A program made the translations under genes and the position numbers. From NCBI GenBank assembly GCA_041690355.1, contig JAWLHK010000011.1, forward strand, positions 77,121-141,120: a stretch of DNA of 64,000 bases, written 5' to 3'. The first letter of the stretch is position 1. Each line of letters opens with the position of its first letter. Shown here one piece after another: positions 1 to 64,000 of this stretch. Source of the stretch: JAWLHK01 sp041690355 [NCBI: bacterium] (GTDB lineage: Bacteria; J088; JAWLBW01). The notes below the pieces were generated by a model. It did no database searches and was not told where the DNA came from. It was given only the letters and a program-made list of their open reading frames with translations.

Positions 1-1054
1 GCGGTACGTAGGCCGTATCCCTGAGAACGTCGACCGCGCCCACGCAGCCGACCCCTTCGCAGTCGCCCGTGAAGAAGAGCAGGTTCGTGGGGGGAAATGG
101 CGAGAGGCCTCCCGAGGCGAACAGACCGCCGATGCCGATCTGCGAAACCAGCTGATCGGTCTCGGCGTGAGCCTCGGGCGCGAAGGTGATCACTTCGCTC
201 CCGCCCTGCAGCCAGTTGGTGCCCACGACGGCCACCAGGTGCGAGCCGAAGCGGGCTTCGTCCGGCGAGGCGAGCACGGCCAGCCCCGTGGGCGACAGGT
301 ACGGCGAGACCGCCTGCAGGTTCATCCCGGCGACGGGACCCGCCACGCCCGAAAAGGCGTCGACGGAGAAGACGTGCGTAGCCCCCGCCTGCACGACGTA
401 GATCGACTCCCCCTCGGGATGGGCGGCGAGGGCAACCGGCGCCACGCCGAGATCGACCACCGTCGGGTCGGTCACGCTGTCGGAAATCGAGTGCAGGACA
501 AGATAGCCGGTCTCGTCGGTCGACCCCACGGCCCGGCGCGACGCCGAGACGGCCGCCCGTTTGGGACCGCTCAGATAGACGATGTCGAGAAAGACGTTTT
601 CATAGCCGCTCTCGGACAGCGACCGCCGCGTCACCTCGGTCGGCTGCGTACTCTCGTCCTTGTAGGCATACACGCCGAGCGCCGGGGATGCATCGAGGAT
701 GGCAAGCCGGCGTCCCGACTGACCCAGCTGCTCGTCGGTCACCGTGAAAATCACGTCGGCCCCTGAGCTGCTGCCGTTGACCGTGACGATGACCGGTCCG
801 GTCTTCGCCCCGTCAGGAACCAGCGCCGTGATGGCCGTGTCGGTGTGGGAGAGAAACTCGGGAACCTCGGCGCCGCCGATGGTCACGCTCACGTCGTCGG
901 TCTCGGTGCCGAACCCCGATCCGAGAATGACCACCGGGATGCCTACCGGCCCCTCGCCGGGGGTCACGCTGGCCACGATGGGGCCCAAACCGCCGCACGC
1001 CGCCGAGGCCATCCAAACGCAGGCCGTCGCAACCCGGATCCACAGGCTTTTCAT
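1..1054 (-). CDS. IPT/TIG-domain lipoprotein, 3' end cut by window edge
   Basis: Read from the sequence: ATG at 1054 preceded by GAGGGGAAGG, then an open frame to base 1 with no stop, so the C-terminus lies outside the window. The N-terminus (MKSLWIRVATACVWMASAAC) is a lipoprotein-type signal with a likely acylated Cys at residue 20. Residues about 25-105 read as an IPT/TIG immunoglobulin-like fold (SVTPGEGPVGIPVVILGSGF start, a typical TIG opening). The remainder has beta-rich stretches such as VVDLGVAPVALAAHPEGESI that look like beta-propeller (YVTN/NHL-like) repeats; this second part is inference. Probably an outer-membrane-anchored surface or periplasmic protein of unknown ligand. A good promoter lies just upstream (1087-1115). 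Confidence 0.75.
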   Translation of the reverse strand, partial: MKSLWIRVATACVWMASAACGGLGPIVASVTPGEGPVGIPVVILGSGFGTETDDVSVTIGGAEVPEFLSHTDTAITALVPDGAKTGPVIVTVNGSSSGADVIFTVTDEQLGQSGRRLAILDASPALGVYAYKDESTQPTEVTRRSLSESGYENVFLDIVYLSGPKRAAVSASRRAVGSTDETGYLVLHSISDSVTDPTVVDLGVAPVALAAHPEGESIYVVQAGATHVFSVDAFSGVAGPVAGMNLQAVSPYLSPTGLAVLASPDEARFGSHLVAVVGTNWLQGGSEVITFAPEAHAETDQLVSQIGIGGLFASGGLSPFPPTNLLFFTGDCEGVGCVGAVDVLRDTAYVP

Positions 1055-1086
1055 ACGCCTTCCCCTCGAAATGCAATTACCGAGTT

Positions 1087-1115
1087 ATTCTATTCCCCGC
1101 CGCTCCCGGGGTCAA
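1087..1115 (-). promoter_or_regulatory. sigma70-type promoter of the IPT/TIG lipoprotein
   Basis: On the minus strand TTGACC (1115-1110), a 17-bp spacer and TAGAAT (1092-1087). The -10 matches 5/6 and the -35 5/6 of consensus. The start codon at 1054 lies about 33 bases downstream of the -10, behind a good Shine-Dalgarno. Confidence 0.6.
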
Positions 1116-1154
1116 ACCGGCGCCCGGCGACGGCCGTCGCGGCTGCGGCGCCGG

Positions 1155-2303
1155 CTACTCGCCGGCGAGATGGCGATTGATCGCCAGCAGGTCGGGGACG
1201 TCGTAGACGTCCTTGTCGAAGAAGGGGACCGGGCGCACGAGGCCGTTCGACCGATCGGCCAGCCGTTGAATCGATTTGTAATCGGCCGTGGCCAGCAGCA
1301 GAAAGCGATCCAGGTTATCGACCAGCCGGGTCCAGGTTTCCTTGCCGCCGGGGATGGGCGGGACATCCTGAGCGCGTAGACCGGCGACGACATCCTGGCG
1401 GCGGGCCAGTTCGATACCGTAGGTGCGCCGCACCCGGTTCACGATGAATCCGCCGAAGGGAAGTTTCATCTCGCGCAGGCGTTCGTAGAAGTGCAGCGTC
1501 TCTTCAATCCCGAGTTCATCGGGGGCGGTCACGATGACAAAGGTGACCTTGGGCGAGGCGAGCAGCACCTTGAGCGCCTGGCCCTGCCGCTGAAACTCCT
1601 CGAGCACGGCATCGAAATTCTGGAAGAAGTCGGCCAGGTCGTCAAGGAGCTGCGCGCCGGTCAGGCGCTTCAGGATCTCGAGAAAGGCCGTCCCGCTCTT
1701 CTGGAACAGCTTGTAGCCCACATTCTGCGAGCGGGCGCCCGGCTTGAAGAACCAGTCGACGATGCGGGCCGTGAAGAAGTCGGTGATCTTGGCCGGCGCC
1801 TCGAGAAAATCGAGGGCATGGCGCGCCGGCGGCGTGTCGAGCACGATCAAGTCGAACCGCCGCGAGGCGTGCAGGTCGGCCAGCTTCTGCATGGCCACGT
1901 ATTCCTGGCTCCCCCCCAGCGCGGTGGAAATGTTGTTGTAGAGGCGGTTCTCGAAGATCTTGCGCTTGATCTCTTCGTTGGGCGCATTGCGCTCGATGAG
2001 TTCGTCAAACGCACGCTTGACGTCGAGCATGAGCGCCGTGAGCGATCCCTTCATTTCGGCGCCTACGGTGGTGAACCGCTCGGGCTCGACGAGGTGCTCT
2101 TCGCCGCTCAGCTCGGCAATCCCTAGCGAATTGGCCAGGCGCTTGGCGGGATCGATGGTGCAGACGAGCACCTTTTTCCCGCGCAGCGCGGCACGGATGC
2201 CGATGGTCGCGCTCGTCGTCGTCTTGCCCACGCCACCCGAGCCGGCGCAGACGATCACTTCGTTGTTGTCGATGAGGGCATCGATGTCAAAGGTGCTCTT
2301 CAT
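1155..2303 (-). CDS. ArsA/GET3-family ATPase (second of pair)
   Basis: A 382-aa P-loop ATPase of the ArsA/GET3 (anion-transporting ATPase) family. Seen: deviant Walker A GSGGVGKTT at residues 21-29, the DPA motif in CTIDPAKRLANSLG near residue 50-60, and DTPPARHALDFL near residue 157, all hallmarks of ArsA. A GTG one codon upstream (2306) is possible, but the ATG at 2303 is preceded by GAGGAGG at a good distance. The start overlaps the stop of the upstream ArsA gene (TGATG), so the two are translationally coupled. No arsenic genes (arsB, arsR, arsC) are near, so an arsenite pump role is unlikely. A GET3-like chaperone or bacterial gliding/differentiation ATPase role is inference. Confidence 0.85.
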   Translation of the reverse strand: MKSTFDIDALIDNNEVIVCAGSGGVGKTTTSATIGIRAALRGKKVLVCTIDPAKRLANSLGIAELSGEEHLVEPERFTTVGAEMKGSLTALMLDVKRAFDELIERNAPNEEIKRKIFENRLYNNISTALGGSQEYVAMQKLADLHASRRFDLIVLDTPPARHALDFLEAPAKITDFFTARIVDWFFKPGARSQNVGYKLFQKSGTAFLEILKRLTGAQLLDDLADFFQNFDAVLEEFQRQGQALKVLLASPKVTFVIVTAPDELGIEETLHFYERLREMKLPFGGFIVNRVRRTYGIELARRQDVVAGLRAQDVPPIPGGKETWTRLVDNLDRFLLLATADYKSIQRLADRSNGLVRPVPFFDKDVYDVPDLLAINRHLAGE

Positions 2304-3253
2304 CACGCAAGCGCCTCCTCGAGACGCGCCGACAGGGTATCGATGGCCGACCGGTCGAAACGCTCGCCGAAAATGAAGGGGAGCTCGACGCGCGGGGCCG
2401 GAACGGCCTCGGCAAGCCGTTCGATATGACGCCGGTTCAGCGCTTCGCGCGTCATCTCGGTGCGGGCGGCTTCGAGCAGCCCTTCGGCAATCTGCTCTTC
2501 AACCGGCAGGTCTTTGACCTTGCCGTCGCGCACGAAGGCCGCGGCATCACCCTCGAACAGGCGCGGATACACGGCATTCACGAAGACGTACCCGAAGGGT
2601 ACGCCCAGCATGTCATCGAGGCTGCGGTACAAATCGATCGTCTCGTTCACCGGCAGCTCCTCGGCCAGCGTGACGAGGTTGACCGAAGTCATGCGCGGAT
2701 CGAGAAAGAGGTCGCGCATCTGTTCGGCGCTCTTCGCAATCGGACCGACGCGCACCGTGTCGATGGCGGCCTGCGGGAGGCGCAGAAACGTGATGCCGTG
2801 CCCCGTCGCCGGCGCATCGACAATGATGCGGTCCCAGGCCGGCTTTCCGTTGCGCTGGCGATCCTGTTCGAGGTACCAGATCTTGCCGACGGCCACCAGA
2901 TCATCCATGCCCGGCAGCGCCTTGGTGAAGACCTTGAAGAAGTTGTTGTTGATGACGCGATCGTAGATGAGCTTGAACTTGAATACGATGCGCATGTACT
3001 CTTCGAGCGCCTCGCGCGGCGTGATGTTCAGCGCATACAGATTTTCGTCGAGGCGCACCGGATCATAACCGACATGCTGCACCCCGAAGAGAGGCGCCAT
3101 GCGCGAGCTGGCGTTCATCTCGACGAGCAGCACGCGTTTGCCCTGGCGCGCATGAAGGCGCCCGAGCGCAGCAGCCAGCGTGCTCTTGCCGACGCCGCCC
3201 TTGCCGGTAAAGAAAACGAGGCGTTTCTGCAGTAAGTCGTGAGCGGTTGCCAT
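2303..3253 (-). CDS. ArsA/GET3-family ATPase (first of pair)
   Basis: A 316-aa ArsA-family ATPase. Seen: FFTGKGGVGKST at residues 14-25 (deviant Walker A with the signature lysine), VEMNASSRMAPLFG at the position of the ArsA DPA switch, and VDAPATGHGITFL at the DTAPTGH-like motif. The start ATG at 3253 is chosen because the P-loop then falls at the usual distance from the N-terminus; a longer frame to 3403 would be antisense to the acyl-CoA ligase promoter and start. Adjacent non-identical ArsA pairs would be expected to form a heterodimer or a fused-like tandem (inference). The stop overlaps the start of the partner gene. Transcribed divergently from the acyl-CoA ligase. Confidence 0.85.
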   Translation of the reverse strand: MATAHDLLQKRLVFFTGKGGVGKSTLAAALGRLHARQGKRVLLVEMNASSRMAPLFGVQHVGYDPVRLDENLYALNITPREALEEYMRIVFKFKLIYDRVINNNFFKVFTKALPGMDDLVAVGKIWYLEQDRQRNGKPAWDRIIVDAPATGHGITFLRLPQAAIDTVRVGPIAKSAEQMRDLFLDPRMTSVNLVTLAEELPVNETIDLYRSLDDMLGVPFGYVFVNAVYPRLFEGDAAAFVRDGKVKDLPVEEQIAEGLLEAARTEMTREALNRRHIERLAEAVPAPRVELPFIFGERFDRSAIDTLSARLEEALA

Positions 3254-3334
3254 GCGAGACGGACCCGGAAAAGCGGAGAAAAGGGTCAGTATACCAGCCG
3301 GCGCATCCTCCCTCCAGCCGACCGTTCTGCCGAG

Positions 3335-3364
3335 TGGACAGCTTCGCGAACCATCGACTATAAT
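3335..3364 (+). promoter_or_regulatory. promoter of acyl-CoA ligase
   Basis: TGGACA (3335-3340), an 18-bp spacer, and a perfect TATAAT (3359-3364). The start codon at 3402 lies 38 bases downstream with AGAGGA in between. It sits in the 148-bp divergent gap opposite the ArsA pair. Confidence 0.65.
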
Positions 3365-3401
3365 GCGCCTTTGCGCGTCTCCACAGAGGAACCGACACCG
3401 C

Positions 3402-5195
3402 ATGACCTATCAGAGCATCCCCGACCTGTTTCTGCAGAGCTGCGCCCGCGGCGGCGATCGCATCGCGTTGCGCCACAAGGTCGGCGGCCGCTGGGAAGGG
3501 GTGTCGTGGCGACGCTTCGAAGAAACGGTCCGTAACGTCGCCAAGGGGCTACTGGCCCTCGGCCTGCAGAAGGGAGACCGGGCGGCCATTCTCTCGAACA
3601 CGCGCATCGAGTGGGTCTTTGCCGACCTGGGCATCATCTGCGCGGGCGCCACGACGGTGCCCATCTACCAGAGCAGCCTGTCGGCCGACGTCCGCTACTA
3701 CCTCGAAGACTCCGGCTCGTCGGTCGTCTTCGTCGAAGACGAAAAGCAGCTCTTGAAAGTGCTCGAGGTGCGCGGCAGCCTGCCTGCGCTGCAGAAAATC
3801 GTTCTCCTCTCGGGCCACAAGCCAAGCGATCCGACCGTTCTGCACTTCGGCGAGCTCGTCGAGCTGGGGCGCCGGCAGGCCGAAGAGCCGCTCGAGCGCG
3901 CCCTCGAAGCCGCCGGGGGCGAGGATCTGGCCTCCATCGTCTATACCTCGGGCACGACCGGCCCCCAGAAAGGGGCCATGCTCACCCACGAGGGCTTTCT
4001 TTTCGTTGCCGAAGGCATTGAAACGATCATCCGGCGCGGCCCGGCCGATGAAACACTCCTCTACCTGCCGCTCGCCCACATCTTCGCCCGCATCGTCGAG
4101 TTTGTCTGCATCCGCGGCACGATCACCATCGCCTTCGCCGAGAGCATCGACAAGCTGATGGACAATCTGGGGGAAGTGCGCCCGACGTTCATGGGAAGTG
4201 TTCCGCGCATCTACGAAAAAGTCTACGCCAGAATCCAGGCCGACATGGACGAGGCCGGCGGTGCCCGCAAGCGCATTTTCGACTGGGCCGTCGGGGTTGG
4301 CCGTGACGTCAGTCGGCACATCCAGAAGCGCGAACCGATCCCGCCGGTCACGCAGCTGCAGTACCGCCTCGCCCGCAAGCTCGTGCTCTCGAAAATCAAG
4401 GATCGCTTCGGCGGACGCCTCGATTTCTTCGTGAGCGGCGGCGCGCCCCTGGGCAAGGAGATTGCAGAATTCTTTCATGCCGCCGGCATCCTCATTCTCG
4501 AGGGCTACGGCCTTACCGAGACGACGGCCGTCACGAACGTAAACCGCCCCGACAATTACAAGTTCGGTACCGTCGGGCAGCCGATTGCAGGGGTCGAGCA
4601 GAAAATCGCGCCGGACGGCGAGATTCTGAGCCGCTCGAAGGGGATCATGCGCGGCTACTTCAACCGTGAAGAAGATACGGACGAGGTCATCGACGGCGAG
4701 GGCTGGTTTCACACCGGCGACATCGGCGAATACGACGACGAGGGCTTCCTGCGCATCACCGACCGCAAGAAGGATATCATCGTGACCGCCGGGGGCAAGA
4801 ACGTTTCGCCTCAGAACATCGAGAACCATCTGAAGACGAACGTCTTCATCAGTCAGGCCATGGTGTACGGCGACCGGCGCAAGTATGTGACGGCGCTCAT
4901 TACGCTGAATCCGGATGAGGTCGCGCGTTTTGCAGACCAGGAGCGCATCCCGTACGAAACCGTGCGCGACCTCTACCCGCATCCGGCCGTGAACAAACGG
5001 GTCGCCGACATCATCGACGAGAAGAACCGCAACCTGGCCAGCTACGAGACGATCAAGAAGTTCACGATCGTTCCGGACGATTTCTCCCAGGAAGCCGGCG
5101 AGCTGACGCCGACGCTCAAGGTGAAGCGAAAGTTCGTGGCCCAGAAGTACCGCCACCTGATCGACGCCATGTACGACGAGCGCGTCATCGATTGA
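3402..5195 (+). CDS. long-chain acyl-CoA synthetase (AMP-forming)
   Basis: A 597-aa ANL-superfamily adenylating enzyme that would activate fatty acids to acyl-CoA via acyl-AMP. Seen: P-loop-like YTSGTTGPQKGAMLTH near residue 180, GYGLTETTAV near 367, the hinge DRKKDIIVTAGGKNVSP near 454, and the catalytic-lysine region LTPTLKVKRK near 573. Length and motif order match the FadD15/FAA1-like long-chain group (roughly 600 aa). The start at ATG 3402 has AGAGGA upstream; the frame stays open to 3252 but that part overlaps the promoter. Its last 11 bases overlap the convergent histidine kinase gene. Chain-length specificity cannot be read from sequence. Confidence 0.92.
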   Translation: MTYQSIPDLFLQSCARGGDRIALRHKVGGRWEGVSWRRFEETVRNVAKGLLALGLQKGDRAAILSNTRIEWVFADLGIICAGATTVPIYQSSLSADVRYYLEDSGSSVVFVEDEKQLLKVLEVRGSLPALQKIVLLSGHKPSDPTVLHFGELVELGRRQAEEPLERALEAAGGEDLASIVYTSGTTGPQKGAMLTHEGFLFVAEGIETIIRRGPADETLLYLPLAHIFARIVEFVCIRGTITIAFAESIDKLMDNLGEVRPTFMGSVPRIYEKVYARIQADMDEAGGARKRIFDWAVGVGRDVSRHIQKREPIPPVTQLQYRLARKLVLSKIKDRFGGRLDFFVSGGAPLGKEIAEFFHAAGILILEGYGLTETTAVTNVNRPDNYKFGTVGQPIAGVEQKIAPDGEILSRSKGIMRGYFNREEDTDEVIDGEGWFHTGDIGEYDDEGFLRITDRKKDIIVTAGGKNVSPQNIENHLKTNVFISQAMVYGDRRKYVTALITLNPDEVARFADQERIPYETVRDLYPHPAVNKRVADIIDEKNRNLASYETIKKFTIVPDDFSQEAGELTPTLKVKRKFVAQKYRHLIDAMYDERVID

Positions 5196-6402
5196 CCGAG
5201 CCGCCGTCCCGTGCGGGGAGCCGCGGGATCGCCAGGTTTTCGTCGGCCTCGTGCCCCTCATGGCGCGCGGGCTGAGGCCGCCAGGGAAAGCGGATGATGG
5301 CGTCGGTCCCCTCTCCCACGCGGCTTTCGAGCTTCAGGTCGCCCCCCCACAGGCGCAGAATCTGCCGGCTCAGATACAGCCCCAGGCCGAACCCTTGCGC
5401 GAGCGGGCGGCTCGTGACGTTGGTCGCGCGCACGAACCGCTCGCCGATGCGCGGCAGGTCGGGCTCGGGAATGCCGATGCCCTGGTCGCGCACCGCCACC
5501 ACGACGCTGTCGCCGTCGAGCGCCAGACGGAGCCCGACCGGCCCGTCGCTGTACTGCAGCCCGTTGAGGATCAGCTCCCGGAGCACCTGCCCGAAGCGAT
5601 CCGGATCGAGGACGGCCCCCAGCGGCTCGGCTTCGACCGTGAGTTCCCGGTCGGGAAACCGTTCACGCAGCTGCGCAGCCGTCTGCTCGGCCAGAGTATC
5701 GAGGCGCACGGCTTCGGGGTGGTTGCGCAGCCGGCCGGTGCCCAGCCGGGCGACGTCGAGCAGCTGGTTGACGAGGTGCACGAGCCGGTTGCTCTGTTCG
5801 ACGACGGGACGGGCGATCTCGGGTTTCACGGGACGTCCGCTCTGGACGTACATCTCGAGCAATTCCGCATATCCCTTGATGGCCGTGATCGGCGTTTTGA
5901 GTTCGTGTGCAGCCTTGTTCATGAATTCGGCCTGCCCGTACGGCTCTTCGGCCCAGACCGTCACGTCGTGAACCATATGAAGCACGAGCCGCCGGCCGGT
6001 GCCGCTGTAGGGAACCGCGGTCCACTGCAGGATCCGGCCGTCGTCGCTGCGCAACTGGCGTTCGGCCCGCACGACGCCGCGCTCGACGGCGTCAGACGGA
6101 GACTCGACGAGACGCTCGCGGGGCTGGCTTACCTGGCGCGCTATCCAGTCGGCGACGGGCCGGGCGCCGGGCGCCGCATGGACGTCGGAGTCGCGATCGA
6201 GCTCGCGACGCCAGGCCTCGTTGCGATAGACGAAGACCCCTCGCTCCGAAAGGGCCAGCGGCTCGGGCAGGCTGTCGAGCATCTCGAGCCGGGATACCGC
6301 CCGGAGATCGCGCTCGCGACCCGAAAAGAGCATCTGGACGAGGCCGAAGGCAAGGCCGGCGAGCAGCGCCCCGAGGGCGAAGCCGAGAAGAAATGTCAGC
6401 AT
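5185..6402 (-). CDS. membrane sensor histidine kinase
   Basis: A 405-aa kinase. Seen: one N-terminal transmembrane helix (LTFLLGFALGALLAGLAFGL), a PAS-like region (about residues 40-130), the HisKA box AAHELKTPITAIKGY with the phospho-accepting His near residue 166, and an HATPase domain with N box (LILNGLQYS) and G boxes (DQGIGIP, GFGLGLYL). It lacks a sizeable periplasmic sensor, so it probably senses a cytoplasmic or membrane signal through PAS. The family autophosphorylates on His and passes phosphate to a response regulator. No regulator is adjacent, so it is an orphan; stand-alone receivers elsewhere in the window are possible partners (inference). Convergent, 11-bp overlap with the acyl-CoA ligase. 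Confidence 0.9.
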   Translation of the reverse strand: MLTFLLGFALGALLAGLAFGLVQMLFSGRERDLRAVSRLEMLDSLPEPLALSERGVFVYRNEAWRRELDRDSDVHAAPGARPVADWIARQVSQPRERLVESPSDAVERGVVRAERQLRSDDGRILQWTAVPYSGTGRRLVLHMVHDVTVWAEEPYGQAEFMNKAAHELKTPITAIKGYAELLEMYVQSGRPVKPEIARPVVEQSNRLVHLVNQLLDVARLGTGRLRNHPEAVRLDTLAEQTAAQLRERFPDRELTVEAEPLGAVLDPDRFGQVLRELILNGLQYSDGPVGLRLALDGDSVVVAVRDQGIGIPEPDLPRIGERFVRATNVTSRPLAQGFGLGLYLSRQILRLWGGDLKLESRVGEGTDAIIRFPWRPQPARHEGHEADENLAIPRLPARDGGSVNR

Positions 6403-6543
6403 ACCGCAGGTTCAGTCTCAGACAGGGGGGGCCGGTGCAGCCATGCCGGGCGCTCGCCCTGCGGGCCCCCGCGGTACCGGCCCGGCCCGGCGAGTCTGTA
6501 CGCTGGAGACAAGGCCGCGACGACGCGCCCTGGAGGTCAGACC

Positions 6544-6921
6544 ATGCCGTGCCGGATGTGCATCCATTTTCTCGCCGGACACCGTGAACCCGAAGACGGC
6601 TGGTGCCGGCTCAAGAGCGATGCCACGGCCAACCCGGTCCAGACCCGGGGGGGAGACCTCTGCGAATTCTTTGAAATCGACCCCAACAGCGCCGAAGACA
6701 TGCAGATGGTGCTGTGCCGGCACTGCGGCGGCGTGACCTTCGCCGCGGGCGAGCTCGAAATCTGCGACATCTGCACGGACAAGTTCAATCTGCAGCAGTT
6801 TTTTCGCGAAGAAGGCTCGCACGTCGAGAGCGTGATGCGCTTCAACTGCAACCGCCCCTACCGCGAGCGCTGGCTCAAGCAGCGGCTCGAGGTCAAGCAG
6901 GGGGGCAAGCTCGCGCGATAG
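6544..6921 (+). CDS. small cysteine-rich putative metal-binding protein
   Basis: A 125-aa protein that I do not recognise as a named family. Start ATG 6544 has GGAGG 8 bases upstream. Cysteines at 3, 6, 21 and 40 make one group and those at 58, 61, 74 and 77 make a clear CxxC...CxxC zinc-ribbon-like group (CRHCGG, ICDIC); Cys102 is extra. No signal peptide or membrane segment. The pattern suggests two zinc or Fe-S sites in a cytoplasmic protein. It stands alone between the histidine kinase (divergent) and hflX. Confidence 0.75.
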   Translation: MPCRMCIHFLAGHREPEDGWCRLKSDATANPVQTRGGDLCEFFEIDPNSAEDMQMVLCRHCGGVTFAAGELEICDICTDKFNLQQFFREEGSHVESVMRFNCNRPYRERWLKQRLEVKQGGKLAR

Positions 6922-6932
6922 CCTCTCCGGCC

Positions 6933-6961
6933 TGCGACGCCGCCCCCGCCTGTGGTATAAT
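6933..6961 (+). promoter_or_regulatory. extended -10 promoter of hflX
   Basis: A perfect TATAAT at 6956-6961 preceded by TGG (6953-6955), an extended -10. The -35 region TGCGAC (6933-6938) is weak, as is usual for extended -10 promoters. It lies 34 bases upstream of the ATG at 6995. Confidence 0.55.
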
Positions 6962-6994
6962 CCAGCATTCAGCCAGCATCAGGCCAGCATCAGG

Positions 6995-8344
6995 ATGGCG
7001 GTCGCCGGAGCCCCTCCGGCGCGTCTTCACGAGGGTTGCACGGACATCTTGACCGAAGAAAAAAAGCTCAATCTCCACCGCGCTTATCTCATCGCGGTTC
7101 GCGACCGGTCGACCCCGGTTCAGGAAGCCGAAGACGAGCTGCAGGAACTTGAGGTTCTGGCGCAGGCCATCGATTACGACATCGCCGGGCACACGGTGCA
7201 ACGGGTCACCCAGTTCCACCCCAAGTACCTGATGGGTTCGGGGCTTGCCGAAAGCCTCGGCGACAAGCTGCGCGCGCTCGACGCCGGCGCCCTGCTCGTC
7301 GACGGCGATCTCTCACCCGCGCAGGAGCGCAACCTCGAGAAGATTACAGGCGCCGCCGTTTACACGCGCACCGACGTCATTCTCGAAATCTTCGCCCGCC
7401 GCGCCCAGACGCGCGAGGGTAAACTGCAGGTCGAACTGGCGCGCCTCGAATACGCTCTGCCCCGCATGGTCGGCATGTGGAGCCACTTCGGGCGCATGAT
7501 GGGCGGCATCGGCGGCCGCGGCGGCGAAGGCGAGACCCAGCTCGAAGTCGACCGCCGCAAAGCGCGCATCCGCATCAACCAGCTGCGGCGCGAACTCGAC
7601 CAGGTGCGCCACACGCGCCGCGAACATCGCAAGCAGCGGGCGCGCCGCGAAATTCCCCGGTTTGCCCTCGTCGGCTATACGAACGCGGGCAAGAGCAGCC
7701 TGCTCAACCGGCTGACGGCCGCCGGCGCGCTCGAAGCCGATCAGCTGTTCGCCACCCTGGACCCGCTCACCGAGCGCCTGCAGCTTCCGAACCGGCAGAC
7801 CGTGCTCGTCAGCGACACCGTCGGGTTCGTGCGCCGCCTGCCGCACACGCTGGTCGACGCCTTCAGGGCGACGCTCGAAGAGGTCAACGAGGCCGACGTC
7901 CTGCTGCACGTCGTCGACGGCAGCGACCCCGAGGCCGAGACCAAAATCGAGACCGTGCGCGACGTTCTCCGGGAGATCGGCGTCGAGGACAAGCCCGCCA
8001 TTCTCGTCATCAACAAGCTCGACACCATGGGCGACCAGCTCGTACCGGCCTGGTACGCCGACGACGAGATGGAGATCGTGGCCGTCTCAGCGCGCACGGG
8101 CCGCGGCGTCGAAGATCTGCTGGCCGCCATGGAGCGCGCCCTCGAGGGGCAGCGTAACCGGGTGCACCTGCGCATCCCCTATGCCGAGGGCAAGGCGCTC
8201 GCCGATATCCTCGCCCACGGTGAAATCTTTTCGCGCCGCGATCTGGACGACGCCGTCGAACTCGACGTCCGGCTGAGCCGCATCCTCGCCGGCCGGTACC
8301 GCAACTTCGTCTCGGCCCTGCCGACCGACAACGCCCACGGGTAA
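6995..8344 (+). CDS. hflX: GTPase HflX
   Basis: A ribosome-associated GTPase that in studied species splits stalled or heat-damaged 70S ribosomes. Seen: the N-terminal HflX domain ending in LSPAQERNLE, the glycine-rich linker GGIGGRGGEGETQLEVDRR, a coiled-coil with many Arg, then the G domain: G1 GYTNAGKSS, G3 DTVGF, G4 NKLD, G5 SARTG. The ATG at 6995 gives 449 aa, but its first 18 residues have no homology feel and encode a perfect hairpin (7004-7020). An in-frame TTG at 7048 (then TEEKKLNLHRAYLIAV) may be the true start, giving 431 aa. Followed 2 bases later by the next gene. Confidence 0.92.
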   Translation: MAVAGAPPARLHEGCTDILTEEKKLNLHRAYLIAVRDRSTPVQEAEDELQELEVLAQAIDYDIAGHTVQRVTQFHPKYLMGSGLAESLGDKLRALDAGALLVDGDLSPAQERNLEKITGAAVYTRTDVILEIFARRAQTREGKLQVELARLEYALPRMVGMWSHFGRMMGGIGGRGGEGETQLEVDRRKARIRINQLRRELDQVRHTRREHRKQRARREIPRFALVGYTNAGKSSLLNRLTAAGALEADQLFATLDPLTERLQLPNRQTVLVSDTVGFVRRLPHTLVDAFRATLEEVNEADVLLHVVDGSDPEAETKIETVRDVLREIGVEDKPAILVINKLDTMGDQLVPAWYADDEMEIVAVSARTGRGVEDLLAAMERALEGQRNRVHLRIPYAEGKALADILAHGEIFSRRDLDDAVELDVRLSRILAGRYRNFVSALPTDNAHG

Positions 8345-8346
8345 GC

Positions 8347-9516
8347 ATGAAACGCATCTCTGGTCCCGTTCTGCTGTCTGCTGCAGCCCTGCTTCTTTCG
8401 CTGGCTTTCCCGGTGGGCGCCCGCGCGGCGTACCCGAGCTACGTGACCGGCGAGGCAGACTTTTCCGAGGGAGACCTCGAAACTTCGCGCCAGGAGGCGC
8501 GCCGGGATGCCGTCCGCAAAGGAATTCTGAAGGCGATCGAAGACGAACTCGGCCGCGGGACGACCGAAGAGTCGCTGGGTGAAATCCGCGCGCGCATCCT
8601 GCCGGCCGCCGATGATCTCGTCCAACGCAGCGCCGTCCTGGAGGAGCGCCGGGCCGGCACGGCGCTCTGTCTGTCGGTCGGCCACGAGATCGATCGCGAC
8701 AAGGTGCGCGCCCGGCTCAAGGCCGCAGGGCTTGAACGACCGGCGGGCAAAGAACGCATCCTGCTCCTGTGGACGGACGAACTGCGTTCGCTCGACGGTG
8801 AAGCCACGACCCTTGACGAGTATCTCGCCGCCACGTGGCTCGATCGGGGTCCGATCGCCCCGGTGGTCAAGGCTCTGGACGATCGGCTCGCCGCCAACGG
8901 CTACGACGTCGTGCCCCTCGCGCCCGAAGATCGCCTGTGGCTTTCCGAAACGGTAGGCACGCGCGATCTCGACAAGCGGACACTCCGGGAAATTGCCGCG
9001 CGCACCAAGGTCTCCAGGGTCCTGTTCGTGCGCCGGGTGCACCGCCCGCAGACCCCGCCCCCGGCGGCGCACCTGAAAATCGAGCACGTCAACCACATCG
9101 CGTTTCTCGTGGCCGGCCCCGACGCCGATGGCGAGCCCGAACTCCGGCCCGTGACCGCGCTCGTGACCGAAGTCGTCGGCGGGCCGGAGAGTACCGCCGC
9201 CCTTCCGGTTGCCTGGATGGACAGCGTCCTCGAACAGCTCGATCGCACCGCAAGGAGCGCAGACCTGACGCTCACCATCAAGGGAATCGCGTCAACGGGC
9301 GAGCTCGACCGGCTCTGGGAAGCGCTGCGCAAAGTGCCTGCGCTGCGCGAGGTCGCGCCGCGCCGGATTGCCGCCGAAGCGGTCGTTTTCCGTCTGCGCG
9401 GCGAGCGTACGCCGCAGGAATGGGCCGCGGTCATCGGGCCCGTCTTTCCCGGCGCGAAGGTCAACCCTTCGAAGGCCGGCGTCGAGGTTCAGCTCGCGGC
9501 GCCCCCCGCCGAATAA
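8347..9516 (+). CDS. secreted protein of unknown function, FlgT/LPP20-like N-terminal region
   Basis: A 389-aa protein starting 2 bases after hflX stops, so probably co-transcribed. Seen: a signal peptide (KRISGPVLLSAAALLLSLAF, predicted cut after ARA) and no lipobox, so it should be periplasmic. Residues about 32-70 (VTGEADF...SRQEARRDAVRKGI) resemble the domain shared by FlgT N-terminus and LPP20-type proteins, in which a short beta strand is followed by a helix with a regular Ala/Arg pattern. There are no flagellar genes in the window, so a flagellar role is not implied. The rest is unrecognised. Confidence 0.75.
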   Translation: MKRISGPVLLSAAALLLSLAFPVGARAAYPSYVTGEADFSEGDLETSRQEARRDAVRKGILKAIEDELGRGTTEESLGEIRARILPAADDLVQRSAVLEERRAGTALCLSVGHEIDRDKVRARLKAAGLERPAGKERILLLWTDELRSLDGEATTLDEYLAATWLDRGPIAPVVKALDDRLAANGYDVVPLAPEDRLWLSETVGTRDLDKRTLREIAARTKVSRVLFVRRVHRPQTPPPAAHLKIEHVNHIAFLVAGPDADGEPELRPVTALVTEVVGGPESTAALPVAWMDSVLEQLDRTARSADLTLTIKGIASTGELDRLWEALRKVPALREVAPRRIAAEAVVFRLRGERTPQEWAAVIGPVFPGAKVNPSKAGVEVQLAAPPAE

Positions 9517-9528
9517 ACATTCCCCGGA

Positions 9529-10290
9529 TTACCGGCCCCGGTACCGGTTGGCCTCGCCGATCTCGGGCTCGGTGGGCTTGATCCCCATTTCGGCCGCCTT
9601 CGCCTCGGCTTCGGGGTTCGTCGGCTCGATGCCGCGGCTGTGATACCAGTCCTGAATAAGTTCGCCGACCCGCTTCGGATCGTCGACAATCTGAAAAAGA
9701 TCGAGATCCTCGGCATCGATGAACTTCGACGTCAGCGCCGTGCTGCGAAGCCAGTCGACCATCCCCTGCCAATAGCGGCTGTCGAAAAGGATGACCGGGA
9801 ACGGCCGGATCTTGCGCGTCTGGATGAGCGTGATCGTTTCGAAGAACTCGTCGAGCGTGCCGTAGCCGCCCGGCATGAGCACGAAGGCCGTCGCGTATTT
9901 CACGAGCATGACCTTGCGCACGAAGAAGTAGCGGAAGCGGACGGTCACCGAGGCGTAGTGATTGGCCGTCTGCTCCATGGGGAGCTCGATGTTGAGGCCG
10001 ATCGACTTGCCGCCCGCCTCGTAAGCCCCCTTGTTCGCGGCCTCCATGGCCCCCGGGCCCCCTCCCGTAATTACCGAGAACCGGCGGCTCACCAGATCGG
10101 CGGCGATGGCCTCGGCCGAGGTGTAGACGGGATCCCCGGGACGGGCCCGGGCCGTGCCGAAAATCGTGACGGCGGGGCCCACGCGGCTCAGGGTATCGAT
10201 GCCGTCGACGAACTCGCCCATGATACGAAACAGGCGCCAGCTCTCATCCCGTTTCCACGCATCGACGACATAGCGGGTCGAATCGGACAT
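9529..10290 (-). CDS. LOG-family (TIGR00730-type) nucleotide phosphoribohydrolase
   Basis: A 253-aa Rossmann-fold protein of the LOG family, long misnamed lysine decarboxylase. Seen: GGGPGAMEAANKGAYEAGG and the defining PGGYGTLDEFFE motif, with conserved Arg and Glu. Characterised members cleave nucleoside 5'-monophosphates (cytokinin-type or AMP/purine) to base plus ribose 5-phosphate. The longer N-terminus (about 40 residues before FGTARA) fits the proteobacterial long form. Convergent with the secreted-protein gene (12-bp gap) and divergent from the antiporter gene. Confidence 0.88.
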   Translation of the reverse strand: MSDSTRYVVDAWKRDESWRLFRIMGEFVDGIDTLSRVGPAVTIFGTARARPGDPVYTSAEAIAADLVSRRFSVITGGGPGAMEAANKGAYEAGGKSIGLNIELPMEQTANHYASVTVRFRYFFVRKVMLVKYATAFVLMPGGYGTLDEFFETITLIQTRKIRPFPVILFDSRYWQGMVDWLRSTALTSKFIDAEDLDLFQIVDDPKRVGELIQDWYHSRGIEPTNPEAEAKAAEMGIKPTEPEIGEANRYRGR

Positions 10291-10448
10291 AGTGCTCCTG
10301 GGTTACTCCGGGGAAAAAAAGGCCGCCGATTCCGGATTGGGACCGGTCTGGCGACGCCTTTTCCCACGTTACCCTGTTTCCCAGGGGGGGGCAAGCGTCG
10401 AGAGCTCCGGTAGCCGGTTCGGCGCCCCCGATCTTTTCGCACCGCCAC

Positions 10449-10462
10449 CCGGAGCGCTCCGG
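10449..10462. promoter_or_regulatory. 14-bp perfect palindrome upstream of antiporter gene
   Basis: CCGGAGCGCTCCGG is fully self-complementary. It lies 35 bp before the antiporter start and just upstream of TAAACT (10475-10480), a possible -10. Position and symmetry suit a dimeric regulator, but GC-rich DNA makes such palindromes less surprising. Confidence 0.3.
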
Positions 10463-10497
10463 CCGCCGATCCGGTAAACTATGCGAACGGTAGCCCT

Positions 10498-12768
10498 ATG
10501 GAATTCAGCCTGATCAATCTCTTCGCCGTACTCCTCGCCGCCTGGGTGCTCGGAGGAATCGTGAGTCGGCTCGGCTACCCGTCGATTCTCGGCGAGCTCG
10601 CGGCCGGTATCATTTTCGGTCCGCCGCTGCTCGGCCTGCTCGAAGACCAGGCCGGGTTGCGCGTACTTGCCGAGGTGGGCGTTTATCTGCTCATGCTCTA
10701 TATCGGCATGCAGGTCGATCACCGTGAGCTCCGGCGCGCATCGTGGCCCGGACTGCTGGCGGCGATCGGCGGCTTCTCGATCCCCTTTGCCGCCGGGTTC
10801 GGACTCGCCCTGGGGTTCGGCGCCGACGTGCCCGAAAGCATGTTTCTGGGCCTCGGGTTCGGCGTCACGGCTCTCGTGGCCGGCTCGCGCATTCTGGCCG
10901 ACTTCAACCTCTTCGGGACGCGCATCGCGAACGTTCTTCTGGCGAGCGCGCTCATTGCCGACACGGCCGCGCTGCTCATCTTCGCCGGCATTCTCAGCTT
11001 CGCGCGCACGGGCGGCGTCGACGTGCTCGAGATCGCCACCGTCGGCGGCAAGGCGGTTCTCTTCTTCGGGATCGCCGCCTTTCTCGGCCTCAAGGTATTT
11101 CCCATCGTCGGCGCCCGACTGATGAAAGCAGGGTTTCGCCAGCGCACCGCGAACTTCACGCTCCTGCTTCTCGTCGGCCTCCTCTTCTCAGAGATGGCCG
11201 AGCTGGCCGGGCTGCACGCGATCGTCGGCGCCTTTCTGGCCGGCCTCTTCGTAAGAGAAGGGGTGCTGCAGCGCAAGCTGTCGCACGACATCTCGGGCAT
11301 CGTTCACGACCTGTCCATCGGCTTTCTCGCGCCGATTTTCTTCGTCACCTCGGGTTTCGCCGTCACCTTCGACGTCTTTCGTACCGACCTGACCTTTCTG
11401 CTGCTTGCCATTGTCGTGGCCACGGTCAGCAAGGTCGTCGGCGTGCTGCTTTTCTACCTGCCCACCCGCGCCGGCTGGCGCGAGGCGCTCACCGTCGGGC
11501 TGAGCATGAACGGGCGCGGCGGTATCGACATCATCCTCGCCCAAATCGGGCTCAGCCAGGGCTTCATCGATCAGGAACTCTTCTCGGTTCTCGTCTTCAT
11601 GGCCCTGTTCACGACGGCGACCGTGCCGTTCTCGGTGAAATGGGCGCTGGGCTGGCTGAACCGGCATGGCGGACTGGTGCGCGAAGAGGTCGGCGAAAAG
11701 CGCACGATGATCTTCGGGGCGGGCCCGTTCGGCATCGCGCTCGCCAAGGAAATTTCGAAGGCCGAGTCGGTCGTGGTCATTGACCGTAACCGCGAGCACT
11801 GCAACGCCGCGACCCGCGCCGGCCTCCATGCGGTCTCGGGCGATGCGCTCCAGTATGAAACGCTCGACAACGCCGGCGCGTCGGTCTCTCAGCGTCTGAT
11901 TGCCGTCTCGTCGAACCCCGACGTCAATTCACTGGTTGCGCAGTTTGCACGCGAAACGTTTCGCATGCCCGAGGTCTTCGCCCTGATCCCGTCGCCACGC
12001 GAGTCGGGCATGCACGCCATGCTGGCCGAGCAGGGCATCAAGCCGTTGAGCGCCGGCCAGCGCCCGATTGAAGAGTGGGAACGCGCCCTGTCGCTCGGCG
12101 TCGCCTCTGTCGAAGAGCTTCCTGTGCTCGACCGGGTCAGCGCGGCAGAGACGGCCGATACGTGGAGCTTCGGCCGCGAGCGCCTGCCGATCGCCGTCCG
12201 GCGCGCGAGCGGCGCGAGCGAGCCCTTTCACGACGCGCTGGAGCTGCAGGCCGGCGACCGCATCGTCTACCTTCACGATACGGCGGGAACCGAGTCCGCG
12301 CTGCAGGGCGACCGGTTCGATCGGCTGGTCGCGAGCGCCGACGTGCTCGATGTCGAAGAACCGCTCAGCCGTGACGAAGCCTTCCGTCGTATCGCAGAAC
12401 ACTTTGCCGCGCGGCTCGAGCTGCCCGCCGACACCGTTCGCCAGCTGCTGTTGAGCCGTGAGGCCCAGGGGGGCACCATGATTGCCCCCGGCATCGCCAT
12501 TCCGCATCTGGAAGTCGACACGCCCGGACGCCTCGATGCCGTCATTCTGCGCGCCCGCGAGGGGATCGTATTCGAAGAGGGAAAGCCGCCGGTCATCGCC
12601 CTGTTCGCCATCGCGACCTCGCGCGACGAACGCGCCGCCTACCTGCGGGTGCTCGGGGCCATCGCCCAGATCCTGCACTCCTCAACGTTTACGCAGCGCT
12701 GGCTCGAGCTGCAGACCCCCGACGACCTGCGTGAGTTTCTGCGCGCGGTCAAACGCCAACGCTTCTGA
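10498..12768 (+). CDS. CPA2 cation/proton antiporter fused to RCK/TrkA-N and PTS-EIIA-like domains
   Basis: A 756-aa three-part protein. Residues 1-390: a CPA2 (KefB/NapA-type) transporter domain with about 12 hydrophobic helices and a typical GRGGIDIILA segment near residue 340. Residues about 400-500: a TrkA-N/RCK Rossmann domain (IFGAGPFGIALAKEIS, then VVIDRN) that would bind NAD(H) or nucleotide. Residues about 620-750: a PTS EIIA type 2 (nitrogen/fructose-type) domain with IAPGIAIPHLEVD, whose His is the phosphorylation site in the family. The whole would exchange Na+ or K+ for H+ with gating by nucleotide and possibly phosphorylation (inference). Start ATG 10498; weak Shine-Dalgarno. 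Confidence 0.9.
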   Translation: MEFSLINLFAVLLAAWVLGGIVSRLGYPSILGELAAGIIFGPPLLGLLEDQAGLRVLAEVGVYLLMLYIGMQVDHRELRRASWPGLLAAIGGFSIPFAAGFGLALGFGADVPESMFLGLGFGVTALVAGSRILADFNLFGTRIANVLLASALIADTAALLIFAGILSFARTGGVDVLEIATVGGKAVLFFGIAAFLGLKVFPIVGARLMKAGFRQRTANFTLLLLVGLLFSEMAELAGLHAIVGAFLAGLFVREGVLQRKLSHDISGIVHDLSIGFLAPIFFVTSGFAVTFDVFRTDLTFLLLAIVVATVSKVVGVLLFYLPTRAGWREALTVGLSMNGRGGIDIILAQIGLSQGFIDQELFSVLVFMALFTTATVPFSVKWALGWLNRHGGLVREEVGEKRTMIFGAGPFGIALAKEISKAESVVVIDRNREHCNAATRAGLHAVSGDALQYETLDNAGASVSQRLIAVSSNPDVNSLVAQFARETFRMPEVFALIPSPRESGMHAMLAEQGIKPLSAGQRPIEEWERALSLGVASVEELPVLDRVSAAETADTWSFGRERLPIAVRRASGASEPFHDALELQAGDRIVYLHDTAGTESALQGDRFDRLVASADVLDVEEPLSRDEAFRRIAEHFAARLELPADTVRQLLLSREAQGGTMIAPGIAIPHLEVDTPGRLDAVILRAREGIVFEEGKPPVIALFAIATSRDERAAYLRVLGAIAQILHSSTFTQRWLELQTPDDLREFLRAVKRQRF

Positions 12769-12788
12769 GCGCACGAACCGAGCGGAGA

Positions 12789-13253
12789 CTATGCCGACAG
12801 TTCCCTACGCAGCCTTTCGCGCGCCTCATTGGCCAGCTGATCGCAGCGGTTGTTCTCGACGTTGTCGGCATGCCCCTTGACCCACTTCCACGTGACCTGA
12901 TGCCCGGATTGCAGATCATCGAGTTCGCGCCAGAGATCGTCGTTGAGCACGGGCTTACGCGCGCTGGTCTTCCACCCGTTGCGCTTCCACTTTTCGAGCC
13001 AGCCCGCCTCGAACGCGTCCATGAGATAGCGCGAATCGGTGTGCAGGACGACCCGGCAGGGCCGCTTCAGGCTGCGCAGGGCTTCGATGGCCGCCGTGAT
13101 TTCCATGCGGTTGTTGGTCGATTCGGCAACGGCCCCCGAAATCTCCTTGCGGTGCGATTCGCCGGGCATGAGCAGCACGGCCGCCCACCCGCCCATGCCG
13201 GGATTGGGCGAGCAGGAACCGTCGGTATAGATGTGAACGAGCGGCAACGTCAT
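12789..13253 (-). CDS. rnhA: ribonuclease HI
   Basis: A 154-aa type I RNase H that degrades RNA in RNA-DNA hybrids. All four carboxylates are visible: Asp in YTDGSCSPNPGMGGWA, Glu in NNRMEITAAIEAL, Asp in HTDSRYLMDAFE, and the final Asp in NNRCDQLANEA; the catalytic His is in VKGHADN. Length and the basic-protrusion region (WKRNGWKTSARKP) match the E. coli-type enzyme (about 155 aa). Start ATG 13253 is chosen by homology; the frame continues upstream to 13370 without a family match. Convergent with the antiporter gene. Confidence 0.95.
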   Translation of the reverse strand: MTLPLVHIYTDGSCSPNPGMGGWAAVLLMPGESHRKEISGAVAESTNNRMEITAAIEALRSLKRPCRVVLHTDSRYLMDAFEAGWLEKWKRNGWKTSARKPVLNDDLWRELDDLQSGHQVTWKWVKGHADNVENNRCDQLANEARERLRRELSA

Positions 13254-13369
13254 GACGCGTGTGAGTCCTGGCCGGCCCAGGGGGCGACGGCGAGAACTCA
13301 TATGGTAACAGAGCGGGGCCTCGCGTTCCGAGCACGAGCTGTTGCAGACCCGCAGACCGGGGGTCATCA

Positions 13370-13398
13370 TTTCAATCTGCAGTTGCGGAGCCGATAAT
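13370..13398 (+). promoter_or_regulatory. possible promoter of KaiC-like gene (leaderless)
   Basis: TTTCAA (13370-13375), a 17-bp spacer and GATAAT (13393-13398). Transcription would start at about 13405, essentially on the ATG at 13406, and there is no Shine-Dalgarno upstream, so the mRNA may be leaderless. The -35 is weak (3/6). Confidence 0.35.
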
Positions 13399-13405
13399 CA
13401 TAATC

Positions 13406-14830
13406 ATGGAATCGACGCCCCCCTTTGCCCTGCCGCCGCGGATGGACACCGGCGTCCCCGGCCTGAACATCGTTCTCCGGGGAGGCCTCTTTCCCGGCGG
13501 CATGTACCTGATCACCGGCCCCTCGGGCACCGGCAAGACGATTCTCGGCAACCAGATGTGCTTTCAACAGGTAGCCTCGGGCGGTGCGGCAGTTTACGTG
13601 ACGCTTCTGGCCGAATCGCACGCACGGATGCTCACGCACATCGGCTCACTCAGCTTCTTCCGGGCCGACCAGGTCGCCCAGCGAATCACCTATGTGAGCG
13701 GGTTCGGCGAGCTTGAAACGGGCGGGCTGCAGGGGCTGCTCAAGTCCCTGCGCACGATCGTGCTCGAGCGAAAGGCGACGATCCTGGTGCTCGACGGCGT
13801 GACGACCGCCTCCCGTCTGGCCCAGTCGCCCCTCGACTTCCGCAAGTTCCTGCGCGAACTCCAGGTGCTCATCGAGGTGGTCGGCTGTACGGCGCTCCTG
13901 ATCGCCAACGAAGAGAACCGGCCGGAGATTCCGATTGAAAATACGATCGTCGACGGCATCATCTCCCTCTCGGACGAGCGCCACGGCCTGCGCGCCGTGC
14001 GCGAACTCGACGTCGTGAAGTTACGCGGCAGCGACTATCTGCGCGGCCGCCACTTCTACGACATCAACCGAGACGGCATCCGGGTCTACCCGCGCGTCGA
14101 AACCCTGCTTGCCCATCGGGCCGCGCCTTCGGTGGACCCTGACGACCGGCTCGGCACGGGCGTTCCCGGGCTCGACGAGCTGATGGGCGGGGGGCTTCCC
14201 GCCAACTCGTCGACCCTCGTATACGGCCGTTCGGGTGCGGGAAAGACCACGTTCGGCATGCAGTACCTCGTCGAGGGCCTGCGGCGCGGAGAGACCGTCC
14301 TGTGCGCGGGCATCGAATCGTCGACAACAATGGCGCTCACCGGCCGCCGCCTGTACCCCGAGTTTGATGCGGCCGTCGCCGACGGACGCGCGACACTGCT
14401 CTGGTGGGAGCCGGTCGAATATTATCTGGAAGGGCTCGCCGAAGAGCTGTTTCACCACGTGCGCAGGAGTCGCCCCCGGCGCATCTTCATCGACGGCCTG
14501 GGCACCCTGATGGCGGGGGCCGTCTATCAGGACCGCCTGCCGACGTTTCTGGCATCGATCTACGACGAGCTCATGCGCTGCGGCGCCACCCTGGTCACCT
14601 CGCTTCAGGAGCTGGACGGCGGCAATTTCCCGAAAGCGACGGCGCTGCCCCCCGTCGCGCACAACCTGATCCTGCTGACCGAAGAAGAAGCCGGCCATGA
14701 GCTGCGCCGCCAGCTGTGGGTCCGGCACATGCGCAACAGCGGGTGCGACACGCAGGGGCGCCGTTACCTCATCGAGGATTCGGGCCTGCGCGTCGATGCA
14801 GCGCAGCGGGGCCTCCGGGGAGAGTCATGA
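13406..14830 (+). CDS. KaiC-like double RecA-domain ATPase
   Basis: A 474-aa protein with two KaiC/RecA-type ATPase domains. Domain 1: GPSGTGKTILGNQ (residues 38-50), VLDGVTT as Walker B. Domain 2: YGRSGAGKTTFGMQ near residue 272, FIDGLGTLM as Walker B. Each begins with a KaiC-type opening (RMDTGVPGLN, RLGTGVPGLDELMGGGLP). It is shorter than cyanobacterial KaiC (about 519 aa), and no kaiA/kaiB is nearby, so circadian function is not implied. It overlaps the next gene, a receiver-only response regulator, by 4 bp (ATGA), so the two are probably one signalling unit. Confidence 0.88.
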   Translation: MESTPPFALPPRMDTGVPGLNIVLRGGLFPGGMYLITGPSGTGKTILGNQMCFQQVASGGAAVYVTLLAESHARMLTHIGSLSFFRADQVAQRITYVSGFGELETGGLQGLLKSLRTIVLERKATILVLDGVTTASRLAQSPLDFRKFLRELQVLIEVVGCTALLIANEENRPEIPIENTIVDGIISLSDERHGLRAVRELDVVKLRGSDYLRGRHFYDINRDGIRVYPRVETLLAHRAAPSVDPDDRLGTGVPGLDELMGGGLPANSSTLVYGRSGAGKTTFGMQYLVEGLRRGETVLCAGIESSTTMALTGRRLYPEFDAAVADGRATLLWWEPVEYYLEGLAEELFHHVRRSRPRRIFIDGLGTLMAGAVYQDRLPTFLASIYDELMRCGATLVTSLQELDGGNFPKATALPPVAHNLILLTEEEAGHELRRQLWVRHMRNSGCDTQGRRYLIEDSGLRVDAAQRGLRGES

Positions 14831-15183
14831 AGACGATTCTCGTCGTCGACGACGAATACGCCATCGTCGAGGCGCTGCATCTGCTTCTGCGCGACGAAGG
14901 CTACCAGGTCCTTACCGCCAACGGCGGACGGCAGGCGCAGGAAATTCTGCGCAAGGTGCATCCGGACGTCATGCTGCTCGACGTCATGATGCCCGATCTG
15001 GACGGCCGCGCCCTCTTCGAGCAGATGCAGCAGGACCCCGACCTGCGCAACATCCCAGTCGTCATGATGAGCGCGGCCATCATCGATCCGGCAAAGCTCG
15101 GCGCGCCGGCTTTCATTCAGAAGCCGTTCAATATCCGGGAACTGCTCGAAACGGTGGGCCGGCTGTCGAACGGCCGCGGTTGA
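14827..15183 (+). CDS. receiver-only response regulator
   Basis: A 118-aa CheY-like protein. Seen: acidic pair DD at residues 8-9, phospho-acceptor Asp52 in LLDVMMPD, Ser in VVMMSAA at the Thr/Ser position, and Lys in FIQKPFN. No output domain. Its start overlaps the KaiC-like gene stop (ATGA), which points to direct pairing: phosphorylation may control the KaiC-like ATPase, or it is a partner in complex (inference). Confidence 0.9.
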   Translation: MKTILVVDDEYAIVEALHLLLRDEGYQVLTANGGRQAQEILRKVHPDVMLLDVMMPDLDGRALFEQMQQDPDLRNIPVVMMSAAIIDPAKLGAPAFIQKPFNIRELLETVGRLSNGRG

Positions 15184-15201
15184 GCGGCGCGGGCGCCGGG
15201 G

Positions 15202-15405
15202 TCAATCTTTGTTCAGCAGATTCGCGACCGCATCGAAGAGATCGATGAGCCCGCCTTCGCCGCCGTCGGCTTCAGCCGTGCGGATCACCTGGCTGGCGCG
15301 CTGCACGCAGTGTTCGCAGATGTAGACCAGGGTGCCGGCGATGAGGTACTTGACCTCGTCGGACCCTTTTCCGCAGAAGGAACAGCGCTTGATGCGAGGC
15401 TGCAT
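15202..15405 (-). CDS. ClpX-type zinc-finger mini-protein
   Basis: A 67-aa protein consisting of little more than the ClpX zinc-binding domain. Seen: CSFCGKGSDEVKYLIAG then ICEHC, giving C8-x2-C11-x18-C30-x2-C33, as in the N-terminal domain of ClpX. There is no ATPase domain. In ClpX this domain dimerises and binds adaptors and substrates; a stand-alone copy could act as an adaptor or competitor (inference). Convergent with the response regulator, 18-bp gap. Confidence 0.75.
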   Translation of the reverse strand: MQPRIKRCSFCGKGSDEVKYLIAGTLVYICEHCVQRASQVIRTAEADGGEGGLIDLFDAVANLLNKD

Positions 15406-15472
15406 GCAGGTACTTCGCTCGTAGAGGAGAAGCTTTCACACTAGCAGACCGAGGCCGCGAAATCCACCGTGC

Positions 15473-15501
15473 TTGACAGGCCGGCGCCCGATCCATACAC
15501 T
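15473..15501 (+). promoter_or_regulatory. sigma70 promoter of pectinacetylesterase-like gene
   Basis: Perfect TTGACA (15473-15478), a 17-bp spacer and TACACT (15496-15501; 4/6). Start codon 15550 is 49 bases downstream with AGGAG at 15534-15538. Confidence 0.7.
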
Positions 15502-15549
15502 CCATCCGACGCGCAGAGCCGGCGGCATTGCGCAGGAGTGAAGTACCCT

Positions 15550-16644
15550 ATGGCCCGAATCCACGCAGTCGCACTGTTGATCCTTGCCACCGTTCTCCCG
15601 GCCTGCGGCGAACCCGAGCCCGCCCCCCGCGAGCGTTCTCTGCAGGAGCGCCTGGTCGACCTCGGCGCCGAGCGCTATGCCGGCATCGAACCGAATCTCA
15701 CCGAGCGATCGGGTGAGTGGGACGTCCACACCTTTCCCGTCGACAAGGCCCGCTGCCTGGACGGCAGCCCCTTCAAAGTCTCGGTACGCGAGGCGCAGCA
15801 TTACGCCGTCCTGCTCTACCTCGAAGGGGGCGGCGCCTGCTGGGACGAAGCGACCTGCCACGGCTCGCGCCCGATGACCAAGCGTTCGGCTTCTGCCATC
15901 CCCCTCGAGATGCGCGACACCGGCATTCTGAACCGCTACCAGCCGACGAATCAGTACGTCGGGGCCAGCGTCGTGCACGCCTCGTACTGCGACGGCAGCA
16001 TGTGGCTCGGCGATCAGGACGTCACGTACGGCGAAACCCTGACGTACCACCGCGGCCTTGCCAACGTCTCGGCTGCCGTCGACACGATGAAGCGTCGTTT
16101 CCCGCACCCGTCGGTCATCATCCTCGCGGGGAGCAGCGCGGGCGGATACGGAACGATGAGCGCGTACGTCGTCGCGCGCAACCGCTACCCCGGCACCCCC
16201 ATCGTGATCTTCAACGATTCGGGCCCCTGGCTGCTCAACGCCGACAAGCACGCCATGTATAGCGGAACGATGGAAAACTGGCCGCTCGCGCCGCTCCTGC
16301 CGAACGACTGTGCGGGTTGTGACACCCAGCCCATTCACCTCGCGCGGTGGGTTCTCGACCGGGATCCCGGAACGCGCATCGCGCTGTTCAGCTACCGCGA
16401 CGATCGCACGATGGCCGTCGACTTCCTCGGTCTGGGCGATTCATACCGCCCGCTACTCGAGCAGACTTCTGACGCCATTCACGCCGCGCATCCCGATCGG
16501 TTCAAGCGGTTCTTCGTCGACGGCACCGGACACACCGTCCTGTTGACGCTCGACTACTACCAGATATCGCGCGACGGACAGCTGTTCTCCGACTGGTCGA
16601 ACAAGCTTCTGGCCGGCAGCGCGGCCTGGGTCGACCGGCCCTGA
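15550..16644 (+). CDS. pectinacetylesterase/Notum-family lipoprotein
   Basis: A 364-aa exported esterase-like protein. Seen: lipoprotein signal MARIHAVALLILATVLPAC with Cys19, then the family opening LYLEGGGACWDEATC (oxyanion-hole region), nucleophile motif AGSSAGGYGT, acid candidate in SYRDDRTM, and the catalytic His in DGTGHTVL. Family members (plant pectin acetylesterases, animal Notum) are carboxyl-ester hydrolases acting on polysaccharide acetyl or protein-linked acyl groups; the bacterial substrate is not known. An upstream in-frame start (15469) would overlap the promoter, so ATG 15550 with AGGAG is preferred. Anchored to a membrane on the periplasmic side or surface. Confidence 0.85.
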   Translation: MARIHAVALLILATVLPACGEPEPAPRERSLQERLVDLGAERYAGIEPNLTERSGEWDVHTFPVDKARCLDGSPFKVSVREAQHYAVLLYLEGGGACWDEATCHGSRPMTKRSASAIPLEMRDTGILNRYQPTNQYVGASVVHASYCDGSMWLGDQDVTYGETLTYHRGLANVSAAVDTMKRRFPHPSVIILAGSSAGGYGTMSAYVVARNRYPGTPIVIFNDSGPWLLNADKHAMYSGTMENWPLAPLLPNDCAGCDTQPIHLARWVLDRDPGTRIALFSYRDDRTMAVDFLGLGDSYRPLLEQTSDAIHAAHPDRFKRFFVDGTGHTVLLTLDYYQISRDGQLFSDWSNKLLAGSAAWVDRP

Positions 16645-16776
16645 GCGAAGGGCCGCCGACTCGTTGCCCTGCCGCGTGGCTCCCCGGTTCCGCCCCGGTC
16701 CCGCAGACCCCGACACGGTAACCATCCGGTAATTCCGCCGACACAGACGCGTATCAGCCGTCGATCATACTGGACT

Positions 16777-16796
16777 GCGTAAGTCGCCCCTTACGC
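16777..16796. promoter_or_regulatory. inverted repeat upstream of TonB operon
   Basis: GCGTAAG, TCGCCC, CTTACGC: perfect 7-bp arms, 6-bp centre. It lies 51 bp before the first gene of the TonB operon and just after CATACT (16766-16771), a possible -10. Could be an operator or an mRNA hairpin. It does not look like a Fur box. Confidence 0.4.
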
Positions 16797-16846
16797 CTCC
16801 CTATTGCAGGGGAGTTCACTGAATTTTTTCTTCGGTGGAGTCCACA

Positions 16847-17611
16847 GTGAACAGATTTTTTGTCCGCAACGGGAAACTCCTGCTGGCCGCATGCCTTCTG
16901 GTGGTGCCGGCCTATTCCCGCGCAGAAGAACCCTCCCAACATCAGCTGGTCGACAGCATCATTGCCCTGCGCACCGAGGTCGAAGACCTGGAGGCGCGTC
17001 TGCGCAGCCTGAAGTCCGATCACGGTACGCGCATGTCGGCTCTCGTCCGGGAAGAGGGGCAGCTGGCGGCCGAGCGGGAGCGTCAGCAGCTCCGGCTCAA
17101 AAAGATTGAACAGCAGCTGGCGCGGCAGAAGCAGGCCGCGCAGGAAGAAGGGGTCGAAGGCGAAACGCTGCGCCCGGTCGTCCTGGAGGCGCTCGATGCC
17201 GTTGAAAACTACGTCGAGACCTCCCTCCCCTTCCGCCGCGAAGATCGTCTGGCTTCGGTGCGCACGGTGCGAAGCGAACTTGAATCCGGCGTGCTCGAGC
17301 CCTCGCGGGCGTTGAATGCGCTGTGGTCGTTCGTGGCCGATGAAATCCGCATGACGGGCGAGGCGGGCCTTTTCCGCCAGCCAATCCGCATCGACGACGA
17401 AGATAAACTCGCCGACGTGGCGCGTCTGGGGATGCTCCAGCTCTACTTCCGCACGGATGACGGACGCGTCGGACTCTGGACAGAGGACGGATTCCGCTAT
17501 GTCGAGGGCGAAGACCGGGAGCGCATCCTTGCGTGGATGAGTTCCCTGCGCAAGAACGTGCGCTTCGGATACTTCGAACTTCCCCAACCCGTTCGCACGT
17601 CGGAGAAATGA
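16847..17611 (+). CDS. DUF3450-family periplasmic protein of TonB2-type operon
   Basis: A 254-aa protein. Seen: signal peptide NRFFVRNGKLLLAACLLVVP ending near YSRA, a long coiled coil (about residues 35-110, rich in Glu, Arg, Gln, Leu), then a conserved globular part ending in MLQLYFRTDDGRVGLW. This is the DUF3450 pattern, a family that regularly precedes TtpC/ExbB-type genes. Start GTG 16847 is chosen because GGTGGAG lies 6 bases upstream; a GTG at 16835 is in frame but lies inside that ribosome site. First gene of the operon. Confidence 0.8.
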   Translation: MNRFFVRNGKLLLAACLLVVPAYSRAEEPSQHQLVDSIIALRTEVEDLEARLRSLKSDHGTRMSALVREEGQLAAERERQQLRLKKIEQQLARQKQAAQEEGVEGETLRPVVLEALDAVENYVETSLPFRREDRLASVRTVRSELESGVLEPSRALNALWSFVADEIRMTGEAGLFRQPIRIDDEDKLADVARLGMLQLYFRTDDGRVGLWTEDGFRYVEGEDRERILAWMSSLRKNVRFGYFELPQPVRTSEK

Positions 17612-17613
17612 GT

Positions 17614-19047
17614 ATGCGCACGATTAGAAGTATGTTTCTTTTCGCGATGGGCTCGATGATCCCGGTAGTTCTTCCGGCTGCCGCCGTCCTGCTCGTTCCA
17701 GGCCCGGTCCATGCCGAGCCAACCGCGCCAGCTGAGGCCCCGCGCGAAAAACCCGGCGCTCCGGATGAACTCCGCCTTGCATACCAGAAGGAATACGCTT
17801 TTCTCGCGGCCCAGAAACGCGACCTGGAGCGGCGCATCGCGGACTTCAACAGGGAAGCTGCGAAGACGGTGGCCGAAACCGAAGCGCGCATCGATCGCCT
17901 TCAGGACGAAGTGCTCGACCTGGAACGCAGGGCCGACAATGGGAAGGACGCACTCGCCGAAGCCGAGAAGCGACGCCTGGATACGCAGCGGAACGAGGAC
18001 ATCGTGCGGGCAACGGTACAGCAGGCCGGCGTCACCTTTGAAGAATACCGCCCCGGTTCCCTGACCGACGCTGCATTTCAGGCCCTGCCCCGCGAGGAGC
18101 AGCTCGGCCGGCTCTTCCGGGAAAGCATTGCGCTGCTCGGCGAGCTGTCGACGATCCGCAAGGAACCCGGCGCCTTCTACTCCGCGACGGGCGATCGCCT
18201 CGACGGCACCCTCGTACGCCTGGGGGCCATTGCGAGCTACGGCGTCGCCGAGTCTGCCGCCGGCATTCTTGTTCCCGCAGGCGCCGGCCAGTGGAAGCTC
18301 TGGCCCGACGCCCACCCCGATGCGGCACGCGCGCTCGCCCGGGGAGAAATCCCGCCCGCACTGCCGCTCTTCATCCACGGCAGTCAGAGCGAAGCGGTCG
18401 AGATCAGCGAAGAACGCGGCCTGCTCGAATACCTGAAAGCAGGCGGCCTGGTCGCCTGGTTCATCGTCGGACTGGGGCTCGTGGGCCTTGGCCTCGCCGT
18501 GCTGCGCATCCTCTTTCTCCGGCGGGCCAGCGCGAGCACGGGAGAAATCGTCGAGCAGGTCAGCGAACTGGTTCGCACCCAGCGTCTCGACGAGGCGCTC
18601 GCCGTCTGCAAGCGCAACCCCGGGTCGACCTCGGCCGTCGTCGCCGCGGCCCTGCGCAATCTGCACCGCGACCGCGAATCCCTCGACGATATCGTCAACG
18701 AGGCCATTCTGCACGAGAGCACGCACCTGGAACGCTTCGGCACCATGATTCTCGTCATTGCCGCCGTCGCTCCGCTTCTTGGCCTGCTGGGTACGGTGAC
18801 CGGGATGATCGCCACCTTCGACATTATTACCGAGCATGGCACGGGCGATCCGAAGCTTCTCTCCGGCGGCATTTCGGTCGCCCTGATCACCACCGAGCTC
18901 GGGCTCATCGTCGCCATTCCCTCACTGCTCGTCGGCAACATCCTTTCGGGATGGGCCGACCGCATCAAGGACGACATGGAGAAGGCCGCCCTGCGCGTCT
19001 CGAATACGTACGAGCGCATCCTCGTGGCGGTCAGACAGGCGGCCTGA
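17614..19047 (+). CDS. ttpC: TtpC-like MotA/TolQ/ExbB proton channel with periplasmic extension
   Basis: A 477-aa TonB2-associated channel protein. Seen: signal peptide ending in PVHAEP, a periplasmic coiled coil (about residues 45-125), a globular periplasmic part, then three membrane helices: GGLVAWFIVGLGLVGLGLAV near 275, ILVIAAVAPLLGLLGTVTGM near 377, and ISVALITTELGLIVAIPSLL near 418. The last two carry the ExbB/TolQ signature. TtpC is required with ExbB2, ExbD2 and TonB2 in Vibrio-type systems. Two ATGs (17608, 17614) are possible; 17614 has GGAGAA at the better distance. The first overlaps the DUF3450 stop. Confidence 0.88.
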   Translation: MRTIRSMFLFAMGSMIPVVLPAAAVLLVPGPVHAEPTAPAEAPREKPGAPDELRLAYQKEYAFLAAQKRDLERRIADFNREAAKTVAETEARIDRLQDEVLDLERRADNGKDALAEAEKRRLDTQRNEDIVRATVQQAGVTFEEYRPGSLTDAAFQALPREEQLGRLFRESIALLGELSTIRKEPGAFYSATGDRLDGTLVRLGAIASYGVAESAAGILVPAGAGQWKLWPDAHPDAARALARGEIPPALPLFIHGSQSEAVEISEERGLLEYLKAGGLVAWFIVGLGLVGLGLAVLRILFLRRASASTGEIVEQVSELVRTQRLDEALAVCKRNPGSTSAVVAAALRNLHRDRESLDDIVNEAILHESTHLERFGTMILVIAAVAPLLGLLGTVTGMIATFDIITEHGTGDPKLLSGGISVALITTELGLIVAIPSLLVGNILSGWADRIKDDMEKAALRVSNTYERILVAVRQAA

Positions 19048-19679
19048 TGCTGAACCGCGCCCTGGAGAATCTGGCCTTCTATCTGGATGCGGGCGGCTAC
19101 GTCATGCTGCCGCTGCTGCTGTCGAGCCTGCTCATCTGGTACGGAATCGGCTACCGGTGGTCGGTGCTCTACCGGCCGAACGCCCGCAGCGTGCGGCGCC
19201 TGCTGCAGAAGCATGCGGGAGGCCATACGAAAGTTTCGGAAGGAATCGTGGAGCAGGCGGTCGTAAAAGGCCTCGCCGTCGCGCGGGAGAACCTTCCCCA
19301 TCTCCGCCGCCATCTCGATGCGGCCTTCGGCGAGGATGAGAAGGACCTGCAGCGGTTCGGTCGCACCGTGCAGTCGCTCATCGCCGCCGCTCCAATTCTT
19401 GGGCTGCTCGGCACGGTCGACGGCATGATTGCCACTTTCACCGCCCTCGGCGAGATGCAGCTCTTCAACCAGTCGGGCGGCATCGCCGGCGGCATTTCGC
19501 AGGCGCTGTTCACGACCCAGCTCGGGCTGGCCGTCGCCATCCCCGGGCTCGTCGTCAACGGCTTTCTCGAGCGCCGCGTCCAGGAGCGGCTGGTCGAACT
19601 CACGCAGCTCAAAGACATGCTCTGCGTGCAGGCCGACGAGCTGGCAACCGATACCCTTTCGGCCGGAGAAACGGCATGA
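19047..19679 (+). CDS. exbB: ExbB2-type TonB-system proton channel subunit
   Basis: A 210-aa MotA/TolQ/ExbB protein. Seen: helix 1 GGYVMLPLLLSSLLIWYGIG, helix 2 LIAAAPILGLLGTVDGMIAT, helix 3 ISQALFTTQLGLAVAIPGLV. It lacks the periplasmic extension of the preceding TtpC-like protein. In the inner membrane it forms the proton channel with ExbD. Start ATG 19047 shares one base with the stop TGA of ttpC. Confidence 0.9.
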   Translation: MLNRALENLAFYLDAGGYVMLPLLLSSLLIWYGIGYRWSVLYRPNARSVRRLLQKHAGGHTKVSEGIVEQAVVKGLAVARENLPHLRRHLDAAFGEDEKDLQRFGRTVQSLIAAAPILGLLGTVDGMIATFTALGEMQLFNQSGGIAGGISQALFTTQLGLAVAIPGLVVNGFLERRVQERLVELTQLKDMLCVQADELATDTLSAGETA

Positions 19680-20089
19680 GCGTCCGCAGACGAGCCCGCA
19701 GCGACACCACGCAGAGCATCGACATTTCGTCGCTCATCGACATGGTGTTCATCCTGCTCATTTTCTTCATGGTCAGCACCACGTTCGTCAAGGACATGGA
19801 TCTGGACATCGATCGGCCCAGCGCGCAGAGCGCGTCTCTCGCGGCACCCGATGCCATCCGCCTGTATATCGACCGCAACGGCGCAACCTACCTCGACGGC
19901 GAGCCGATCCGCATGTGGATGATCCAGAGCCGGCTGCGCACGCTTCTGCAGACTTCGCGCTCCAAAGCCGTTCTTCTCGTCACCGACGACTCGGTGCCCG
20001 CAGGCAAGCTGGTCGAGGTGGTCGATCAGGCGCGGCTTGCCGGAGCTGAGGTCGGCGTCTCGACGGAGCAGGAGGCCGGCGGACTGTGA
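19676..20089 (+). CDS. exbD: ExbD/TolR-type subunit
   Basis: A 137-aa protein with one membrane helix. Seen: IDISSLIDMVFILLIFFMVS, with the membrane Asp (SSLID) that in ExbD carries the proton, followed by a periplasmic beta/alpha domain (AIRLYIDRNGATYLDGEPI). Start overlaps the exbB stop by 4 bp (ATGA). Confidence 0.92.
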   Translation: MSVRRRARSDTTQSIDISSLIDMVFILLIFFMVSTTFVKDMDLDIDRPSAQSASLAAPDAIRLYIDRNGATYLDGEPIRMWMIQSRLRTLLQTSRSKAVLLVTDDSVPAGKLVEVVDQARLAGAEVGVSTEQEAGGL

Positions 20090-20718
20090 CGCTCGAACTG
20101 CGCCATCGCCTTGCCGGCGCAGCAGCCTCGCTCGGCGGCACCGGTCTCGTCTTCTTTCTCGTGCTCGGCATGAACGAGCTCGAACGAAGCAACCGGTACG
20201 ACGACCGCCCCGTGACGGCGGCCTTCGACGTGGCGCCGCCGCCTCCCGAACCGCCGGCTGCGGCGGAACCGGAACCGCTGCCCGAACCCGAGCCGCTCGA
20301 GCCGCCCGCCCCCCCGCCGCTTGCCGATCTGGCCTCCGACAACGGCAGCATCGACATCCCGGTTCCCGGTTTTGACGACCGCGAGCTCGATCGCGCCGCG
20401 GGCGGGGCTGACGCCGATCGCGACATGGTCATGACCGACGATACGGTCGACAGGCCGCCGAAAGCCGCGCGGCAGGTTGCCATGGCCTATCCCGCCGACG
20501 CCAAACGCAAAGGAATCGAAGGGCACGTCATCCTGAGTATCCTCATCGACGAAGAAGGCCGGGTCCGGCAGGCGCGCGTCCTCGAGTCGACCCCGCCGGG
20601 GGTCTTCGATGATGCAGCCTTGAGCGCGGTCCGGCAATGGGAATTTGAACCGGCCGGCTACCAGGGCAAAAACGTCCGCGTCTGGGCCCGTCAGACGTTC
20701 CGCTTCGCCTTGGACTGA
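20086..20718 (+). CDS. tonB: TonB energy transducer
   Basis: A 210-aa TonB-family protein that spans the periplasm to energise outer-membrane receptors. Seen: one N-terminal helix (GGTGLVFFLVLGM), a Pro/Glu-rich linker (PPPPEPPAAAEPEPLPEPEP), and a C-terminal TonB domain (KGIEGHVILSILIDEEGRV, then AVRQWEFEPA). Length is typical of TonB2 (about 205 aa). GTG start at 20086 overlaps the exbD stop (GTGA). Confidence 0.9.
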   Translation: MTLELRHRLAGAAASLGGTGLVFFLVLGMNELERSNRYDDRPVTAAFDVAPPPPEPPAAAEPEPLPEPEPLEPPAPPPLADLASDNGSIDIPVPGFDDRELDRAAGGADADRDMVMTDDTVDRPPKAARQVAMAYPADAKRKGIEGHVILSILIDEEGRVRQARVLESTPPGVFDDAALSAVRQWEFEPAGYQGKNVRVWARQTFRFALD

Positions 20719-20746
20719 GCTTTAGAACTGAACGGCTGTATCAACG

Positions 20747-21955
20747 ATGCGATTCTTCAAACGCCCGGCGCTTCTTCTCATCGGCCTGGTTTTGTGCGCG
20801 CCCGCACGTCCCGCCCAGGCCGCACGCGACGAGGTGAACTACCTGGAGCAGGCTGCACGACTGACCGCCGACGGAAACTACGACAGAGCCGAAGCCGCGC
20901 TGCGCAACGTGAACCGCGAGGCTGAGGATTTCGACCCGGCGCGGTACGACACGCTTGCCGGGTTGATCGCCCTGCGCAAAGGGGATCCCCGGAGCGCCCT
21001 TCCCGCGCTCGAACGCGCCTGCGATGAATACGACAGGAGGCTCTCGACGCCGAAGCTTTCCGCAACTGCGCAGGCCGAATTGCGCACCGCCAATGAGCGC
21101 GTGCACCTCTATCTCGGCCAGGCCCACATGCAGACGGGCGAATTCGGCCGGGCGCTGACTTCCCTGGACGCCGCCGGTTCGGTGGGTGACGGCATCCCCA
21201 TGGTTCATGCCCTGCGCGCCCAGGCCCACTGGGAGCTGAAAGAGTGGAATGCCGCTTTCACGGCCCTCGATCGCGGAGCCGGACGCTTTCCGGGAGATCA
21301 CTCATTTCTGCGCCGGAAGATCTTCTATCTGATCCAGCTGGGATTTCATCAGCGCGCGGTTGAGCTTGGAACGGAGTATCTGCGGATCGCCAATCCGCAG
21401 GCGGCCGATTACCTGGCCCTCGGCAGCGCATTGCGCCGGAGCGGCCAGCCCGCACGCGCGTTGGCAATCCTCGAGCATGCGCGGATGTTGTATCCGGAAG
21501 ACCGTAATCTGGCCGTCGAACTGGCGAATGCCTGGATTGATCAGGGGAGCGTCGGCGCCGCGGCCGATATCCTGGCCGAAGCAGCGATACGGCATCCCGA
21601 TGTGCTGGTCGAGGCCGCCGAGCTCCAGCGCCGGGCCGGACGGTTTCACCGGGCGTTGCTCTTGAACTCCGCCGTCCCCGACCAGGCAAAAAAGTTCCGC
21701 CAGCGTCTCGCGATTTACGTTTCGATGGAGCGCTGGGAGATGGCGGCAAGCATGGGTGACGCCCTGAAACGCACCGCGCTGCTCTCGGTCGACGACATCC
21801 GTTACGCCTATGCCTACGCGCTCTTCAAGACGGGCGCACTCGATGAGGCGGAGCTGATGCTCGGGGGCATTTCGGACGGCGAACTGTTCCGCAAAGCGGC
21901 CGCGCTGCGCTCGACCATGCAATCGTGCCGCAGCGAGCGCTGGAGATGTCTGTAG
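20747..21955 (+). CDS. periplasmic TPR protein of TonB operon
   Basis: A 402-aa protein. Seen: signal peptide RFFKRPALLLIGLVLCAPA ending in AQA near residue 25, then repeated helical pairs with TPR spacing (YDRAEAALRNV, GDPRSALPALERA, GEFGRALTSLDAAG, GQPARALAILEHARMLYPED). A TPR protein is the usual last gene of TtpC-type TonB operons and has been linked to complex assembly. It lies 28 bp after tonB and 18 bp before the receptor. Confidence 0.82.
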   Translation: MRFFKRPALLLIGLVLCAPARPAQAARDEVNYLEQAARLTADGNYDRAEAALRNVNREAEDFDPARYDTLAGLIALRKGDPRSALPALERACDEYDRRLSTPKLSATAQAELRTANERVHLYLGQAHMQTGEFGRALTSLDAAGSVGDGIPMVHALRAQAHWELKEWNAAFTALDRGAGRFPGDHSFLRRKIFYLIQLGFHQRAVELGTEYLRIANPQAADYLALGSALRRSGQPARALAILEHARMLYPEDRNLAVELANAWIDQGSVGAAADILAEAAIRHPDVLVEAAELQRRAGRFHRALLLNSAVPDQAKKFRQRLAIYVSMERWEMAASMGDALKRTALLSVDDIRYAYAYALFKTGALDEAELMLGGISDGELFRKAAALRSTMQSCRSERWRCL

Positions 21956-21973
21956 TACCCGGATTTTACACTC

Positions 21974-24900
21974 ATGATTTTCCGCACCCGTTTTGCTGTA
22001 TTTTTTCTCTGCCTCTTCTTCGCCGGGCGCGCCGCTGCCGATATGCCGTCCGGAAATGACAAGGGCGAAGACAGCCGCACCCATCTCCTGCTGATCGTGT
22101 TCGAGAACGGCGCGCCGGCCCCCGGAGTCGACTTGGTCGTCGACGACACCGCCATCGCCGCAACCGGAAGCGATGGCGCCATCGAGGCCCTCATCCCCGG
22201 CGGACGTCAGAGGCTCTCGCTCGTGCGCGACGGTCAGGTTCTCGGCCGGCTGGAACTGGTTACCGAAAGCCCCGTCGTGCAGATTCTGGCCACAGTCCCA
22301 GGGCCAGGGCAGGCCATGGTTTTCGACGTCGAGGGGGGGGGCGCCGGAGCCGCGGCCGCACCCGCCCCGGCTACCGCCGCCGTCTCCGGCATCGTTGCCG
22401 GAAAGGTCGTCTCTGCGGAATCGAACCAACCAGTACGCGGCGCGCAGCTCTACTTCTCTGGTCTTACCCTGCGCAGCACGACGGATGCTGACGGCGTTTA
22501 TCAAGTCGAGATCCCGGCCGGCACGTACCAGCTTTCGGTGGTGCACCCCGATTTTGCAACGCAGACGCTCGACGGCATCGCGGTTTCGGAAAAAGGAGAG
22601 GCGGTGCACGACATTGCGCTCAGCCCCGCCGGTGTTCTCCTCTCCGACTACGTAATCACGGCGCCGCATATCGAGGGCAGCGTTGCATCGATGATTGAGG
22701 AACAACGCGAAAGCTCGGGGGTCACCGAAGTTCTCGGCGCCGAACAGATGGCGCGTTCGGGCGACTCCAGCGCGGCCGACGCGCTGAAACGGGTGACGGG
22801 GCTCCTCATCGAAGACGGCAAGTACGTGGTCATCCGCGGCCAGCCGTCGCGCTATACGCAGACATTGTGGAATGGTTCGCCCCTGCCGAGCCCGGACCCG
22901 ATTCGCCGGATTGTTCCGCTCGACCTTTTCCCCACCGGCGTTCTCGCGAGCATTGAGGTCGAGAAGAGCTATGATGCTGAAGCGCCCGGCTCCTTCGGCG
23001 GCGGTCTGATCCGCCTCGAAACCGTGGGCGTCCCGGACGACGATTTTCTGGCTGTTTCCGGCAAGGTCGGGGGCAACAGCATCACCACGTGGAAGCCCGG
23101 GCTCGACTACGAAGGGGGCAGTACTGACATTCTCGGATACGACGACGGCACGCGCGCCCTGCCCCCCGGGCTCGACCCCGATGCCTCCCGGAAACAAGTC
23201 GAGGAGGCGGCCGGCGGCTTCAGCGATATCTGGGGGGTCGGTGAGAACACCCCCGGGGTCGATACGGGACTCGGTTTGTCCCTTGGGAAACGGGTGCGGC
23301 TTCTCGGCGGCAACTGGGGGCTTCTGGCGGCGGGCAGCTGGGACCGTTCCTTCACCCGGACCGAAGAAATCCAGCGCGACTACGCGCTCGGCGGCGAGGG
23401 TGCGCTCGTGCTCCGCAACGATCAGGTACGCACCCGCAGCGACATGGACGTCGACACCGGCGGCCTTCTGGTCGGTGCGGCAGAATGGGAACGACATAAG
23501 TTCCGCAGCAATACCTTCTTCATCCGCAAGTCGACGAAGCGGAGCGAACTGCGCGAAGGGACCCGGGTCGTCAGCGACGATCTCTACATCAACGACTACA
23601 CCCTCGAGTGGACCGAGCGCAGCCTCTTCGCCGAGCAGTTGACGGGCGAGCACGACTTCGGCCCCTTCATGCTGGCCTGGCGCGGCATGACGGCGCAGAG
23701 CTCCAGCGATTCCCCCGATCAGCGCCGGTACATCTATCGTCGAAACAGCGAAGGCGATTTCCTCTTCTTCAACCAGGCCAAGGCGATTCGCAAGTATGTC
23801 TCGAGCCGCGATGACATCCTCAGCTTTGATGCCGACCTGCGCGTCCCCGTTCTGGAGCGGCCCCGGTGGAAGGCGGAGGCCTTCGGCGGCGTATCGCTCT
23901 ATTCGCAGGACCGGGAATCGAACACGCGCCGCTTCAGTTTCGAAACGAAGGGCGAACCCGACCTGGCCCAGGCTCCGGACGACCTTCTCGATCCGTCCAC
24001 GCTCGGTGAAACGCTCGTCGTGAAGGATCAGACGCAGACCAACGACAACTACCTTGGCGATGCCAGCGTCCGCGGATTCTACCTCAAGGGAGACGTAGAC
24101 TGGGCCGAGCAGGTTCGACTCACGTTCGGCGCGCGGCAGGAATCGGCCGATTTCCGGGTGCGCACCTTCGTCGCGGGCGGCCGCAAGGGGGGCAAGGAGG
24201 TCGAGGGCGGATTCGAGGACAGCGATGTGCTGCCCTTTGCCGCGGTAACCTGGCGGTTCCTCGACAGCATGCAGCTCCGGGCCTCCGGCGCGCGCACCCT
24301 TTCGCGCCCAATCCTGAACGAGCTGTCGCCGGCGCGGTACTTCGATCCCGATTCGGGCGACGAGTATCTGGGCAACCCCGAGCTGCGTCCGGCCGTCATC
24401 GACGGGTACGACATGCGCTGGGAGTGGTACCCCTCGAACCGGGAATCGATATCGGCGGGCCTTTTCCGCAAGGACTATACGGACCCCATCGAGCAGACGT
24501 TCGTCGGCGTGGGCGGCTCGACCTTTCTGCGCCAGGTGCAGAACGCCGCCGGCGCCTACGTCAACGGACTCGAGCTGGCGGTGCGCGCCGATCTTGCCCG
24601 CCTGACGTCGCCCTTCGGTCTTTCGGAAGGGTGGGCGAAGCGCGTTTATCTGGCCGCCAACGCCGCGTTCGTCAAGTCCGAGGTTGAGCTGGCGAACCAG
24701 AACCTGGCGACGAGTGCCCGGCGCCCTCTCCAGGGGCAGGCCGACACGATGTACAACTTTCAGCTCGGGTACGACGGCGAGCGCCACGATGCCGATCTCT
24801 CGTGGAACCGGGTAGGCGAGCGCCTGTATCTGGCCGGCGTCCAAGGGCAGCCCGATGTCTATCAGACACCGGCTTCGCAGCTCGACTTCACCTATGCCTT

Positions 24901-25042
24901 CGCGCTGAGCCCCGACATCGGGCTCAAGGCCAAGGCGGGAAACCTGCTCGACCCCGAGCTTGTTTTTACCCAGGGCGGAGAAATCTTCCGCAGCTACCGC
25001 AAGGGGCGCGATTTCAGCCTCTCGATCGGGTACCGGCTCTGA
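21974..25042 (+). CDS. TonB-dependent outer-membrane receptor
   Basis: A 1022-aa receptor. Seen: signal peptide (RTRFAVFFLCLFFAGRAAA), an extra N-terminal beta domain (about 30-130), a carboxypeptidase-regulatory-like domain at about 135-215 (GKVVSAESNQPVRGAQLYFS, then GTYQLSVVHPDF), a plug (VTEVLGAEQMARSGDSSAAD, then VIRGQPSRYTQTLWNG), and a beta barrel to the C-terminal FSLSIGYRL with terminal aromatic-X-Leu pattern. The N-terminal regulatory domain is common in receptors for carbohydrates or peptides, but the ligand cannot be read. It follows the TonB operon directly on the same strand, so it is very likely its client. Confidence 0.93.
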   Translation: MIFRTRFAVFFLCLFFAGRAAADMPSGNDKGEDSRTHLLLIVFENGAPAPGVDLVVDDTAIAATGSDGAIEALIPGGRQRLSLVRDGQVLGRLELVTESPVVQILATVPGPGQAMVFDVEGGGAGAAAAPAPATAAVSGIVAGKVVSAESNQPVRGAQLYFSGLTLRSTTDADGVYQVEIPAGTYQLSVVHPDFATQTLDGIAVSEKGEAVHDIALSPAGVLLSDYVITAPHIEGSVASMIEEQRESSGVTEVLGAEQMARSGDSSAADALKRVTGLLIEDGKYVVIRGQPSRYTQTLWNGSPLPSPDPIRRIVPLDLFPTGVLASIEVEKSYDAEAPGSFGGGLIRLETVGVPDDDFLAVSGKVGGNSITTWKPGLDYEGGSTDILGYDDGTRALPPGLDPDASRKQVEEAAGGFSDIWGVGENTPGVDTGLGLSLGKRVRLLGGNWGLLAAGSWDRSFTRTEEIQRDYALGGEGALVLRNDQVRTRSDMDVDTGGLLVGAAEWERHKFRSNTFFIRKSTKRSELREGTRVVSDDLYINDYTLEWTERSLFAEQLTGEHDFGPFMLAWRGMTAQSSSDSPDQRRYIYRRNSEGDFLFFNQAKAIRKYVSSRDDILSFDADLRVPVLERPRWKAEAFGGVSLYSQDRESNTRRFSFETKGEPDLAQAPDDLLDPSTLGETLVVKDQTQTNDNYLGDASVRGFYLKGDVDWAEQVRLTFGARQESADFRVRTFVAGGRKGGKEVEGGFEDSDVLPFAAVTWRFLDSMQLRASGARTLSRPILNELSPARYFDPDSGDEYLGNPELRPAVIDGYDMRWEWYPSNRESISAGLFRKDYTDPIEQTFVGVGGSTFLRQVQNAAGAYVNGLELAVRADLARLTSPFGLSEGWAKRVYLAANAAFVKSEVELANQNLATSARRPLQGQADTMYNFQLGYDGERHDADLSWNRVGERLYLAGVQGQPDVYQTPASQLDFTYAFALSPDIGLKAKAGNLLDPELVFTQGGEIFRSYRKGRDFSLSIGYRL

Positions 25043-25182
25043 AATCGCCTGACGAGGCGGCCGAAAAGCGATTACCGTCCGGCAACCTGCCGGTAACGGA
25101 CTCGAAATATGCGCCGCTTATTCTAATCGATATCAACCTGAGTTTTCTTTCATCGTCCACCAACCTCGAAAGGTGTTCCAAC

Positions 25183-26721
25183 ATGGAATTTCGCAGTCTG
25201 AAATTTGCCGCCGCCTGCCTGGCCATCGCCTCGCTGGCCGCGTGCGAAGGCACTACCACCCCGGTCGTCGATACGGATGACGACAACGGAAACGACCTTA
25301 CGCCCGTGCTCAAAATCACCAGCGACCCGACCGATCTGGGTGGCCGCGGCGAATGGGGCGGCGTGGTGCTTAGCGGTTACGGCCTCGTCAACAATGGCGA
25401 CGACAACAAGCAGACGACGTCCGAAGCCGTGCCCGACGGCGTCACCCGCTGGTTCGGCGGCAGCAACAATGCCGATTCGAGCGGCACGATGCGCTACATC
25501 GTTCTCGCCGATACGGGCGAAGCCTTCCGCCCCGACGAAGAAGTCCAGGGGCTTACGGTCGAAGCGGCCGGCAGCGGCACGCAGATCAGCTACCTGCAGG
25601 TCACGAACTCCGACGACGACGGCATCGAATGGTTCGGCGGTGCGCTCGGCGCCGATCACATCGTGGTGCAGGGTGCGAGCGACGATTCGCTCGACATGGA
25701 CCTCGGCTACCAGGGCGCCATCCAGTACGCCCTCGTGATTCAGGGCGCATCGCACGGCGACAAGGGGATCGAATCGGACAGCAACGGCGACAACTTCGAC
25801 GCCGCCCCCAAGTCATCGCCCGTCATCGCCAACCTGACCATTCTCGGCGACTTCGGCAACGGCGGCGCGGCCGACGCCAACACGTCGGTTCTGCACCGCG
25901 AAGGGTTCGGCGGCCAGGTCTACCGCTCGGTTTACACTGACAACCTTCTTACGGGCGGCACGTTCGACAAGGGCTGCCTTGACCTGGACGACGAGGTTGA
26001 CGAAGACCTTTTCTACGGCGACGTCGTCTTCAACTGTGCGACCGGCTTCATGCAGCATGACGACGACGCGTTCGCGGCCGACTTCACCGGCGGCGCCTCG
26101 GCCGACATCGAAGAAGACGTCGACCTGACCATCGACGCGGCCACCCTGTCCATCACGGCCACCTGGGCCAAGAGCAACTATGCGACGGAACTGGCCGCCG
26201 CCGGTCTCGACGACACCACCTACGTCGGCGCGGTCGACCCCGCCGCCTCGACGGCCTGGTGGGATGGCTGGACCATCCGCTCGGCGGGCATCGACGGCAA
26301 CCTGCCGGGGAGCGCCAGCTTTCACCCGCTCGAGGCTGAAATCAAGGACGGCATCATCGTGCCGGCCAGCGAAAACGGCTGCGCCGACATCAATGCGGAC
26401 TTCGAAGTCGGCGAACCGGTCGAAATTTTCGGCGTGACCTTCCCGGTCTGCGTGATTTCGCAGGCGATTCTCGAAAACACCGTGCTCTCGAATGACCACG
26501 TCTACGTGCTCGACGGCACGGTCAATGTCGGCGACGGCGACGTCGAAGCCGCCAGCGACAAGGCTTCGACGACCAGCGTGGCGCTCGAGATCAAGCCGGG
26601 CGCCCAGGTCTTCGGCGTGAGCGGTTCGGCCGCCTCACTGGTCATCACCCGAGGGTCGACGATCAATGCGGTGGGCACCGCCGAACTGCCGATCGTCTTC
26701 GGCGGCGTCGAAGCCGAATAA
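25183..26721 (+). CDS. secreted beta-helix-like lipoprotein, receptor partner
   Basis: A 512-aa protein with lipobox LAAC (Cys21 in MEFRSLKFAAACLAIASLAAC) and Shine-Dalgarno AAAGGTG. It is acidic and Asp/Gly-rich (VVDTDDDNGND). The body carries family motifs RGEWGGVVLSGYG (about 50), RWFGGSNNADSSGTMRYIVL (about 90), NSDDDGIEWFGGALGADHIV (about 145) and ASDDSLDMDLGYQGAIQYALV (about 165), which I know from large secreted proteins next to TonB-dependent receptors in Proteobacteria and Bacteroidota. The segment that normally precedes these (ASLVITRGSTINAVGTAELP) is here at the very C-terminus. Function unknown; probably a surface lipoprotein feeding the receptor. Confidence 0.8.
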   Translation: MEFRSLKFAAACLAIASLAACEGTTTPVVDTDDDNGNDLTPVLKITSDPTDLGGRGEWGGVVLSGYGLVNNGDDNKQTTSEAVPDGVTRWFGGSNNADSSGTMRYIVLADTGEAFRPDEEVQGLTVEAAGSGTQISYLQVTNSDDDGIEWFGGALGADHIVVQGASDDSLDMDLGYQGAIQYALVIQGASHGDKGIESDSNGDNFDAAPKSSPVIANLTILGDFGNGGAADANTSVLHREGFGGQVYRSVYTDNLLTGGTFDKGCLDLDDEVDEDLFYGDVVFNCATGFMQHDDDAFAADFTGGASADIEEDVDLTIDAATLSITATWAKSNYATELAAAGLDDTTYVGAVDPAASTAWWDGWTIRSAGIDGNLPGSASFHPLEAEIKDGIIVPASENGCADINADFEVGEPVEIFGVTFPVCVISQAILENTVLSNDHVYVLDGTVNVGDGDVEAASDKASTTSVALEIKPGAQVFGVSGSAASLVITRGSTINAVGTAELPIVFGGVEAE

Positions 26722-26744
26722 CGCACACCGTCCGCTCTCCTCAG

Positions 26745-26776
26745 AAGCCTCCGGGAAGTTTCCCGGAGGCTTTTTT
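26745..26776 (+). terminator. rho-independent terminator of TonB/receptor region
   Basis: Arms AAGCCTCCGGGAA (26745-26757) and TTCCCGGAGGCTT (26760-26772), followed by more T. The stem is perfect and strong, 23 bp after the lipoprotein stop. Confidence 0.92.
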
Positions 26777-26851
26777 CTGTGCTCCCGCCGACCGGTTTCC
26801 CTTCAGACGCCCTGAATTGGCGCTGCGATCGCCCGGGCCAAGACTGAGGGC

Positions 26852-27223
26852 ATGCGCGACGCCTGCGAGGTTCTGCATGATCACCTGCAGCTTGCCGCCG
26901 ACCACCGGTGGGAAGAGGACCTGGCGCGCAACTTCGCCGAGGATTGCGTTCTGCTCACGAGCTACGGCACCTTCCGCGGACGCGCGGGGCTCGACGCCAA
27001 AGTTCGCCTGCTCGAAGAACACCTGCCGAACGGACGCTATACCTACAAACAGATTCTGTGCGAAGGCGAGATGGGGTTTCTCGAATGGGACGGAGAGGGG
27101 AACAACGGCGCGATCGTGCGCGATGGCGCCGACTCCTACCTGATCCGCGACGGGCGCATCCGCGTCATGACGATTCACTATACGGTCGAACCGGGTGAAT
27201 CCTTTCGCTCCTCCACCTCGTAG
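26852..27223 (+). CDS. SnoaL/NTF2-like small protein
   Basis: A 123-aa protein with the cystatin-like alpha+beta pattern of the SnoaL/NTF2 superfamily: an N-terminal helix (WEEDLARNFAEDCVLLTSYG), helix (GLDAKVRLLEEHLP), then strands (YTYKQILCEGEMGFLEWDG, SYLIRDGRIRVMTIHYTVEP). Such folds make a cone-shaped pocket used as enzymes or binding proteins; function here is unknown. It begins after the strong terminator, so it must have its own promoter. Confidence 0.7.
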   Translation: MRDACEVLHDHLQLAADHRWEEDLARNFAEDCVLLTSYGTFRGRAGLDAKVRLLEEHLPNGRYTYKQILCEGEMGFLEWDGEGNNGAIVRDGADSYLIRDGRIRVMTIHYTVEPGESFRSSTS

Positions 27224-27271
27224 AGCGCTCTCCTCCCGCGCTTGTTAGAATGGCAGGTACTTGGGGGAGAG

Positions 27272-27688
27272 ATGGACGCACTCGCCGCATTCCACATCGT
27301 CGTGCTCGGATTCTGGGGCGGCGTCGTTGCCGTCGAAATCCTTTTCGAAACGGGGGGCATGCTCGGAAAGTTCCCCCCGGACATGGTCGCGAAGCTTCAC
27401 CGCCATACCGACCGGATACTCGAAGTTCCCCTCCTGATCGCGGTTCTTGCCTCGGGCCTGCTGCTCTGGCAGCGAGCGGGGTGGTCGGCGGCGCTGCTCC
27501 CCAAAGTCGCGCTCGGAACCGGGGCGGTCGCTGCCAATGCCGTCTGCGTCGTTTACGTCGAGCGCAGGGCCGCCGCCAGGGCGCCTGACGCAGGCCTCAC
27601 GCGCCGGGTCGTCGCAACGGCCATCCCCGGATTTCCCCTGGCAGCCGCGGCCCTGATCGCGGGCGGTCTTCGCGCGGGCTGGTGGTAG
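27272..27688 (+). CDS. small integral membrane protein
   Basis: A 138-aa protein with about four hydrophobic helices: AFHIVVLGFWGGVVAVEI, LLIAVLASGLLLW, VALGTGAVAANAVCVVYV, IPGFPLAAAALIAGGL. Start ATG 27272 is preceded by GGGGGAGAG. A conserved-looking His (LHRHTDR) is in the first loop, as in some haem-copper or CopD/DUF2269-like proteins, but I cannot assign a family. 48 bp downstream of the SnoaL-like gene; may share its transcript. Confidence 0.65.
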   Translation: MDALAAFHIVVLGFWGGVVAVEILFETGGMLGKFPPDMVAKLHRHTDRILEVPLLIAVLASGLLLWQRAGWSAALLPKVALGTGAVAANAVCVVYVERRAAARAPDAGLTRRVVATAIPGFPLAAAALIAGGLRAGWW

Positions 27689-27718
27689 GCCCCCCTCAGC
27701 CGGAACCGAGGGCGTCCG

Positions 27719-28468
27719 CTACTCTCCGCCGTAGGTTTCGTGCAGATAGCGCACGATGTCGGCCGACTCGAAGAGCGTGCGTCCCGTATTCGGATCGACC
27801 AGCCACGGAACCTGCATGCGACCGGAGCGCTCCACGAACGCCTTGCGCTTTTCCGTCGTCTGCGGCCGTCCCGGGATGACCTTCGAACGCACCCCGGGGA
27901 TCAGGAAATCGACCACGGCACCCTTCCCCACATTCCGCAGCGTATAGGGAATCTGCAGTTCGCAAAGCGCTTCGCGAACGAGCCTGCTGAACGGACTGCC
28001 CTCAAAGCTGTAGAGTTCCAGCAGCTGCGCGGGTCGACGCGCCGCTTTGCCCCTGCGGCCGCGCGCCGGGCGCACGGCGCTCGCGAAAACCGACGTCGCC
28101 GTCCACTTGAGGCGCATGGGAGGACGGCCGCGGCCGTACTGCGCATACAGGTAGTCGATGATGTCGTCGGACTCGTACATCTCGGTCCCGGTATTGGGGT
28201 CGACCAGAAAGGGAACCATGATCTTTCCGCCCAGCGCCCGAACCCGCTCGCGGAAATCGGAGCCGGGAGGGCACGGATAGATGTCGGCATCCAGATCGAG
28301 CTGCGTCAACGCATCGCGCACCTTGCGGCAGAAGGGGCAGTTCTCCATCTCGTAGAGTTCGAGACGCCGCTCGGGGCGGTGCGGCCCCGCGTCCGACGCG
28401 AACAGACCCGTACCCAGGCGCGCCCCGGCGCCCAGCAGCGTGGTTCCGACATCCAGCATGCGGCTCAT
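27719..28468 (-). CDS. tandem GST N-terminal (glutaredoxin-like) domain protein
   Basis: A 249-aa protein with two thioredoxin-fold GST-N domains and no GST C-terminal domain. Domain 1 (residues 36-112): LELYEMENCPFCRKVRDAL, with a CPFC redox motif, then MVPFLVDPNTGTEMYES and DIIDYLYAQYG. Domain 2 (about 150-247): LELYSFEGSPFSRLVREAL, where both Cys are Ser, then VPWLVDPNTGRTLFES and DIVRYLHETYGG. So one site looks redox-active and the other degenerate. This two-domain layout is known in cyanobacteria and plants. Starts 31 bp after the tRNA-Leu 3' end, on the same strand. Confidence 0.85.
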   Translation of the reverse strand: MSRMLDVGTTLLGAGARLGTGLFASDAGPHRPERRLELYEMENCPFCRKVRDALTQLDLDADIYPCPPGSDFRERVRALGGKIMVPFLVDPNTGTEMYESDDIIDYLYAQYGRGRPPMRLKWTATSVFASAVRPARGRRGKAARRPAQLLELYSFEGSPFSRLVREALCELQIPYTLRNVGKGAVVDFLIPGVRSKVIPGRPQTTEKRKAFVERSGRMQVPWLVDPNTGRTLFESADIVRYLHETYGGE

Positions 28469-28499
28469 AACCTGTCCCCTCGATTCGTGCGCTCAGTCA

Positions 28500-28588
28500 T
28501 GGTGCCCGGAGCGGGGATCGAACCCGCACGTCCCTTGCGGGACAACGGATTTTAAGTCCGTTGCGTCTGCCAGTTTCGCCATCCGGGC
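28500..28588 (-). tRNA. tRNA-Leu (anticodon UAA), CCA encoded
   Basis: On the minus strand the 7-bp acceptor GCCCGGA/TCCGGGC closes, the anticodon stem ACGGA/TCCGT holds loop CTTAAAA (anticodon TAA), the T loop is GTTCGATCC, and there is the long class II variable arm expected for Leu. The 3' CCA is encoded at 28502-28500; discriminator is A. Reads UUA and UUG. Confidence 0.97.
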
Positions 28589-28598
28589 AAAGAGCATC

Positions 28599-28627
28599 AT
28601 TGTATCCGGAACGAGGGGCGAAGCGCA
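28599..28627 (-). promoter_or_regulatory. likely tRNA-Leu promoter
   Basis: TACAAT on the minus strand (28604-28599), 10 bases before the tRNA 5' end; the -35 region (TGCGCT, 28627-28622) is weak. Confidence 0.4.
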
Positions 28628-28676
28628 GGTACGAGCCGCCCGGCCCTTCGCCGGCGCCGGACCCGCATCGCCCCGA

Positions 28677-28706
28677 TTGCAGGCCGCTCGCGCAATTCGA
28701 TAAACT
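28677..28706 (+). promoter_or_regulatory. possible promoter of Ig/FG-GAP lipoprotein
   Basis: TTGCAG (28677-28682), an 18-bp spacer and TAAACT (28701-28706). The start codon at 28756 is 49 bases further, behind GAGGGG. Confidence 0.4.
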
Positions 28707-28755
28707 GTAGCCACTCTCCGCCGGCCCTGCGGTCGCGCGGTTCACGAGGGGTTGC

Positions 28756-31700
28756 ATGGTCATGACTTGGCATCCGAAACGCGGGCTCTGGTGGGTTGCA
28801 TTGGGAGTCCTGGCCGCCGGCTGCGGCGGCGACGAGAACGCATTCGTCTTCTCAGATCGAACCGCGCCGCGCGTCGAAAGGTTTTCACCCGTCGACAAGG
28901 CGACGGACGTCGACGTGCGCGCCGAAGTCGAGGTGCAGTTCGACGAGTCGATCGCGCCGGCTTCGGTCGACGGCGAGGCCCTCGTGCTGACCGCCCCCGA
29001 CGGCAACCCTGTCAAAGGGTTTCTCTCGCTGCAGACGACGCGCCTGCACCTGCGCCCCGCCCTCCCCCTCGAATACGCCACCACCTACACCGTGCGGACG
29101 AGTGCGCGCATCACCGATCTCTTCGGCAACGAGGCCGCCGCCGTCACCTGGACCTTCACGACCGGCACAGACCGGGACCCGCCCCAGCAGCCGAATAATC
29201 TTCAGTACCCGGCGACCACGAACCGATCGACCGCGACCCTGACGGGAAACAAGGAACTCAACAGCGAAGTGCTCGTGAACGGCAAGAAGCTCCCGGGCAC
29301 GATGGGGGTCGGCGAGTTCACGGCGAAGCTCAGCCTCCCGGCCGAGGGCAAGAACAAATTCGAGCTGACGGCCGTCGACCCGGCCGGCAACGAGTCGGTC
29401 GCGGTGACCGTCACCATCGTTCGGGATACCGTGTACCCGAACCCCCTCGTGACGTGCGGCAGCGGAACCGGCGCGACGACGCGCGGCATTCTCTGGCATT
29501 ACGGCGCGGCCCAGACCGCCTGCTGGGATCCGCCCGATCCGCTCTACTGGACGAACATCAGCCTGCCCTTCGGCATTCAGTGGACGCCGGGCGCCGGCGA
29601 CGTCGCGCGGGTCGTACTCGACGGTGTCACGGTGATCGAGACCGCGTCGGCCAGCGCCGAGGACAACCTCTTTCGCTTCGGACGCCCCGAAGGCGCAGTC
29701 GTACTGAAAGCCGAAACCGTCGACGGCGCGGGCAACGTCACGCCCGCCTTTCAGCGCACCGTCATCGTCGATACGCTGGCCCCGGATCTCTTTGCGCTCG
29801 ACGGATTTCCGCCTTTCGTAACATCGACTGCCGGCGAGGTCACCGTTGAAGGCGAGACGGCCGGCACGTGGACGGCCCTGGCCGACGGCGCGCCGCTCAC
29901 GCCCGTCTCGTGCACGGCAGGCTCGTCGGCATCGCGCCAGGCGTGCGCCTATGACCTTTCGGGCTGGGGCGAAGGCGAACACCGGTTCTCGATTTCGATC
30001 ACCGACGCCGCCGGTAACGTGAGCCGCCTGCTCCGGCACGCGCGCATCGACGCGACGCCGCCGGCGGTGCTGGCCCGCATTCCCCAGCTCTCGGCCACGA
30101 CCGGGAACAACCTCGTCCTGCATGCGTTCTTCGACGAACCGGTAACCCTCGGGACGCTGACGGTCGATCAGACCTCCGACGTGCTGGCGGCCGAACCCTC
30201 GGCCGATCGCGCGCACTGGAAGGCGGCGTGGACCGCTCCGGGCAACGGCGCCTATACCGCCTCGGCCGTCGCGCGGGACGCGGCCGGTAACGCGACCGCC
30301 GTCACCTGGAGCTTCACGGCGAGCGGTTCGGCAAACTTTCCCCTGACCCTGGGCAGTCCGTCAGCGGCCACCGACGGGGCTTCCCGCACGGGCGGATTCA
30401 TGCTCAGCGGCTTTCCGGCCAATCCGGTGCACGTCGTGCGCTACCGGCCCCGGCCGTCGGTCAACGCGTTCGCCATGGGGGTCACCACCGGGTCGACGAT
30501 CACGCTGACCGGCGATCCGCTGTCCGAGATCGAGGGCCATGTGGAATCGTACAGCCAGGACGGCACGTGGGTGACCGCCCCCTTCGGCCCGATCTCGTGG
30601 AACGATCGGGCGCAGGTGGTCGCCGATACGGTGACCGCGCTCGAATACGCCTCCTTCGCCGCAGAGCCGGGAGCGGTGCCCGGCAGAACGGCCGGATTCC
30701 TGCTGACGACAGCCCTGGCGCCGCTGCAGCTGACGGCCGGCGCGACGTCGCTCACCCCCGTTGCCGGCGTCACCGGTTGCTCGGCCGATGAATACACCCC
30801 TTTTCCGCTCAGCCTCCTCTCCTGGCCCGATGCGCTGCACGGACGCGCCTGCGCCGCCTTCGGCGGAACCTATGCGGGTGTGTGGAACGTCAATCTGGAG
30901 ACGGGCGCCCGGCAGAAGCACCTCGACGCTCCGCAGCAGACCCTCGAACGCGATTTCGGCGCCAGCCTCGCCACGGGCATGCTCTTCGGCGGCGAACCGC
31001 AGGTCGTCGTCGGGGCCCCCGGCGCCGATCGGGTCTATGTCTACGCCACGACGACCGCCACGACGCCGCGCTGGATGCTGAGCGGCGACCTCGCCCGCGG
31101 AAATGCACGCTTCGGCGCCGCCCTGGCCGTGGCCTCCGACCATGCCGGCGCGGGAATCGCGACGCTCGCCGTCGCGGCCAGCCGCGAGCCGGCCATTTAT
31201 TTCTTCGACGGCCCCGCGCTCGATGCGGCCGACGAAATTCCCCGTTACCGGACGCGCGTGGCGCTGCCGCTCGACGCATACTGCGCCACTTTTCCCGTCT
31301 ACGAACGCATGGAACTCCTTGCGCCGGGCGACGTCGACGGCGACGGCAGCGGCGACTTCGTGCTCGTCGGCTGGTCCTGCACCGGCGAGGCTCTCGTGCG
31401 CGTCTTCTACGGCGGTGCGGGCGCCGGGGGCGACGCGGCCCCCCTGTCGACGCCGGCCTATCCGCGGCTCACCGACGTCGCGCGGCTGCCGAGCGGCTCC
31501 CTGCGCGCGCAGGCCAGGCCGCTGGGCGACCTGAACGGCGACGGGCTGGCCGATTTCGGCTTCATCGACGAATCGGGAGGCGGGATGCTGCGCGTCTTCT
31601 ACGGAAGCGCGAGCGGCACGCCGCGCCAGGCGGTCCTGCTCCCCTCCGCGACCGCGCTGGGGGGCGTCACGACGCAGTGGAGCTGGCTGCTCGCGGGGAC

Positions 31701-31782
31701 GATGGACCGCAACGGAGACGGACTTCCCGAGCTCATTCTGGGACGGAACTCGGCGTCGCCGACTCTGCTGCTGTGGCCCTGA
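28756..31782 (+). CDS. large lipoprotein with Ig-like (Big_5) and FG-GAP repeats
   Basis: A 1008-aa exported protein. Seen: lipoprotein-like signal ending LGVLAAGC (Cys about 23). Residues about 35-135 form a bacterial Ig-like Big_5 domain (RVERFSPVDKATDVDVRAEV, then TWTFTTGTD). Several further Ig-like modules follow (NKFELTAVDPAGNESVAVTV, DAAGNVSRLLRHARID, a second Big_5-like TWSFTASG). Residues about 745-1008 hold FG-GAP/integrin-type propeller repeats with Ca-binding loops DVDGDGSGDFV, DLNGDGLADFG and DRNGDGLPELI. Likely a surface adhesion or binding protein. Its last 50 bases overlap the convergent ybeX gene. Confidence 0.85.
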   Translation: MVMTWHPKRGLWWVALGVLAAGCGGDENAFVFSDRTAPRVERFSPVDKATDVDVRAEVEVQFDESIAPASVDGEALVLTAPDGNPVKGFLSLQTTRLHLRPALPLEYATTYTVRTSARITDLFGNEAAAVTWTFTTGTDRDPPQQPNNLQYPATTNRSTATLTGNKELNSEVLVNGKKLPGTMGVGEFTAKLSLPAEGKNKFELTAVDPAGNESVAVTVTIVRDTVYPNPLVTCGSGTGATTRGILWHYGAAQTACWDPPDPLYWTNISLPFGIQWTPGAGDVARVVLDGVTVIETASASAEDNLFRFGRPEGAVVLKAETVDGAGNVTPAFQRTVIVDTLAPDLFALDGFPPFVTSTAGEVTVEGETAGTWTALADGAPLTPVSCTAGSSASRQACAYDLSGWGEGEHRFSISITDAAGNVSRLLRHARIDATPPAVLARIPQLSATTGNNLVLHAFFDEPVTLGTLTVDQTSDVLAAEPSADRAHWKAAWTAPGNGAYTASAVARDAAGNATAVTWSFTASGSANFPLTLGSPSAATDGASRTGGFMLSGFPANPVHVVRYRPRPSVNAFAMGVTTGSTITLTGDPLSEIEGHVESYSQDGTWVTAPFGPISWNDRAQVVADTVTALEYASFAAEPGAVPGRTAGFLLTTALAPLQLTAGATSLTPVAGVTGCSADEYTPFPLSLLSWPDALHGRACAAFGGTYAGVWNVNLETGARQKHLDAPQQTLERDFGASLATGMLFGGEPQVVVGAPGADRVYVYATTTATTPRWMLSGDLARGNARFGAALAVASDHAGAGIATLAVAASREPAIYFFDGPALDAADEIPRYRTRVALPLDAYCATFPVYERMELLAPGDVDGDGSGDFVLVGWSCTGEALVRVFYGGAGAGGDAAPLSTPAYPRLTDVARLPSGSLRAQARPLGDLNGDGLADFGFIDESGGGMLRVFYGSASGTPRQAVLLPSATALGGVTTQWSWLLAGTMDRNGDGLPELILGRNSASPTLLLWP

Positions 31783-32617
31783 CCTCGCTCGGAGGCAGGG
31801 CGCGCACCTTGAAGATACGGCGTGAGTTCGCGCTCTCGATGACGAACGTCCGCCCGCCCCAGGCAATCTGCTCGCCGCGGCGCGGAATGCGGCCGACCTG
31901 ATTCGAGAGAAAGCCGCCCAGCGTGTCGTAATCCTGTTCTCCCTCGGGCTCTTCCAGCGACAGCAGTTCGAAGGCGCGGTCGACGGGCAGGCGCGCATCC
32001 ACCAGCACCGCCCCGTCGGGAAGCGGGTTCACGAGCGACTCTTCTTCGTCGTATTCGTCCTGGATCTCGCCGAAGATCTCTTCAATCAGGTCTTCGAGCG
32101 TGACGATGCCCGAAAGGCCGCCATATTCGTCGATGACGATGGCCAGGTGCATGCGGTCGGCCTTGAAGCGTGCCATCAGCTCGGTGGCGGGCTTACCCTC
32201 GGGAACGATGAGCGGCGGCCGCAGCAGCTTGAGATGATCGTGGGCGCCGACCGGCTTGCCCCAGAGCTTCAACAGATCTTTCGTATAAAGAACGCCGACG
32301 ACGTTGTCGATGTCGCCGTCGTAGAAAGGGATGCGCGAGTGACTGCGGTCGCGGATGTGCTCGATGACCCGCTGAAAGGGTTCTGCCGTCGAGATGGCGA
32401 AGATCTCGGAGCGCGGCACCATGATCTCGGCGGCCGTGCGGTCGCGAAACTCGACCACGCGCCGGATCATGCCCGCCTCTTCAGGATTGATGTAACCCTG
32501 CTCGGTGAGGCGGTCGGTTATTTCTTCGACGTATTCTTCGGATTCTTCCTGCGGCGGAGGCTCTCCCGGAGGTCTGCTCCGAAAAAGGCGCCGCAGAATA
32601 CTGCCAGGGTTATCCAT
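31733..32617 (-). CDS. ybeX: CorC/YbeX-type CBS-domain protein
   Basis: A 294-aa cytosolic protein. Seen: two CBS domains (about 65-185; IMVPRSEIFAIS, then IVIDEYGGLSGIVTLEDLIE) and a C-terminal CorC_HlyC transporter-associated domain (DARLPVDRAFELL, then DTLGGFLSNQVGRIP). There is no DUF21 membrane domain, so it is the soluble YbeX type, linked to Mg2+/Co2+ handling and recently to ribosome metabolism. It overlaps ybeY by 8 bp, giving the conserved order ybeZ-ybeY-ybeX. The C-terminal 50 bases run antisense into the FG-GAP gene. Confidence 0.9.
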   Translation of the reverse strand: MDNPGSILRRLFRSRPPGEPPPQEESEEYVEEITDRLTEQGYINPEEAGMIRRVVEFRDRTAAEIMVPRSEIFAISTAEPFQRVIEHIRDRSHSRIPFYDGDIDNVVGVLYTKDLLKLWGKPVGAHDHLKLLRPPLIVPEGKPATELMARFKADRMHLAIVIDEYGGLSGIVTLEDLIEEIFGEIQDEYDEEESLVNPLPDGAVLVDARLPVDRAFELLSLEEPEGEQDYDTLGGFLSNQVGRIPRRGEQIAWGGRTFVIESANSRRIFKVRALPPSEVRATAAESATPSSVPE

Positions 32618-33088
32618 GCTGGACGTATTGCTCCTTGTAGTGCACCAGTTCGGCCGCCAGCGGCGCGACCGCGTTGAAGACCCGCTCCTCGGCGCGCTTC
32701 ATGCGCCGCCGCTCGCTTTCGTCGACGCCGACATGGTCGTAGCCGAGAATGTGCAGCAGGCCGTGCGCGATGAGCTGCGCAAGGCGGTGGTCGAGGCTGA
32801 GCCCGGCCCCCTCGGCCTCACGCGCCGCGGTGTCTACCGATACAATGATATCCCCCAGAAGCCGTTCGTCAAGTCCGGGCACGTCGCCGAGGGGAAACGA
32901 GATGACGTTCGTGGGGCGGCGCTTACCGAAAGTTTCGGCATTCACCTCGGTCATCCCGGGGTCGTCGACGAGGGTGACGTGCACGGCTTCACGCGGGTGC
33001 TCGACCGCCTCGAGCATGGCGCGGATGAGCTTGCGCAGCCGGGCCCGGTTCACCCGGATGCCCGGGTGCCGGTTGAACAACTCAATGG

Positions 33089-33092
<4 letters not shown>
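32610..33092 (-). CDS. ybeY: endoribonuclease YbeY (16S rRNA maturation)
   Basis: A 160-aa zinc-dependent RNase. The metal site HGLLHILGYDH (HGxxHxxGxDH) is intact, with the conserved ADIIVSVDTA-like strand seen as GDIIVSVDTAAREA. Length is typical (about 155). It acts in 16S 3'-end maturation and ribosome quality control. Overlaps ybeZ by 4 bp and ybeX by 8 bp. Confidence 0.94.
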
Positions 33093-34237
<1,145 letters not shown>

Positions 34238-34379
34238 AGACAGTATCAGAATGCCGGGAACGCAGGTAGATTGGACGTACAGAAAGCCGGACCGTGCCCG
34301 GCGGGCGCAGGCTGCCCCGCCGGTCGCCCCTGTGCCTCCCGGGATTGACCTGCTCCGCCGCATCTGGGACCCTTTGACG

Positions 34380-35261
34380 ATGACTGTCCGCAACCGTGCC
34401 GATCGACCGTCGCCCGGCGAAGCCTTCGCCCGTCTGGTGAGCATCATGGACCGCCTGCGCGAACCCGGCGGCTGCCCCTGGGATCGGGAGCAGACCTTCG
34501 CGTCGCTGCGCCGGTACCTGGTCGAAGAAGCGGCCGAGGCGCTCGAAGCGCTCGATCGCGAAGACTGGCCGCACTTCAGCGAGGAACTGGGCGACCTGCT
34601 GCTCCAGATCGTCTTTCACGGGCGCATGGGGGCCGAGGCCGGGCTGTTCGACATCGTCGACATCGTCGAGGGGATCAGTGACAAGATGACCCGCCGCCAT
34701 CCTCACGTCTTCGGCGCCGGGCATGCCGCCACGGCCGAGGAGGTCCACCGGAACTGGGAGCGCCTCAAGGCGGCCGAAAAAGGGGGGGAGCAGGAAGAGC
34801 ATCCGCTCGGCAGACTTCCGCCCGATCTCTCTTCGCTTCAGAAAGCGCAGAAGACCGGCGCCAGGGCCGGCGCGACCGGTTTCGACTGGCCCGACGCGGC
34901 CGCGGTCCTGCGCAAGGTGCAGGAGGAGATGGGGGAGCTGCAGGCCGAAATGGACGCGGCTCCCGAGACGCCGGAGCGCCGCGCGCGCATGGAGGAGGAA
35001 CTCGGCGACGTTCTCTTTGCCCTCGGCCAGCTCGCGCGCCACCTCGACCTGGATGCCGATCGGGCCCTGAACCGCGGCGTCCTCAAGTTCCGCGACCGCT
35101 ACGCGCGCATGGTGCGCATGCTCGAAGGCGAAGGCCGTTCGCTCGAGGGGATGAGCGACGAGCAGATGGAGGCGGCCTGGCAGCGGGCCAAGCGGCTGCA
35201 TGCTCAAGGAAAGAGCGGCGTCGGAAGCGTGCTCCCGGATGAATACCCAGGCAAAGGTTGA
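34380..35261 (+). CDS. mazG: nucleoside triphosphate pyrophosphohydrolase MazG
   Basis: A 293-aa all-helical NTP pyrophosphatase with two MazG domains. Seen in the first: CPWDREQTFASLRRYLVEEA, then EELGDLLLQIVFH (EExxE...ExxD metal site); in the second: VQEEMGELQAEM, then EEELGDVLFALGQLARH. It hydrolyses NTPs, including damaged ones, and has been linked to lowering (p)ppGpp. About 25 residues longer than E. coli MazG at the N-terminus; the ATG 34380 choice is by homology. Divergent from ybeZ. Its stop overlaps the -35 box of rpsT. Confidence 0.9.
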   Translation: MTVRNRADRPSPGEAFARLVSIMDRLREPGGCPWDREQTFASLRRYLVEEAAEALEALDREDWPHFSEELGDLLLQIVFHGRMGAEAGLFDIVDIVEGISDKMTRRHPHVFGAGHAATAEEVHRNWERLKAAEKGGEQEEHPLGRLPPDLSSLQKAQKTGARAGATGFDWPDAAAVLRKVQEEMGELQAEMDAAPETPERRARMEEELGDVLFALGQLARHLDLDADRALNRGVLKFRDRYARMVRMLEGEGRSLEGMSDEQMEAAWQRAKRLHAQGKSGVGSVLPDEYPGKG

Positions 35262-35287
35262 CACGATTTTCGGGACCTGATTATAAT
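35258..35287 (+). promoter_or_regulatory. strong rpsT promoter
   Basis: Perfect TTGACA (35258-35263), an 18-bp spacer and perfect TATAAT (35282-35287). The -35 contains the mazG stop codon (35259-35261). This is the best promoter match in the window, as expected for a ribosomal protein. Confidence 0.88.
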
Positions 35288-35313
35288 GTATGGATTCATT
35301 TTGAGAGGATTGA

Positions 35314-35598
35314 ATGGCCAACCATAAATCTGCCGCGAAGCGCGCCCGTCAGAACGAGAAGCGCCGCATCCGTAACCGCGCCGTGAAGACCCGCGTCAAG
35401 AACGCCGTTCGCGAGGTCGTCCACGCCGTCGAGAAGAGCGCTGCCGACGAGGCCCAGACGTCGCTGGTCGCGGCCGTGAAGACCGTGCAGAAGGCCCGCT
35501 CGAAGGGAGTTCTTCACAAGAAGACCGCTTCGCGCCGCGTCAGCCGCCTGACCCGCGCCGTGAACAAGCTCGCGGCGGCCGAAAAGGTCAAGAGCTGA
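35314..35598 (+). CDS. rpsT: 30S ribosomal protein S20
   Basis: A 94-aa basic protein that binds 16S rRNA early in 30S assembly. Opening MANHKSAAKRARQNEKRRIR and the C-terminal HKKTASRRVSRLTRAVNKL are diagnostic. Shine-Dalgarno GAGAGGA precedes ATG 35314. Monocistronic between its own promoter and a strong terminator. Confidence 0.98.
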   Translation: MANHKSAAKRARQNEKRRIRNRAVKTRVKNAVREVVHAVEKSAADEAQTSLVAAVKTVQKARSKGVLHKKTASRRVSRLTRAVNKLAAAEKVKS

Positions 35599-35632
35599 GC
35601 TGCATCCGCCCCGGGCGGAATCGCCGAATTTG

Positions 35633-35664
35633 AAAAAGCCCGCAGCAGCGCTGCGGGCTTTTTT
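35633..35664. terminator. bidirectional rho-independent terminator after rpsT
   Basis: A perfect stem AAAAAGCCCGCAGC (35633-35646) / GCTGCGGGCTTTTT (35650-35663) with a 3-base loop. It carries a T run on both strands, so it can end rpsT (+) and the membrane-protein/DUF3703 unit (-). Confidence 0.93.
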
Positions 35665-35689
35665 CGTCTCCGCCGAGTGGAACGGTCGT

Positions 35690-36421
35690 TCAGACGGCGG
35701 CCAGGGCCAACCCGGTCAGGGCCGCGATGAGCAGCGGGAGCCCGATCCAGATGCCTGCCGCAATCAACAGGCCGGCGAGTACGAAGAAGACTGCCCGGCG
35801 CAGGCTGAACAGGGCCGCCGAGGTCGCCAGGCGCTCGCCCAGCGCGAGCAGATCGGCCACCTGCACCTGCCCCTGCACGGCCACTTTGCCCACGAAGTGC
35901 CGAATCAGCCAGCGCAGCGCGCCTCCCACGAGCGACGGCGCCCACGCCTGCAGCCGCGGTCCCACAATTCCAGGTTCGCCGCCCAGCCGTTCGGTTCCGG
36001 CGCGCACGACGGCGGCGACCTGCTCCTGCACGACCGCGACATCGAGCACTTTGCCGTCGCCCATGCGCGCCTGCAGCTTCAACGCGGACTCCCGCACGAT
36101 GCGCGAGGCGAGGCGGGCCGCCTCGCCGGCCGCCAGCTCGACCTGCACGGCGAGGGCCCACGGCACTCCGCCGACGACGGCGCCCACCATGAGCCAGATC
36201 CCGGCCAGAAGCCCCGCCATCCCGGCCAGCCACGGCGGGGGACCCAGCGGGGCGATACCCTCGAAGAGGAAGTAGAGGAACCCGGCGGCGAAGAGCGCAC
36301 ACCAGAGCAGAAACGAGGCGAGCGCCGAATGCAGGCGGCGGCGGGCCAGCGCGCGCAGTTCGGCGCCAAGGTCGCCAAGGTCGATGGAGCCGACGGTCGC
36401 GACGTCAGCGCGTTCGCTCAT
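35690..36421 (-). CDS. membrane protein of unknown function
   Basis: A 243-aa protein. Seen: two helices near residues 30-80 (ALASFLLWCALFAAGFLYFL, MAGLLAGIWLMVGAVVGGVP), a cytoplasmic helical middle (VELAAGEAARLASRIVRESA), and a long hydrophobic C-terminus with two helices (AVFFVLAGLLIAAGIWIGLP). I do not recognise the family. It overlaps the DUF3703 gene upstream by 17 bp, so the two are coupled. Confidence 0.7.
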   Translation of the reverse strand: MSERADVATVGSIDLGDLGAELRALARRRLHSALASFLLWCALFAAGFLYFLFEGIAPLGPPPWLAGMAGLLAGIWLMVGAVVGGVPWALAVQVELAAGEAARLASRIVRESALKLQARMGDGKVLDVAVVQEQVAAVVRAGTERLGGEPGIVGPRLQAWAPSLVGGALRWLIRHFVGKVAVQGQVQVADLLALGERLATSAALFSLRRAVFFVLAGLLIAAGIWIGLPLLIAALTGLALAAV

Positions 36422-36761
36422 GCGCCGCCTCCGGTTCGAGAATGGCCCGCAGATCGTCGGGCAGCGGCACCGGCGTGAAGATTCCGACACGGGCACTTCC
36501 CGGATTCCCCCGCGGCGCCCGTCCCGTCCAGGAACCGGGGGCGGCCAGGATCAACCGCGGAAGCTGGGCGAGCGCCTCGAACGTATCGCCACGGCGCACG
36601 GCAAAGACGAACATCAGCCAGTGCACGTAGACGTGCGGGCCCGCCCAGCGCTGGCTCAGAATGTGCGCGCGCTCGAGCGCCGTCCATTGCGCGGCCGGAT
36701 CGGAGGCCGTGCGCGCCTTCAGCAATTCCGCTTCGTAATGGGGACGAACCCGCGCATCCAT
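36405..36761 (-). CDS. DUF3703-family protein
   Basis: A 118-aa soluble protein matching DUF3703 by eye: ARVRPHYEAELLKARTASDP, ALERAHILSQRWAGPHVYVH and the end ILAAPGSWTGRAPRGNPGSA. The family is His-rich around the ERAHILSQ...H core and often neighbours copper or mercury resistance genes. Here DUF411, another metal-linked family, is 71 bp upstream on the same strand. Role unknown; metal handling is inference from context. Confidence 0.8.
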   Translation of the reverse strand: MDARVRPHYEAELLKARTASDPAAQWTALERAHILSQRWAGPHVYVHWLMFVFAVRRGDTFEALAQLPRLILAAPGSWTGRAPRGNPGSARVGIFTPVPLPDDLRAILEPEAAHERTR

Positions 36762-36788
36762 GTCCTTGAATCCTTCCTGCCGAACTCG

Positions 36789-36819
36789 GACTGACGACTG
36801 ATGACTGACGACTGATGAC
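36789..36819. repeat. heptanucleotide tandem repeat (site a)
   Basis: GACTGAC, GACTGAT, GACTGAC, GACTGAT, then GAC: four exact heptads alternating in the last base. It fills much of the 71-bp gap between the DUF411 and DUF3703 genes. Confidence 0.85.
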
Positions 36820-36832
36820 GGAAGACACCTGG

Positions 36833-37369
36833 CTACGGCTCGATATGCTCGTACACGCTGGTGGATCCGTCGGCCCGGTAGGCGACCACGTCATAGGCTT
36901 CGGGATGCGGGCCCTCCATCCCGGGGCTCCCCTCGGGCATACGCGGAACGGCAATGCCCTTGACCGCCGGCTTTTCGTCGAGCATGCGCCGGATGACCGG
37001 AGCGGGCACATGCCCTTCGACGACATAGCCGTCGACGACGGCCGTGTGGCAGCTGGCCAGTTGGCGCGGCAAACCGTGGTGCTGCTTGACCGGAGAGACC
37101 GACTCGAGGTCGTGGACGTCAACCGCGAAGCCGTTGTCGCGCAGGTGGTCGACCCATTTGCCGCAGCAGCCGCAGGTCGACGTCTTGTAGACGGTGACCC
37201 GGCCGGACTCGGTTCCGGGCGCCGGAAAGGCCGGCGCGGCCGAGAAGCCCCCCTCGGCGACGGTGGGGATCGGTTGCGTCGGCGGACGCGGCTCGCGCTC
37301 GCAGGCGGCCAGGGTCAGGCCAAGCGCGACGACAGAACCCATAAGAAAATGCGATGCATGTCTTTTCAT
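36833..37369 (-). CDS. DUF411 periplasmic metal-binding lipoprotein
   Basis: A 178-aa DUF411 protein. Seen: lipoprotein signal ending LTLAAC (Cys near 23), then TVYKTSTCGCCGKWVDHL with the family CxCC motif, CHTAVVDGYVVEGHVPAPVI, and KGIAVPRMPEGSPGME. DUF411 members bind copper or are tied to copper tolerance; the conserved Cys and the Met-rich PRMPEGSPGM support a soft-metal site. Start ATG 37369 is chosen by the signal peptide; the frame continues upstream only through repeat DNA. Confidence 0.88.
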   Translation of the reverse strand: MKRHASHFLMGSVVALGLTLAACEREPRPPTQPIPTVAEGGFSAAPAFPAPGTESGRVTVYKTSTCGCCGKWVDHLRDNGFAVDVHDLESVSPVKQHHGLPRQLASCHTAVVDGYVVEGHVPAPVIRRMLDEKPAVKGIAVPRMPEGSPGMEGPHPEAYDVVAYRADGSTSVYEHIEP

Positions 37370-37474
37370 AGCGCATATTTTCGCACGGTTCCCGCGCGCC
37401 GCGCATCCGGAAATGGCATCCACGGCGTCAGGGGTAACGTGAGGGAATCCCCGGTTGCGGGGTTCTCCGGGTAG

Positions 37475-37650
37475 TGACCGGACTGCCCGCGCGGAGACGC
37501 GGAGGCGCGGAGACGCGGAGAGGAAAAACGAGCAAAAGCGGCATTTTCTTGCGGTGCGTACGCTGAAGACGCCGAACGGATCCCGTTCCCAGACACCAGA
37601 AGCTTGCTTCACTCCGCGTCTCCGCGGCTCCGCGTGGAATCGTCTTTGTA
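37475..37650. repeat. snap-back element with inverted GCGGAG-octamer arms
   Basis: The left arm starts GACCGGACTGCCC (37475) and runs through octamers GCGGAGAC, GCGGAGGC, GCGGAGAC, GCGGAGAG (about 37491-37522). After about 87 bp comes the inverted arm CTCCGCGTCTCCGCGGCTCC (from 37612), ending near GGAATCGTCTTTG (37650). The 14-mer GCGGAGACGCGGAG is exactly complementary between arms. It is clearly related to the repeats at 62.7 and 63.4-63.9 kb. Confidence 0.8.
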
Positions 37651-37660
37651 TCTGATACCG

Positions 37661-37690
37661 ACGTCCGAAACGTCCGGCGTCCGGCGACCG
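37661..37690. repeat. heptanucleotide-type repeat (site b)
   Basis: ACGTCCG (37661-37667), two bases, ACGTCCG (37670-37676), GCGTCCG (37677-37683), GCGACCG (37684-37690). Same consensus as site d at 55.67 kb. Confidence 0.65.
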
Positions 37691-37763
37691 ATCGGCTTTG
37701 CCCCCGTAGAACCCCGTATGTTACGCTGAAAAGGTTTCCTCTACAAGCGGCCGGTCGACTTAC

Positions 37764-38651
37764 ATGGACAGTTTACGCGCCCCTCAGCGGGTGCTGAAAA
37801 AGCTTGAGCTCCGCAATCTGGCCGAGGTACAGCGCCTGCTGAAACCCGGCCGGCTGCACACGGTCTGCGAAGAGGCCCGCTGCCCCAACATCACCGAGTG
37901 CTGGAAGCGGCCGACGGCCACCTTCATGATCCTCGGCAGCGTGTGCACGCGCGGCTGCAAGTTCTGTTCGGTTACGAGCGGCAAGCCGATGACCGTCGAC
38001 CCGCACGAACCCGAAAATCTCGCGCAGGCGGCCCTGCAGATGAACCTGCGGCACGTCGTCATCACCTCGGTGAACCGCGACGACCTGCCCGACGGGGGCG
38101 CGAACCACTTCGCGGCCTGCATCGCGGCCGTGCGCGAAGCGCTGCCCGAGTGCAAGATCGAAGTACTGACCCCCGATTTCCGCCGCAAGGCCGGGGCCAT
38201 CGAGATCATCGCCGGCGCCATGCCCGACGTCTTCAATCACAACCTCGAGACCGTGCCGCGCCTGTACCGCAAGGTTCGCCCGGGCGCCGACTATGCCGAG
38301 AGCCTGGCCCTGCTGCGGGCCGGCAAGCGGCTCGGCATGCCCCTCGTCAAAACCGGCATCATGGTCGGCCACGGCGAGACCCGCGACGAAGTGCTGGCGC
38401 TCATGGACGATGCGCGCGCGCACGACGTCGACATTCTGACCATCGGGCAGTACCTGCGTCCGTCGCGTGACAGCCTGCCCGTTCTCGAATACGTGACCGA
38501 CGAACAATACGAAGACTACCGCGCCGAGGGCATGCAGCGCGGCTTCAAGATGGTGGCTGCGGGCACGCACGTGCGCTCTTCCTACCTCGCCGACCTCGTC
38601 TTCGAACAAGCCGAACACGGTCACGCCGACGTGTCCGTGCGCGCCGAATGA
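37764..38651 (+). CDS. lipA: lipoyl synthase
   Basis: A 295-aa radical-SAM enzyme that inserts two sulfurs into octanoyl groups on lipoyl domains. Both clusters are visible: the auxiliary cluster Cys in [13 protein letters not shown] and the radical-SAM CxxxCxxC in [10 protein letters not shown]. The C-terminal RSSY motif that ligates the auxiliary cluster is present ([10 protein letters not shown]). Length is normal. No lipB is adjacent. A user of the SUF-made Fe-S clusters. It lacks a clear Shine-Dalgarno. Confidence 0.96.
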
Positions 38652-38679
38652 ATTTTCTCCCGCGCCGCGTGTCGTATCC

Positions 38680-39903
38680 ATGCCCAACCTGAACGAAGAG
38701 TTTTATCGGATCAAGCGGCTGCCGCCGTATGTCTTTTCGATCGTGAACGACCTGAAGGCGAAAGCCCGTCGCTCCGGCGAAGACATCATCGATCTCGGCA
38801 TGGGCAACCCCGATCAGCCGACGCCGCGCCACATCATCGAAAAGGCCAAGGAGGCGATGGACAACCCGCGCAACCACCGCTATTCGGTGTCGCGCGGCAT
38901 CTACAAGCTGCGGGGCGCGATCAGCGACTGGTACAAGCGGCGGTACGACGTCGACGTCGACCCCGACACCGAGGCCATCGCGACCATCGGCGCGAAAGAG
39001 GGCCTCAGTCACCTGGCGACGGCGACCATCGCGCCGGGAGATCTGGTCTTCGTGCCGACGCCGAGCTATCCGATTCACGCCTACGCGCAGATCATCGCCG
39101 GCGGCGAGGTCATGGGCATCCCGATGGTCAAGGGGCGCGACTTCATCGAGGAGCTCGAACAGGCGCACAAGCAGACTTTTCGCAAAGCGAAGATGCTCGT
39201 CGTGTCGTTTCCACACAACCCGACGACCACCTGCGTCGACCTCCCCTTCATGCAGCGCATCGTCGACTTCGCCCGCGCCAACGACATGTGGGTCATTCAC
39301 GACCTGGCCTACGCCGATCTGGTGTTCGACGGCTACAAGGCCCCGAGCATTCTCCAGGTGCCGGGGGCCAAGGAGATCGCCGTCGAGTTCTTCTCGCTCT
39401 CGAAGAGCTACAACATGGCCGGCTGGCGCATCGGATTCGCCTGCGGCAACCCGAAGCTCATCGGCGCGCTCTCGAAGCTGAAAAGCTATTTCGATTACGG
39501 CATGTACCAGCCGCTCCAGATCGCGGGCATCATCGCCCTCAACGGTCCCCAGGACTGCGTCGAGGAGATTCGCGGCATGTACCAGACGCGCCGCGACGTG
39601 CTGGTCGACGGCCTGAATAAGGCGGGCTGGCAGATCGACAAGCCGAAGGGGACCATGTTCGTCTGGGCCGAGATTCCCGACGAGTTCAAACCGCTCGGCT
39701 CGCTCGAGTTCTCCAAGCTCCTGCTCCAGGAGGCCAAGGTCGCCGTCTCGCCCGGCATCGGGTTCGGTGATTACGGCGATACGCACGTCCGTTTCGCGCT
39801 CTGCGAAAACGAGCAACGCCTGCGCCAGGCGGTGCGCGGCATCCGCGCCGTGCTGAACGGCGGAAGCCAGGAAGAAAGCTCTCCCATCGAGGTTACCAAG
39901 TAA
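38680..39903 (+). CDS. alaC: class I/II aminotransferase, AlaC-like
   Basis: A 407-aa PLP aminotransferase. Seen: [12 protein letters not shown] opening, NPTTT at the substrate-binding Asn, HDLAYADL (PLP-binding Asp/Tyr), and the PLP-lysine loop [15 protein letters not shown]. The sequence style ([13 protein letters not shown] start, [12 protein letters not shown]) is that of AlaC/YfdZ-like alanine transaminases, some of which are annotated as LL-diaminopimelate aminotransferase. It lies between lipA and hom, and its stop shares a base with the hom start (TAATG), so it may supply aspartate-family metabolism. Exact substrate uncertain. Confidence 0.85.
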
Positions 39904-41204
39904 TGTCTGTCCTTCGCGTGGGCCTTCTCGGGTGCGGCACTGTCGGCTCGGGGGTCTTTCAGATTCTCTCCCGTAACCGGGAACTCCTCGAACAGCGTAC
40001 CGGCCTCTCCATCCAGGTGACCCGCGTGGCCACGAAAGACTTCGACCGCGCCCGGGAGGCCGGCGTCGCCGACGAGCTCCTGACCGACGACCTCATGAAC
40101 GTCGTTGAAGCCGACGACGTCGACGTCGTCTGCGAGCTCATGGGCGGCCTCGAACCTGCGCGCACGGCCATTCTCGCCGCCCTGAAGGCCGGCAAACACA
40201 TCGTGACGGCCAACAAGGCCCTGCTCGCGCACCACGCGGCCGACCTGTTTCCCGCCGCCGCCGAAGCCGGCCGCGAGCTTGCCTACGAAGCGAGCGTCGG
40301 GGGGAGCATTCCGATCATCCGCGCCCTGAAGGAAGGCTACGTCGCCGAGAATATCCAGGGGCTCTACGGCATCATCAACGGCACGACCAATTACATTCTT
40401 TCGGCCATGGCCGACAGCGGCCGCGACTTCAGCGACGTGCTCGCCGAAGCGCAGCAGCTCGGCTACGCCGAGGCCGATCCGACGTTCGACGTCGAAGGGG
40501 TCGACGCCGCCCACAAGGTGGCCATTCTCGCCATGCTGGCCTACGGCGTGCGCTTCGACTACCGCAAGATTCCGACCGAGGGGATCACGGGCATCTCCAA
40601 AGCCGATATCGACTTCGCCCACCGCTTCGGCTATCGCATCAAGCTCATCGCCATCGCGCGCCTGCAGGACGAGCGCCTCGACGTGCGCGTGCACCCGACG
40701 ATGATCCCCGAAACGAGCCAGCTCGCCCAGGTGCACGGCGTCTTCAACGCCGTCTACCTCGAGGGAGACAACGTCGGACCGTCGCTGCTCTTCGGCCGCG
40801 GCGCCGGCTCGCTGCCCACCGCCAGCGCCGTGCTGAGCGACATCGTGGCCATCGGCCGCAACGGCGGCGCCCGGCGCGTGCCCGACCTCGCCTACGAGCC
40901 CCGCTTCGTGCGCGACATCGAAGTGCTCCCCGGCGAAGAGATCCGCTCCGAGTACTACGTGCGCGTCCACGTGCTCGACCAGCCCGGGGTGCTCGGCCAG
41001 ATCACGACCGTGCTGGGCGGCCACGGCATCTCGATCGCGAGCGTGCTGCAGCTCGATCAGCCGACCGACAACAAGGTTCCGCTCGTGCTCGTCACGCACA
41101 CGACCACCGAGGGGAACCTGCGCGGCGCCCTGGCCGAGATCGAGCAGCTCTACTGCACGGCCGGGCCGTCGACCTTCATCCGCATTCTCGAGAATCTTTC
41201 GTAG
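39903..41204 (+). CDS. hom: homoserine dehydrogenase
   Basis: A 433-aa enzyme reducing aspartate semialdehyde to homoserine. Seen: NAD(P) Rossmann loop [25 protein letters not shown], the catalytic region [26 protein letters not shown], and [15 protein letters not shown]. An ACT domain follows (about 350-425; [18 protein letters not shown]), the usual threonine-feedback site. Start overlaps alaC stop by one base; thrC begins 10 bp after the stop. Confidence 0.96.
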
Positions 41205-41214
41205 GAGTCCGCTC

Positions 41215-42261
41215 GTGTGGCAGGGCATCATCCGTGAATACGCGGCCTTCATGCCGCAGGTCGACCTCGACCGCGTCGTAACCCTTCACGAGGGCAACAC
41301 GCCGCTCATCGAGTCGCGCAACATCGTGCGCAGCCTTCCCGGAGGGGTGCGGGTCTTCTTCAAGTACGAAGGGTTGAACCCGACCGGTTCCTTCAAGGAC
41401 CGCGGCATGACGATGGCCATCACGAAGGCCTACCAGGACGGCGCCGAGGCGGTCATCTGCGCGAGCACCGGCAACACGAGCGCCGCGGCCGCCGCCTACG
41501 CCGCACGCGCGGGCATGAAGGCCTTCGTGCTCATCCCCGCTGGCAAGATCGCGCTCGGAAAACTGAGCCAGGCCATGATTCACGGCGCCGTCGTCGTGCA
41601 GATCGAGGGGAACTTTGACGACGCCCTCAACCTGGTGCGCACGATTTCAGACACGCATCCGGTCACGCTCGTCAACTCGGTGAACCCGTACCGCATCGAA
41701 GGGCAGAAAAGCGGCGCCTTCGAAATCGTCGACCAGCTTGGCGACGCGCCCACCTTTCACGCCATCCCCGTGGGCAACGCCGGCAACATCACGGCCTACT
41801 GGAAGGGCTACAACGAGTTCCACGCCAACGGCAAAGCGAAGCGCCGGCCGAAGATGATCGGCTTTCAGGCCGAAGGGGCCGCTCCCATCGTGCGCGGCGC
41901 CCCCGTGGCCGACCCCGAAACCGTGGCCACGGCCATCCGCATCGGCAATCCGGCGAGCTGGCAGCCGGCGGTCGCCGCCCGCGACGAAAGCGGCGGCCTC
42001 ATTGACATGGTCACCGACGAAGAAATTCTCGCCGCCTACCACCGGCTCGCGGCCGAAGAAGGGGTGTTCTGCGAACCGGCGAGCGCGGCCAGCCTGGCCG
42101 GCGTGCTGAAGCATCCGCACCTGTTCGGCGACGGCGACGTCATCGTCTGCACGCTCACGGGGCATGGCCTCAAGGATCCCGACAACGCCATCAAGGCGAG
42201 CACGCAGCCCGTGACCGTCAAGGCCGACAAGGAAAGCGTGCTGCGGGTACTTGGATTCTGA
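41215..42261 (+). CDS. thrC: threonine synthase
   Basis: A 348-aa PLP enzyme converting O-phosphohomoserine to threonine. Seen: EGNTPLIES, the PLP lysine in [30 protein letters not shown], and phosphate-binding [13 protein letters not shown]. Length fits the short class. GTG start with TAGGAG upstream. With hom it makes a Thr branch; thrB (homoserine kinase) is not in the window. Confidence 0.96.
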
Positions 42262-42267
42262 GCCGGT

Positions 42268-43347
42268 TTACGAGACGGCGACGTCGAATATCCTCCCGAT
42301 TGTCCACGTGAGCGCGGCCGCGACGCCGCCGATGAGGGCCATGCGCAGGGCGCTGTAGACCGCGCTGCGCCCCGTGAAGAGGCTCATGGCGGCCCCCACC
42401 AGCATGAGCGCCCCGAGGCTCAGGCCAAGCGCGGCCGGAAGCGCCCCAGCCCCCGCGAAGAGCAGAAAGGGGAGGAGCGGAACGATGGCCCCGGCCGCAA
42501 AGCTGAAGAACGAGGCCGCGGCCGCGCCCCACGGCGACCCGAGCATTTCGGGATCGAGGCCGAGCTCTTCGCGCGCGAGCGTCTGCAGCCCCTGCACGGG
42601 GTTGGCGATGATGCGCCGGGCGAAGCCGGCGGCCTGCTCGCGCGGCATCCCCTTGGCGACGTAGATCTCGGTCAGCTCGGCGATCTCCTCTTCGGGCATC
42701 TCCTGAATCTCTTCCCACTCCAGCGCAATCTGCTGCTCGTAGACTTCGCGCTGGGTGCGCACCGAGACGTACTCGCCCGCGCCCATGGAGAAACCGCCGG
42801 CCAGGAGCCCGGCGACGCCGGCGACGACGATGACCTCGGGGTCGCTCTGCGCGCCGGCCATGCCGAGAATAAGGCTCGCATTCGAGACCAGGCCGTCGTT
42901 GATGCCGAAGACGGCCGCCCGCAACGCCCCGCCGCCGCGCCCGGCGCGGTGGCGCGCCTGCTCGGTAGGCGTCGAGAGAAGCGGAACCGGTTCGCCCCCC
43001 GTCTCTTCGCCCAGTTCGGGAATCGGGGCCGCCGCCCCCCGGTAGACGCCGAGCCCGCGCACCTTCATGGCCGCGAGAATGGGCAGCATATGGCGGGGAT
43101 GGACGGCGCGCAGCAGCAGGCCGACGAAGCGCGCCCGCGCCGACGGGCTGAAGGCGGGCATCGGCACGCCCCCCTTGATCAGATCCTCGGCCCAGAGCCC
43201 GGCCTGTTTCTGCGCCGCCTTGCCGAGGCTGTCGAACAGTTCACGGTTACGGCCGCTCTCCCGCGACACCATGATGCCGTAGAGATAGGCGGAATTCTTT
43301 TCCTCGCGCCAGCTGTCGAGCCGCTGGCGTACGACGCGCGGGTCCAT
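42268..43347 (-). CDS. VIT1/CCC1-family transporter with N-terminal ferritin-like domain
   Basis: A 359-aa protein. The N-terminal part (about 1-100: NSAYLYGIMVSRESGRNREL) is a rubrerythrin/ferritin-like helical domain; the C-terminal part is a VIT (vacuolar iron transporter) domain with AVFGINDGLVSNASLILGMA, GGFSMGAGEYVSVRTQ, and helices SFFSFAAGAIVPLLPFLLFA. This MbfA-like layout exports iron or manganese. ATG 43347 is chosen; the frame continues upstream into bamA. It is 8 bp downstream of bamA on the same strand. Confidence 0.88.
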   Translation of the reverse strand: MDPRVVRQRLDSWREEKNSAYLYGIMVSRESGRNRELFDSLGKAAQKQAGLWAEDLIKGGVPMPAFSPSARARFVGLLLRAVHPRHMLPILAAMKVRGLGVYRGAAAPIPELGEETGGEPVPLLSTPTEQARHRAGRGGGALRAAVFGINDGLVSNASLILGMAGAQSDPEVIVVAGVAGLLAGGFSMGAGEYVSVRTQREVYEQQIALEWEEIQEMPEEEIAELTEIYVAKGMPREQAAGFARRIIANPVQGLQTLAREELGLDPEMLGSPWGAAAASFFSFAAGAIVPLLPFLLFAGAGALPAALGLSLGALMLVGAAMSLFTGRSAVYSALRMALIGGVAAALTWTIGRIFDVAVS

Positions 43348-43355
43348 GCCGGTCC

Positions 43356-45746
43356 TCAGAAGAACGTGCCGATCGAGAACTCGAACACGCTGGGGCGTTC
43401 GTCGGGGCGGCGGTTGATGGGATAGCCCCACTCGAACCGCAGGGGGCCCAGCGGGCTGAACCAGCGGAAGCCGAAGCCCGCGCCCATGCGCAACGGATCG
43501 GCGAAGAACGGGTCGGCTTCGGCCCAGGCGTTGCCGGCATCGAAGAAAAGGACCCCTTTGATCCCCGCCTGGGGGAGGATGGGGAAGGTGATTTCGCTGT
43601 TCAGGACGGCCATCTTGTTACCGCCCTGCACGATCTCGACGGGCTGAAAGACGTCGGTGCCCGATCCGCCGGGGATGCGCAGCCGCGGACCCACCTGGCG
43701 GTAGTTATAACCGCGCAGGCTCGTGATGCCGCCCAGGAAGTAGCGTTCGGTGAACGGCAGGCTGCCCCCGACCGTCGAGTTGCCCCAGGCGACCTCGCCG
43801 TGCGTCGAGAAGACGACCCCCAGAAAGAGGTGTTGAAACCAGGTGCCGTTCAGGTTGTACTTGATGAAGCTGTGATCGCCCAGAAAGGCCGGATCGGCCC
43901 ACTCGACGCCGCCCGACAGAATCGAGCCGCCGGTCGGATCGAAGGGATGATTCTTCGTGTTGCGCACGAGCGACGTACCGAGCGAGCCGGTGGCGCCCGT
44001 GCGGAAGAAGTCGGACCCGCCGCCTACGAAATTCGTATACGAGATGTCTTCGTAGCGGTAGGTCGTGTAGAGCCGGGTGTTCAGAAAGATGAGGTAGCCG
44101 GCGTTGATGCGGCCGCCGACACTCTCCTGCGTGTACTCGAGGTACTGCCGGCTGCTGTTGAAGACGTCGACCCCCAGGCTCCAGTTGCTGTCGAGAAAGT
44201 GCGGGTCGGTGTAGCTGATCGTATAGTATTGCCGGCGCGCGCCGAACTCGGCGTTCGCGTTGAGGCGGATGCCGTAGCCGAGCAGGTTGCCGAAGCTGAC
44301 CTGGCCGATGCCGAGGAACTTGTCGAGCGAGTTGAACCCGACGCCCACGCTGAGCGTGCCGGTCGAGCGCTCCTTGACCTCGATGATGACGTCGATCTTG
44401 TCTCCGGTCGTACCCGCCGGTTCGGTCGAGAAGTTGACCTCTTCGAAGAAGCCGAGCGCAAAGACCCGCTCGCGGCTGCGGCGCAGCTGAGTACCGTCGA
44501 AGAGCTGCCCCTCGACCACCAGCAGCTCGCGGCGGATGACCTTGTCGCGCGTCTTCGTGTTGCCGCGGATGCGGATCTGGTTGATGTAGGTCAGGTTGCC
44601 CTTGTCGACGTCGAAGGTCAGATCGACGATGCGGCTCGCGTCGTCGATGTCGGTGAGCGGCGCAACCGAGACGAATGCATAGCCGACGTCCTGGTACTGT
44701 TCGCTGACCCCCTGCACGTCGGCGCCGAGCCTCTCGCGGCTGAAGGGTAGCCCCGGCTGGGTCTGAAACGCCCGGCGCATCTTGCCCTCGTCGAAGATGA
44801 GCTCGCCCTGGAGCTTGACGTCGCCCACGAAGTACTGCGGACCTTCTTCAATGCGGTAGGTGACGCTGACCGATTTGCGATCGGGCGACAGGTAGGCGCT
44901 CGGCGGCGCGACGCGAATCTTGATGTAGCCGTGGTTCAGGTAGAAATTGGTGAGCATCTCGACGTCGCGGGCGAGGCTCCCCTCTTTGAAAACTCCCGAG
45001 TCGGTCAGAAAGCTGAAGAGGCCGTCTTCTTTCGTCTCGATGATTTCGGCGAGCCGCTCGCTTGAGAAGACGTCGTTGCCGATGAAGGTAATCCGGTTGA
45101 CGGAGACCTTGAGGTTTTCTTCGATGCGGAAGTGGACCGAGACCTCGTGGTTCGGCAGCCGCGTCGTCTCGGCGTAGACCTGCGTGAAGTTGTATCCCTT
45201 CTCGACGTACAGGTCCTTGATCCGATCCGACACCCGGCGCAGGCGGTTCATGTCGAGCATGGACCGCAGCGGCACGTCGATGACTTCCTGAATCTTCTCG
45301 TCTTCGATCTCGTGGTTGCCCGAGAAGGTAACCGAGCGCACGATCGGGCGCTCTTCGAAGCTATAGACCAGGCGCACGGCCCCTTCGCCGGCGGGCTCGG
45401 TGGTCACGCGCACATCTTCAAAGTACCCCAGGCCGTAGAGCCGGCGGATGTCTTCGGCGATCAGATCGCGCTGCAGCGGCACACCGTTGCCCTGCTGTAG
45501 ATTGAGCCGCACCGTGTCTTCTTCGATGCGCTGCAGCCCTTCGATGCGCACGCCGCGCACGAGAGGCCCCTCGGGTGGCGCACCGTCTTCGGGAACGGGC
45601 TCGATCGGCGCCTCGTCGGTCGGCTTGATCAGGGGAAGGCTGTCAGCCGGCGCCCCGGGCGCAGGCGCGGCCTCTTCGGGGGCCATCTGGGCACGGGCGG
45701 GCGCGCCCGAAACCAGAAGCAGGAGGATGGCGGCGAATACGCGCAT
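43356..45746 (-). CDS. bamA: outer-membrane protein assembly factor BamA
   Basis: A 796-aa Omp85 protein. Seen: signal peptide ([20 protein letters not shown]), a Pro/Ala/Glu linker, five POTRA domains (first VRGVRIEGLQRIEEDTVRLN; others IRSVTF-, VNRITFIGN-, YFVGDVKLQG-, INQIRIRGNTKTRDKVIRRE-type openings), then a 16-strand barrel with the conserved RGYNYRQVGPR loop (VRGF-like region) and C-terminal FSIGTFF. Start overlaps the lolD stop (TGATG). Confidence 0.96.
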   Translation of the reverse strand: MRVFAAILLLLVSGAPARAQMAPEEAAPAPGAPADSLPLIKPTDEAPIEPVPEDGAPPEGPLVRGVRIEGLQRIEEDTVRLNLQQGNGVPLQRDLIAEDIRRLYGLGYFEDVRVTTEPAGEGAVRLVYSFEERPIVRSVTFSGNHEIEDEKIQEVIDVPLRSMLDMNRLRRVSDRIKDLYVEKGYNFTQVYAETTRLPNHEVSVHFRIEENLKVSVNRITFIGNDVFSSERLAEIIETKEDGLFSFLTDSGVFKEGSLARDVEMLTNFYLNHGYIKIRVAPPSAYLSPDRKSVSVTYRIEEGPQYFVGDVKLQGELIFDEGKMRRAFQTQPGLPFSRERLGADVQGVSEQYQDVGYAFVSVAPLTDIDDASRIVDLTFDVDKGNLTYINQIRIRGNTKTRDKVIRRELLVVEGQLFDGTQLRRSRERVFALGFFEEVNFSTEPAGTTGDKIDVIIEVKERSTGTLSVGVGFNSLDKFLGIGQVSFGNLLGYGIRLNANAEFGARRQYYTISYTDPHFLDSNWSLGVDVFNSSRQYLEYTQESVGGRINAGYLIFLNTRLYTTYRYEDISYTNFVGGGSDFFRTGATGSLGTSLVRNTKNHPFDPTGGSILSGGVEWADPAFLGDHSFIKYNLNGTWFQHLFLGVVFSTHGEVAWGNSTVGGSLPFTERYFLGGITSLRGYNYRQVGPRLRIPGGSGTDVFQPVEIVQGGNKMAVLNSEITFPILPQAGIKGVLFFDAGNAWAEADPFFADPLRMGAGFGFRWFSPLGPLRFEWGYPINRRPDERPSVFEFSIGTFF

Positions 45747-46432
45747 CAGCCCAGCTCCTCGTCGATGCGGCCGGCGACCATGCGCACGCAGCGGGTCATC
45801 CGTTCGGCCAGCGCCGGGTTGTGCGTCACGATGATCATCGTCAGGTTGCGCCTTTCATTGAGCTGCACGAGCAGTTCGTGCACCCGATCGGCCGTCTCGA
45901 TATCCAGATTGCCGGTCGGCTCGTCGGCCAGGAGCAGACGCGGGGCCCGCACGAGCGCACGGGCGATGGCCACCCGCTGCTGCTCGCCCCCCGAGAGCTC
46001 GCCCGGCTTGTGGGTCACCCGGTGGCCGAGCCCGACCTCTTCGAGAAGTCCACCGGCGCGCAAGGCCGCCGCCTTTCGACTCTCGCCCCCGATGAGCAAC
46101 GGCATCATGACATTTTCCAGCGCGGTGAACTCGGGCAACAGGTGGTGGAACTGAAAAACGAAGCCGACAGAACGGTTCCGGAAAGAGGCCAGCTCGCGGT
46201 CGGGGGTGCCGGTCAGGCGCTCGTCGCCGAACCAGATGGTGCCGGTGTCGGGAACGTCGAGGGCCCCAAGCACGTGGAGCAGCGTCGACTTGCCCACGCC
46301 CGAGACACCCAGAATGCCCAGCCGCTCGCCCTCGGCGACCGCCAGATCGACGCCGCGCAGGACTTCGACGCGCGAAGCCCCTTCACCGTAGGTTTTATAC
46401 AGCCCCTCGACACGGAGCAGTGGACTGGCCAT
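45746..46432 (-). CDS. lolD: LolD-type ABC transporter ATPase
   Basis: A 228-aa ABC ATPase. Seen: Walker [12 protein letters not shown] loop, signature [15 protein letters not shown], Walker [13 protein letters not shown], His switch [11 protein letters not shown]. High similarity in style to LolD (MacB-like), which powers lipoprotein release with LolC/LolE. No lolC/E permease is next to it; upstream is a 421-bp gap. Coupled to bamA. Confidence 0.9.
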
Positions 46433-46769
46433 GGGCGCGGCAGATTCTCTCCGGAGGCGAGTCCGGCGTACGGGACGAACCGACGGCCGACAGCTTCAGG
46501 ACCGGTCGCATCCCGACCCGTCGGCCACGGCGCGACGAAAGAGTAAAAGCTTAATAAGTACCAGAAGATACGTCATCTGTCAAGCGGTCAGAGGGGGTGT
46601 GGCCGCCCACAAAAGGGGCGGGACGAGGCCTGCCGCGAAGGGCGGTGGCCGCACCCGCGCCGTTGCCGCCCTTTCTCCGGCGCGCCCCGGCGCGAAGGCG
46701 AGCCCTCCCCGTCTGGCACCCGCCTTGCCGGACCCGCCGGCCTGTGCCGGCGTAAGCTCCGGTTCTCGC

Positions 46770-46797
46770 TTGAAAAATCGGCGGCGGGTGCTAAAAT
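46770..46797 (+). promoter_or_regulatory. promoter of FmdB-family gene
   Basis: TTGAAA (46770-46775), a 16-bp spacer, TAAAAT (46792-46797). Transcription would start at about 46804, inside the CIRCE-like operator. Confidence 0.65.
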
Positions 46798-46823
46798 TAG
46801 CACTAAGAACCCGCGAGTGCCAG
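46797..46823 (+). promoter_or_regulatory. CIRCE-like HrcA operator
   Basis: TTAGCACTA, 9 bases, GAGTGCCAG. The CIRCE consensus is TTAGCACTC-N9-GAGTGCTAA, so 15 of 18 positions match with exact spacing. The left half also forms a second palindrome GTGCTAA-AA-TTAGCAC (46788-46803) that covers the -10. Position at the transcription start fits HrcA repression. Confidence 0.7.
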
Positions 46824-46853
46824 ACTCCCGGGCCTTCCACAAGGAGTGCCGCC

Positions 46854-47117
46854 ATGCCGATTTATGAATATCAGTGCGAGGCCAAAGGCTGCGGGCACGT
46901 GTTTGACGCGCTGCAGAAATTCAGTGACGCGCCGATCTCGGTCTGCCCCAAGTGCAAGAAGAAGAAGGTGAAGAAGCTCGTCTCGGCCTCGGCCTTCGTG
47001 CTCAAGGGGAGCGGCTGGTATCAGACCGACATCGCCCGCAAGGAGAAGGCCCGCAAGGGCGAGAAGACGTCCGACGCCGGCGAGGCCCCGTCGACCAAGG
47101 AGCCGGCCGCCGTCTGA
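46854..47117 (+). CDS. FmdB-family zinc-ribbon protein
   Basis: An 87-aa protein. Seen: MPIYEYQCEAKGCGHVFDAL, then CPKCKKKKVKKLVSA, the FmdB/zinc-ribbon CxxxC...CxxC pattern, and FVLKGSGWYQTDI near the middle, all diagnostic. The C-terminal 25 residues are Lys/Glu-rich and disordered. Function of the family is unclear (putative regulator or metallo-adaptor). Start ATG 46854 has AAGGAG. Its upstream CIRCE-like operator suggests heat-shock control. Ends in its own terminator. Confidence 0.92.
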   Translation: MPIYEYQCEAKGCGHVFDALQKFSDAPISVCPKCKKKKVKKLVSASAFVLKGSGWYQTDIARKEKARKGEKTSDAGEAPSTKEPAAV

Positions 47118-47158
47118 GCGGAGAGCGCACGTTTCCGGAATTTCCGATTCCGCCCCTC

Positions 47159-47184
47159 GCGCCCGGCAGCCCCGGGCGCTTTTT
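47159..47184 (+). terminator. rho-independent terminator after FmdB-family gene
   Basis: Arms GCGCCCGG (47159-47166) and CCGGGCGC (47172-47179), then TTTTT. Confidence 0.88.
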
Positions 47185-47209
47185 GTATCCGCGGATGCCG
47201 GCTGGGGCG

Positions 47210-47611
47210 TCAGTTGGGGAGGGTACCCTGGCGCACGGTGAGCAGCTCGTCGACGCGCCCGCGCAGGGCGGCCAGGCTGAACGGCTTCACGATGTAATCT
47301 TCGGCCTGGGCCAGCCCGCGCCGGATGTCTTCCTGGCCCGCGCGCGCCGACATCATGACGACGGGAATGTCACGCGTGGCCGGATTTTCCTTGAGCAATT
47401 CGCAGAGGCGGAACCCGTCGACCCAGCTCATCATGACGTCGAGCAGGATCAGGTCGGCCCTGAGCAGTCCCACGTCGCGCACCAGGCTGAGCGGCGACAT
47501 GCAGACGCCCACTTCATAGCCGACGGCCTCGAAGAAGGTACGCAACATCTGACAGATGCTCTCATCGTCGTCGACGATAAGAATCCGTGGCTTCCGGGGA
47601 AGCGAGGTCAT
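47210..47611 (-). CDS. receiver-only response regulator
   Basis: A 133-aa CheY-like protein. Seen: LIVDDDESICQML, phospho-acceptor Asp58 in LILLDVMMSWVDG (the usual MP after the Asp is MSW here), Ser in VVMMSARAG, Lys in DYIVKPFSLAALRGRV. No output domain. Monocistronic, with promoter and palindrome upstream. Confidence 0.9.
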   Translation of the reverse strand: MTSLPRKPRILIVDDDESICQMLRTFFEAVGYEVGVCMSPLSLVRDVGLLRADLILLDVMMSWVDGFRLCELLKENPATRDIPVVMMSARAGQEDIRRGLAQAEDYIVKPFSLAALRGRVDELLTVRQGTLPN

Positions 47612-47705
47612 ACGACAAAATCCCGTTGTGGCAGGGTATGGAAGAAGTTCCCGGTCGGATGGTAGCGAAGCTGCAACGCGCGGCGGGGAACTCTCTGTTG
47701 CCCCC

Positions 47706-47735
47706 AGTCTAAAACGATTGCTCGGCCGAAGTCAA
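47706..47735 (-). promoter_or_regulatory. promoter of response regulator at 47.2 kb
   Basis: Minus strand TTGACT (47735-47730), an 18-bp spacer, TAGACT (47711-47706). Confidence 0.55.
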
Positions 47736-47743
47736 TCGCGAAA

Positions 47744-47761
47744 CGTGACGCAGCGGTCACG
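47744..47761. promoter_or_regulatory. palindrome upstream of response-regulator promoter
   Basis: CGTGAC, GCAGCG, GTCACG: perfect 6-bp arms around 6 bp, placed 8 bp upstream of the -35, where an activator would bind. Shares GTGAC half-sites with the site at 53.62 kb. Confidence 0.4.
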
Positions 47762-47831
47762 ATTTTCTGACGCATTGCGTTTCGAGAAGAATCTGTCCCA
47801 AAAAGCGCAGAACCGGCTTCAAGCGGCGGGC

Positions 47832-48524
47832 TCAGGCGCCCCCGGTCAGATCCTGCAACAACGTATCCATCTGCCGGTTCATGACCGCGAAGCGCGTCGG
47901 AGCCCCCGCGCGGATTTCGGCCTCGTGCTGGACATACCGGCCCGGAATCAGTTCGCCGCGCCCGTTCGCGAGCATGTCTTCGAGCCCCGCCGGGGTCGTC
48001 TCGAGATGAAACTGCAGGCCGACCACCCGGCGACCGAGGCGAAACGCCTGGTTGCGGCAGGCATCGCTCTCGGCCAGGCGCACGGCTCCGGGGGGCAGGT
48101 CGAAGGTTTCGCCGTGCCAGTGAAAGACATCGAGCGTATCGGGGAGACGCCAGCCGCCCGCGGGCGCCGTATCAACGGACCGCACCGGAAACCACCCGAT
48201 CTCCTTCTGCCCGTTCGGGGCGACGCGGGCCCCCAGGGCCGCCGCGATGAGCTGCGCCCCCAGACAGATGCCGAGCACCGCCTTGCCGAGACCGATGGCT
48301 TCGGCGACGAAGCGTTTCTCGGCGGCGAGCCAGGCATGCGCGGCCTCGTCGTTGACGCTCATCGGACCGCCCAGGATGACGAGGAGATCCAGGTGCGCCG
48401 GTTCGGGGAGCGAATCGGATTCGAAGAATGCCGTCCGCGTGACCTGCCAGCCCCCCGCGGTCAGCCACGCGCCGATGCTGCCCGGCCCTTCGTAGGGTAC
48501 ATGCTGCAGGATGTGGGCGTGCAT
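47832..48524 (-). CDS. class I glutamine amidotransferase-like protein
   Basis: A 230-aa GATase1-fold protein of the GMP-synthase-like, stand-alone type. Seen: LVILGGPMSVND, nucleophile Cys in GKAVLGICLGAQLIAAALGA, His/Glu in VVGLQFHLETT. The triad is intact. ATG 48524 with GGGGAAG upstream is preferred. Such single-domain proteins may hydrolyse glutamine or gamma-glutamyl compounds; substrate unknown. 41 bp downstream of aroA on the same strand. Confidence 0.88.
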   Translation of the reverse strand: MHAHILQHVPYEGPGSIGAWLTAGGWQVTRTAFFESDSLPEPAHLDLLVILGGPMSVNDEAAHAWLAAEKRFVAEAIGLGKAVLGICLGAQLIAAALGARVAPNGQKEIGWFPVRSVDTAPAGGWRLPDTLDVFHWHGETFDLPPGAVRLAESDACRNQAFRLGRRVVGLQFHLETTPAGLEDMLANGRGELIPGRYVQHEAEIRAGAPTRFAVMNRQMDTLLQDLTGGA

Positions 48525-48565
48525 GCGAACTTCCCCTTCTGGTGGACGTGAAGACTGGGCCGCCC

Positions 48566-49852
48566 TTACCGGGCCAGACGCCGCAGGTCCTGCGTGAAGC
48601 CCGGATAGGAAATGGCGACCATGTCGAAGTGAGCGATCTTGACCGGCCCCGTGGCGACCTGCGCGGCCACGGCCAGGCTCATGGCCACGCGGTGATCGTG
48701 GTAGCTCTCGCATTCGCCGCCGCGCAGCGGTGCCCCCCCCCGGATGACCATGCCGTCGGTGAGCTCTTCGACGTCGGCGCCGAGCTTGAGCAGCTCGCTC
48801 GTCATCGCGCGGATGCGATCGGTTTCCTTGACGCGCAGCTCCTCGGCTCCCGTGATGCGCGTCTCTCCTTCGGCCTGTGTGGCCGCCACGGCGAGAACGG
48901 GAAACTCATCGATGGCACGCACGACGACGTCGCCCGAAACTTCGACCCCCTTGAGGGCGCTTGCGCGCACTTCGATGTCGGCCACCGGTTCTCCCGCCTG
49001 CTCGCGCAGGTTCACGAGACGGATGTCGCCCCCCATCTGCCGCAGGATGTCGACGATGCCCGTGCGCGTCGGGTTCACCCCCACGCCGCGCAGGACCAGC
49101 TCGCTGCCGGGCACGATGAGCCCGGCGACGAGAAAGAAGGCCGCCGACGAGATGTCGCCGGGCGCCTGCAGGGTCTGTCCGTGCAGGCGCTGGCCGGGCG
49201 AGAGAATGACGGTGTGGCCGTCGATGCGCAGATCGGCGCCCAGAAAGCGCAGCATGCGTTCGGTGTGATCGCGCGAGGGGCCCGGCTCGACCACCGCCGT
49301 GTCGCCCTCGGCCGTCAGCCCCGCGAGAAGCAGCGCGCTCTTGACCTGGGCGCTGGCCACCTTGAGCTCGATGCGGCGGCCCGAAAGCCGGCGGCCCGAG
49401 ATGGCCAGCGGCGCCTTGGTGTCGCCCTGGCGGCCGTGGATGACCGCCCCCATCTGCCGCAGCGGATCGATGACCCGGCGCATGGGCCGGCGGCGAAGAA
49501 ACTCGTCGCCGGTGAGCACGGTAAAGAAGTCCTGGGCGGCGAGCAGGCCGCTCAGAATGCGCATGGTCGTGCCGCTGTTACCGGCGTCGAGCACGTCGTC
49601 GGGCTCGCGCAGGCCGTGCAGGCCCACGCCGTGCACCTCGAGCGTGCGCGCATCGATCTCGTCGACCACGACTCCCATGCCCCGCAGGCACGCGACCGTC
49701 GAGCGGTTGTCGCCGCCGCCCGAGAAGTTCTCGATGCGCGTGCGCCCCTCGGCGATGCCGCCGAGCATGACGGCCCGGTGGCAGATCGACTTGTCGCCGG
49801 GAAAGGAGAGTTCGCCGCGCAGGGGGCCGAGGGCTTCAAAAGTGGTCGACAC
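48566..49852 (-). CDS. aroA: 3-phosphoshikimate 1-carboxyvinyltransferase (EPSP synthase)
   Basis: A 428-aa shikimate-pathway enzyme. Seen: FPGDKSICHRAVMLG (GDKS motif for phosphoshikimate), LDAGNSGTTMRILSG (PEP site), RPMRRVIDPLRQMGA, and EELRVKETDRI. Class I/II signature details cannot be settled by eye. GTG start at 49852. Downstream of tyrA in the order pheA-hisC-tyrA-aroA. Confidence 0.96.
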   Translation of the reverse strand: MSTTFEALGPLRGELSFPGDKSICHRAVMLGGIAEGRTRIENFSGGGDNRSTVACLRGMGVVVDEIDARTLEVHGVGLHGLREPDDVLDAGNSGTTMRILSGLLAAQDFFTVLTGDEFLRRRPMRRVIDPLRQMGAVIHGRQGDTKAPLAISGRRLSGRRIELKVASAQVKSALLLAGLTAEGDTAVVEPGPSRDHTERMLRFLGADLRIDGHTVILSPGQRLHGQTLQAPGDISSAAFFLVAGLIVPGSELVLRGVGVNPTRTGIVDILRQMGGDIRLVNLREQAGEPVADIEVRASALKGVEVSGDVVVRAIDEFPVLAVAATQAEGETRITGAEELRVKETDRIRAMTSELLKLGADVEELTDGMVIRGGAPLRGGECESYHDHRVAMSLAVAAQVATGPVKIAHFDMVAISYPGFTQDLRRLAR

Positions 49853-49874
49853 GATAGTTCCGCAAGAGAGAAGT

Positions 49875-50750
49875 TCAGGTACGTTCCGGATTGACGACGC
49901 CGTCGCGGGTCGCTTTGGCTCGCGCGAAGTAGGCCTCGAGCCCCGCCGCGTCGCCGGCTTCGACGAGGGCGGTCAAATCGGCCAGCTGCCGCGCGTAGGC
50001 GTGCAGCGCGCGCAGCAGCTCGTCGCGGTTGTCGAGGGCGATGTCGCGCCACATGACCGGGTCGCTCGAAGCGATGCGTGTGAAGTCCTTGAAGCCCCCC
50101 GCGGCGTAGCGCAGGATGGGCAGGCCTGCGTCGTGCTGGAGGCGCGAGACGGTTTCGACCAGGGCAAAGGCCACGGCGTGCGGCAGGTGGCTCACGGCGG
50201 CAAAGACGGCGTCGTGCCGCTGCGGGCTCATGATTTCGACCTCGGCCCCGGCCGCCGTCCACATGGCGCGCACCCGCTCGACGGCCGCGGGGGGCGTCTG
50301 CTCCTCGGGCGTGAGAATCGTGCGGCGCCCGTCGAAGAGTTCCGCAAACGCGGCCCCTGCCCCGCTCTTCTCGGTGCCCGCGATGGGGTGACCGGGAACG
50401 AAAGCGGGACCTTCGCCGCCGTACCGGGCCCGCAGCGCCGCGGCAATATGCGACTTGGTTGACGCGCCGTCGGTCACGACGGCGTCGCGGCGCAGGGCGT
50501 CGTACATTGCTTCAGCCACGCCCACGACCGTCTGGGCCGGGGTGGCGATGAAGACGACGTCTGCGTCGCGAACCCCTTCGCGCGGATCGGAGGTATACCG
50601 GTCTATAATACCGCGCGCCCGGGCAAGTTCGAGATTTTCGGAAGATCGGCCGACCCCCACGATCTCGCGCACGGCCCCCGCCCGGCGCAGGGCGAGGCCG
50701 AGCGAGCCGCCGATGAGACCGACGCCGACGATGGCAAGCCGTTCAATCAT
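49875..50750 (-). CDS. tyrA: prephenate dehydrogenase
   Basis: A 291-aa NAD(P)-dependent enzyme for tyrosine synthesis. Seen: IVGVGLIGGSLGLAL (Rossmann), VFIATPAQTV, TDGASTKSHIA, PGHPIAGTEKSG (catalytic His), and VSHLPHAVAFALVE. No ACT or chorismate-mutase domain. Could act on arogenate instead. Overlaps hisC by 4 bp. Confidence 0.94.
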   Translation of the reverse strand: MIERLAIVGVGLIGGSLGLALRRAGAVREIVGVGRSSENLELARARGIIDRYTSDPREGVRDADVVFIATPAQTVVGVAEAMYDALRRDAVVTDGASTKSHIAAALRARYGGEGPAFVPGHPIAGTEKSGAGAAFAELFDGRRTILTPEEQTPPAAVERVRAMWTAAGAEVEIMSPQRHDAVFAAVSHLPHAVAFALVETVSRLQHDAGLPILRYAAGGFKDFTRIASSDPVMWRDIALDNRDELLRALHAYARQLADLTALVEAGDAAGLEAYFARAKATRDGVVNPERT

Positions 50751-51844
50751 GCCAGCGTGGGGAGCACGGCTTCGAGCGCGTCGACGAAGCGCCGGTTCTC
50801 TTCGGGCGTTCCCACGTTGATGCGGAAGTACTCGGGGAGCCCGTAGTTGTCGAGCGGCCGCACGATGACGCCGACGCGAAGCAGGCGCTCGTAGATCTGG
50901 CGACCGGGCACGGGGCCCTTGATGAGAAAGAAGTTCGTCACCGTCGGCACGTACGTCAGGCCGAGGCGTTGCAGTTCCGCATACAGATACGCGAGGCCGT
51001 CGCTGTTGTTGCGCCGTGAATGCTCGACGAATTCGTCATCGTCGAGGGCGGCCACGCCCGCAACCTGCGCCAGCGAGTTGACGTTGAACGGCTGGCGCAC
51101 CCGGTTGATGTATCCGACGATCGACGGGTGCGCGACGCCGAAGCCGAGGCGCACGCCCGCCAGCCCGTAAATCTTCGAGAAGGTGCGCAGGACGATCAGG
51201 TTGGCGTGCTCGCGCAGGTAGTCGAGCCCGTTCGGATAGTCGGCCGCCTCGACGAACTCGAGGTAGGCTTCGTCGACGACGACGAGGCAGTCTTCGGGCA
51301 CCCGCGCGAGAAAGGCCTCGAAGGCATCCCGCGCATAGTAGGTTCCGGTCGGGTTGTTCGGATTCGTGAGAAAAATGATTTTCGTGCGCGGCGTGATGGC
51401 CTCGGCGATCGCTTCGAGGTCGAACGTCAGGTCGCGCATGGGGACCTCGGTGATCCGCCCACCCACGGCCTGCGTGATGATCGCGTAGACGGCAAACGAC
51501 GTCCTGCTCGTGAGCACCTCTTCATCGCGGCCGAGAAACGTGCGCAGGATGAGTTCGATGAGTTCGTTCGAGCCGGTGCCCAGCGCGAACCAGTCGTCGG
51601 GAAAGCCGTACTTCTCGGCGAGCTTGCGGCGCAAGTAGAAGCCGCTCCCGTCGGGATACCGGTGCAGGTGCGGCAACGCGGCCTGCATGGCGGCGACCGC
51701 CTTGGGCGAGGGGCCGAGCGGATTCTCGTTGGAAGCGAGCTTGATGGAATTGCGCACGCCCAGTTCGCGCTCCAGCTCCTCAATGGGCTTGCCGGGCGGG
51801 TACGGAATGAGGGATTCGATGTTCGGGGGAACGAGTTTTTTCAC
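50747..51844 (-). CDS. hisC: histidinol-phosphate/aromatic aminotransferase
   Basis: A 365-aa PLP aminotransferase of the HisC group. Seen: IKLASNENPLGPSPKAV, FLTNPNNPTGTYY, VVDEAYLEF, and PLP lysine in RTFSKIYGLAGVRLGFGVA. Placed between pheA and tyrA, it may serve as the aromatic-amino-acid (prephenate or phenylpyruvate) aminotransferase; dual His/aromatic use is well known. Overlaps tyrA by 4 bp. Confidence 0.92.
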   Translation of the reverse strand: MKKLVPPNIESLIPYPPGKPIEELERELGVRNSIKLASNENPLGPSPKAVAAMQAALPHLHRYPDGSGFYLRRKLAEKYGFPDDWFALGTGSNELIELILRTFLGRDEEVLTSRTSFAVYAIITQAVGGRITEVPMRDLTFDLEAIAEAITPRTKIIFLTNPNNPTGTYYARDAFEAFLARVPEDCLVVVDEAYLEFVEAADYPNGLDYLREHANLIVLRTFSKIYGLAGVRLGFGVAHPSIVGYINRVRQPFNVNSLAQVAGVAALDDDEFVEHSRRNNSDGLAYLYAELQRLGLTYVPTVTNFFLIKGPVPGRQIYERLLRVGVIVRPLDNYGLPEYFRINVGTPEENRRFVDALEAVLPTLA

Positions 51845-51876
51845 GTCAGTCCTTCAACGCAGAAAAGAATGGAACC

Positions 51877-52983
51877 TCAGGCCGCGCGCGGGGCCGGCGC
51901 GGTGGGACGCTGCGCCTTCTCATAGGTTCCCAGCACGCGCAGCTCGACGCAGGCTTCGCGCATCTCGGCGAGCGCGGTCCGGAGCGGTTCTGCCGCCGGG
52001 TCGCCGTCGAGATCCATGAAGAACCGATATTCCCACGGGCGGCGCTTCAGCGGCCGGCTCTCGATCTTGGTCATGTTCACTTCGCGGCGCGCCAGGGGCT
52101 GCAGCACGCGAAACAGGACGCCGGGTTCGTCCTTGAGCGTCACGAGAATGCTCGTCTTCGGGCCGGCCGGCGTCTGCGCAGGCTCGCGGGCGATGACGAA
52201 GAAGCGCGTGACGTTATTCGGAATGTCTTCGATCGATCGCGCAAGGACCTTCAAGCCGTAGACCTCGGCCGCCCCGAGGCTCCCCACCGCGGCGACCCCG
52301 GGCTGTTCGGCGGCCATGCGCGCCGCCTCGGCCGTCGACGAGACCGTTTCGAGCCGTGCGTGCGGCAGGTTGCGCCGCAGCCAGCTGCGGCACTGCGCAA
52401 TGCCCTGCGGATGCGAATAGACGACCTGGACGGCGCCCGAATCGGCCTCGCGCGAGAGCAGGTTCTGGCTCACTTCGAGGTAAATCTCGCCCACGATGGA
52501 CAGATCGGAATCGGGAAACAGGTCGAGCGTAGACGAGACGGCCCCCTCGATCGAGTTCTCGACCGGCACGACGCCGAAGCCGGCATTGCCCCGCTCGACC
52601 TCACGGAAGATTTCGGCGACGTCGGCCTGCGGAAGATAGGTGGCGGCCGACCCGAAGCGGCGCAGGGCCGCAGCGTGGGTGAAGGTGGCCTCGGGGCCGA
52701 GAAAGGCGATCCGGGTCGGCTCTTCGAGCCCGCGGCAGGCGGCGATGATCTCGCGGTAGATCGTCGCCAGGGTCTTCTCGGGAAACGGCCCCTCGCTGGC
52801 GGCAACGACACGGGCCGTGACCTGCCGCTCGCGCTCGGGGTCGTAAACCGCCCGGCCGGTCGACTTCTTGGCCTCGCCGATCGCGAGGGCGGCGCGCGCC
52901 CGCGCATTCAGCCGCTCTACGATCTCGCGATCGAGGCCATCGATTTCGGCACGCAGTCGGTCAATGTCTTCGGCAGACGCCAT
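51877..52983 (-). CDS. pheA: bifunctional chorismate mutase/prephenate dehydratase
   Basis: A 368-aa P-protein for phenylalanine. Domains: chorismate mutase (about 1-85; IDGLDREIVERLNARARAAL), prephenate dehydratase (about 90-270; IAFLGPEATFTHAAAL, VPVENSIEGAVSSTLD, NNVTRFFVIARE with the TRF Thr), ACT regulatory domain (ILVTLKDEPGVLFRVLQPLA, then ESRPLKRRPWEYRFF with the ESRP Phe-binding motif). ATG 52983 has GAGCAGG; a TTG at 52995 is in frame. First gene of the aromatic cluster. Confidence 0.95.
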   Translation of the reverse strand: MASAEDIDRLRAEIDGLDREIVERLNARARAALAIGEAKKSTGRAVYDPERERQVTARVVAASEGPFPEKTLATIYREIIAACRGLEEPTRIAFLGPEATFTHAAALRRFGSAATYLPQADVAEIFREVERGNAGFGVVPVENSIEGAVSSTLDLFPDSDLSIVGEIYLEVSQNLLSREADSGAVQVVYSHPQGIAQCRSWLRRNLPHARLETVSSTAEAARMAAEQPGVAAVGSLGAAEVYGLKVLARSIEDIPNNVTRFFVIAREPAQTPAGPKTSILVTLKDEPGVLFRVLQPLARREVNMTKIESRPLKRRPWEYRFFMDLDGDPAAEPLRTALAEMREACVELRVLGTYEKAQRPTAPAPRAA

Positions 52984-53130
52984 GATCCTGCTCAAAAGCT
53001 ACAGTTTACTGGAGGGGGGATCGAAAATCCAAACGATCACGGCGGCAGGCGCCTCATCCGCTTCACGGCGCCTGCCCTGAAAACCCGCGCAGACAGGGCC
53101 CGCAGCAGCGAGCAGACGGCGGCCGTGCGC

Positions 53131-53514
53131 TCAGGAGGGCTGATTGAGCGGCGACGCCAGCTGGCTCCGGACCGCCGCGAGCAGCTCGCGATTGTGAAAG
53201 GGCTTGGCGAGGTAGTGGACGTGGTGGGGAAAACGGCTCTCTCCGACCCGGTCCAGGGCCGTCAGGAGCAGCACGCGGGCGCTGGGGTGCCGCTGCGACA
53301 GTTCGGGAAGAAAGGCGATGCCGTTGCCATCGGGGAGCAGAAAGTCGAGCAGCACGAGCTCGGGAGCACTCTGCAACAGCCGCGCCTCCCGCAGCGTACC
53401 GGCGACTTCGACGGCATACCCCTCGTCTTCGAGCAGCATACGCAGGCATTGCGCGATGGACTCGTCGTCCTCGATCACCCAGAGACTACGGCGCCCGGTA
53501 ACCCGTTCTTCCAT
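53131..53514 (-). CDS. receiver-only response regulator
   Basis: A 127-aa CheY-like protein. Seen: WVIEDDESIAQCL, Asp57 in LVLLDFLLPDGNG, Thr in VLLLTALDRV, Lys in HYLAKPFHNREL. It is divergent from the DUF4388/TPR/FHA gene, with a CRP-like palindrome in between; the pair may be functionally linked (inference). Confidence 0.9.
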   Translation of the reverse strand: MEERVTGRRSLWVIEDDESIAQCLRMLLEDEGYAVEVAGTLREARLLQSAPELVLLDFLLPDGNGIAFLPELSQRHPSARVLLLTALDRVGESRFPHHVHYLAKPFHNRELLAAVRSQLASPLNQPS

Positions 53515-53550
53515 GGTCCTCTCCCTAACCGGACGACTCCGGTCAGGGAA

Positions 53551-53580
53551 ACACTACCATGGCGCTTCCAAAATCGTCAA
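53551..53580 (-). promoter_or_regulatory. promoter of response regulator at 53.1 kb
   Basis: Minus strand TTGACG (53580-53575), an 18-bp spacer, TAGTGT (53556-53551). Confidence 0.5.
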
Positions 53581-53613
53581 GAAGTATTACACAAAAAAGA
53601 AATGGCTAAGAAG

Positions 53614-53629
53614 TGTGACCGGCGTCACA
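53614..53629. promoter_or_regulatory. CRP/FNR-family type palindrome
   Basis: TGTGA, 6 bases, TCACA: a perfect match to the core of the CRP consensus. It sits in the 219-bp divergent gap, about 77 bp upstream of the minus-strand transcription start and about 120 bp before the ATG at 53734. Confidence 0.55.
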
Positions 53630-53733
53630 GGCTTGCCGATCCGACACAAATGTCCCAATCTTATCGCTGGGTTGCCCGGGCTGCCCTGGCCGTGGTAAAA
53701 GGGATTGTACTGTCAGAAAGGCAGCGCCCGTCC

Positions 53734-55488
53734 ATGCCCATACAGCTCACCCACGGCTCCCTGAACGACGACTCCATTCTCGCCGTCATGGCGACGGCTC
53801 AGCTGAGCCGGATCACCGGCACGCTGAACCTGCATCGCGATCAGGCGGTCAAGAACATATTCTTCCGCAACGGGCAGGTCGTCGGCGCCCGTTCGAACCA
53901 GCTCAGCGAATCGCTGGGGCGCCTTCTGGTCGCGTGGGGGCTCATCTCCCGCGACCATTACGTGGCCTCACTCGAGCGCATGGATCAGGGAAAGGAGAAG
54001 CACGGGCAGATTCTCGTATCGATGGGCGCGCTGAACGAGGCGGCCATCCCCGAGGCGCTCGTGCGCCAGCACCGCACCCGGCTCATCGACGCCGCCTCGT
54101 GGAGCGCCGGCCGCTATGACTTCGCGCTCGGCGACGTCCCCGGCGGCGACAAGCCGTTCGATCTCTGGCCGGTGTTTCAGGAGGCGCTGTACCGCCGCTA
54201 CGGCAAGGCCGGTACCGAAGAGCTGGCCCGCAAACAGCGTAACGCCGTCCCCCGAAGAACGGGCGGCCTGCTCGAGGCGTTCATTCTCAACATCCCCGAC
54301 GCCGCCAAGGCCTACGACCGCATCGACAGCCGCAAGACGGTGGCCGAGCTGGCGCCGTCCGGGATCAGTCCGCTCGTCTTCTTTCTGCAGTTGCTGGTGC
54401 TCGAGGAGCTCGGGCTGGCCGCCATGCGCGAGCTGACGGACGAAGAGCAGCTCGAACGCTACTTCCGCAGGGCCCGCGAGCTTTCACCGGCCGAGTTGCT
54501 CGGCCTCGCGCCGGGGGCGTCCCCCGAAGACGTCTCCTCGGCGGCAGGCGCGCTGAAGCTGCGGTTTCCGCCCGAGCGCTACGTCGCCTCCCGCTTTTAC
54601 CAGCCGCTGATCGACCTGATCGACAGCGCAACCCACGTGCTTGCCCGGGGGGTCTCCGATCGCAGCACGCCCGCCGGAGAATTTTCGCCCCAGGCCGAGC
54701 GCGCGTTTCAGCACGGCAAGGACTACCTTGCGAAACGTCAGCTCCCCTTCGCCGCGCAGAAATTCGAAGAAGCGATCTTCTTCGCCCCGGATGCCGTCGA
54801 ACTCAAGGGCTACTTCGCATGGACGCGGTTTCTGCAGGCTCCGCGTGACGAGGCGGCCCTGCGCCATGCAGAAGAAAGCCTGCGCGTCGCCGTGGCGGCC
54901 GATCCCGACGACGCCGATCTGCAGGCCTTTCTGGGCGCGAGCCTGAAGCTGCAGGGCCGTCTGGTCGAGAGCGAGGCGGCGCTGCTGCGCGCGCTTGAAC
55001 TCGCACCCGAGCACGCGTTTGCCCGGCGCGAGCTCGAGAGCCTGCACATGCGCAAGCAGCACGAGCAGCACCACAACCTGCCCGTGGCTTCGATCGACGC
55101 CGACGCGCGCATCATCGTACAGCGCTGGATCGGCGGCCATACGGTCGTGAACAACTTCTACAAGGACGAGGTACGCGTCGGCAGCGGACCGAGCGACGAT
55201 CTGGCCGTCAGCGCCGACGTTCTTCCGCAGATCGTAAAGACCCACTGCATCCTGTCGCGCAAGGGGACGAAACTCCATGTCGCCCGCACCGGCTCATCCG
55301 GCATCGTGAGCGTGAACGGCCGGGCGCTGCAGGTGCGCGAAGAGGTCGAGGTCGCCTCCATCGACACGATTACGCTGGGGGAACCGGACGCGGGTCCGGT
55401 GTTGCAACTGCGCGTGCTCGATCAAGGCTTTCTCTCCCGCCTCCAGTCGGTGCGCCAGCGTTCCGCCGGCGATTTCTGGGTGGGCTGA
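53734..55488 (+). CDS. DUF4388 / degenerate J-domain / TPR / FHA-like protein
   Basis: A 584-aa multidomain protein. Seen: DUF4388 (PATAN-like; about 1-130: AVMATAQLSRITGTLNLHRD, IFFRNGQVVGARSNQLSES); about 250-300 a J-domain-like stretch (LSPAELLGLAPGASPEDVSS) where the HPD motif is replaced by FPPE; TPRs (QHGKDYLAKRQLPFAAQKFE, DLQAFLGASLKLQGRLVESE); and a C-terminal FHA-like domain (EVRVGSGPSDDLAVSADVLP, HCILSRKGTKLHVAR, SVNGRALQVREEVEV). This set of domains is typical of Myxococcus-like signalling proteins. ATG 53734 chosen; ATG 53650 also in frame. Divergent from the response regulator. Confidence 0.82.
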   Translation: MPIQLTHGSLNDDSILAVMATAQLSRITGTLNLHRDQAVKNIFFRNGQVVGARSNQLSESLGRLLVAWGLISRDHYVASLERMDQGKEKHGQILVSMGALNEAAIPEALVRQHRTRLIDAASWSAGRYDFALGDVPGGDKPFDLWPVFQEALYRRYGKAGTEELARKQRNAVPRRTGGLLEAFILNIPDAAKAYDRIDSRKTVAELAPSGISPLVFFLQLLVLEELGLAAMRELTDEEQLERYFRRARELSPAELLGLAPGASPEDVSSAAGALKLRFPPERYVASRFYQPLIDLIDSATHVLARGVSDRSTPAGEFSPQAERAFQHGKDYLAKRQLPFAAQKFEEAIFFAPDAVELKGYFAWTRFLQAPRDEAALRHAEESLRVAVAADPDDADLQAFLGASLKLQGRLVESEAALLRALELAPEHAFARRELESLHMRKQHEQHHNLPVASIDADARIIVQRWIGGHTVVNNFYKDEVRVGSGPSDDLAVSADVLPQIVKTHCILSRKGTKLHVARTGSSGIVSVNGRALQVREEVEVASIDTITLGEPDAGPVLQLRVLDQGFLSRLQSVRQRSAGDFWVG

Positions 55489-55510
55489 GCGCGCTTCGCG
55501 ACGCTCAGCC
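55483..55510 (+). other. stem-loop spanning the stop codon
   Basis: GGCTGAGCG (55483-55491) and CGCTCAGCC (55502-55510) pair perfectly; the TGA stop (55486-55488) is within the left arm. There is no T run, so it is not a standard terminator. Confidence 0.5.
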
Positions 55511-55542
55511 AATGCCCGATGCCCGATGGCCAATGCTCAATC
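55508..55542. repeat. heptanucleotide tandem repeat (site c)
   Basis: GCCAATG, CCCGATG, CCCGATG, GCCAATG, CTCAATC: five heptads with the ATG phase kept. In the convergent gap between the FHA-like gene and the rhodanese gene. Confidence 0.75.
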
Positions 55543-55669
55543 GAAGCGGCAGGAGGACGGCGGCACGCGCATACGACGCCCTCACGCTGTCGCGCGGAGT
55601 TTCCCCTGACGAATGGAAGGGCTCTGCTTCGCGCCGTCGGCTCAGGACGAACGGTGTTTCCGCGTGCCG

Positions 55670-55697
55670 GCGTCCGACGTCAGACGTCCGAGGACCG
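55670..55697. repeat. heptanucleotide tandem repeat (site d)
   Basis: GCGTCCG, ACGTCAG, ACGTCCG, AGGACCG: four heptads, same family as site b. It ends just before the rhodanese stop. Confidence 0.65.
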
Positions 55698-55699
55698 GC

Positions 55700-56221
55700 T
55701 CAGCCGGTGACGAGCGGGCCCGTCCACGCGTCCAGGCCGCCGGTCAGCGAGCGCACATTGCGCATGCCGTAGGCGCGGAAGTGCGAGGCGCGCTCGAGGC
55801 TGCGGGCTCCGTCGTTGGAGTAGCAGACGACGGCGGTATCCTTGGGCCATTCGTCGAGGACCTCGAAGGAGAGCGCCGGGGTCACCAGCTGCGCGCCCGC
55901 GAGATGCCCGGCCGCGAATTCCTCGGGGGTCCGCGTGTCGAGCAGGCGCACCTCGATGCCGTTGGCGAGCATGTCGGCCAGCTCGGCGGCGGTCACGTGC
56001 AGCGCCGACTCCACCTTCTCGCTCGCGCGGACGGCTTCGATCATCTCGTCGATCGTCGCCTGCACGTTGTGTTTTGCGCGCACCTGTTCGAGCGTCTCGT
56101 CGAGCTCGTAGCCGCAGGCCTTGCAGCCGCCGATATGGTACTTCTGGAAGAGGCCGACCTTCGCCGCCGGATAGGCCGCGAGAATCTCGCCCATCTTCGT
56201 TTCTGCGGTGATCTGCTGCAT
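55700..56221 (-). CDS. DUF1858/DUF542-type plus rhodanese-domain protein of SUF operon
   Basis: A 173-aa protein. N-terminal part: KMGEILAAYPAAKVGLFQKY, then GGCKACGYELDETLE, resembling the CxxC DUF1858/ScdA-N fold tied to Fe-S or redox biology. C-terminal part (about 75-170): rhodanese with LLDTRTPEEFAAGHLAGAQL and active loop Cys in VVCYSNDGARS. Probably moves or senses sulfane sulfur. ATG 56221 chosen because it matches the domain start. Last gene of the SUF operon, 14 bp after sufT. Confidence 0.85.
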   Translation of the reverse strand: MQQITAETKMGEILAAYPAAKVGLFQKYHIGGCKACGYELDETLEQVRAKHNVQATIDEMIEAVRASEKVESALHVTAAELADMLANGIEVRLLDTRTPEEFAAGHLAGAQLVTPALSFEVLDEWPKDTAVVCYSNDGARSLERASHFRAYGMRNVRSLTGGLDAWTGPLVTG

Positions 56222-56235
56222 CGCCGCCTCCTGCC

Positions 56236-56778
56236 TCACATGCCCAGCTGCAGGCGGGCCGCCTCGGTCATCATGCTCTGATCCCACTGCGGCTCCCAGA
56301 CGACCTCGACGTCGACCTCGCGCACGTCGGGGAGCGCGAGCAGCTTCTGGCGGATGTCATTGGCGAGCACGGGGCCCATGCCGCAGCCCGGCGCCGTGAG
56401 CGTGATCTTCGCTTCGATGCGCTTGCCGCCGTCAGGACGATCCTTCAGGACGCAGCTGTAGACGAGCCCCAGGTCCACGATGTTCACGGGAATCTCGGGA
56501 TCGAAGCAGGTGCGCAGCTCGTTCCACACGGCCTCCTCGAGTTCCGCGTCGGTGAGCTTGCGGCCGGCGTACCGGTTGGCCTGCACTTCCTTGCCGAGGG
56601 CGTCGGCGTCGGCTTCGTTGATGCGCACCATCCAGCCGTGTTCGGTCACGACGGTATAACTTCCGCCGAGGGCCTGCGTGATGCGCACGCGTGTCCCCTC
56701 TTCGAGCCAGACCTGATCGCCGCTCGGGATCTGGACGGCCTCGGCGCCGCGCTTCAGGATTACTTCTTCTCCACGCAT
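56236..56778 (-). CDS. sufT: SufT, Fe-S carrier maturation factor (MIP18/DUF59)
   Basis: A 180-aa protein. Seen: an N-terminal extension (VILKRGAEAVQIPSGDQVWL, then GGSYTVVTEHGWMVRI) typical of SufT, and the DUF59 core (TCFDPEIPVNIVDLGLVYSC, LTAPGCGMGPVLANDIRQKL with the reactive Cys). Acts in Fe-S protein maturation. Start ATG 56778, 10 bp after sufU. Confidence 0.93.
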   Translation of the reverse strand: MRGEEVILKRGAEAVQIPSGDQVWLEEGTRVRITQALGGSYTVVTEHGWMVRINEADADALGKEVQANRYAGRKLTDAELEEAVWNELRTCFDPEIPVNIVDLGLVYSCVLKDRPDGGKRIEAKITLTAPGCGMGPVLANDIRQKLLALPDVREVDVEVVWEPQWDQSMMTEAARLQLGM

Positions 56779-56788
56779 ACTTCTTTCC

Positions 56789-57238
56789 TCACTCGGTGCT
56801 GACGACCTTGGCTGCGTCCTGCTCGAGGCCGGCGCGCATCGTGCGCCAGGCCAGGTTCGCGCACTTGACGCGTGACGGATATTCCTTGACCCCTTCGAAG
56901 ACTGCAAGCTTGCCCATCCCCTTCGGATCGGGCGCCTCCCCTTCTCCGGTCACGAGACGGTGAAAGGCGTCGATCATACGCTCGGCCTCTTCCACCGATT
57001 TCCCCTTGAGCGCGTCGGTCATGAGCGAGGCCGAGGCGGTCGAGATGGCGCAGCCGGCCCCTTCCCACGCGACGTCGGATACCTTGCCGTCGGTCACGCA
57101 GACGAACAGCGCCAGCTTGTCGCCGCAGAGCGGATTGTGCCCGACCACCGGAGAGACCCCTTCGATGCGGCGGAAGTTGCGCGGCCGCTTCGAGTGGTCG
57201 ATGATGAGTTCCTGATAAAGATCCTGCAGATCGGACAT
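56789..57238 (-). CDS. sufU: SufU, Fe-S scaffold/sulfur-transfer protein
   Basis: A 149-aa IscU-like protein of the SufU type. Seen: LYQELIIDHSKRPRNFRRIE, Cys in NPLCGDKLALFV, WEGAGCAISTASASLMTDAL, and the third Cys in RVKCANLAWRTM, with the SufU insertion. It takes sulfur from SufS via zinc-ligand exchange in Gram-positive models. Start overlaps the sufS stop (TGATG). Confidence 0.94.
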   Translation of the reverse strand: MSDLQDLYQELIIDHSKRPRNFRRIEGVSPVVGHNPLCGDKLALFVCVTDGKVSDVAWEGAGCAISTASASLMTDALKGKSVEEAERMIDAFHRLVTGEGEAPDPKGMGKLAVFEGVKEYPSRVKCANLAWRTMRAGLEQDAAKVVSTE

Positions 57239-58494
57239 CAGCCGAACATCTCCTGCGCCTTGCGAAGGGCCGCGACGAGCGCGTCGATATCGGCGCGCGT
57301 ATTGTAGAAAGCGAGCGAGGCGCGCGCCGTGGCCGGCACGCCGAAGCGCTCCATGACCGGCTGCGCACAGTGGTGCCCCGTGCGGATGGCGACCCCATCG
57401 CGATCGAGGACGGTCCCCAGATCGTGCGGATGGATCCCCTCGATGACGAAGGAGAGGACGCCCGTCTTCTCCGGCGCGGTGCCGATGAGGCGCAGGCCGG
57501 GAATCTCCTGCAGGCGCCGCGTTCCGTACTCGAGCACGTCATGCTCGTGCGCGAAGAGCGCGTCGAGATCGAGTCCGTTCAGGTAGTCGACGGCCGCCCC
57601 GAAACCGATGACCCCTTCGATGTGCGGCGTGCCCGCCTCGAACTTGTAGGGGAGCTCGTTGTAGGTCGTCTTCTCGAACGTCACGGAGAGAATCATGTCT
57701 CCCCCGCCCTGCCACGGCGGCATGGCCTCCAACAGCTTCCGCTTGCCGTAGAGGAAACCGACGCCGGTCGGGCCGAACAGCTTGTGCGCCGAAACCGCGT
57801 AGAAATCGACGTCGAGCTCCTGCACGTTCACGCGCACGTGCGGCGCGGCCTGGGCGCCGTCGACGACGATGACCGCCCCCGCCTTGTGGGCGAGCTCGGC
57901 CATGCGCCGGATCGGATTGATCGTGCCGAGCGCGTTGGAGACGTGATTGACGGCGACGATGCGCGTGCGGGGCCCGAGCAGGGCCTCGTAGGCGGCCATG
58001 TCGAGCGCCCCGTGGTCGTCGATGGGGACGACCCGCAACGTGGCCCCCTTGGACTCGCACAGCATCTGCCAGGGAACGATGTTCGAGTGGTGCTCGAGGC
58101 CCGTGATGACGACCTCGTCGCCCGGGCCTACGTTGACGCGTCCGTAGGTCTGCGCGACCAGGTTCAGCGCCTCGGTGGCACCGCGCACGAAGATGATTTC
58201 CGCGGAATCGGCGGCGCCGAAGAAGGCGCGCAGCTTCTCGCGGGCCTGCTCATAGTGCTTGGTGGAACGTTCGCTGAGGGCGTGCACGCCGCGATGGATG
58301 TTGGCGTTGTCCTCTTCATAGTAACGGCGGACGGCGTCGATGACCGCGCGCGGCTTCTGCGTCGTGGCGGCGTTGTCCAGATAGATAAGCGGCTTCCCGT
58401 GGACCTTCTGTTGAAGGATGGGGAAGTCGGCGCGCACCTGGGCGACGTAGCTGTCGATGTCGGCCGCGCGCGCAGCGGATGCGGAAGTACTCAC
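57238..58494 (-). CDS. sufS: cysteine desulfurase SufS
   Basis: A 418-aa PLP enzyme. Seen: LDNAATTQKPRAVIDAV, VITGLEHHSNIVPWQ, DGAQAAPHVRVNV, PLP lysine in VSAHKLFGPTGVGFLYGK, and catalytic Cys in RTGHHCAQPVMERFGV (group II). GTG start at 58494 overlaps the sufD stop (GTGA) with GGAGAA upstream; the GTG at 58524 is less likely. Confidence 0.96.
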   Translation of the reverse strand: MSTSASAARAADIDSYVAQVRADFPILQQKVHGKPLIYLDNAATTQKPRAVIDAVRRYYEEDNANIHRGVHALSERSTKHYEQAREKLRAFFGAADSAEIIFVRGATEALNLVAQTYGRVNVGPGDEVVITGLEHHSNIVPWQMLCESKGATLRVVPIDDHGALDMAAYEALLGPRTRIVAVNHVSNALGTINPIRRMAELAHKAGAVIVVDGAQAAPHVRVNVQELDVDFYAVSAHKLFGPTGVGFLYGKRKLLEAMPPWQGGGDMILSVTFEKTTYNELPYKFEAGTPHIEGVIGFGAAVDYLNGLDLDALFAHEHDVLEYGTRRLQEIPGLRLIGTAPEKTGVLSFVIEGIHPHDLGTVLDRDGVAIRTGHHCAQPVMERFGVPATARASLAFYNTRADIDALVAALRKAQEMFG

Positions 58495-59810
58495 GTTTGC
58501 GATTCTCCGGTAGACGGCAGCCACCCGCGCACGAGCTCTTCGAGGCCGGCGCGCAGCGGTTCTGCTTCAATACGTTCGATCAGGTCGACGGCGAAGGCGT
58601 AGGTGAGCAGGCCGCGCGCTGCCGCTTCGGACACGCCGCGGCTGCGCAGATAGAACACCGCCGTTTCGTCGAGCTGGCCAACGGTCGTGCCGTGCGAACA
58701 CTTCACGTCGTCGGCGTAGATTTCGAGCTGCGGCTTCGCGTTGATGGTGGCGTCGCGCGAAAGAAGCAGGTTGTGGTTTTCCTGCTCGGCGTTCGTCTTC
58801 TGGGCATCCTGGGGAACCAGCACGCGGCCGTTGAACACGCCGGTCGATTTTCCCGCCAGCACTCCCTTGTACAGTTCGTGGCTCTGGCAGTTCGGTACGG
58901 CATGCACGACCGTCGTGTGGTTGTCGACATGCTGTTCGCCCGCCGTCAGGTAGAGACCGTCGAGCCAGCATTCGGCCCCCTCGCCGGCCAGGCGGATCAT
59001 CGCGTCGTTGCGCACGAGGCGTCCCCCGAGCGTGTAGACGCCGCCGCGGAAACGGCTGTCGCGCTCCTGATGGACGCGCAGCTGCGAAACCTGATGGGCC
59101 CCGGCACCCTCACGCTGAATGCGCACGTGGGTCAGCGCGGCGTTCTCGCCGACGCGCACGTCGGTGACCGCGTTGGTGAACGTCACGGCGCCGGGAGCAG
59201 TGGAAACGAAGTGCTCGACGATCGTCGCCCGACTTCCGCGGCCGGCGGACACGAGAATGCGCGGATGGGCCATCGCCCGATCGGCGCCGACATGCAGGAG
59301 CACAATCGGTTCGGCCACGTCGGCGTCGGCGGCGATGTCGATGAAAACGCCGTCCTGGAGGAAGGCCTCATTCAGCGCCCCCAAAGCATTCTCTTCCGCT
59401 TCCTGCAGCAGGCGGGCCGCGGGACCCGACGCGTCGGCCAGGGCCTCGGCAAGCGGCATCACGCGGACGCCGGCGCCGGCCGGGGGAAAGGTGGAAAGGG
59501 AGGGTTCAACCCATCCGCCCGCAAAGACGATGCGGTACTTCGCCCAGGCGCCGAAGCTCAACCGATCCGCCTCGGCAGCGGAGATCAGGCCGGCGCCACC
59601 GTCCCGCAGCGTCCACGTCTCGCGGGTGACGGGGAGCAGCGAGGTGTACTTCCAGTCTTCCTGCCGCGGCGTCGGAACGCCGAGATCGGCAAACCGACGA
59701 CGCCCGGCTTCACGCACTTCAGCCGCGAACGGAGACGGCGCGGGGCGGGCGGCCGCAAACTGTTCCGCCTCGGCGAGAAAGGGAACGTTGGTGGTCGTCA
59801 CGGTCGTCAC
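58491..59810 (-). CDS. sufD: Fe-S assembly protein SufD
   Basis: A 439-aa SufBD-fold protein. Seen: APSPFAAEVREAGRRRFADL, PTPRQEDWKYTSL, the beta-helix core (ILVSAGRGSRATIVEHFVST), and the C-terminal KCSHGTTVGQLDETAVFYL (SufD with the conserved His). It pairs with SufB and SufC. Overlaps sufC by 4 bp. Confidence 0.95.
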   Translation of the reverse strand: MTTVTTTNVPFLAEAEQFAAARPAPSPFAAEVREAGRRRFADLGVPTPRQEDWKYTSLLPVTRETWTLRDGGAGLISAAEADRLSFGAWAKYRIVFAGGWVEPSLSTFPPAGAGVRVMPLAEALADASGPAARLLQEAEENALGALNEAFLQDGVFIDIAADADVAEPIVLLHVGADRAMAHPRILVSAGRGSRATIVEHFVSTAPGAVTFTNAVTDVRVGENAALTHVRIQREGAGAHQVSQLRVHQERDSRFRGGVYTLGGRLVRNDAMIRLAGEGAECWLDGLYLTAGEQHVDNHTTVVHAVPNCQSHELYKGVLAGKSTGVFNGRVLVPQDAQKTNAEQENHNLLLSRDATINAKPQLEIYADDVKCSHGTTVGQLDETAVFYLRSRGVSEAAARGLLTYAFAVDLIERIEAEPLRAGLEELVRGWLPSTGESQT

Positions 59811-60568
59811 CGGGTCTCCCCGGGCGGGGCAATCTCAATCCCCTGATACCCCTTTTTCTCGAGTTCGAGCGCGAGCTCCTTGCCGCCCGATTCCACGATG
59901 CGGCCGCCCATCAGCACGTGCACGAAGTCGGGCTGAATGTAGTCCAACAGGCGCTGGTAGTGGGTGATCATGACCATGGCCCGGTTCGGGGCGCGCAGGG
60001 CGTTCACCCCCTGGGCCACGACTTTGAGTGCGTCGATGTCGAGGCCGCTGTCGATCTCGTCGAGCACGGCCAGGCGCGGCTCGAGCACGGCCATCTGGAA
60101 GATTTCGTTGCGCTTCTTCTCGCCACCCGAGAACCCCTGGTTCACGAAGCGGTTGGCGAGCGCGGGATCAAGCTCGACCAGCTGCATGCGCTCCTTGGCG
60201 AGGTCGAGAAAGTCGACCGCGTCGACCTCTTCCTGCCCGCGCGCCTTGCGGATGGAATTCAGGGCCGTGCGCAGGAAGTACATGTTCGTGATGCCGGCAA
60301 TCTCCACCGGATACTGGAACGCGAGGAAGATTCCCGCCTGAGCGCGTTCTTCCGCCGGCATGGCGAGCAGATCCTTGCCATCATAGATCACTTCGCCGGC
60401 CGTGATCTCATACCCCTCGCGCCCGGCGAGCACGTTCGAGAGCGTGCTCTTGCCCGCGCCGTTGGGGCCCATGATGGCGTGCACTTCGCCCGCCTTGACC
60501 TCGAGGTCGAGCCCCTTGAGAATTTCCTTGCCGTCCACGCTGGCGTGGAGGTTCCTGATACTGAGCAT
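59807..60568 (-). CDS. sufC: Fe-S assembly ATPase SufC
   Basis: A 253-aa ABC-type ATPase. Seen: MLSIRNLHASVDGKEIL, Walker A MGPNGAGKSTLSNVLAG, signature FSGGEKKRNEI (SufC type), Walker B AVLDEIDSGLDIDAL. ATG 60568 gives the family N-terminus and the right distance to GAGGA; ATG 60577 is also in frame. Drives SufBCD conformational change. Confidence 0.95.
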   Translation of the reverse strand: MLSIRNLHASVDGKEILKGLDLEVKAGEVHAIMGPNGAGKSTLSNVLAGREGYEITAGEVIYDGKDLLAMPAEERAQAGIFLAFQYPVEIAGITNMYFLRTALNSIRKARGQEEVDAVDFLDLAKERMQLVELDPALANRFVNQGFSGGEKKRNEIFQMAVLEPRLAVLDEIDSGLDIDALKVVAQGVNALRAPNRAMVMITHYQRLLDYIQPDFVHVLMGGRIVESGGKELALELEKKGYQGIEIAPPGETR

Positions 60569-60624
60569 GTCCTGCATTCCTCACAGACCCGCCGCAGCGG
60601 GATAATTCCTCACGAAATACTTCT

Positions 60625-62070
<1,446 letters not shown>

Positions 62071-62092
62071 GATGCTGACTCCTGACGCGGTA

Positions 62093-62120
62093 AATCAATA
62101 CCGACTATTCCGTATTGATT
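62093..62120. promoter_or_regulatory. inverted repeat between Rrf2 gene and sufB
   Basis: AATCAATAC, 10 bases, GTATTGATT: perfect 9-bp arms. The minus strand includes AATAGTCGGTAT, which resembles the right half of an IscR-type site. Candidate operator or mRNA hairpin in the 57-bp gap. Confidence 0.55.
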
Positions 62121-62127
62121 CCGGTCG

Positions 62128-62622
62128 TTACGAATTCCGCCCCGGCACCGCGGCCGCCACATCGGCCTGGGGTCCGAGATAGGTTGCAATCCACTGGCTC
62201 ATTCCGGTTTCGGAGCGCATGAGGTCCTTGAGCGAGACCTGGCGCAGCAGCTGCTCGAGTACACGGTAGACGTTCGAGAGCGCCGAGCGGATCGAGCAGT
62301 CGGCCTGGTGAACGCAGACCTGCTCGTTGCCGGTGAACTTCGAACAGTGATCCTCGGTGTAGGCCTGGCCGCCGAGGGCCGCGATGATTTCTGCGAGCGA
62401 GATCCGTTCGGACGGCCGCACGAGGGTGTAGCCGCCCTGCTGTCCGCGCGTGCTGTCGACGAGGCCCGCTTCGCGCAGGATGCGCATGAGCTTGCCGACA
62501 TAGGCCACGCTGAGCCCCTCCTGCCGCGCGATCTCGGGGATCGTCATGGCGCCCTGGTCTTCGTGGCGCGCCATCTGCAGCAGGCACCGCAATCCGTATT
62601 CTTCCTGGGCCGTGAATCGCAT
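62128..62622 (-). CDS. Rrf2-family Fe-S-type transcriptional regulator
   Basis: A 164-aa regulator. Seen: MRFTAQEEYGLRCLLQMARH winged-helix start, recognition helix SVAYVGKLMRILREAGLVDS, wing RGQQGGYTLVRP, and cysteines 93, 103 and 109 (C-x9-C-x5-C; IscR has C-x5-C-x5-C). The C-terminal tail is low-complexity. It should bind a 2Fe-2S cluster and control the SUF operon according to Fe-S status (inference from family and context). Confidence 0.92.
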   Translation of the reverse strand: MRFTAQEEYGLRCLLQMARHEDQGAMTIPEIARQEGLSVAYVGKLMRILREAGLVDSTRGQQGGYTLVRPSERISLAEIIAALGGQAYTEDHCSKFTGNEQVCVHQADCSIRSALSNVYRVLEQLLRQVSLKDLMRSETGMSQWIATYLGPQADVAAAVPGRNS

Positions 62623-62671
62623 GAAATTTCCGGGGGATAGATACGTTCACGCGTGTCCTTTCCCTGCGGAT

Positions 62672-62700
62672 ATGGTACCCAATCTGTACTAGTTCGTCAA
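62672..62700 (-). promoter_or_regulatory. promoter of Rrf2-suf operon
   Basis: Minus strand TTGACG (62700-62695), a 17-bp spacer, TACCAT (62677-62672). 50 bases before the Rrf2 start. Confidence 0.5.
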
Positions 62701-62738
62701 GATTCACTGGCGTACAAGCGGCGTCCACTTGAGCGCCG

Positions 62739-62789
62739 AAAAGACCGGATATCCCACGCGGAGGCGCGGAGGCGCGGAGAGGAGAGACC
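62739..62789 (+). repeat. single copy of 81-bp-type repeat upstream of GxxExxY gene
   Basis: AAAAGACCGGATATCCCACG followed by octamers GCGGAGGC, GCGGAGGC, GCGGAGAG and GAGAGACC. The palindrome is the GGATATCC version. The unit's EcoRI-type linker is missing here. Confidence 0.88.
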
Positions 62790-62899
62790 AAACAAGAACC
62801 TTTTTTCCTTTTTTAGTGCGTTTGGTGGGAAGAGGCCTTCTCCTGGGCTGTGACATGCGGCAGGATAGGCGCTTGGAGTTGCCAGAAAAGGTGAATGCC

Positions 62900-63340
62900 A
62901 TGCCGTCCCTCGATGAGATTACTGCCCTGATTATCGACCAGTCCGTACAGATTCACCGTGACCTGGGGCCAGGGCTGCTCGAATCCGTTTACGAATCCAT
63001 CCTCGAGCGCTCGTTGCAGAAGAAGGGCCTCTTCGTCGAACGGCAGCAATCTGTATCCATTCAATACGAGGATATCGTCATCGACGAAGCGTTCCGGGCC
63101 GACCTGATCGTCCACAAGACGGTCATCCTCGAGATTAAGTCGGTGGAAAAGCTCGCCCCGGTGCACAGCAAGCAGCTGCTGACGTATCTCCGCCTGATGC
63201 GACTTCCTGTCGGATTACTGATCAACTTCGGAGCTCCGCTTCTCAAAGACGGACTTCACCGGGTGGTAAACAAGTTGTCGCCGGCAGATTCCCCCACCCT
63301 GGCCGTGAATCGAGAACCTGTCGCACCGATTGACACATAA
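62900..63340 (+). CDS. GxxExxY protein, PD-(D/E)xK nuclease-like
   Basis: A 146-aa protein of the GxxExxY family, a small restriction-endonuclease-fold family of unknown role. Seen: the naming motif G25-LL-E28-SV-Y31 within LGPGLLESVYESIL, then FRADLIVHKTVILEIKSV, where Asp68 and Glu78-x-Lys80 form a PD-(D/E)xK-type site, and KQLLTYLRLM (Gln92). ATG 62900 has AAAAGG at 8-9 bases; a GTG at 62891 is also possible. Longer frames upstream run through repeat DNA. Repeats of one family flank it on both sides. Confidence 0.88.
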   Translation: MPSLDEITALIIDQSVQIHRDLGPGLLESVYESILERSLQKKGLFVERQQSVSIQYEDIVIDEAFRADLIVHKTVILEIKSVEKLAPVHSKQLLTYLRLMRLPVGLLINFGAPLLKDGLHRVVNKLSPADSPTLAVNREPVAPIDT

Positions 63341-63352
63341 GGCCAAGGGCGG

Positions 63353-63808
63353 AAAAGACCGGACGTCCCACGCGGAGCCGCGGAGACGCGGAGAGGAAAG
63401 ACCCGGAAAGAGCGAATTCCCAGCGGATGACAAAAAAGACCGGACGTCCCACGCGGAGCCGCGGAGGCGCGGAGAGGAAAGACCCGGAAAGAGCGAATTC
63501 CCAGCGGATGACAAAAAAGACCGGATATCCCACGCGGAGGCGCGGAGAGGAAAGACCCGGAAAGAGCGAATTCCCAGCGGATTACAAAAAGGACCGGACG
63601 TCCCACGCGGAGCCGCGGAGGCGCGGAGAGGAAAGACCAGGAAAGAGCGAATTCCCAGCGGATGACAAAAAAGACCGGACGTCCCACGCGGAGCCGCGGA
63701 GGCGCGGAGAGGAAAGACCAGGAAAGAGCGAATTCCCAGCGGATGACAAAAAAGACCGGATATCCCACGCGGAGCCGCGGAGGCGCGGAGAGGAAAGACC
63801 CGGAAAAA
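63353..63808 (+). repeat. six-unit tandem array, 81-bp unit
   Basis: Units begin with GACCGG at 63357, 63438, 63519, 63592, 63673 and 63754 (periods 81, 81, 73, 81, 81); the sixth is truncated. Each has a palindrome (GGACGTCC in units 1, 2, 4, 5; GGATATCC in units 3, 6), CCACGCGGAG, GCGGAG-octamers, GGAAAGACC, and a linker with GCGAATTCCCAGCGGATGAC. Unit 3 lacks exactly one octamer. Units 1-3 and 4-6 are related by a 235-bp shift. Confidence 0.95.
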
Positions 63809-63885
63809 GTCGATTTCTTATTCCAAGGCGGGACCTGATGTACGGACGTGACTCCAAGTACTTGCTTTCAAGGCATTCGGTACTT

Positions 63886-63920
63886 GTTTCTCTCCGCGAC
63901 CCCGCGCCTCCGCGTGAAAC
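63886..63920 (-). repeat. inverted copy of repeat core
   Basis: GTTTCTCTCCGCGACCCCGC then GCCTCCGCGTGAAAC; the reverse complement carries CACGCGGAGGCGCGG and GCGGAGAG, the array core. The ends GTTTC/GAAAC are themselves inverted. Confidence 0.8.
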
Positions 63921-64000
63921 AGGCCCTTCGCCCTTCACCCTCCACGCACCACCCGCCAACCGGTTCTTTCCGAACGAACTGAGGAAGGTACTTGCTTCTC

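Follow-up and report, generated by a model that had tools for sequence, protein, structure and literature searches.

Inverted repeat arms beside GxxExxY nuclease genes point to a little-noticed, REPIN-like family of mobile DNA in several phyla

A GxxExxY gene enclosed by repeat arms

The stretch of DNA analyzed here (64,000 nucleotides, hereafter the window) contains a GxxExxY gene on the + strand (62900..63340), predicted to encode a 146 aa protein with a PD-(D/E)XK nuclease fold from an ATG start, with a GTG at 62891 as a possible alternative. Upstream of the gene lies a left (5') arm (62755..62781, + strand) made of three octamer cores, CACGCGGAG-G-CGCGGAG-G-CGCGGAG. The gene is followed by a tandem array of six units of about 81 bp (63353..63806, + strand), each with one + strand arm copy (TRF: 5.7 copies of 81 bp, 92% matches, score 789), and by a right (3') inverted arm (63890..63916, - strand) identical to the left arm at 25 of 27 positions. 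By eye, the likeness of the left arm to the array units reaches about 62739-62790. The array units are alike over their whole length, unlike the identical repeats and unique spacers of a CRISPR-like array. The sequence-only reading of this locus had placed the first repeat copy 110 bp before the gene, the array 13 bp after the stop codon and the inverted copy 78 bp further on; the corresponding distances (109 bp from arm to GTG, 12 bp from stop to array and 83 bp from array end to inverted copy) agree with it to within 5 bases.

The inverted alignment of 62755-62781 with 63890-63916 scored 44, against at most 30 for 2000 random pairs of window segments, and the pattern CACGCGGAGNCGCGGAG, with up to three mismatches, matched 21 times in the window against 5.65 expected, a number reached in none of 100 shuffles. 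A further inverted pair of this repeat, unstranded and without a gene, is found at 37497..37635 (arms 37497-37520 and 37612-37635) as a REPIN-like hairpin, with an inverted-repeat score of 43 and a single-stranded DNA fold (z -4.4) that beats all 200 shuffles. Among other short repeats in the window, AAGTACTTGCTTT, GGTACTTGTTTCTC and GGTACTTGCTTCTC recur within 63850-64000, where GGTACTTGCTTCTC reaches the window end and may start a further inverted copy outside it, and a perfect 14-bp tandem repeat, GACTGACGACTGAT, occupies 36789-36819 in 2.2 copies.

The encoded protein is an unambiguous member of the GxxExxY / PDDEXK_3 family. Profile searches returned 138.1 bits for TIGR04256 (cut-off 35) and 133.9 bits for PF13366 (cut-off 22), which was the sole Pfam family above its cut-off; PF01797, the HUH Y1 family of the RAYT enzyme, is unlisted for this protein in the Pfam search. 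The two matching models supply a name and a fold, and no function. A predicted metal-dependent nuclease site, claimed earlier from the letters, is present at Asp68, Glu78 and Lys80 (codons 63101-63103, 63131-63133 and 63137-63139, + strand), and D-[E/D]-K is retained in 144 of 146 aligned GxxExxY members, the window protein included. L004, which carries Lys at position 78, and L101, which carries Ala at position 68, depart from this pattern; the arms of L004 are well kept despite the change at its active site. Purifying selection acts on the protein family, with a median dN/dS of 0.068 (28 of 45 pairs usable).

An AlphaFold2 model of the window protein was fairly confident (pLDDT 84.9, pTM 0.78), and its top-ranked PDB neighbours were PD-(D/E)XK nucleases, headed among solved structures by Cas4 SSO0001 (4ic1). 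Its Foldseek E was 1.0e-3, no match reaching 0.001 or less, and VIA-align gave it a Z of 8.6 (106 residues, rmsd 3.8); the archaeal Holliday junction resolvase Hjc (1gef) stood lower in the ranking (Z 6.7, 86 residues, rmsd 3.4). For the predicted model, this ranking agrees with the PD-(D/E)XK assignment, in a Z range that is not decisive, and the fold held in common with Cas4 and Hjc does not equate to a common function. A sequence search against solved structures gave a single match, to an Obg GTPase (E 0.15), which was taken as chance, and PADLOC and PHROGs returned weak matches only (PDC-S02, Cas4 and a CRISPR-associated PHROG).

Inverted arms accompany GxxExxY genes in several phyla

A contig search with the window protein alone recovered 26 relatives, all of which have at least one copy of a loose octamer pattern within 700 bp of the gene. 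In 23 of the 26 (the exceptions being L003, L023 and L024), a + strand copy lies upstream and a - strand copy lies at or after the gene end. We complemented this pattern search with a motif-free test, in which the 250 bp upstream of each gene were aligned locally with the reverse complement of the 250 bp downstream, and the 99th percentile of mismatched distant flanks served as the cut-off. Inverted arms were detected at 128 of 146 GxxExxY genes, against 3 of 127 of their own flanks about 1 kb away, and in a third phylum at 26 of 29 genes against 0 of 26 far flanks. Pooled, inverted arms stand beside 154 of 175 GxxExxY genes and at 3 of 153 control positions at a distance of about 1 kb, the loci from the three phylum searches being best-scoring members rather than random draws. 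YhcG, another PD-(D/E)XK family used as a control, gave 1 of 30 (2 of 30 with wider flanks), and Y1 transposase genes, described below, served as the positive control. Near flanks of different GxxExxY genes, when paired with one another, passed in 204 of 1735 cases because the arms have a loose core in common.

By origin, arms were detected at 22 of 24 query relatives, 56 of 61 best-scoring members of two phyla, 50 of 60 further copies in multi-copy genomes, chosen by us from the listed matches, and 0 of 1 for the window gene, which fails the 250-bp test because its 3' arm sits behind the array. With the window gene included, 21 of the 175 genes have no arms detected within 250 bp, a number that counts against a nuclease that spreads its own arms. 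The 146-gene count omits L025 and L026 (no full-length profile match), the duplicate loci L027-L034, the duplicate genes L117 and L132 and one gene with a short flank; short flanks likewise removed L272 from the third-phylum count and L315 and L316 from the Y1 count. Phylum labels were taken from the sequence records and the phylum searches. An earlier inverted-repeat test with 200-bp flanks on 60 loci (near 50/60, far 2/56) was superseded by the 250-bp test, and a strict period-8 test (near 4/60, far 0/56) was abandoned because unit spacing varies.

These counts bear out the proposal of the sequence-only reading that the protein and the repeats form a unit, as well as its expectation that repeats would be enriched beside GxxExxY genes, a check that was run in part. 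Its more specific picture of GCGGAG-octamer repeats holds for the presence of repeats and has to be given up for the octamer, as core and spacing vary by locus and a period of 8 was found at 4 of 60 loci.

Arm composition

The arms typically consist of two to four direct copies of a core of about 6 bp, often C-R-C-N-R-A, at a spacing of mostly 8-11 bp; examples are CGCGAAG (8 bp), CACGGAA (9 bp) and CGCAGAT (10 bp). Two tandem cores, on the + strand upstream and on the - strand downstream, occur at 83 of 146 genes versus 0 of 127 far controls, and tandem cores on either strand and either flank at 120 of 146 versus 17 of 127. The arms vary from gene to gene, even inside one genome. When the two arms of one element were compared (80 elements, gap-free alignment), cores were identical at 1187 of 1278 positions and spacers at 301 of 474, a contrast that is indicative only, as cores were defined on one arm and alignment favours matching stretches. 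That cores are more constant than spacers is as expected if something binds the cores. A further figure of 690 identical arm-core positions out of 690 was set aside, since those arms had been picked by a pattern that fixes the cores.

Arms track the protein rather than the host

Among the 128 arm-bearing genes, arm similarity rises with protein identity, with a rho of 0.41 for pairs from different genomes and 0.40 for pairs from different phyla, values reached by 0 of 500 permutations. Common arms were found in about 45 of the 47 cross-phylum pairs with at least 70% protein identity (0.95 of 37 and all of 10) and in none of 53 same-genome pairs below 45% identity, so that arm sequence follows the protein and not the host. 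At 60-70% identity, the proportion of cross-phylum pairs with common arms was 0.23 of 180, which speaks against arms being spread by the nuclease. The clade with CGCGAAG-type arms spans Desulfuromonadales, Desulfomonilaceae, Desulfobulbus, Verrucomicrobia, Proteobacteria, Spirochaetes and others; within it, the protein C-terminus is the translated 3' arm, and by eye the 5' arm is in frame with the protein N-terminus.

The limits of the element were compared in the same 47 cross-phylum pairs, which derive from about 17 loci, mostly of the CGCGAAG clade, and in which each limit was measured against whichever of the two loci's arm ends lay nearer. DNA homology extends beyond the conserved domain by a median of 42 bp on the upstream side and 47 bp on the downstream side. 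Its 5' limit falls within 15 bp of the outer arm end in 23 of 47 pairs and its 3' limit in 29 of 47, with both limits doing so in 16 pairs. The homology breaks off within the element in 21 of 47 (5') and 5 of 47 (3'), the 5' figure being a point against arm spread by the nuclease, and continues more than 15 bp beyond the arm in 3 of 47 (5') and 13 of 47 (3'), 11 of the latter by 20-32 bp. Cross-phylum DNA homology thus seldom extends far beyond the outer arm ends.

Copies in Opitutae that lie between two conserved genes have long flanks in common and look inherited, which also weighs against spread by the nuclease. Five Verrucomicrobia/Opitutae loci (L006, L014, L016, L017 and L018) have the element between one and the same pair of genes, by eye the two putative topoisomerase IV or gyrase subunits, and the insertion there is apparently an inherited one.

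Gene-less arm pairs and genomes without the gene

We scanned 80 genomes with a three-unit octamer pattern, allowing one mismatch, and used the reversed pattern as a control. The 10 genomes with CGCGAAG-type gene arms gave 111 octamer matches and were all positive, a result that is partly by construction, as they had been picked for arm class, and that includes some matches of another class (G001). Thirty gene-bearing genomes of the G004 phylum, taken with arm class disregarded, gave 45 matches (10 genomes positive; reversed control 3). Forty genomes of the same phylum without the gene (40 of 76 there, 20 of the 40 being gene-less by deduction from the complete list of 42 genomes with a match) gave 4 matches in 4 genomes, equal to the 4 of the reversed control. 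The alternative that repeats might be equally common in genomes lacking the gene, raised with the initial observation, is answered in the negative by this comparison of one repeat class. Two gene-less cases were inspected: the match in G190 looks like coding sequence and that in G180 like a true solo arm, and an apparent solo arm without the gene counts against the nuclease as the agent of spread.

Dispersal differs among gene-bearing genomes. G002, G004 and G007 have two octamer matches each, both at the gene, and G008 has 42. Inverted pairs were found at 7 of 13 spots inspected in G008 (9 with a laxer pattern), in the class of its own gene, and at 6 of 10 spots inspected in G195, G197 and G001 together (7 with the laxer pattern). 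G013 has three gene-less inverted pairs with short loops, their arms being about 37 bp long and of the L120 class. Pairs that lack the gene yet match its class are seen in G013, G008 and the window. In G001, G195 and G197, the class of the dispersed pairs is carried by no resident gene inspected, which counts against movement by a resident nuclease; the genes inspected, all of other classes, are L001 in G001, L079 and the relic L327 in G195, and L091, L325 and L326 in G197, where L326 has CACAGAG-type arms and the inverted repeat at L325 is borderline and of a different kind. The mismatch could mean that the cognate genes were lost or are unassembled, or that movement took place without a matching gene.

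The loops of the gene-less hairpins in G013 and G008 look mutually unlike, not as in a simple amplified MITE, and this too counts against the nuclease model. In G008 (L155-L168), the loops of CGCGAAG hairpins often contain other intergenic repeats, of the CCCTCCCCTTCAAGGGGAGGG and GTCATTGCGAGCGAAGCGAAGCAATCC types, which by eye gives a nested mosaic.

Occupied and empty sites

The flanks of the L120 element (G013) are conserved in order across its family, and the site was inspected in 12 relatives of our choosing. In five of them (G355, G388, G360, G373 and G393), 52-60 bp separate the matching flanks. By eye, G377 carries at this site a gene-less hairpin of the L120 arm class, and G351 and G383 carry a hairpin and a single arm, respectively, both of other GxxExxY-type classes; in the remaining four relatives, 89-225 bp lie between the flanks. 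A homologue with arms of the L120 class was located at a different place in G394, another has related arms in G388, and one in G335 has other arms.

At the L099 site, the congener G152 has flanks that are 94% identical, no gene and another hairpin, and G285 has a shortened gene. A copy without the gene middle lies about 3 kb from the L099 site in G189, with counterparts in G152 and G253. The states of these two sites imply that gene-bearing and gene-less forms come and go. No target duplications were obvious by eye at the few sites and diverged relatives available. L004 yielded no clean empty site, and L098 was rejected as a simple insertion, the segment absent from relatives being about 1.7 kb. 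The terminator-like hairpin at the empty L120 site and the nesting at L099 had prompted the idea of preferred insertion into host hairpin loops, which we do not claim, as an additional inverted repeat made by the outer flanks was seen at only 10 of 124 loci and in several of these consists of extra arms.

A candidate mobile unit and its alternatives

Taken together with its arms, the GxxExxY gene is very probably a discrete mobile unit, whose minimal form would be the gene and two inverted arms (about 0.5 kb), and which measures about 1.2 kb in the window because of the array. It also seems probable to us, at a clearly lower level of confidence, that the GxxExxY nuclease drives the spread of its own arms by acting on them, through binding, cutting and spreading steps that we infer. 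The arms face each other, and a single strand could fold as a long hairpin. Nuclease and arms would constitute a matched pair, diverging together, in which each nuclease would bind its cognate arms at the cores and cleave there or alongside, probably on a hairpin, a cruciform or a single strand during replication. To our knowledge, PD-(D/E)XK nucleases cut DNA and none joins it, so that host repair or replication factors must be assumed for a lone enzyme of this kind; the arm pair, once released or copied, would be put by host repair into another intergenic location, either together with the gene or alone. Mobilization in trans would account for the gene-less pairs, in line with the role proposed for RAYTs in moving REPINs, and the window element would additionally have grown a local array of arm-bearing units. 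The broader proposal of a new class of mobile element, present in several phyla, with a lone PD-(D/E)XK nuclease, no transposase, recombinase or HUH enzyme of its own, a separate arm code for each protein lineage and spread through host repair or replication, is one that we advance tentatively.

Movement of the arms could instead be due to Y1 (HUH) transposases of the RAYT/IS200 kind, with GxxExxY as a passenger between two repeats. Y1_Tnp (PF01797) is found in 45 of 50 GxxExxY-bearing genomes versus 12 of 30 gene-less ones, a frame after the 3' arm of L019 resembles by eye a putative Y1 (RAYT-type) transposase, and the dispersed pairs of G001, G195 and G197 match no GxxExxY gene inspected there. 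However, 13 of 18 Y1 genes have inverted repeats of their own and of a different type, mostly GGGACA or GGGGTCA (L305-L324, all but one from GxxExxY-bearing genomes, with flanks slightly wider than in the GxxExxY test), and the tandem core motif stands beside only 1 of the 18. Arms that track the GxxExxY protein also speak against the passenger view, and no Y1 gene was found in five gene-bearing genomes of uncertain completeness (G001, G005, G006, G150 and G162), among which G001 has dispersed pairs. Because the Y1 repeats are of other kinds and five gene-bearing genomes show no Y1 gene, we regard this explanation as possible but unlikely. Scarcely different in probability is a selfish gene of the homing type, in which the nuclease would cut an empty arm pair or site and homologous recombination would copy the gene in. 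Homing endonucleases of the PD-(D/E)XK fold exist, and the arm-only and gene-bearing states at one site in related species, as well as a PD-(D/E)XK gene that stands alone, would suit such a mechanism; the element is, however, found in many unrelated places, which calls for spread to new sites besides homing, and its cross-phylum homology seldom goes far past the arms.

Regulation offers an account that does without mobility: the arms would be operator or transcript-end sites controlling the nuclease gene (autoregulation, termination or mRNA stability), and the dispersed copies would be ordinary duplications. The arms do adjoin the start and stop codons, are in frame at the protein ends in some loci and have conserved cores, yet gene-less pairs, occupied and empty sites, and cross-phylum homology limits near the arms require movement, which leaves this account improbable. 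That a repeat simply expanded around an unrelated gene, with a chance association in the window, has the least to recommend it and can practically be dismissed: GC-rich short tandem repeats are indeed produced by slippage, but the arm counts of 154/175 against 3/153 and 1/30 refute chance.

Relation to known systems, significance and distribution

The nuclease with its own arms has its closest parallel in the REPIN-RAYT system ('REPtron'), described in the portions of two articles available to us as a TnpA-REP tyrosine transposase (RAYT) gene that adjoins REPs, while inverted pairs of REPs are scattered in the genome (PMC3116915, PMC8266576); RAYTs 'appear to be incapable of self-mobilization' (PMC3116915). 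Set against those portions, the likeness lies in a small nuclease gene beside its own inverted-repeat class, as at the 154 GxxExxY genes with arms; in dispersed gene-less inverted pairs of the gene's class, seen in G013, G008 and the window and not everywhere; and in gene copies that differ in repeat class, repeats and protein co-diverging. By the same accounts, the differences are an HUH Y1 enzyme there and a PD-(D/E)XK enzyme in GxxExxY units, single REP palindromes there and arms of two to four tandem short cores here, and a GxxExxY gene that looks mobile together with its arms, with homologues at different sites in relatives, unlike RAYTs. As its enzyme belongs to a different superfamily, the GxxExxY unit would work like REPIN-RAYT without being a member of it. 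With MITEs and insertion sequences it shares inverted ends and copies without the gene middle (G189, G152 and G253, near the L099 site); it differs in that the roughly 0.45 kb between typical arms is filled by the GxxExxY gene (the only frame scanned) and in that the loops of gene-less copies look mutually unrelated.

In the portions of the open-licence literature available to us, we found no description of a link between GxxExxY and repeats, and earlier work elsewhere is possible; that literature likewise yielded no mention of TIGR04256 and no function for GxxExxY. The evidence points to a little-noticed family of mobile DNA in several phyla, REPIN-like with an unrelated enzyme. Were GxxExxY genes to form a second REPIN-like system unrelated to the first, some of the short repeats between genes in several phyla would be accounted for, and repeat-spreading nucleases would have evolved convergently. 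Such a system would also provide a natural series of pairs of nuclease and recognition site, with a code that is readable from genomes and directly testable, and would account for annotated protein termini that consist of translated repeat, such as those of the CGCGAAG clade.

No GxxExxY match was found in 50,697 phage records, and 8 of 72,556 plasmid records have one, all of these plasmids being predicted as non-mobilizable. Among the sampled genomes, a GxxExxY match is present in 59 of 118 from the G018 phylum, 42 of 118 from the G004 phylum and 48 of 249 from the G008 phylum.
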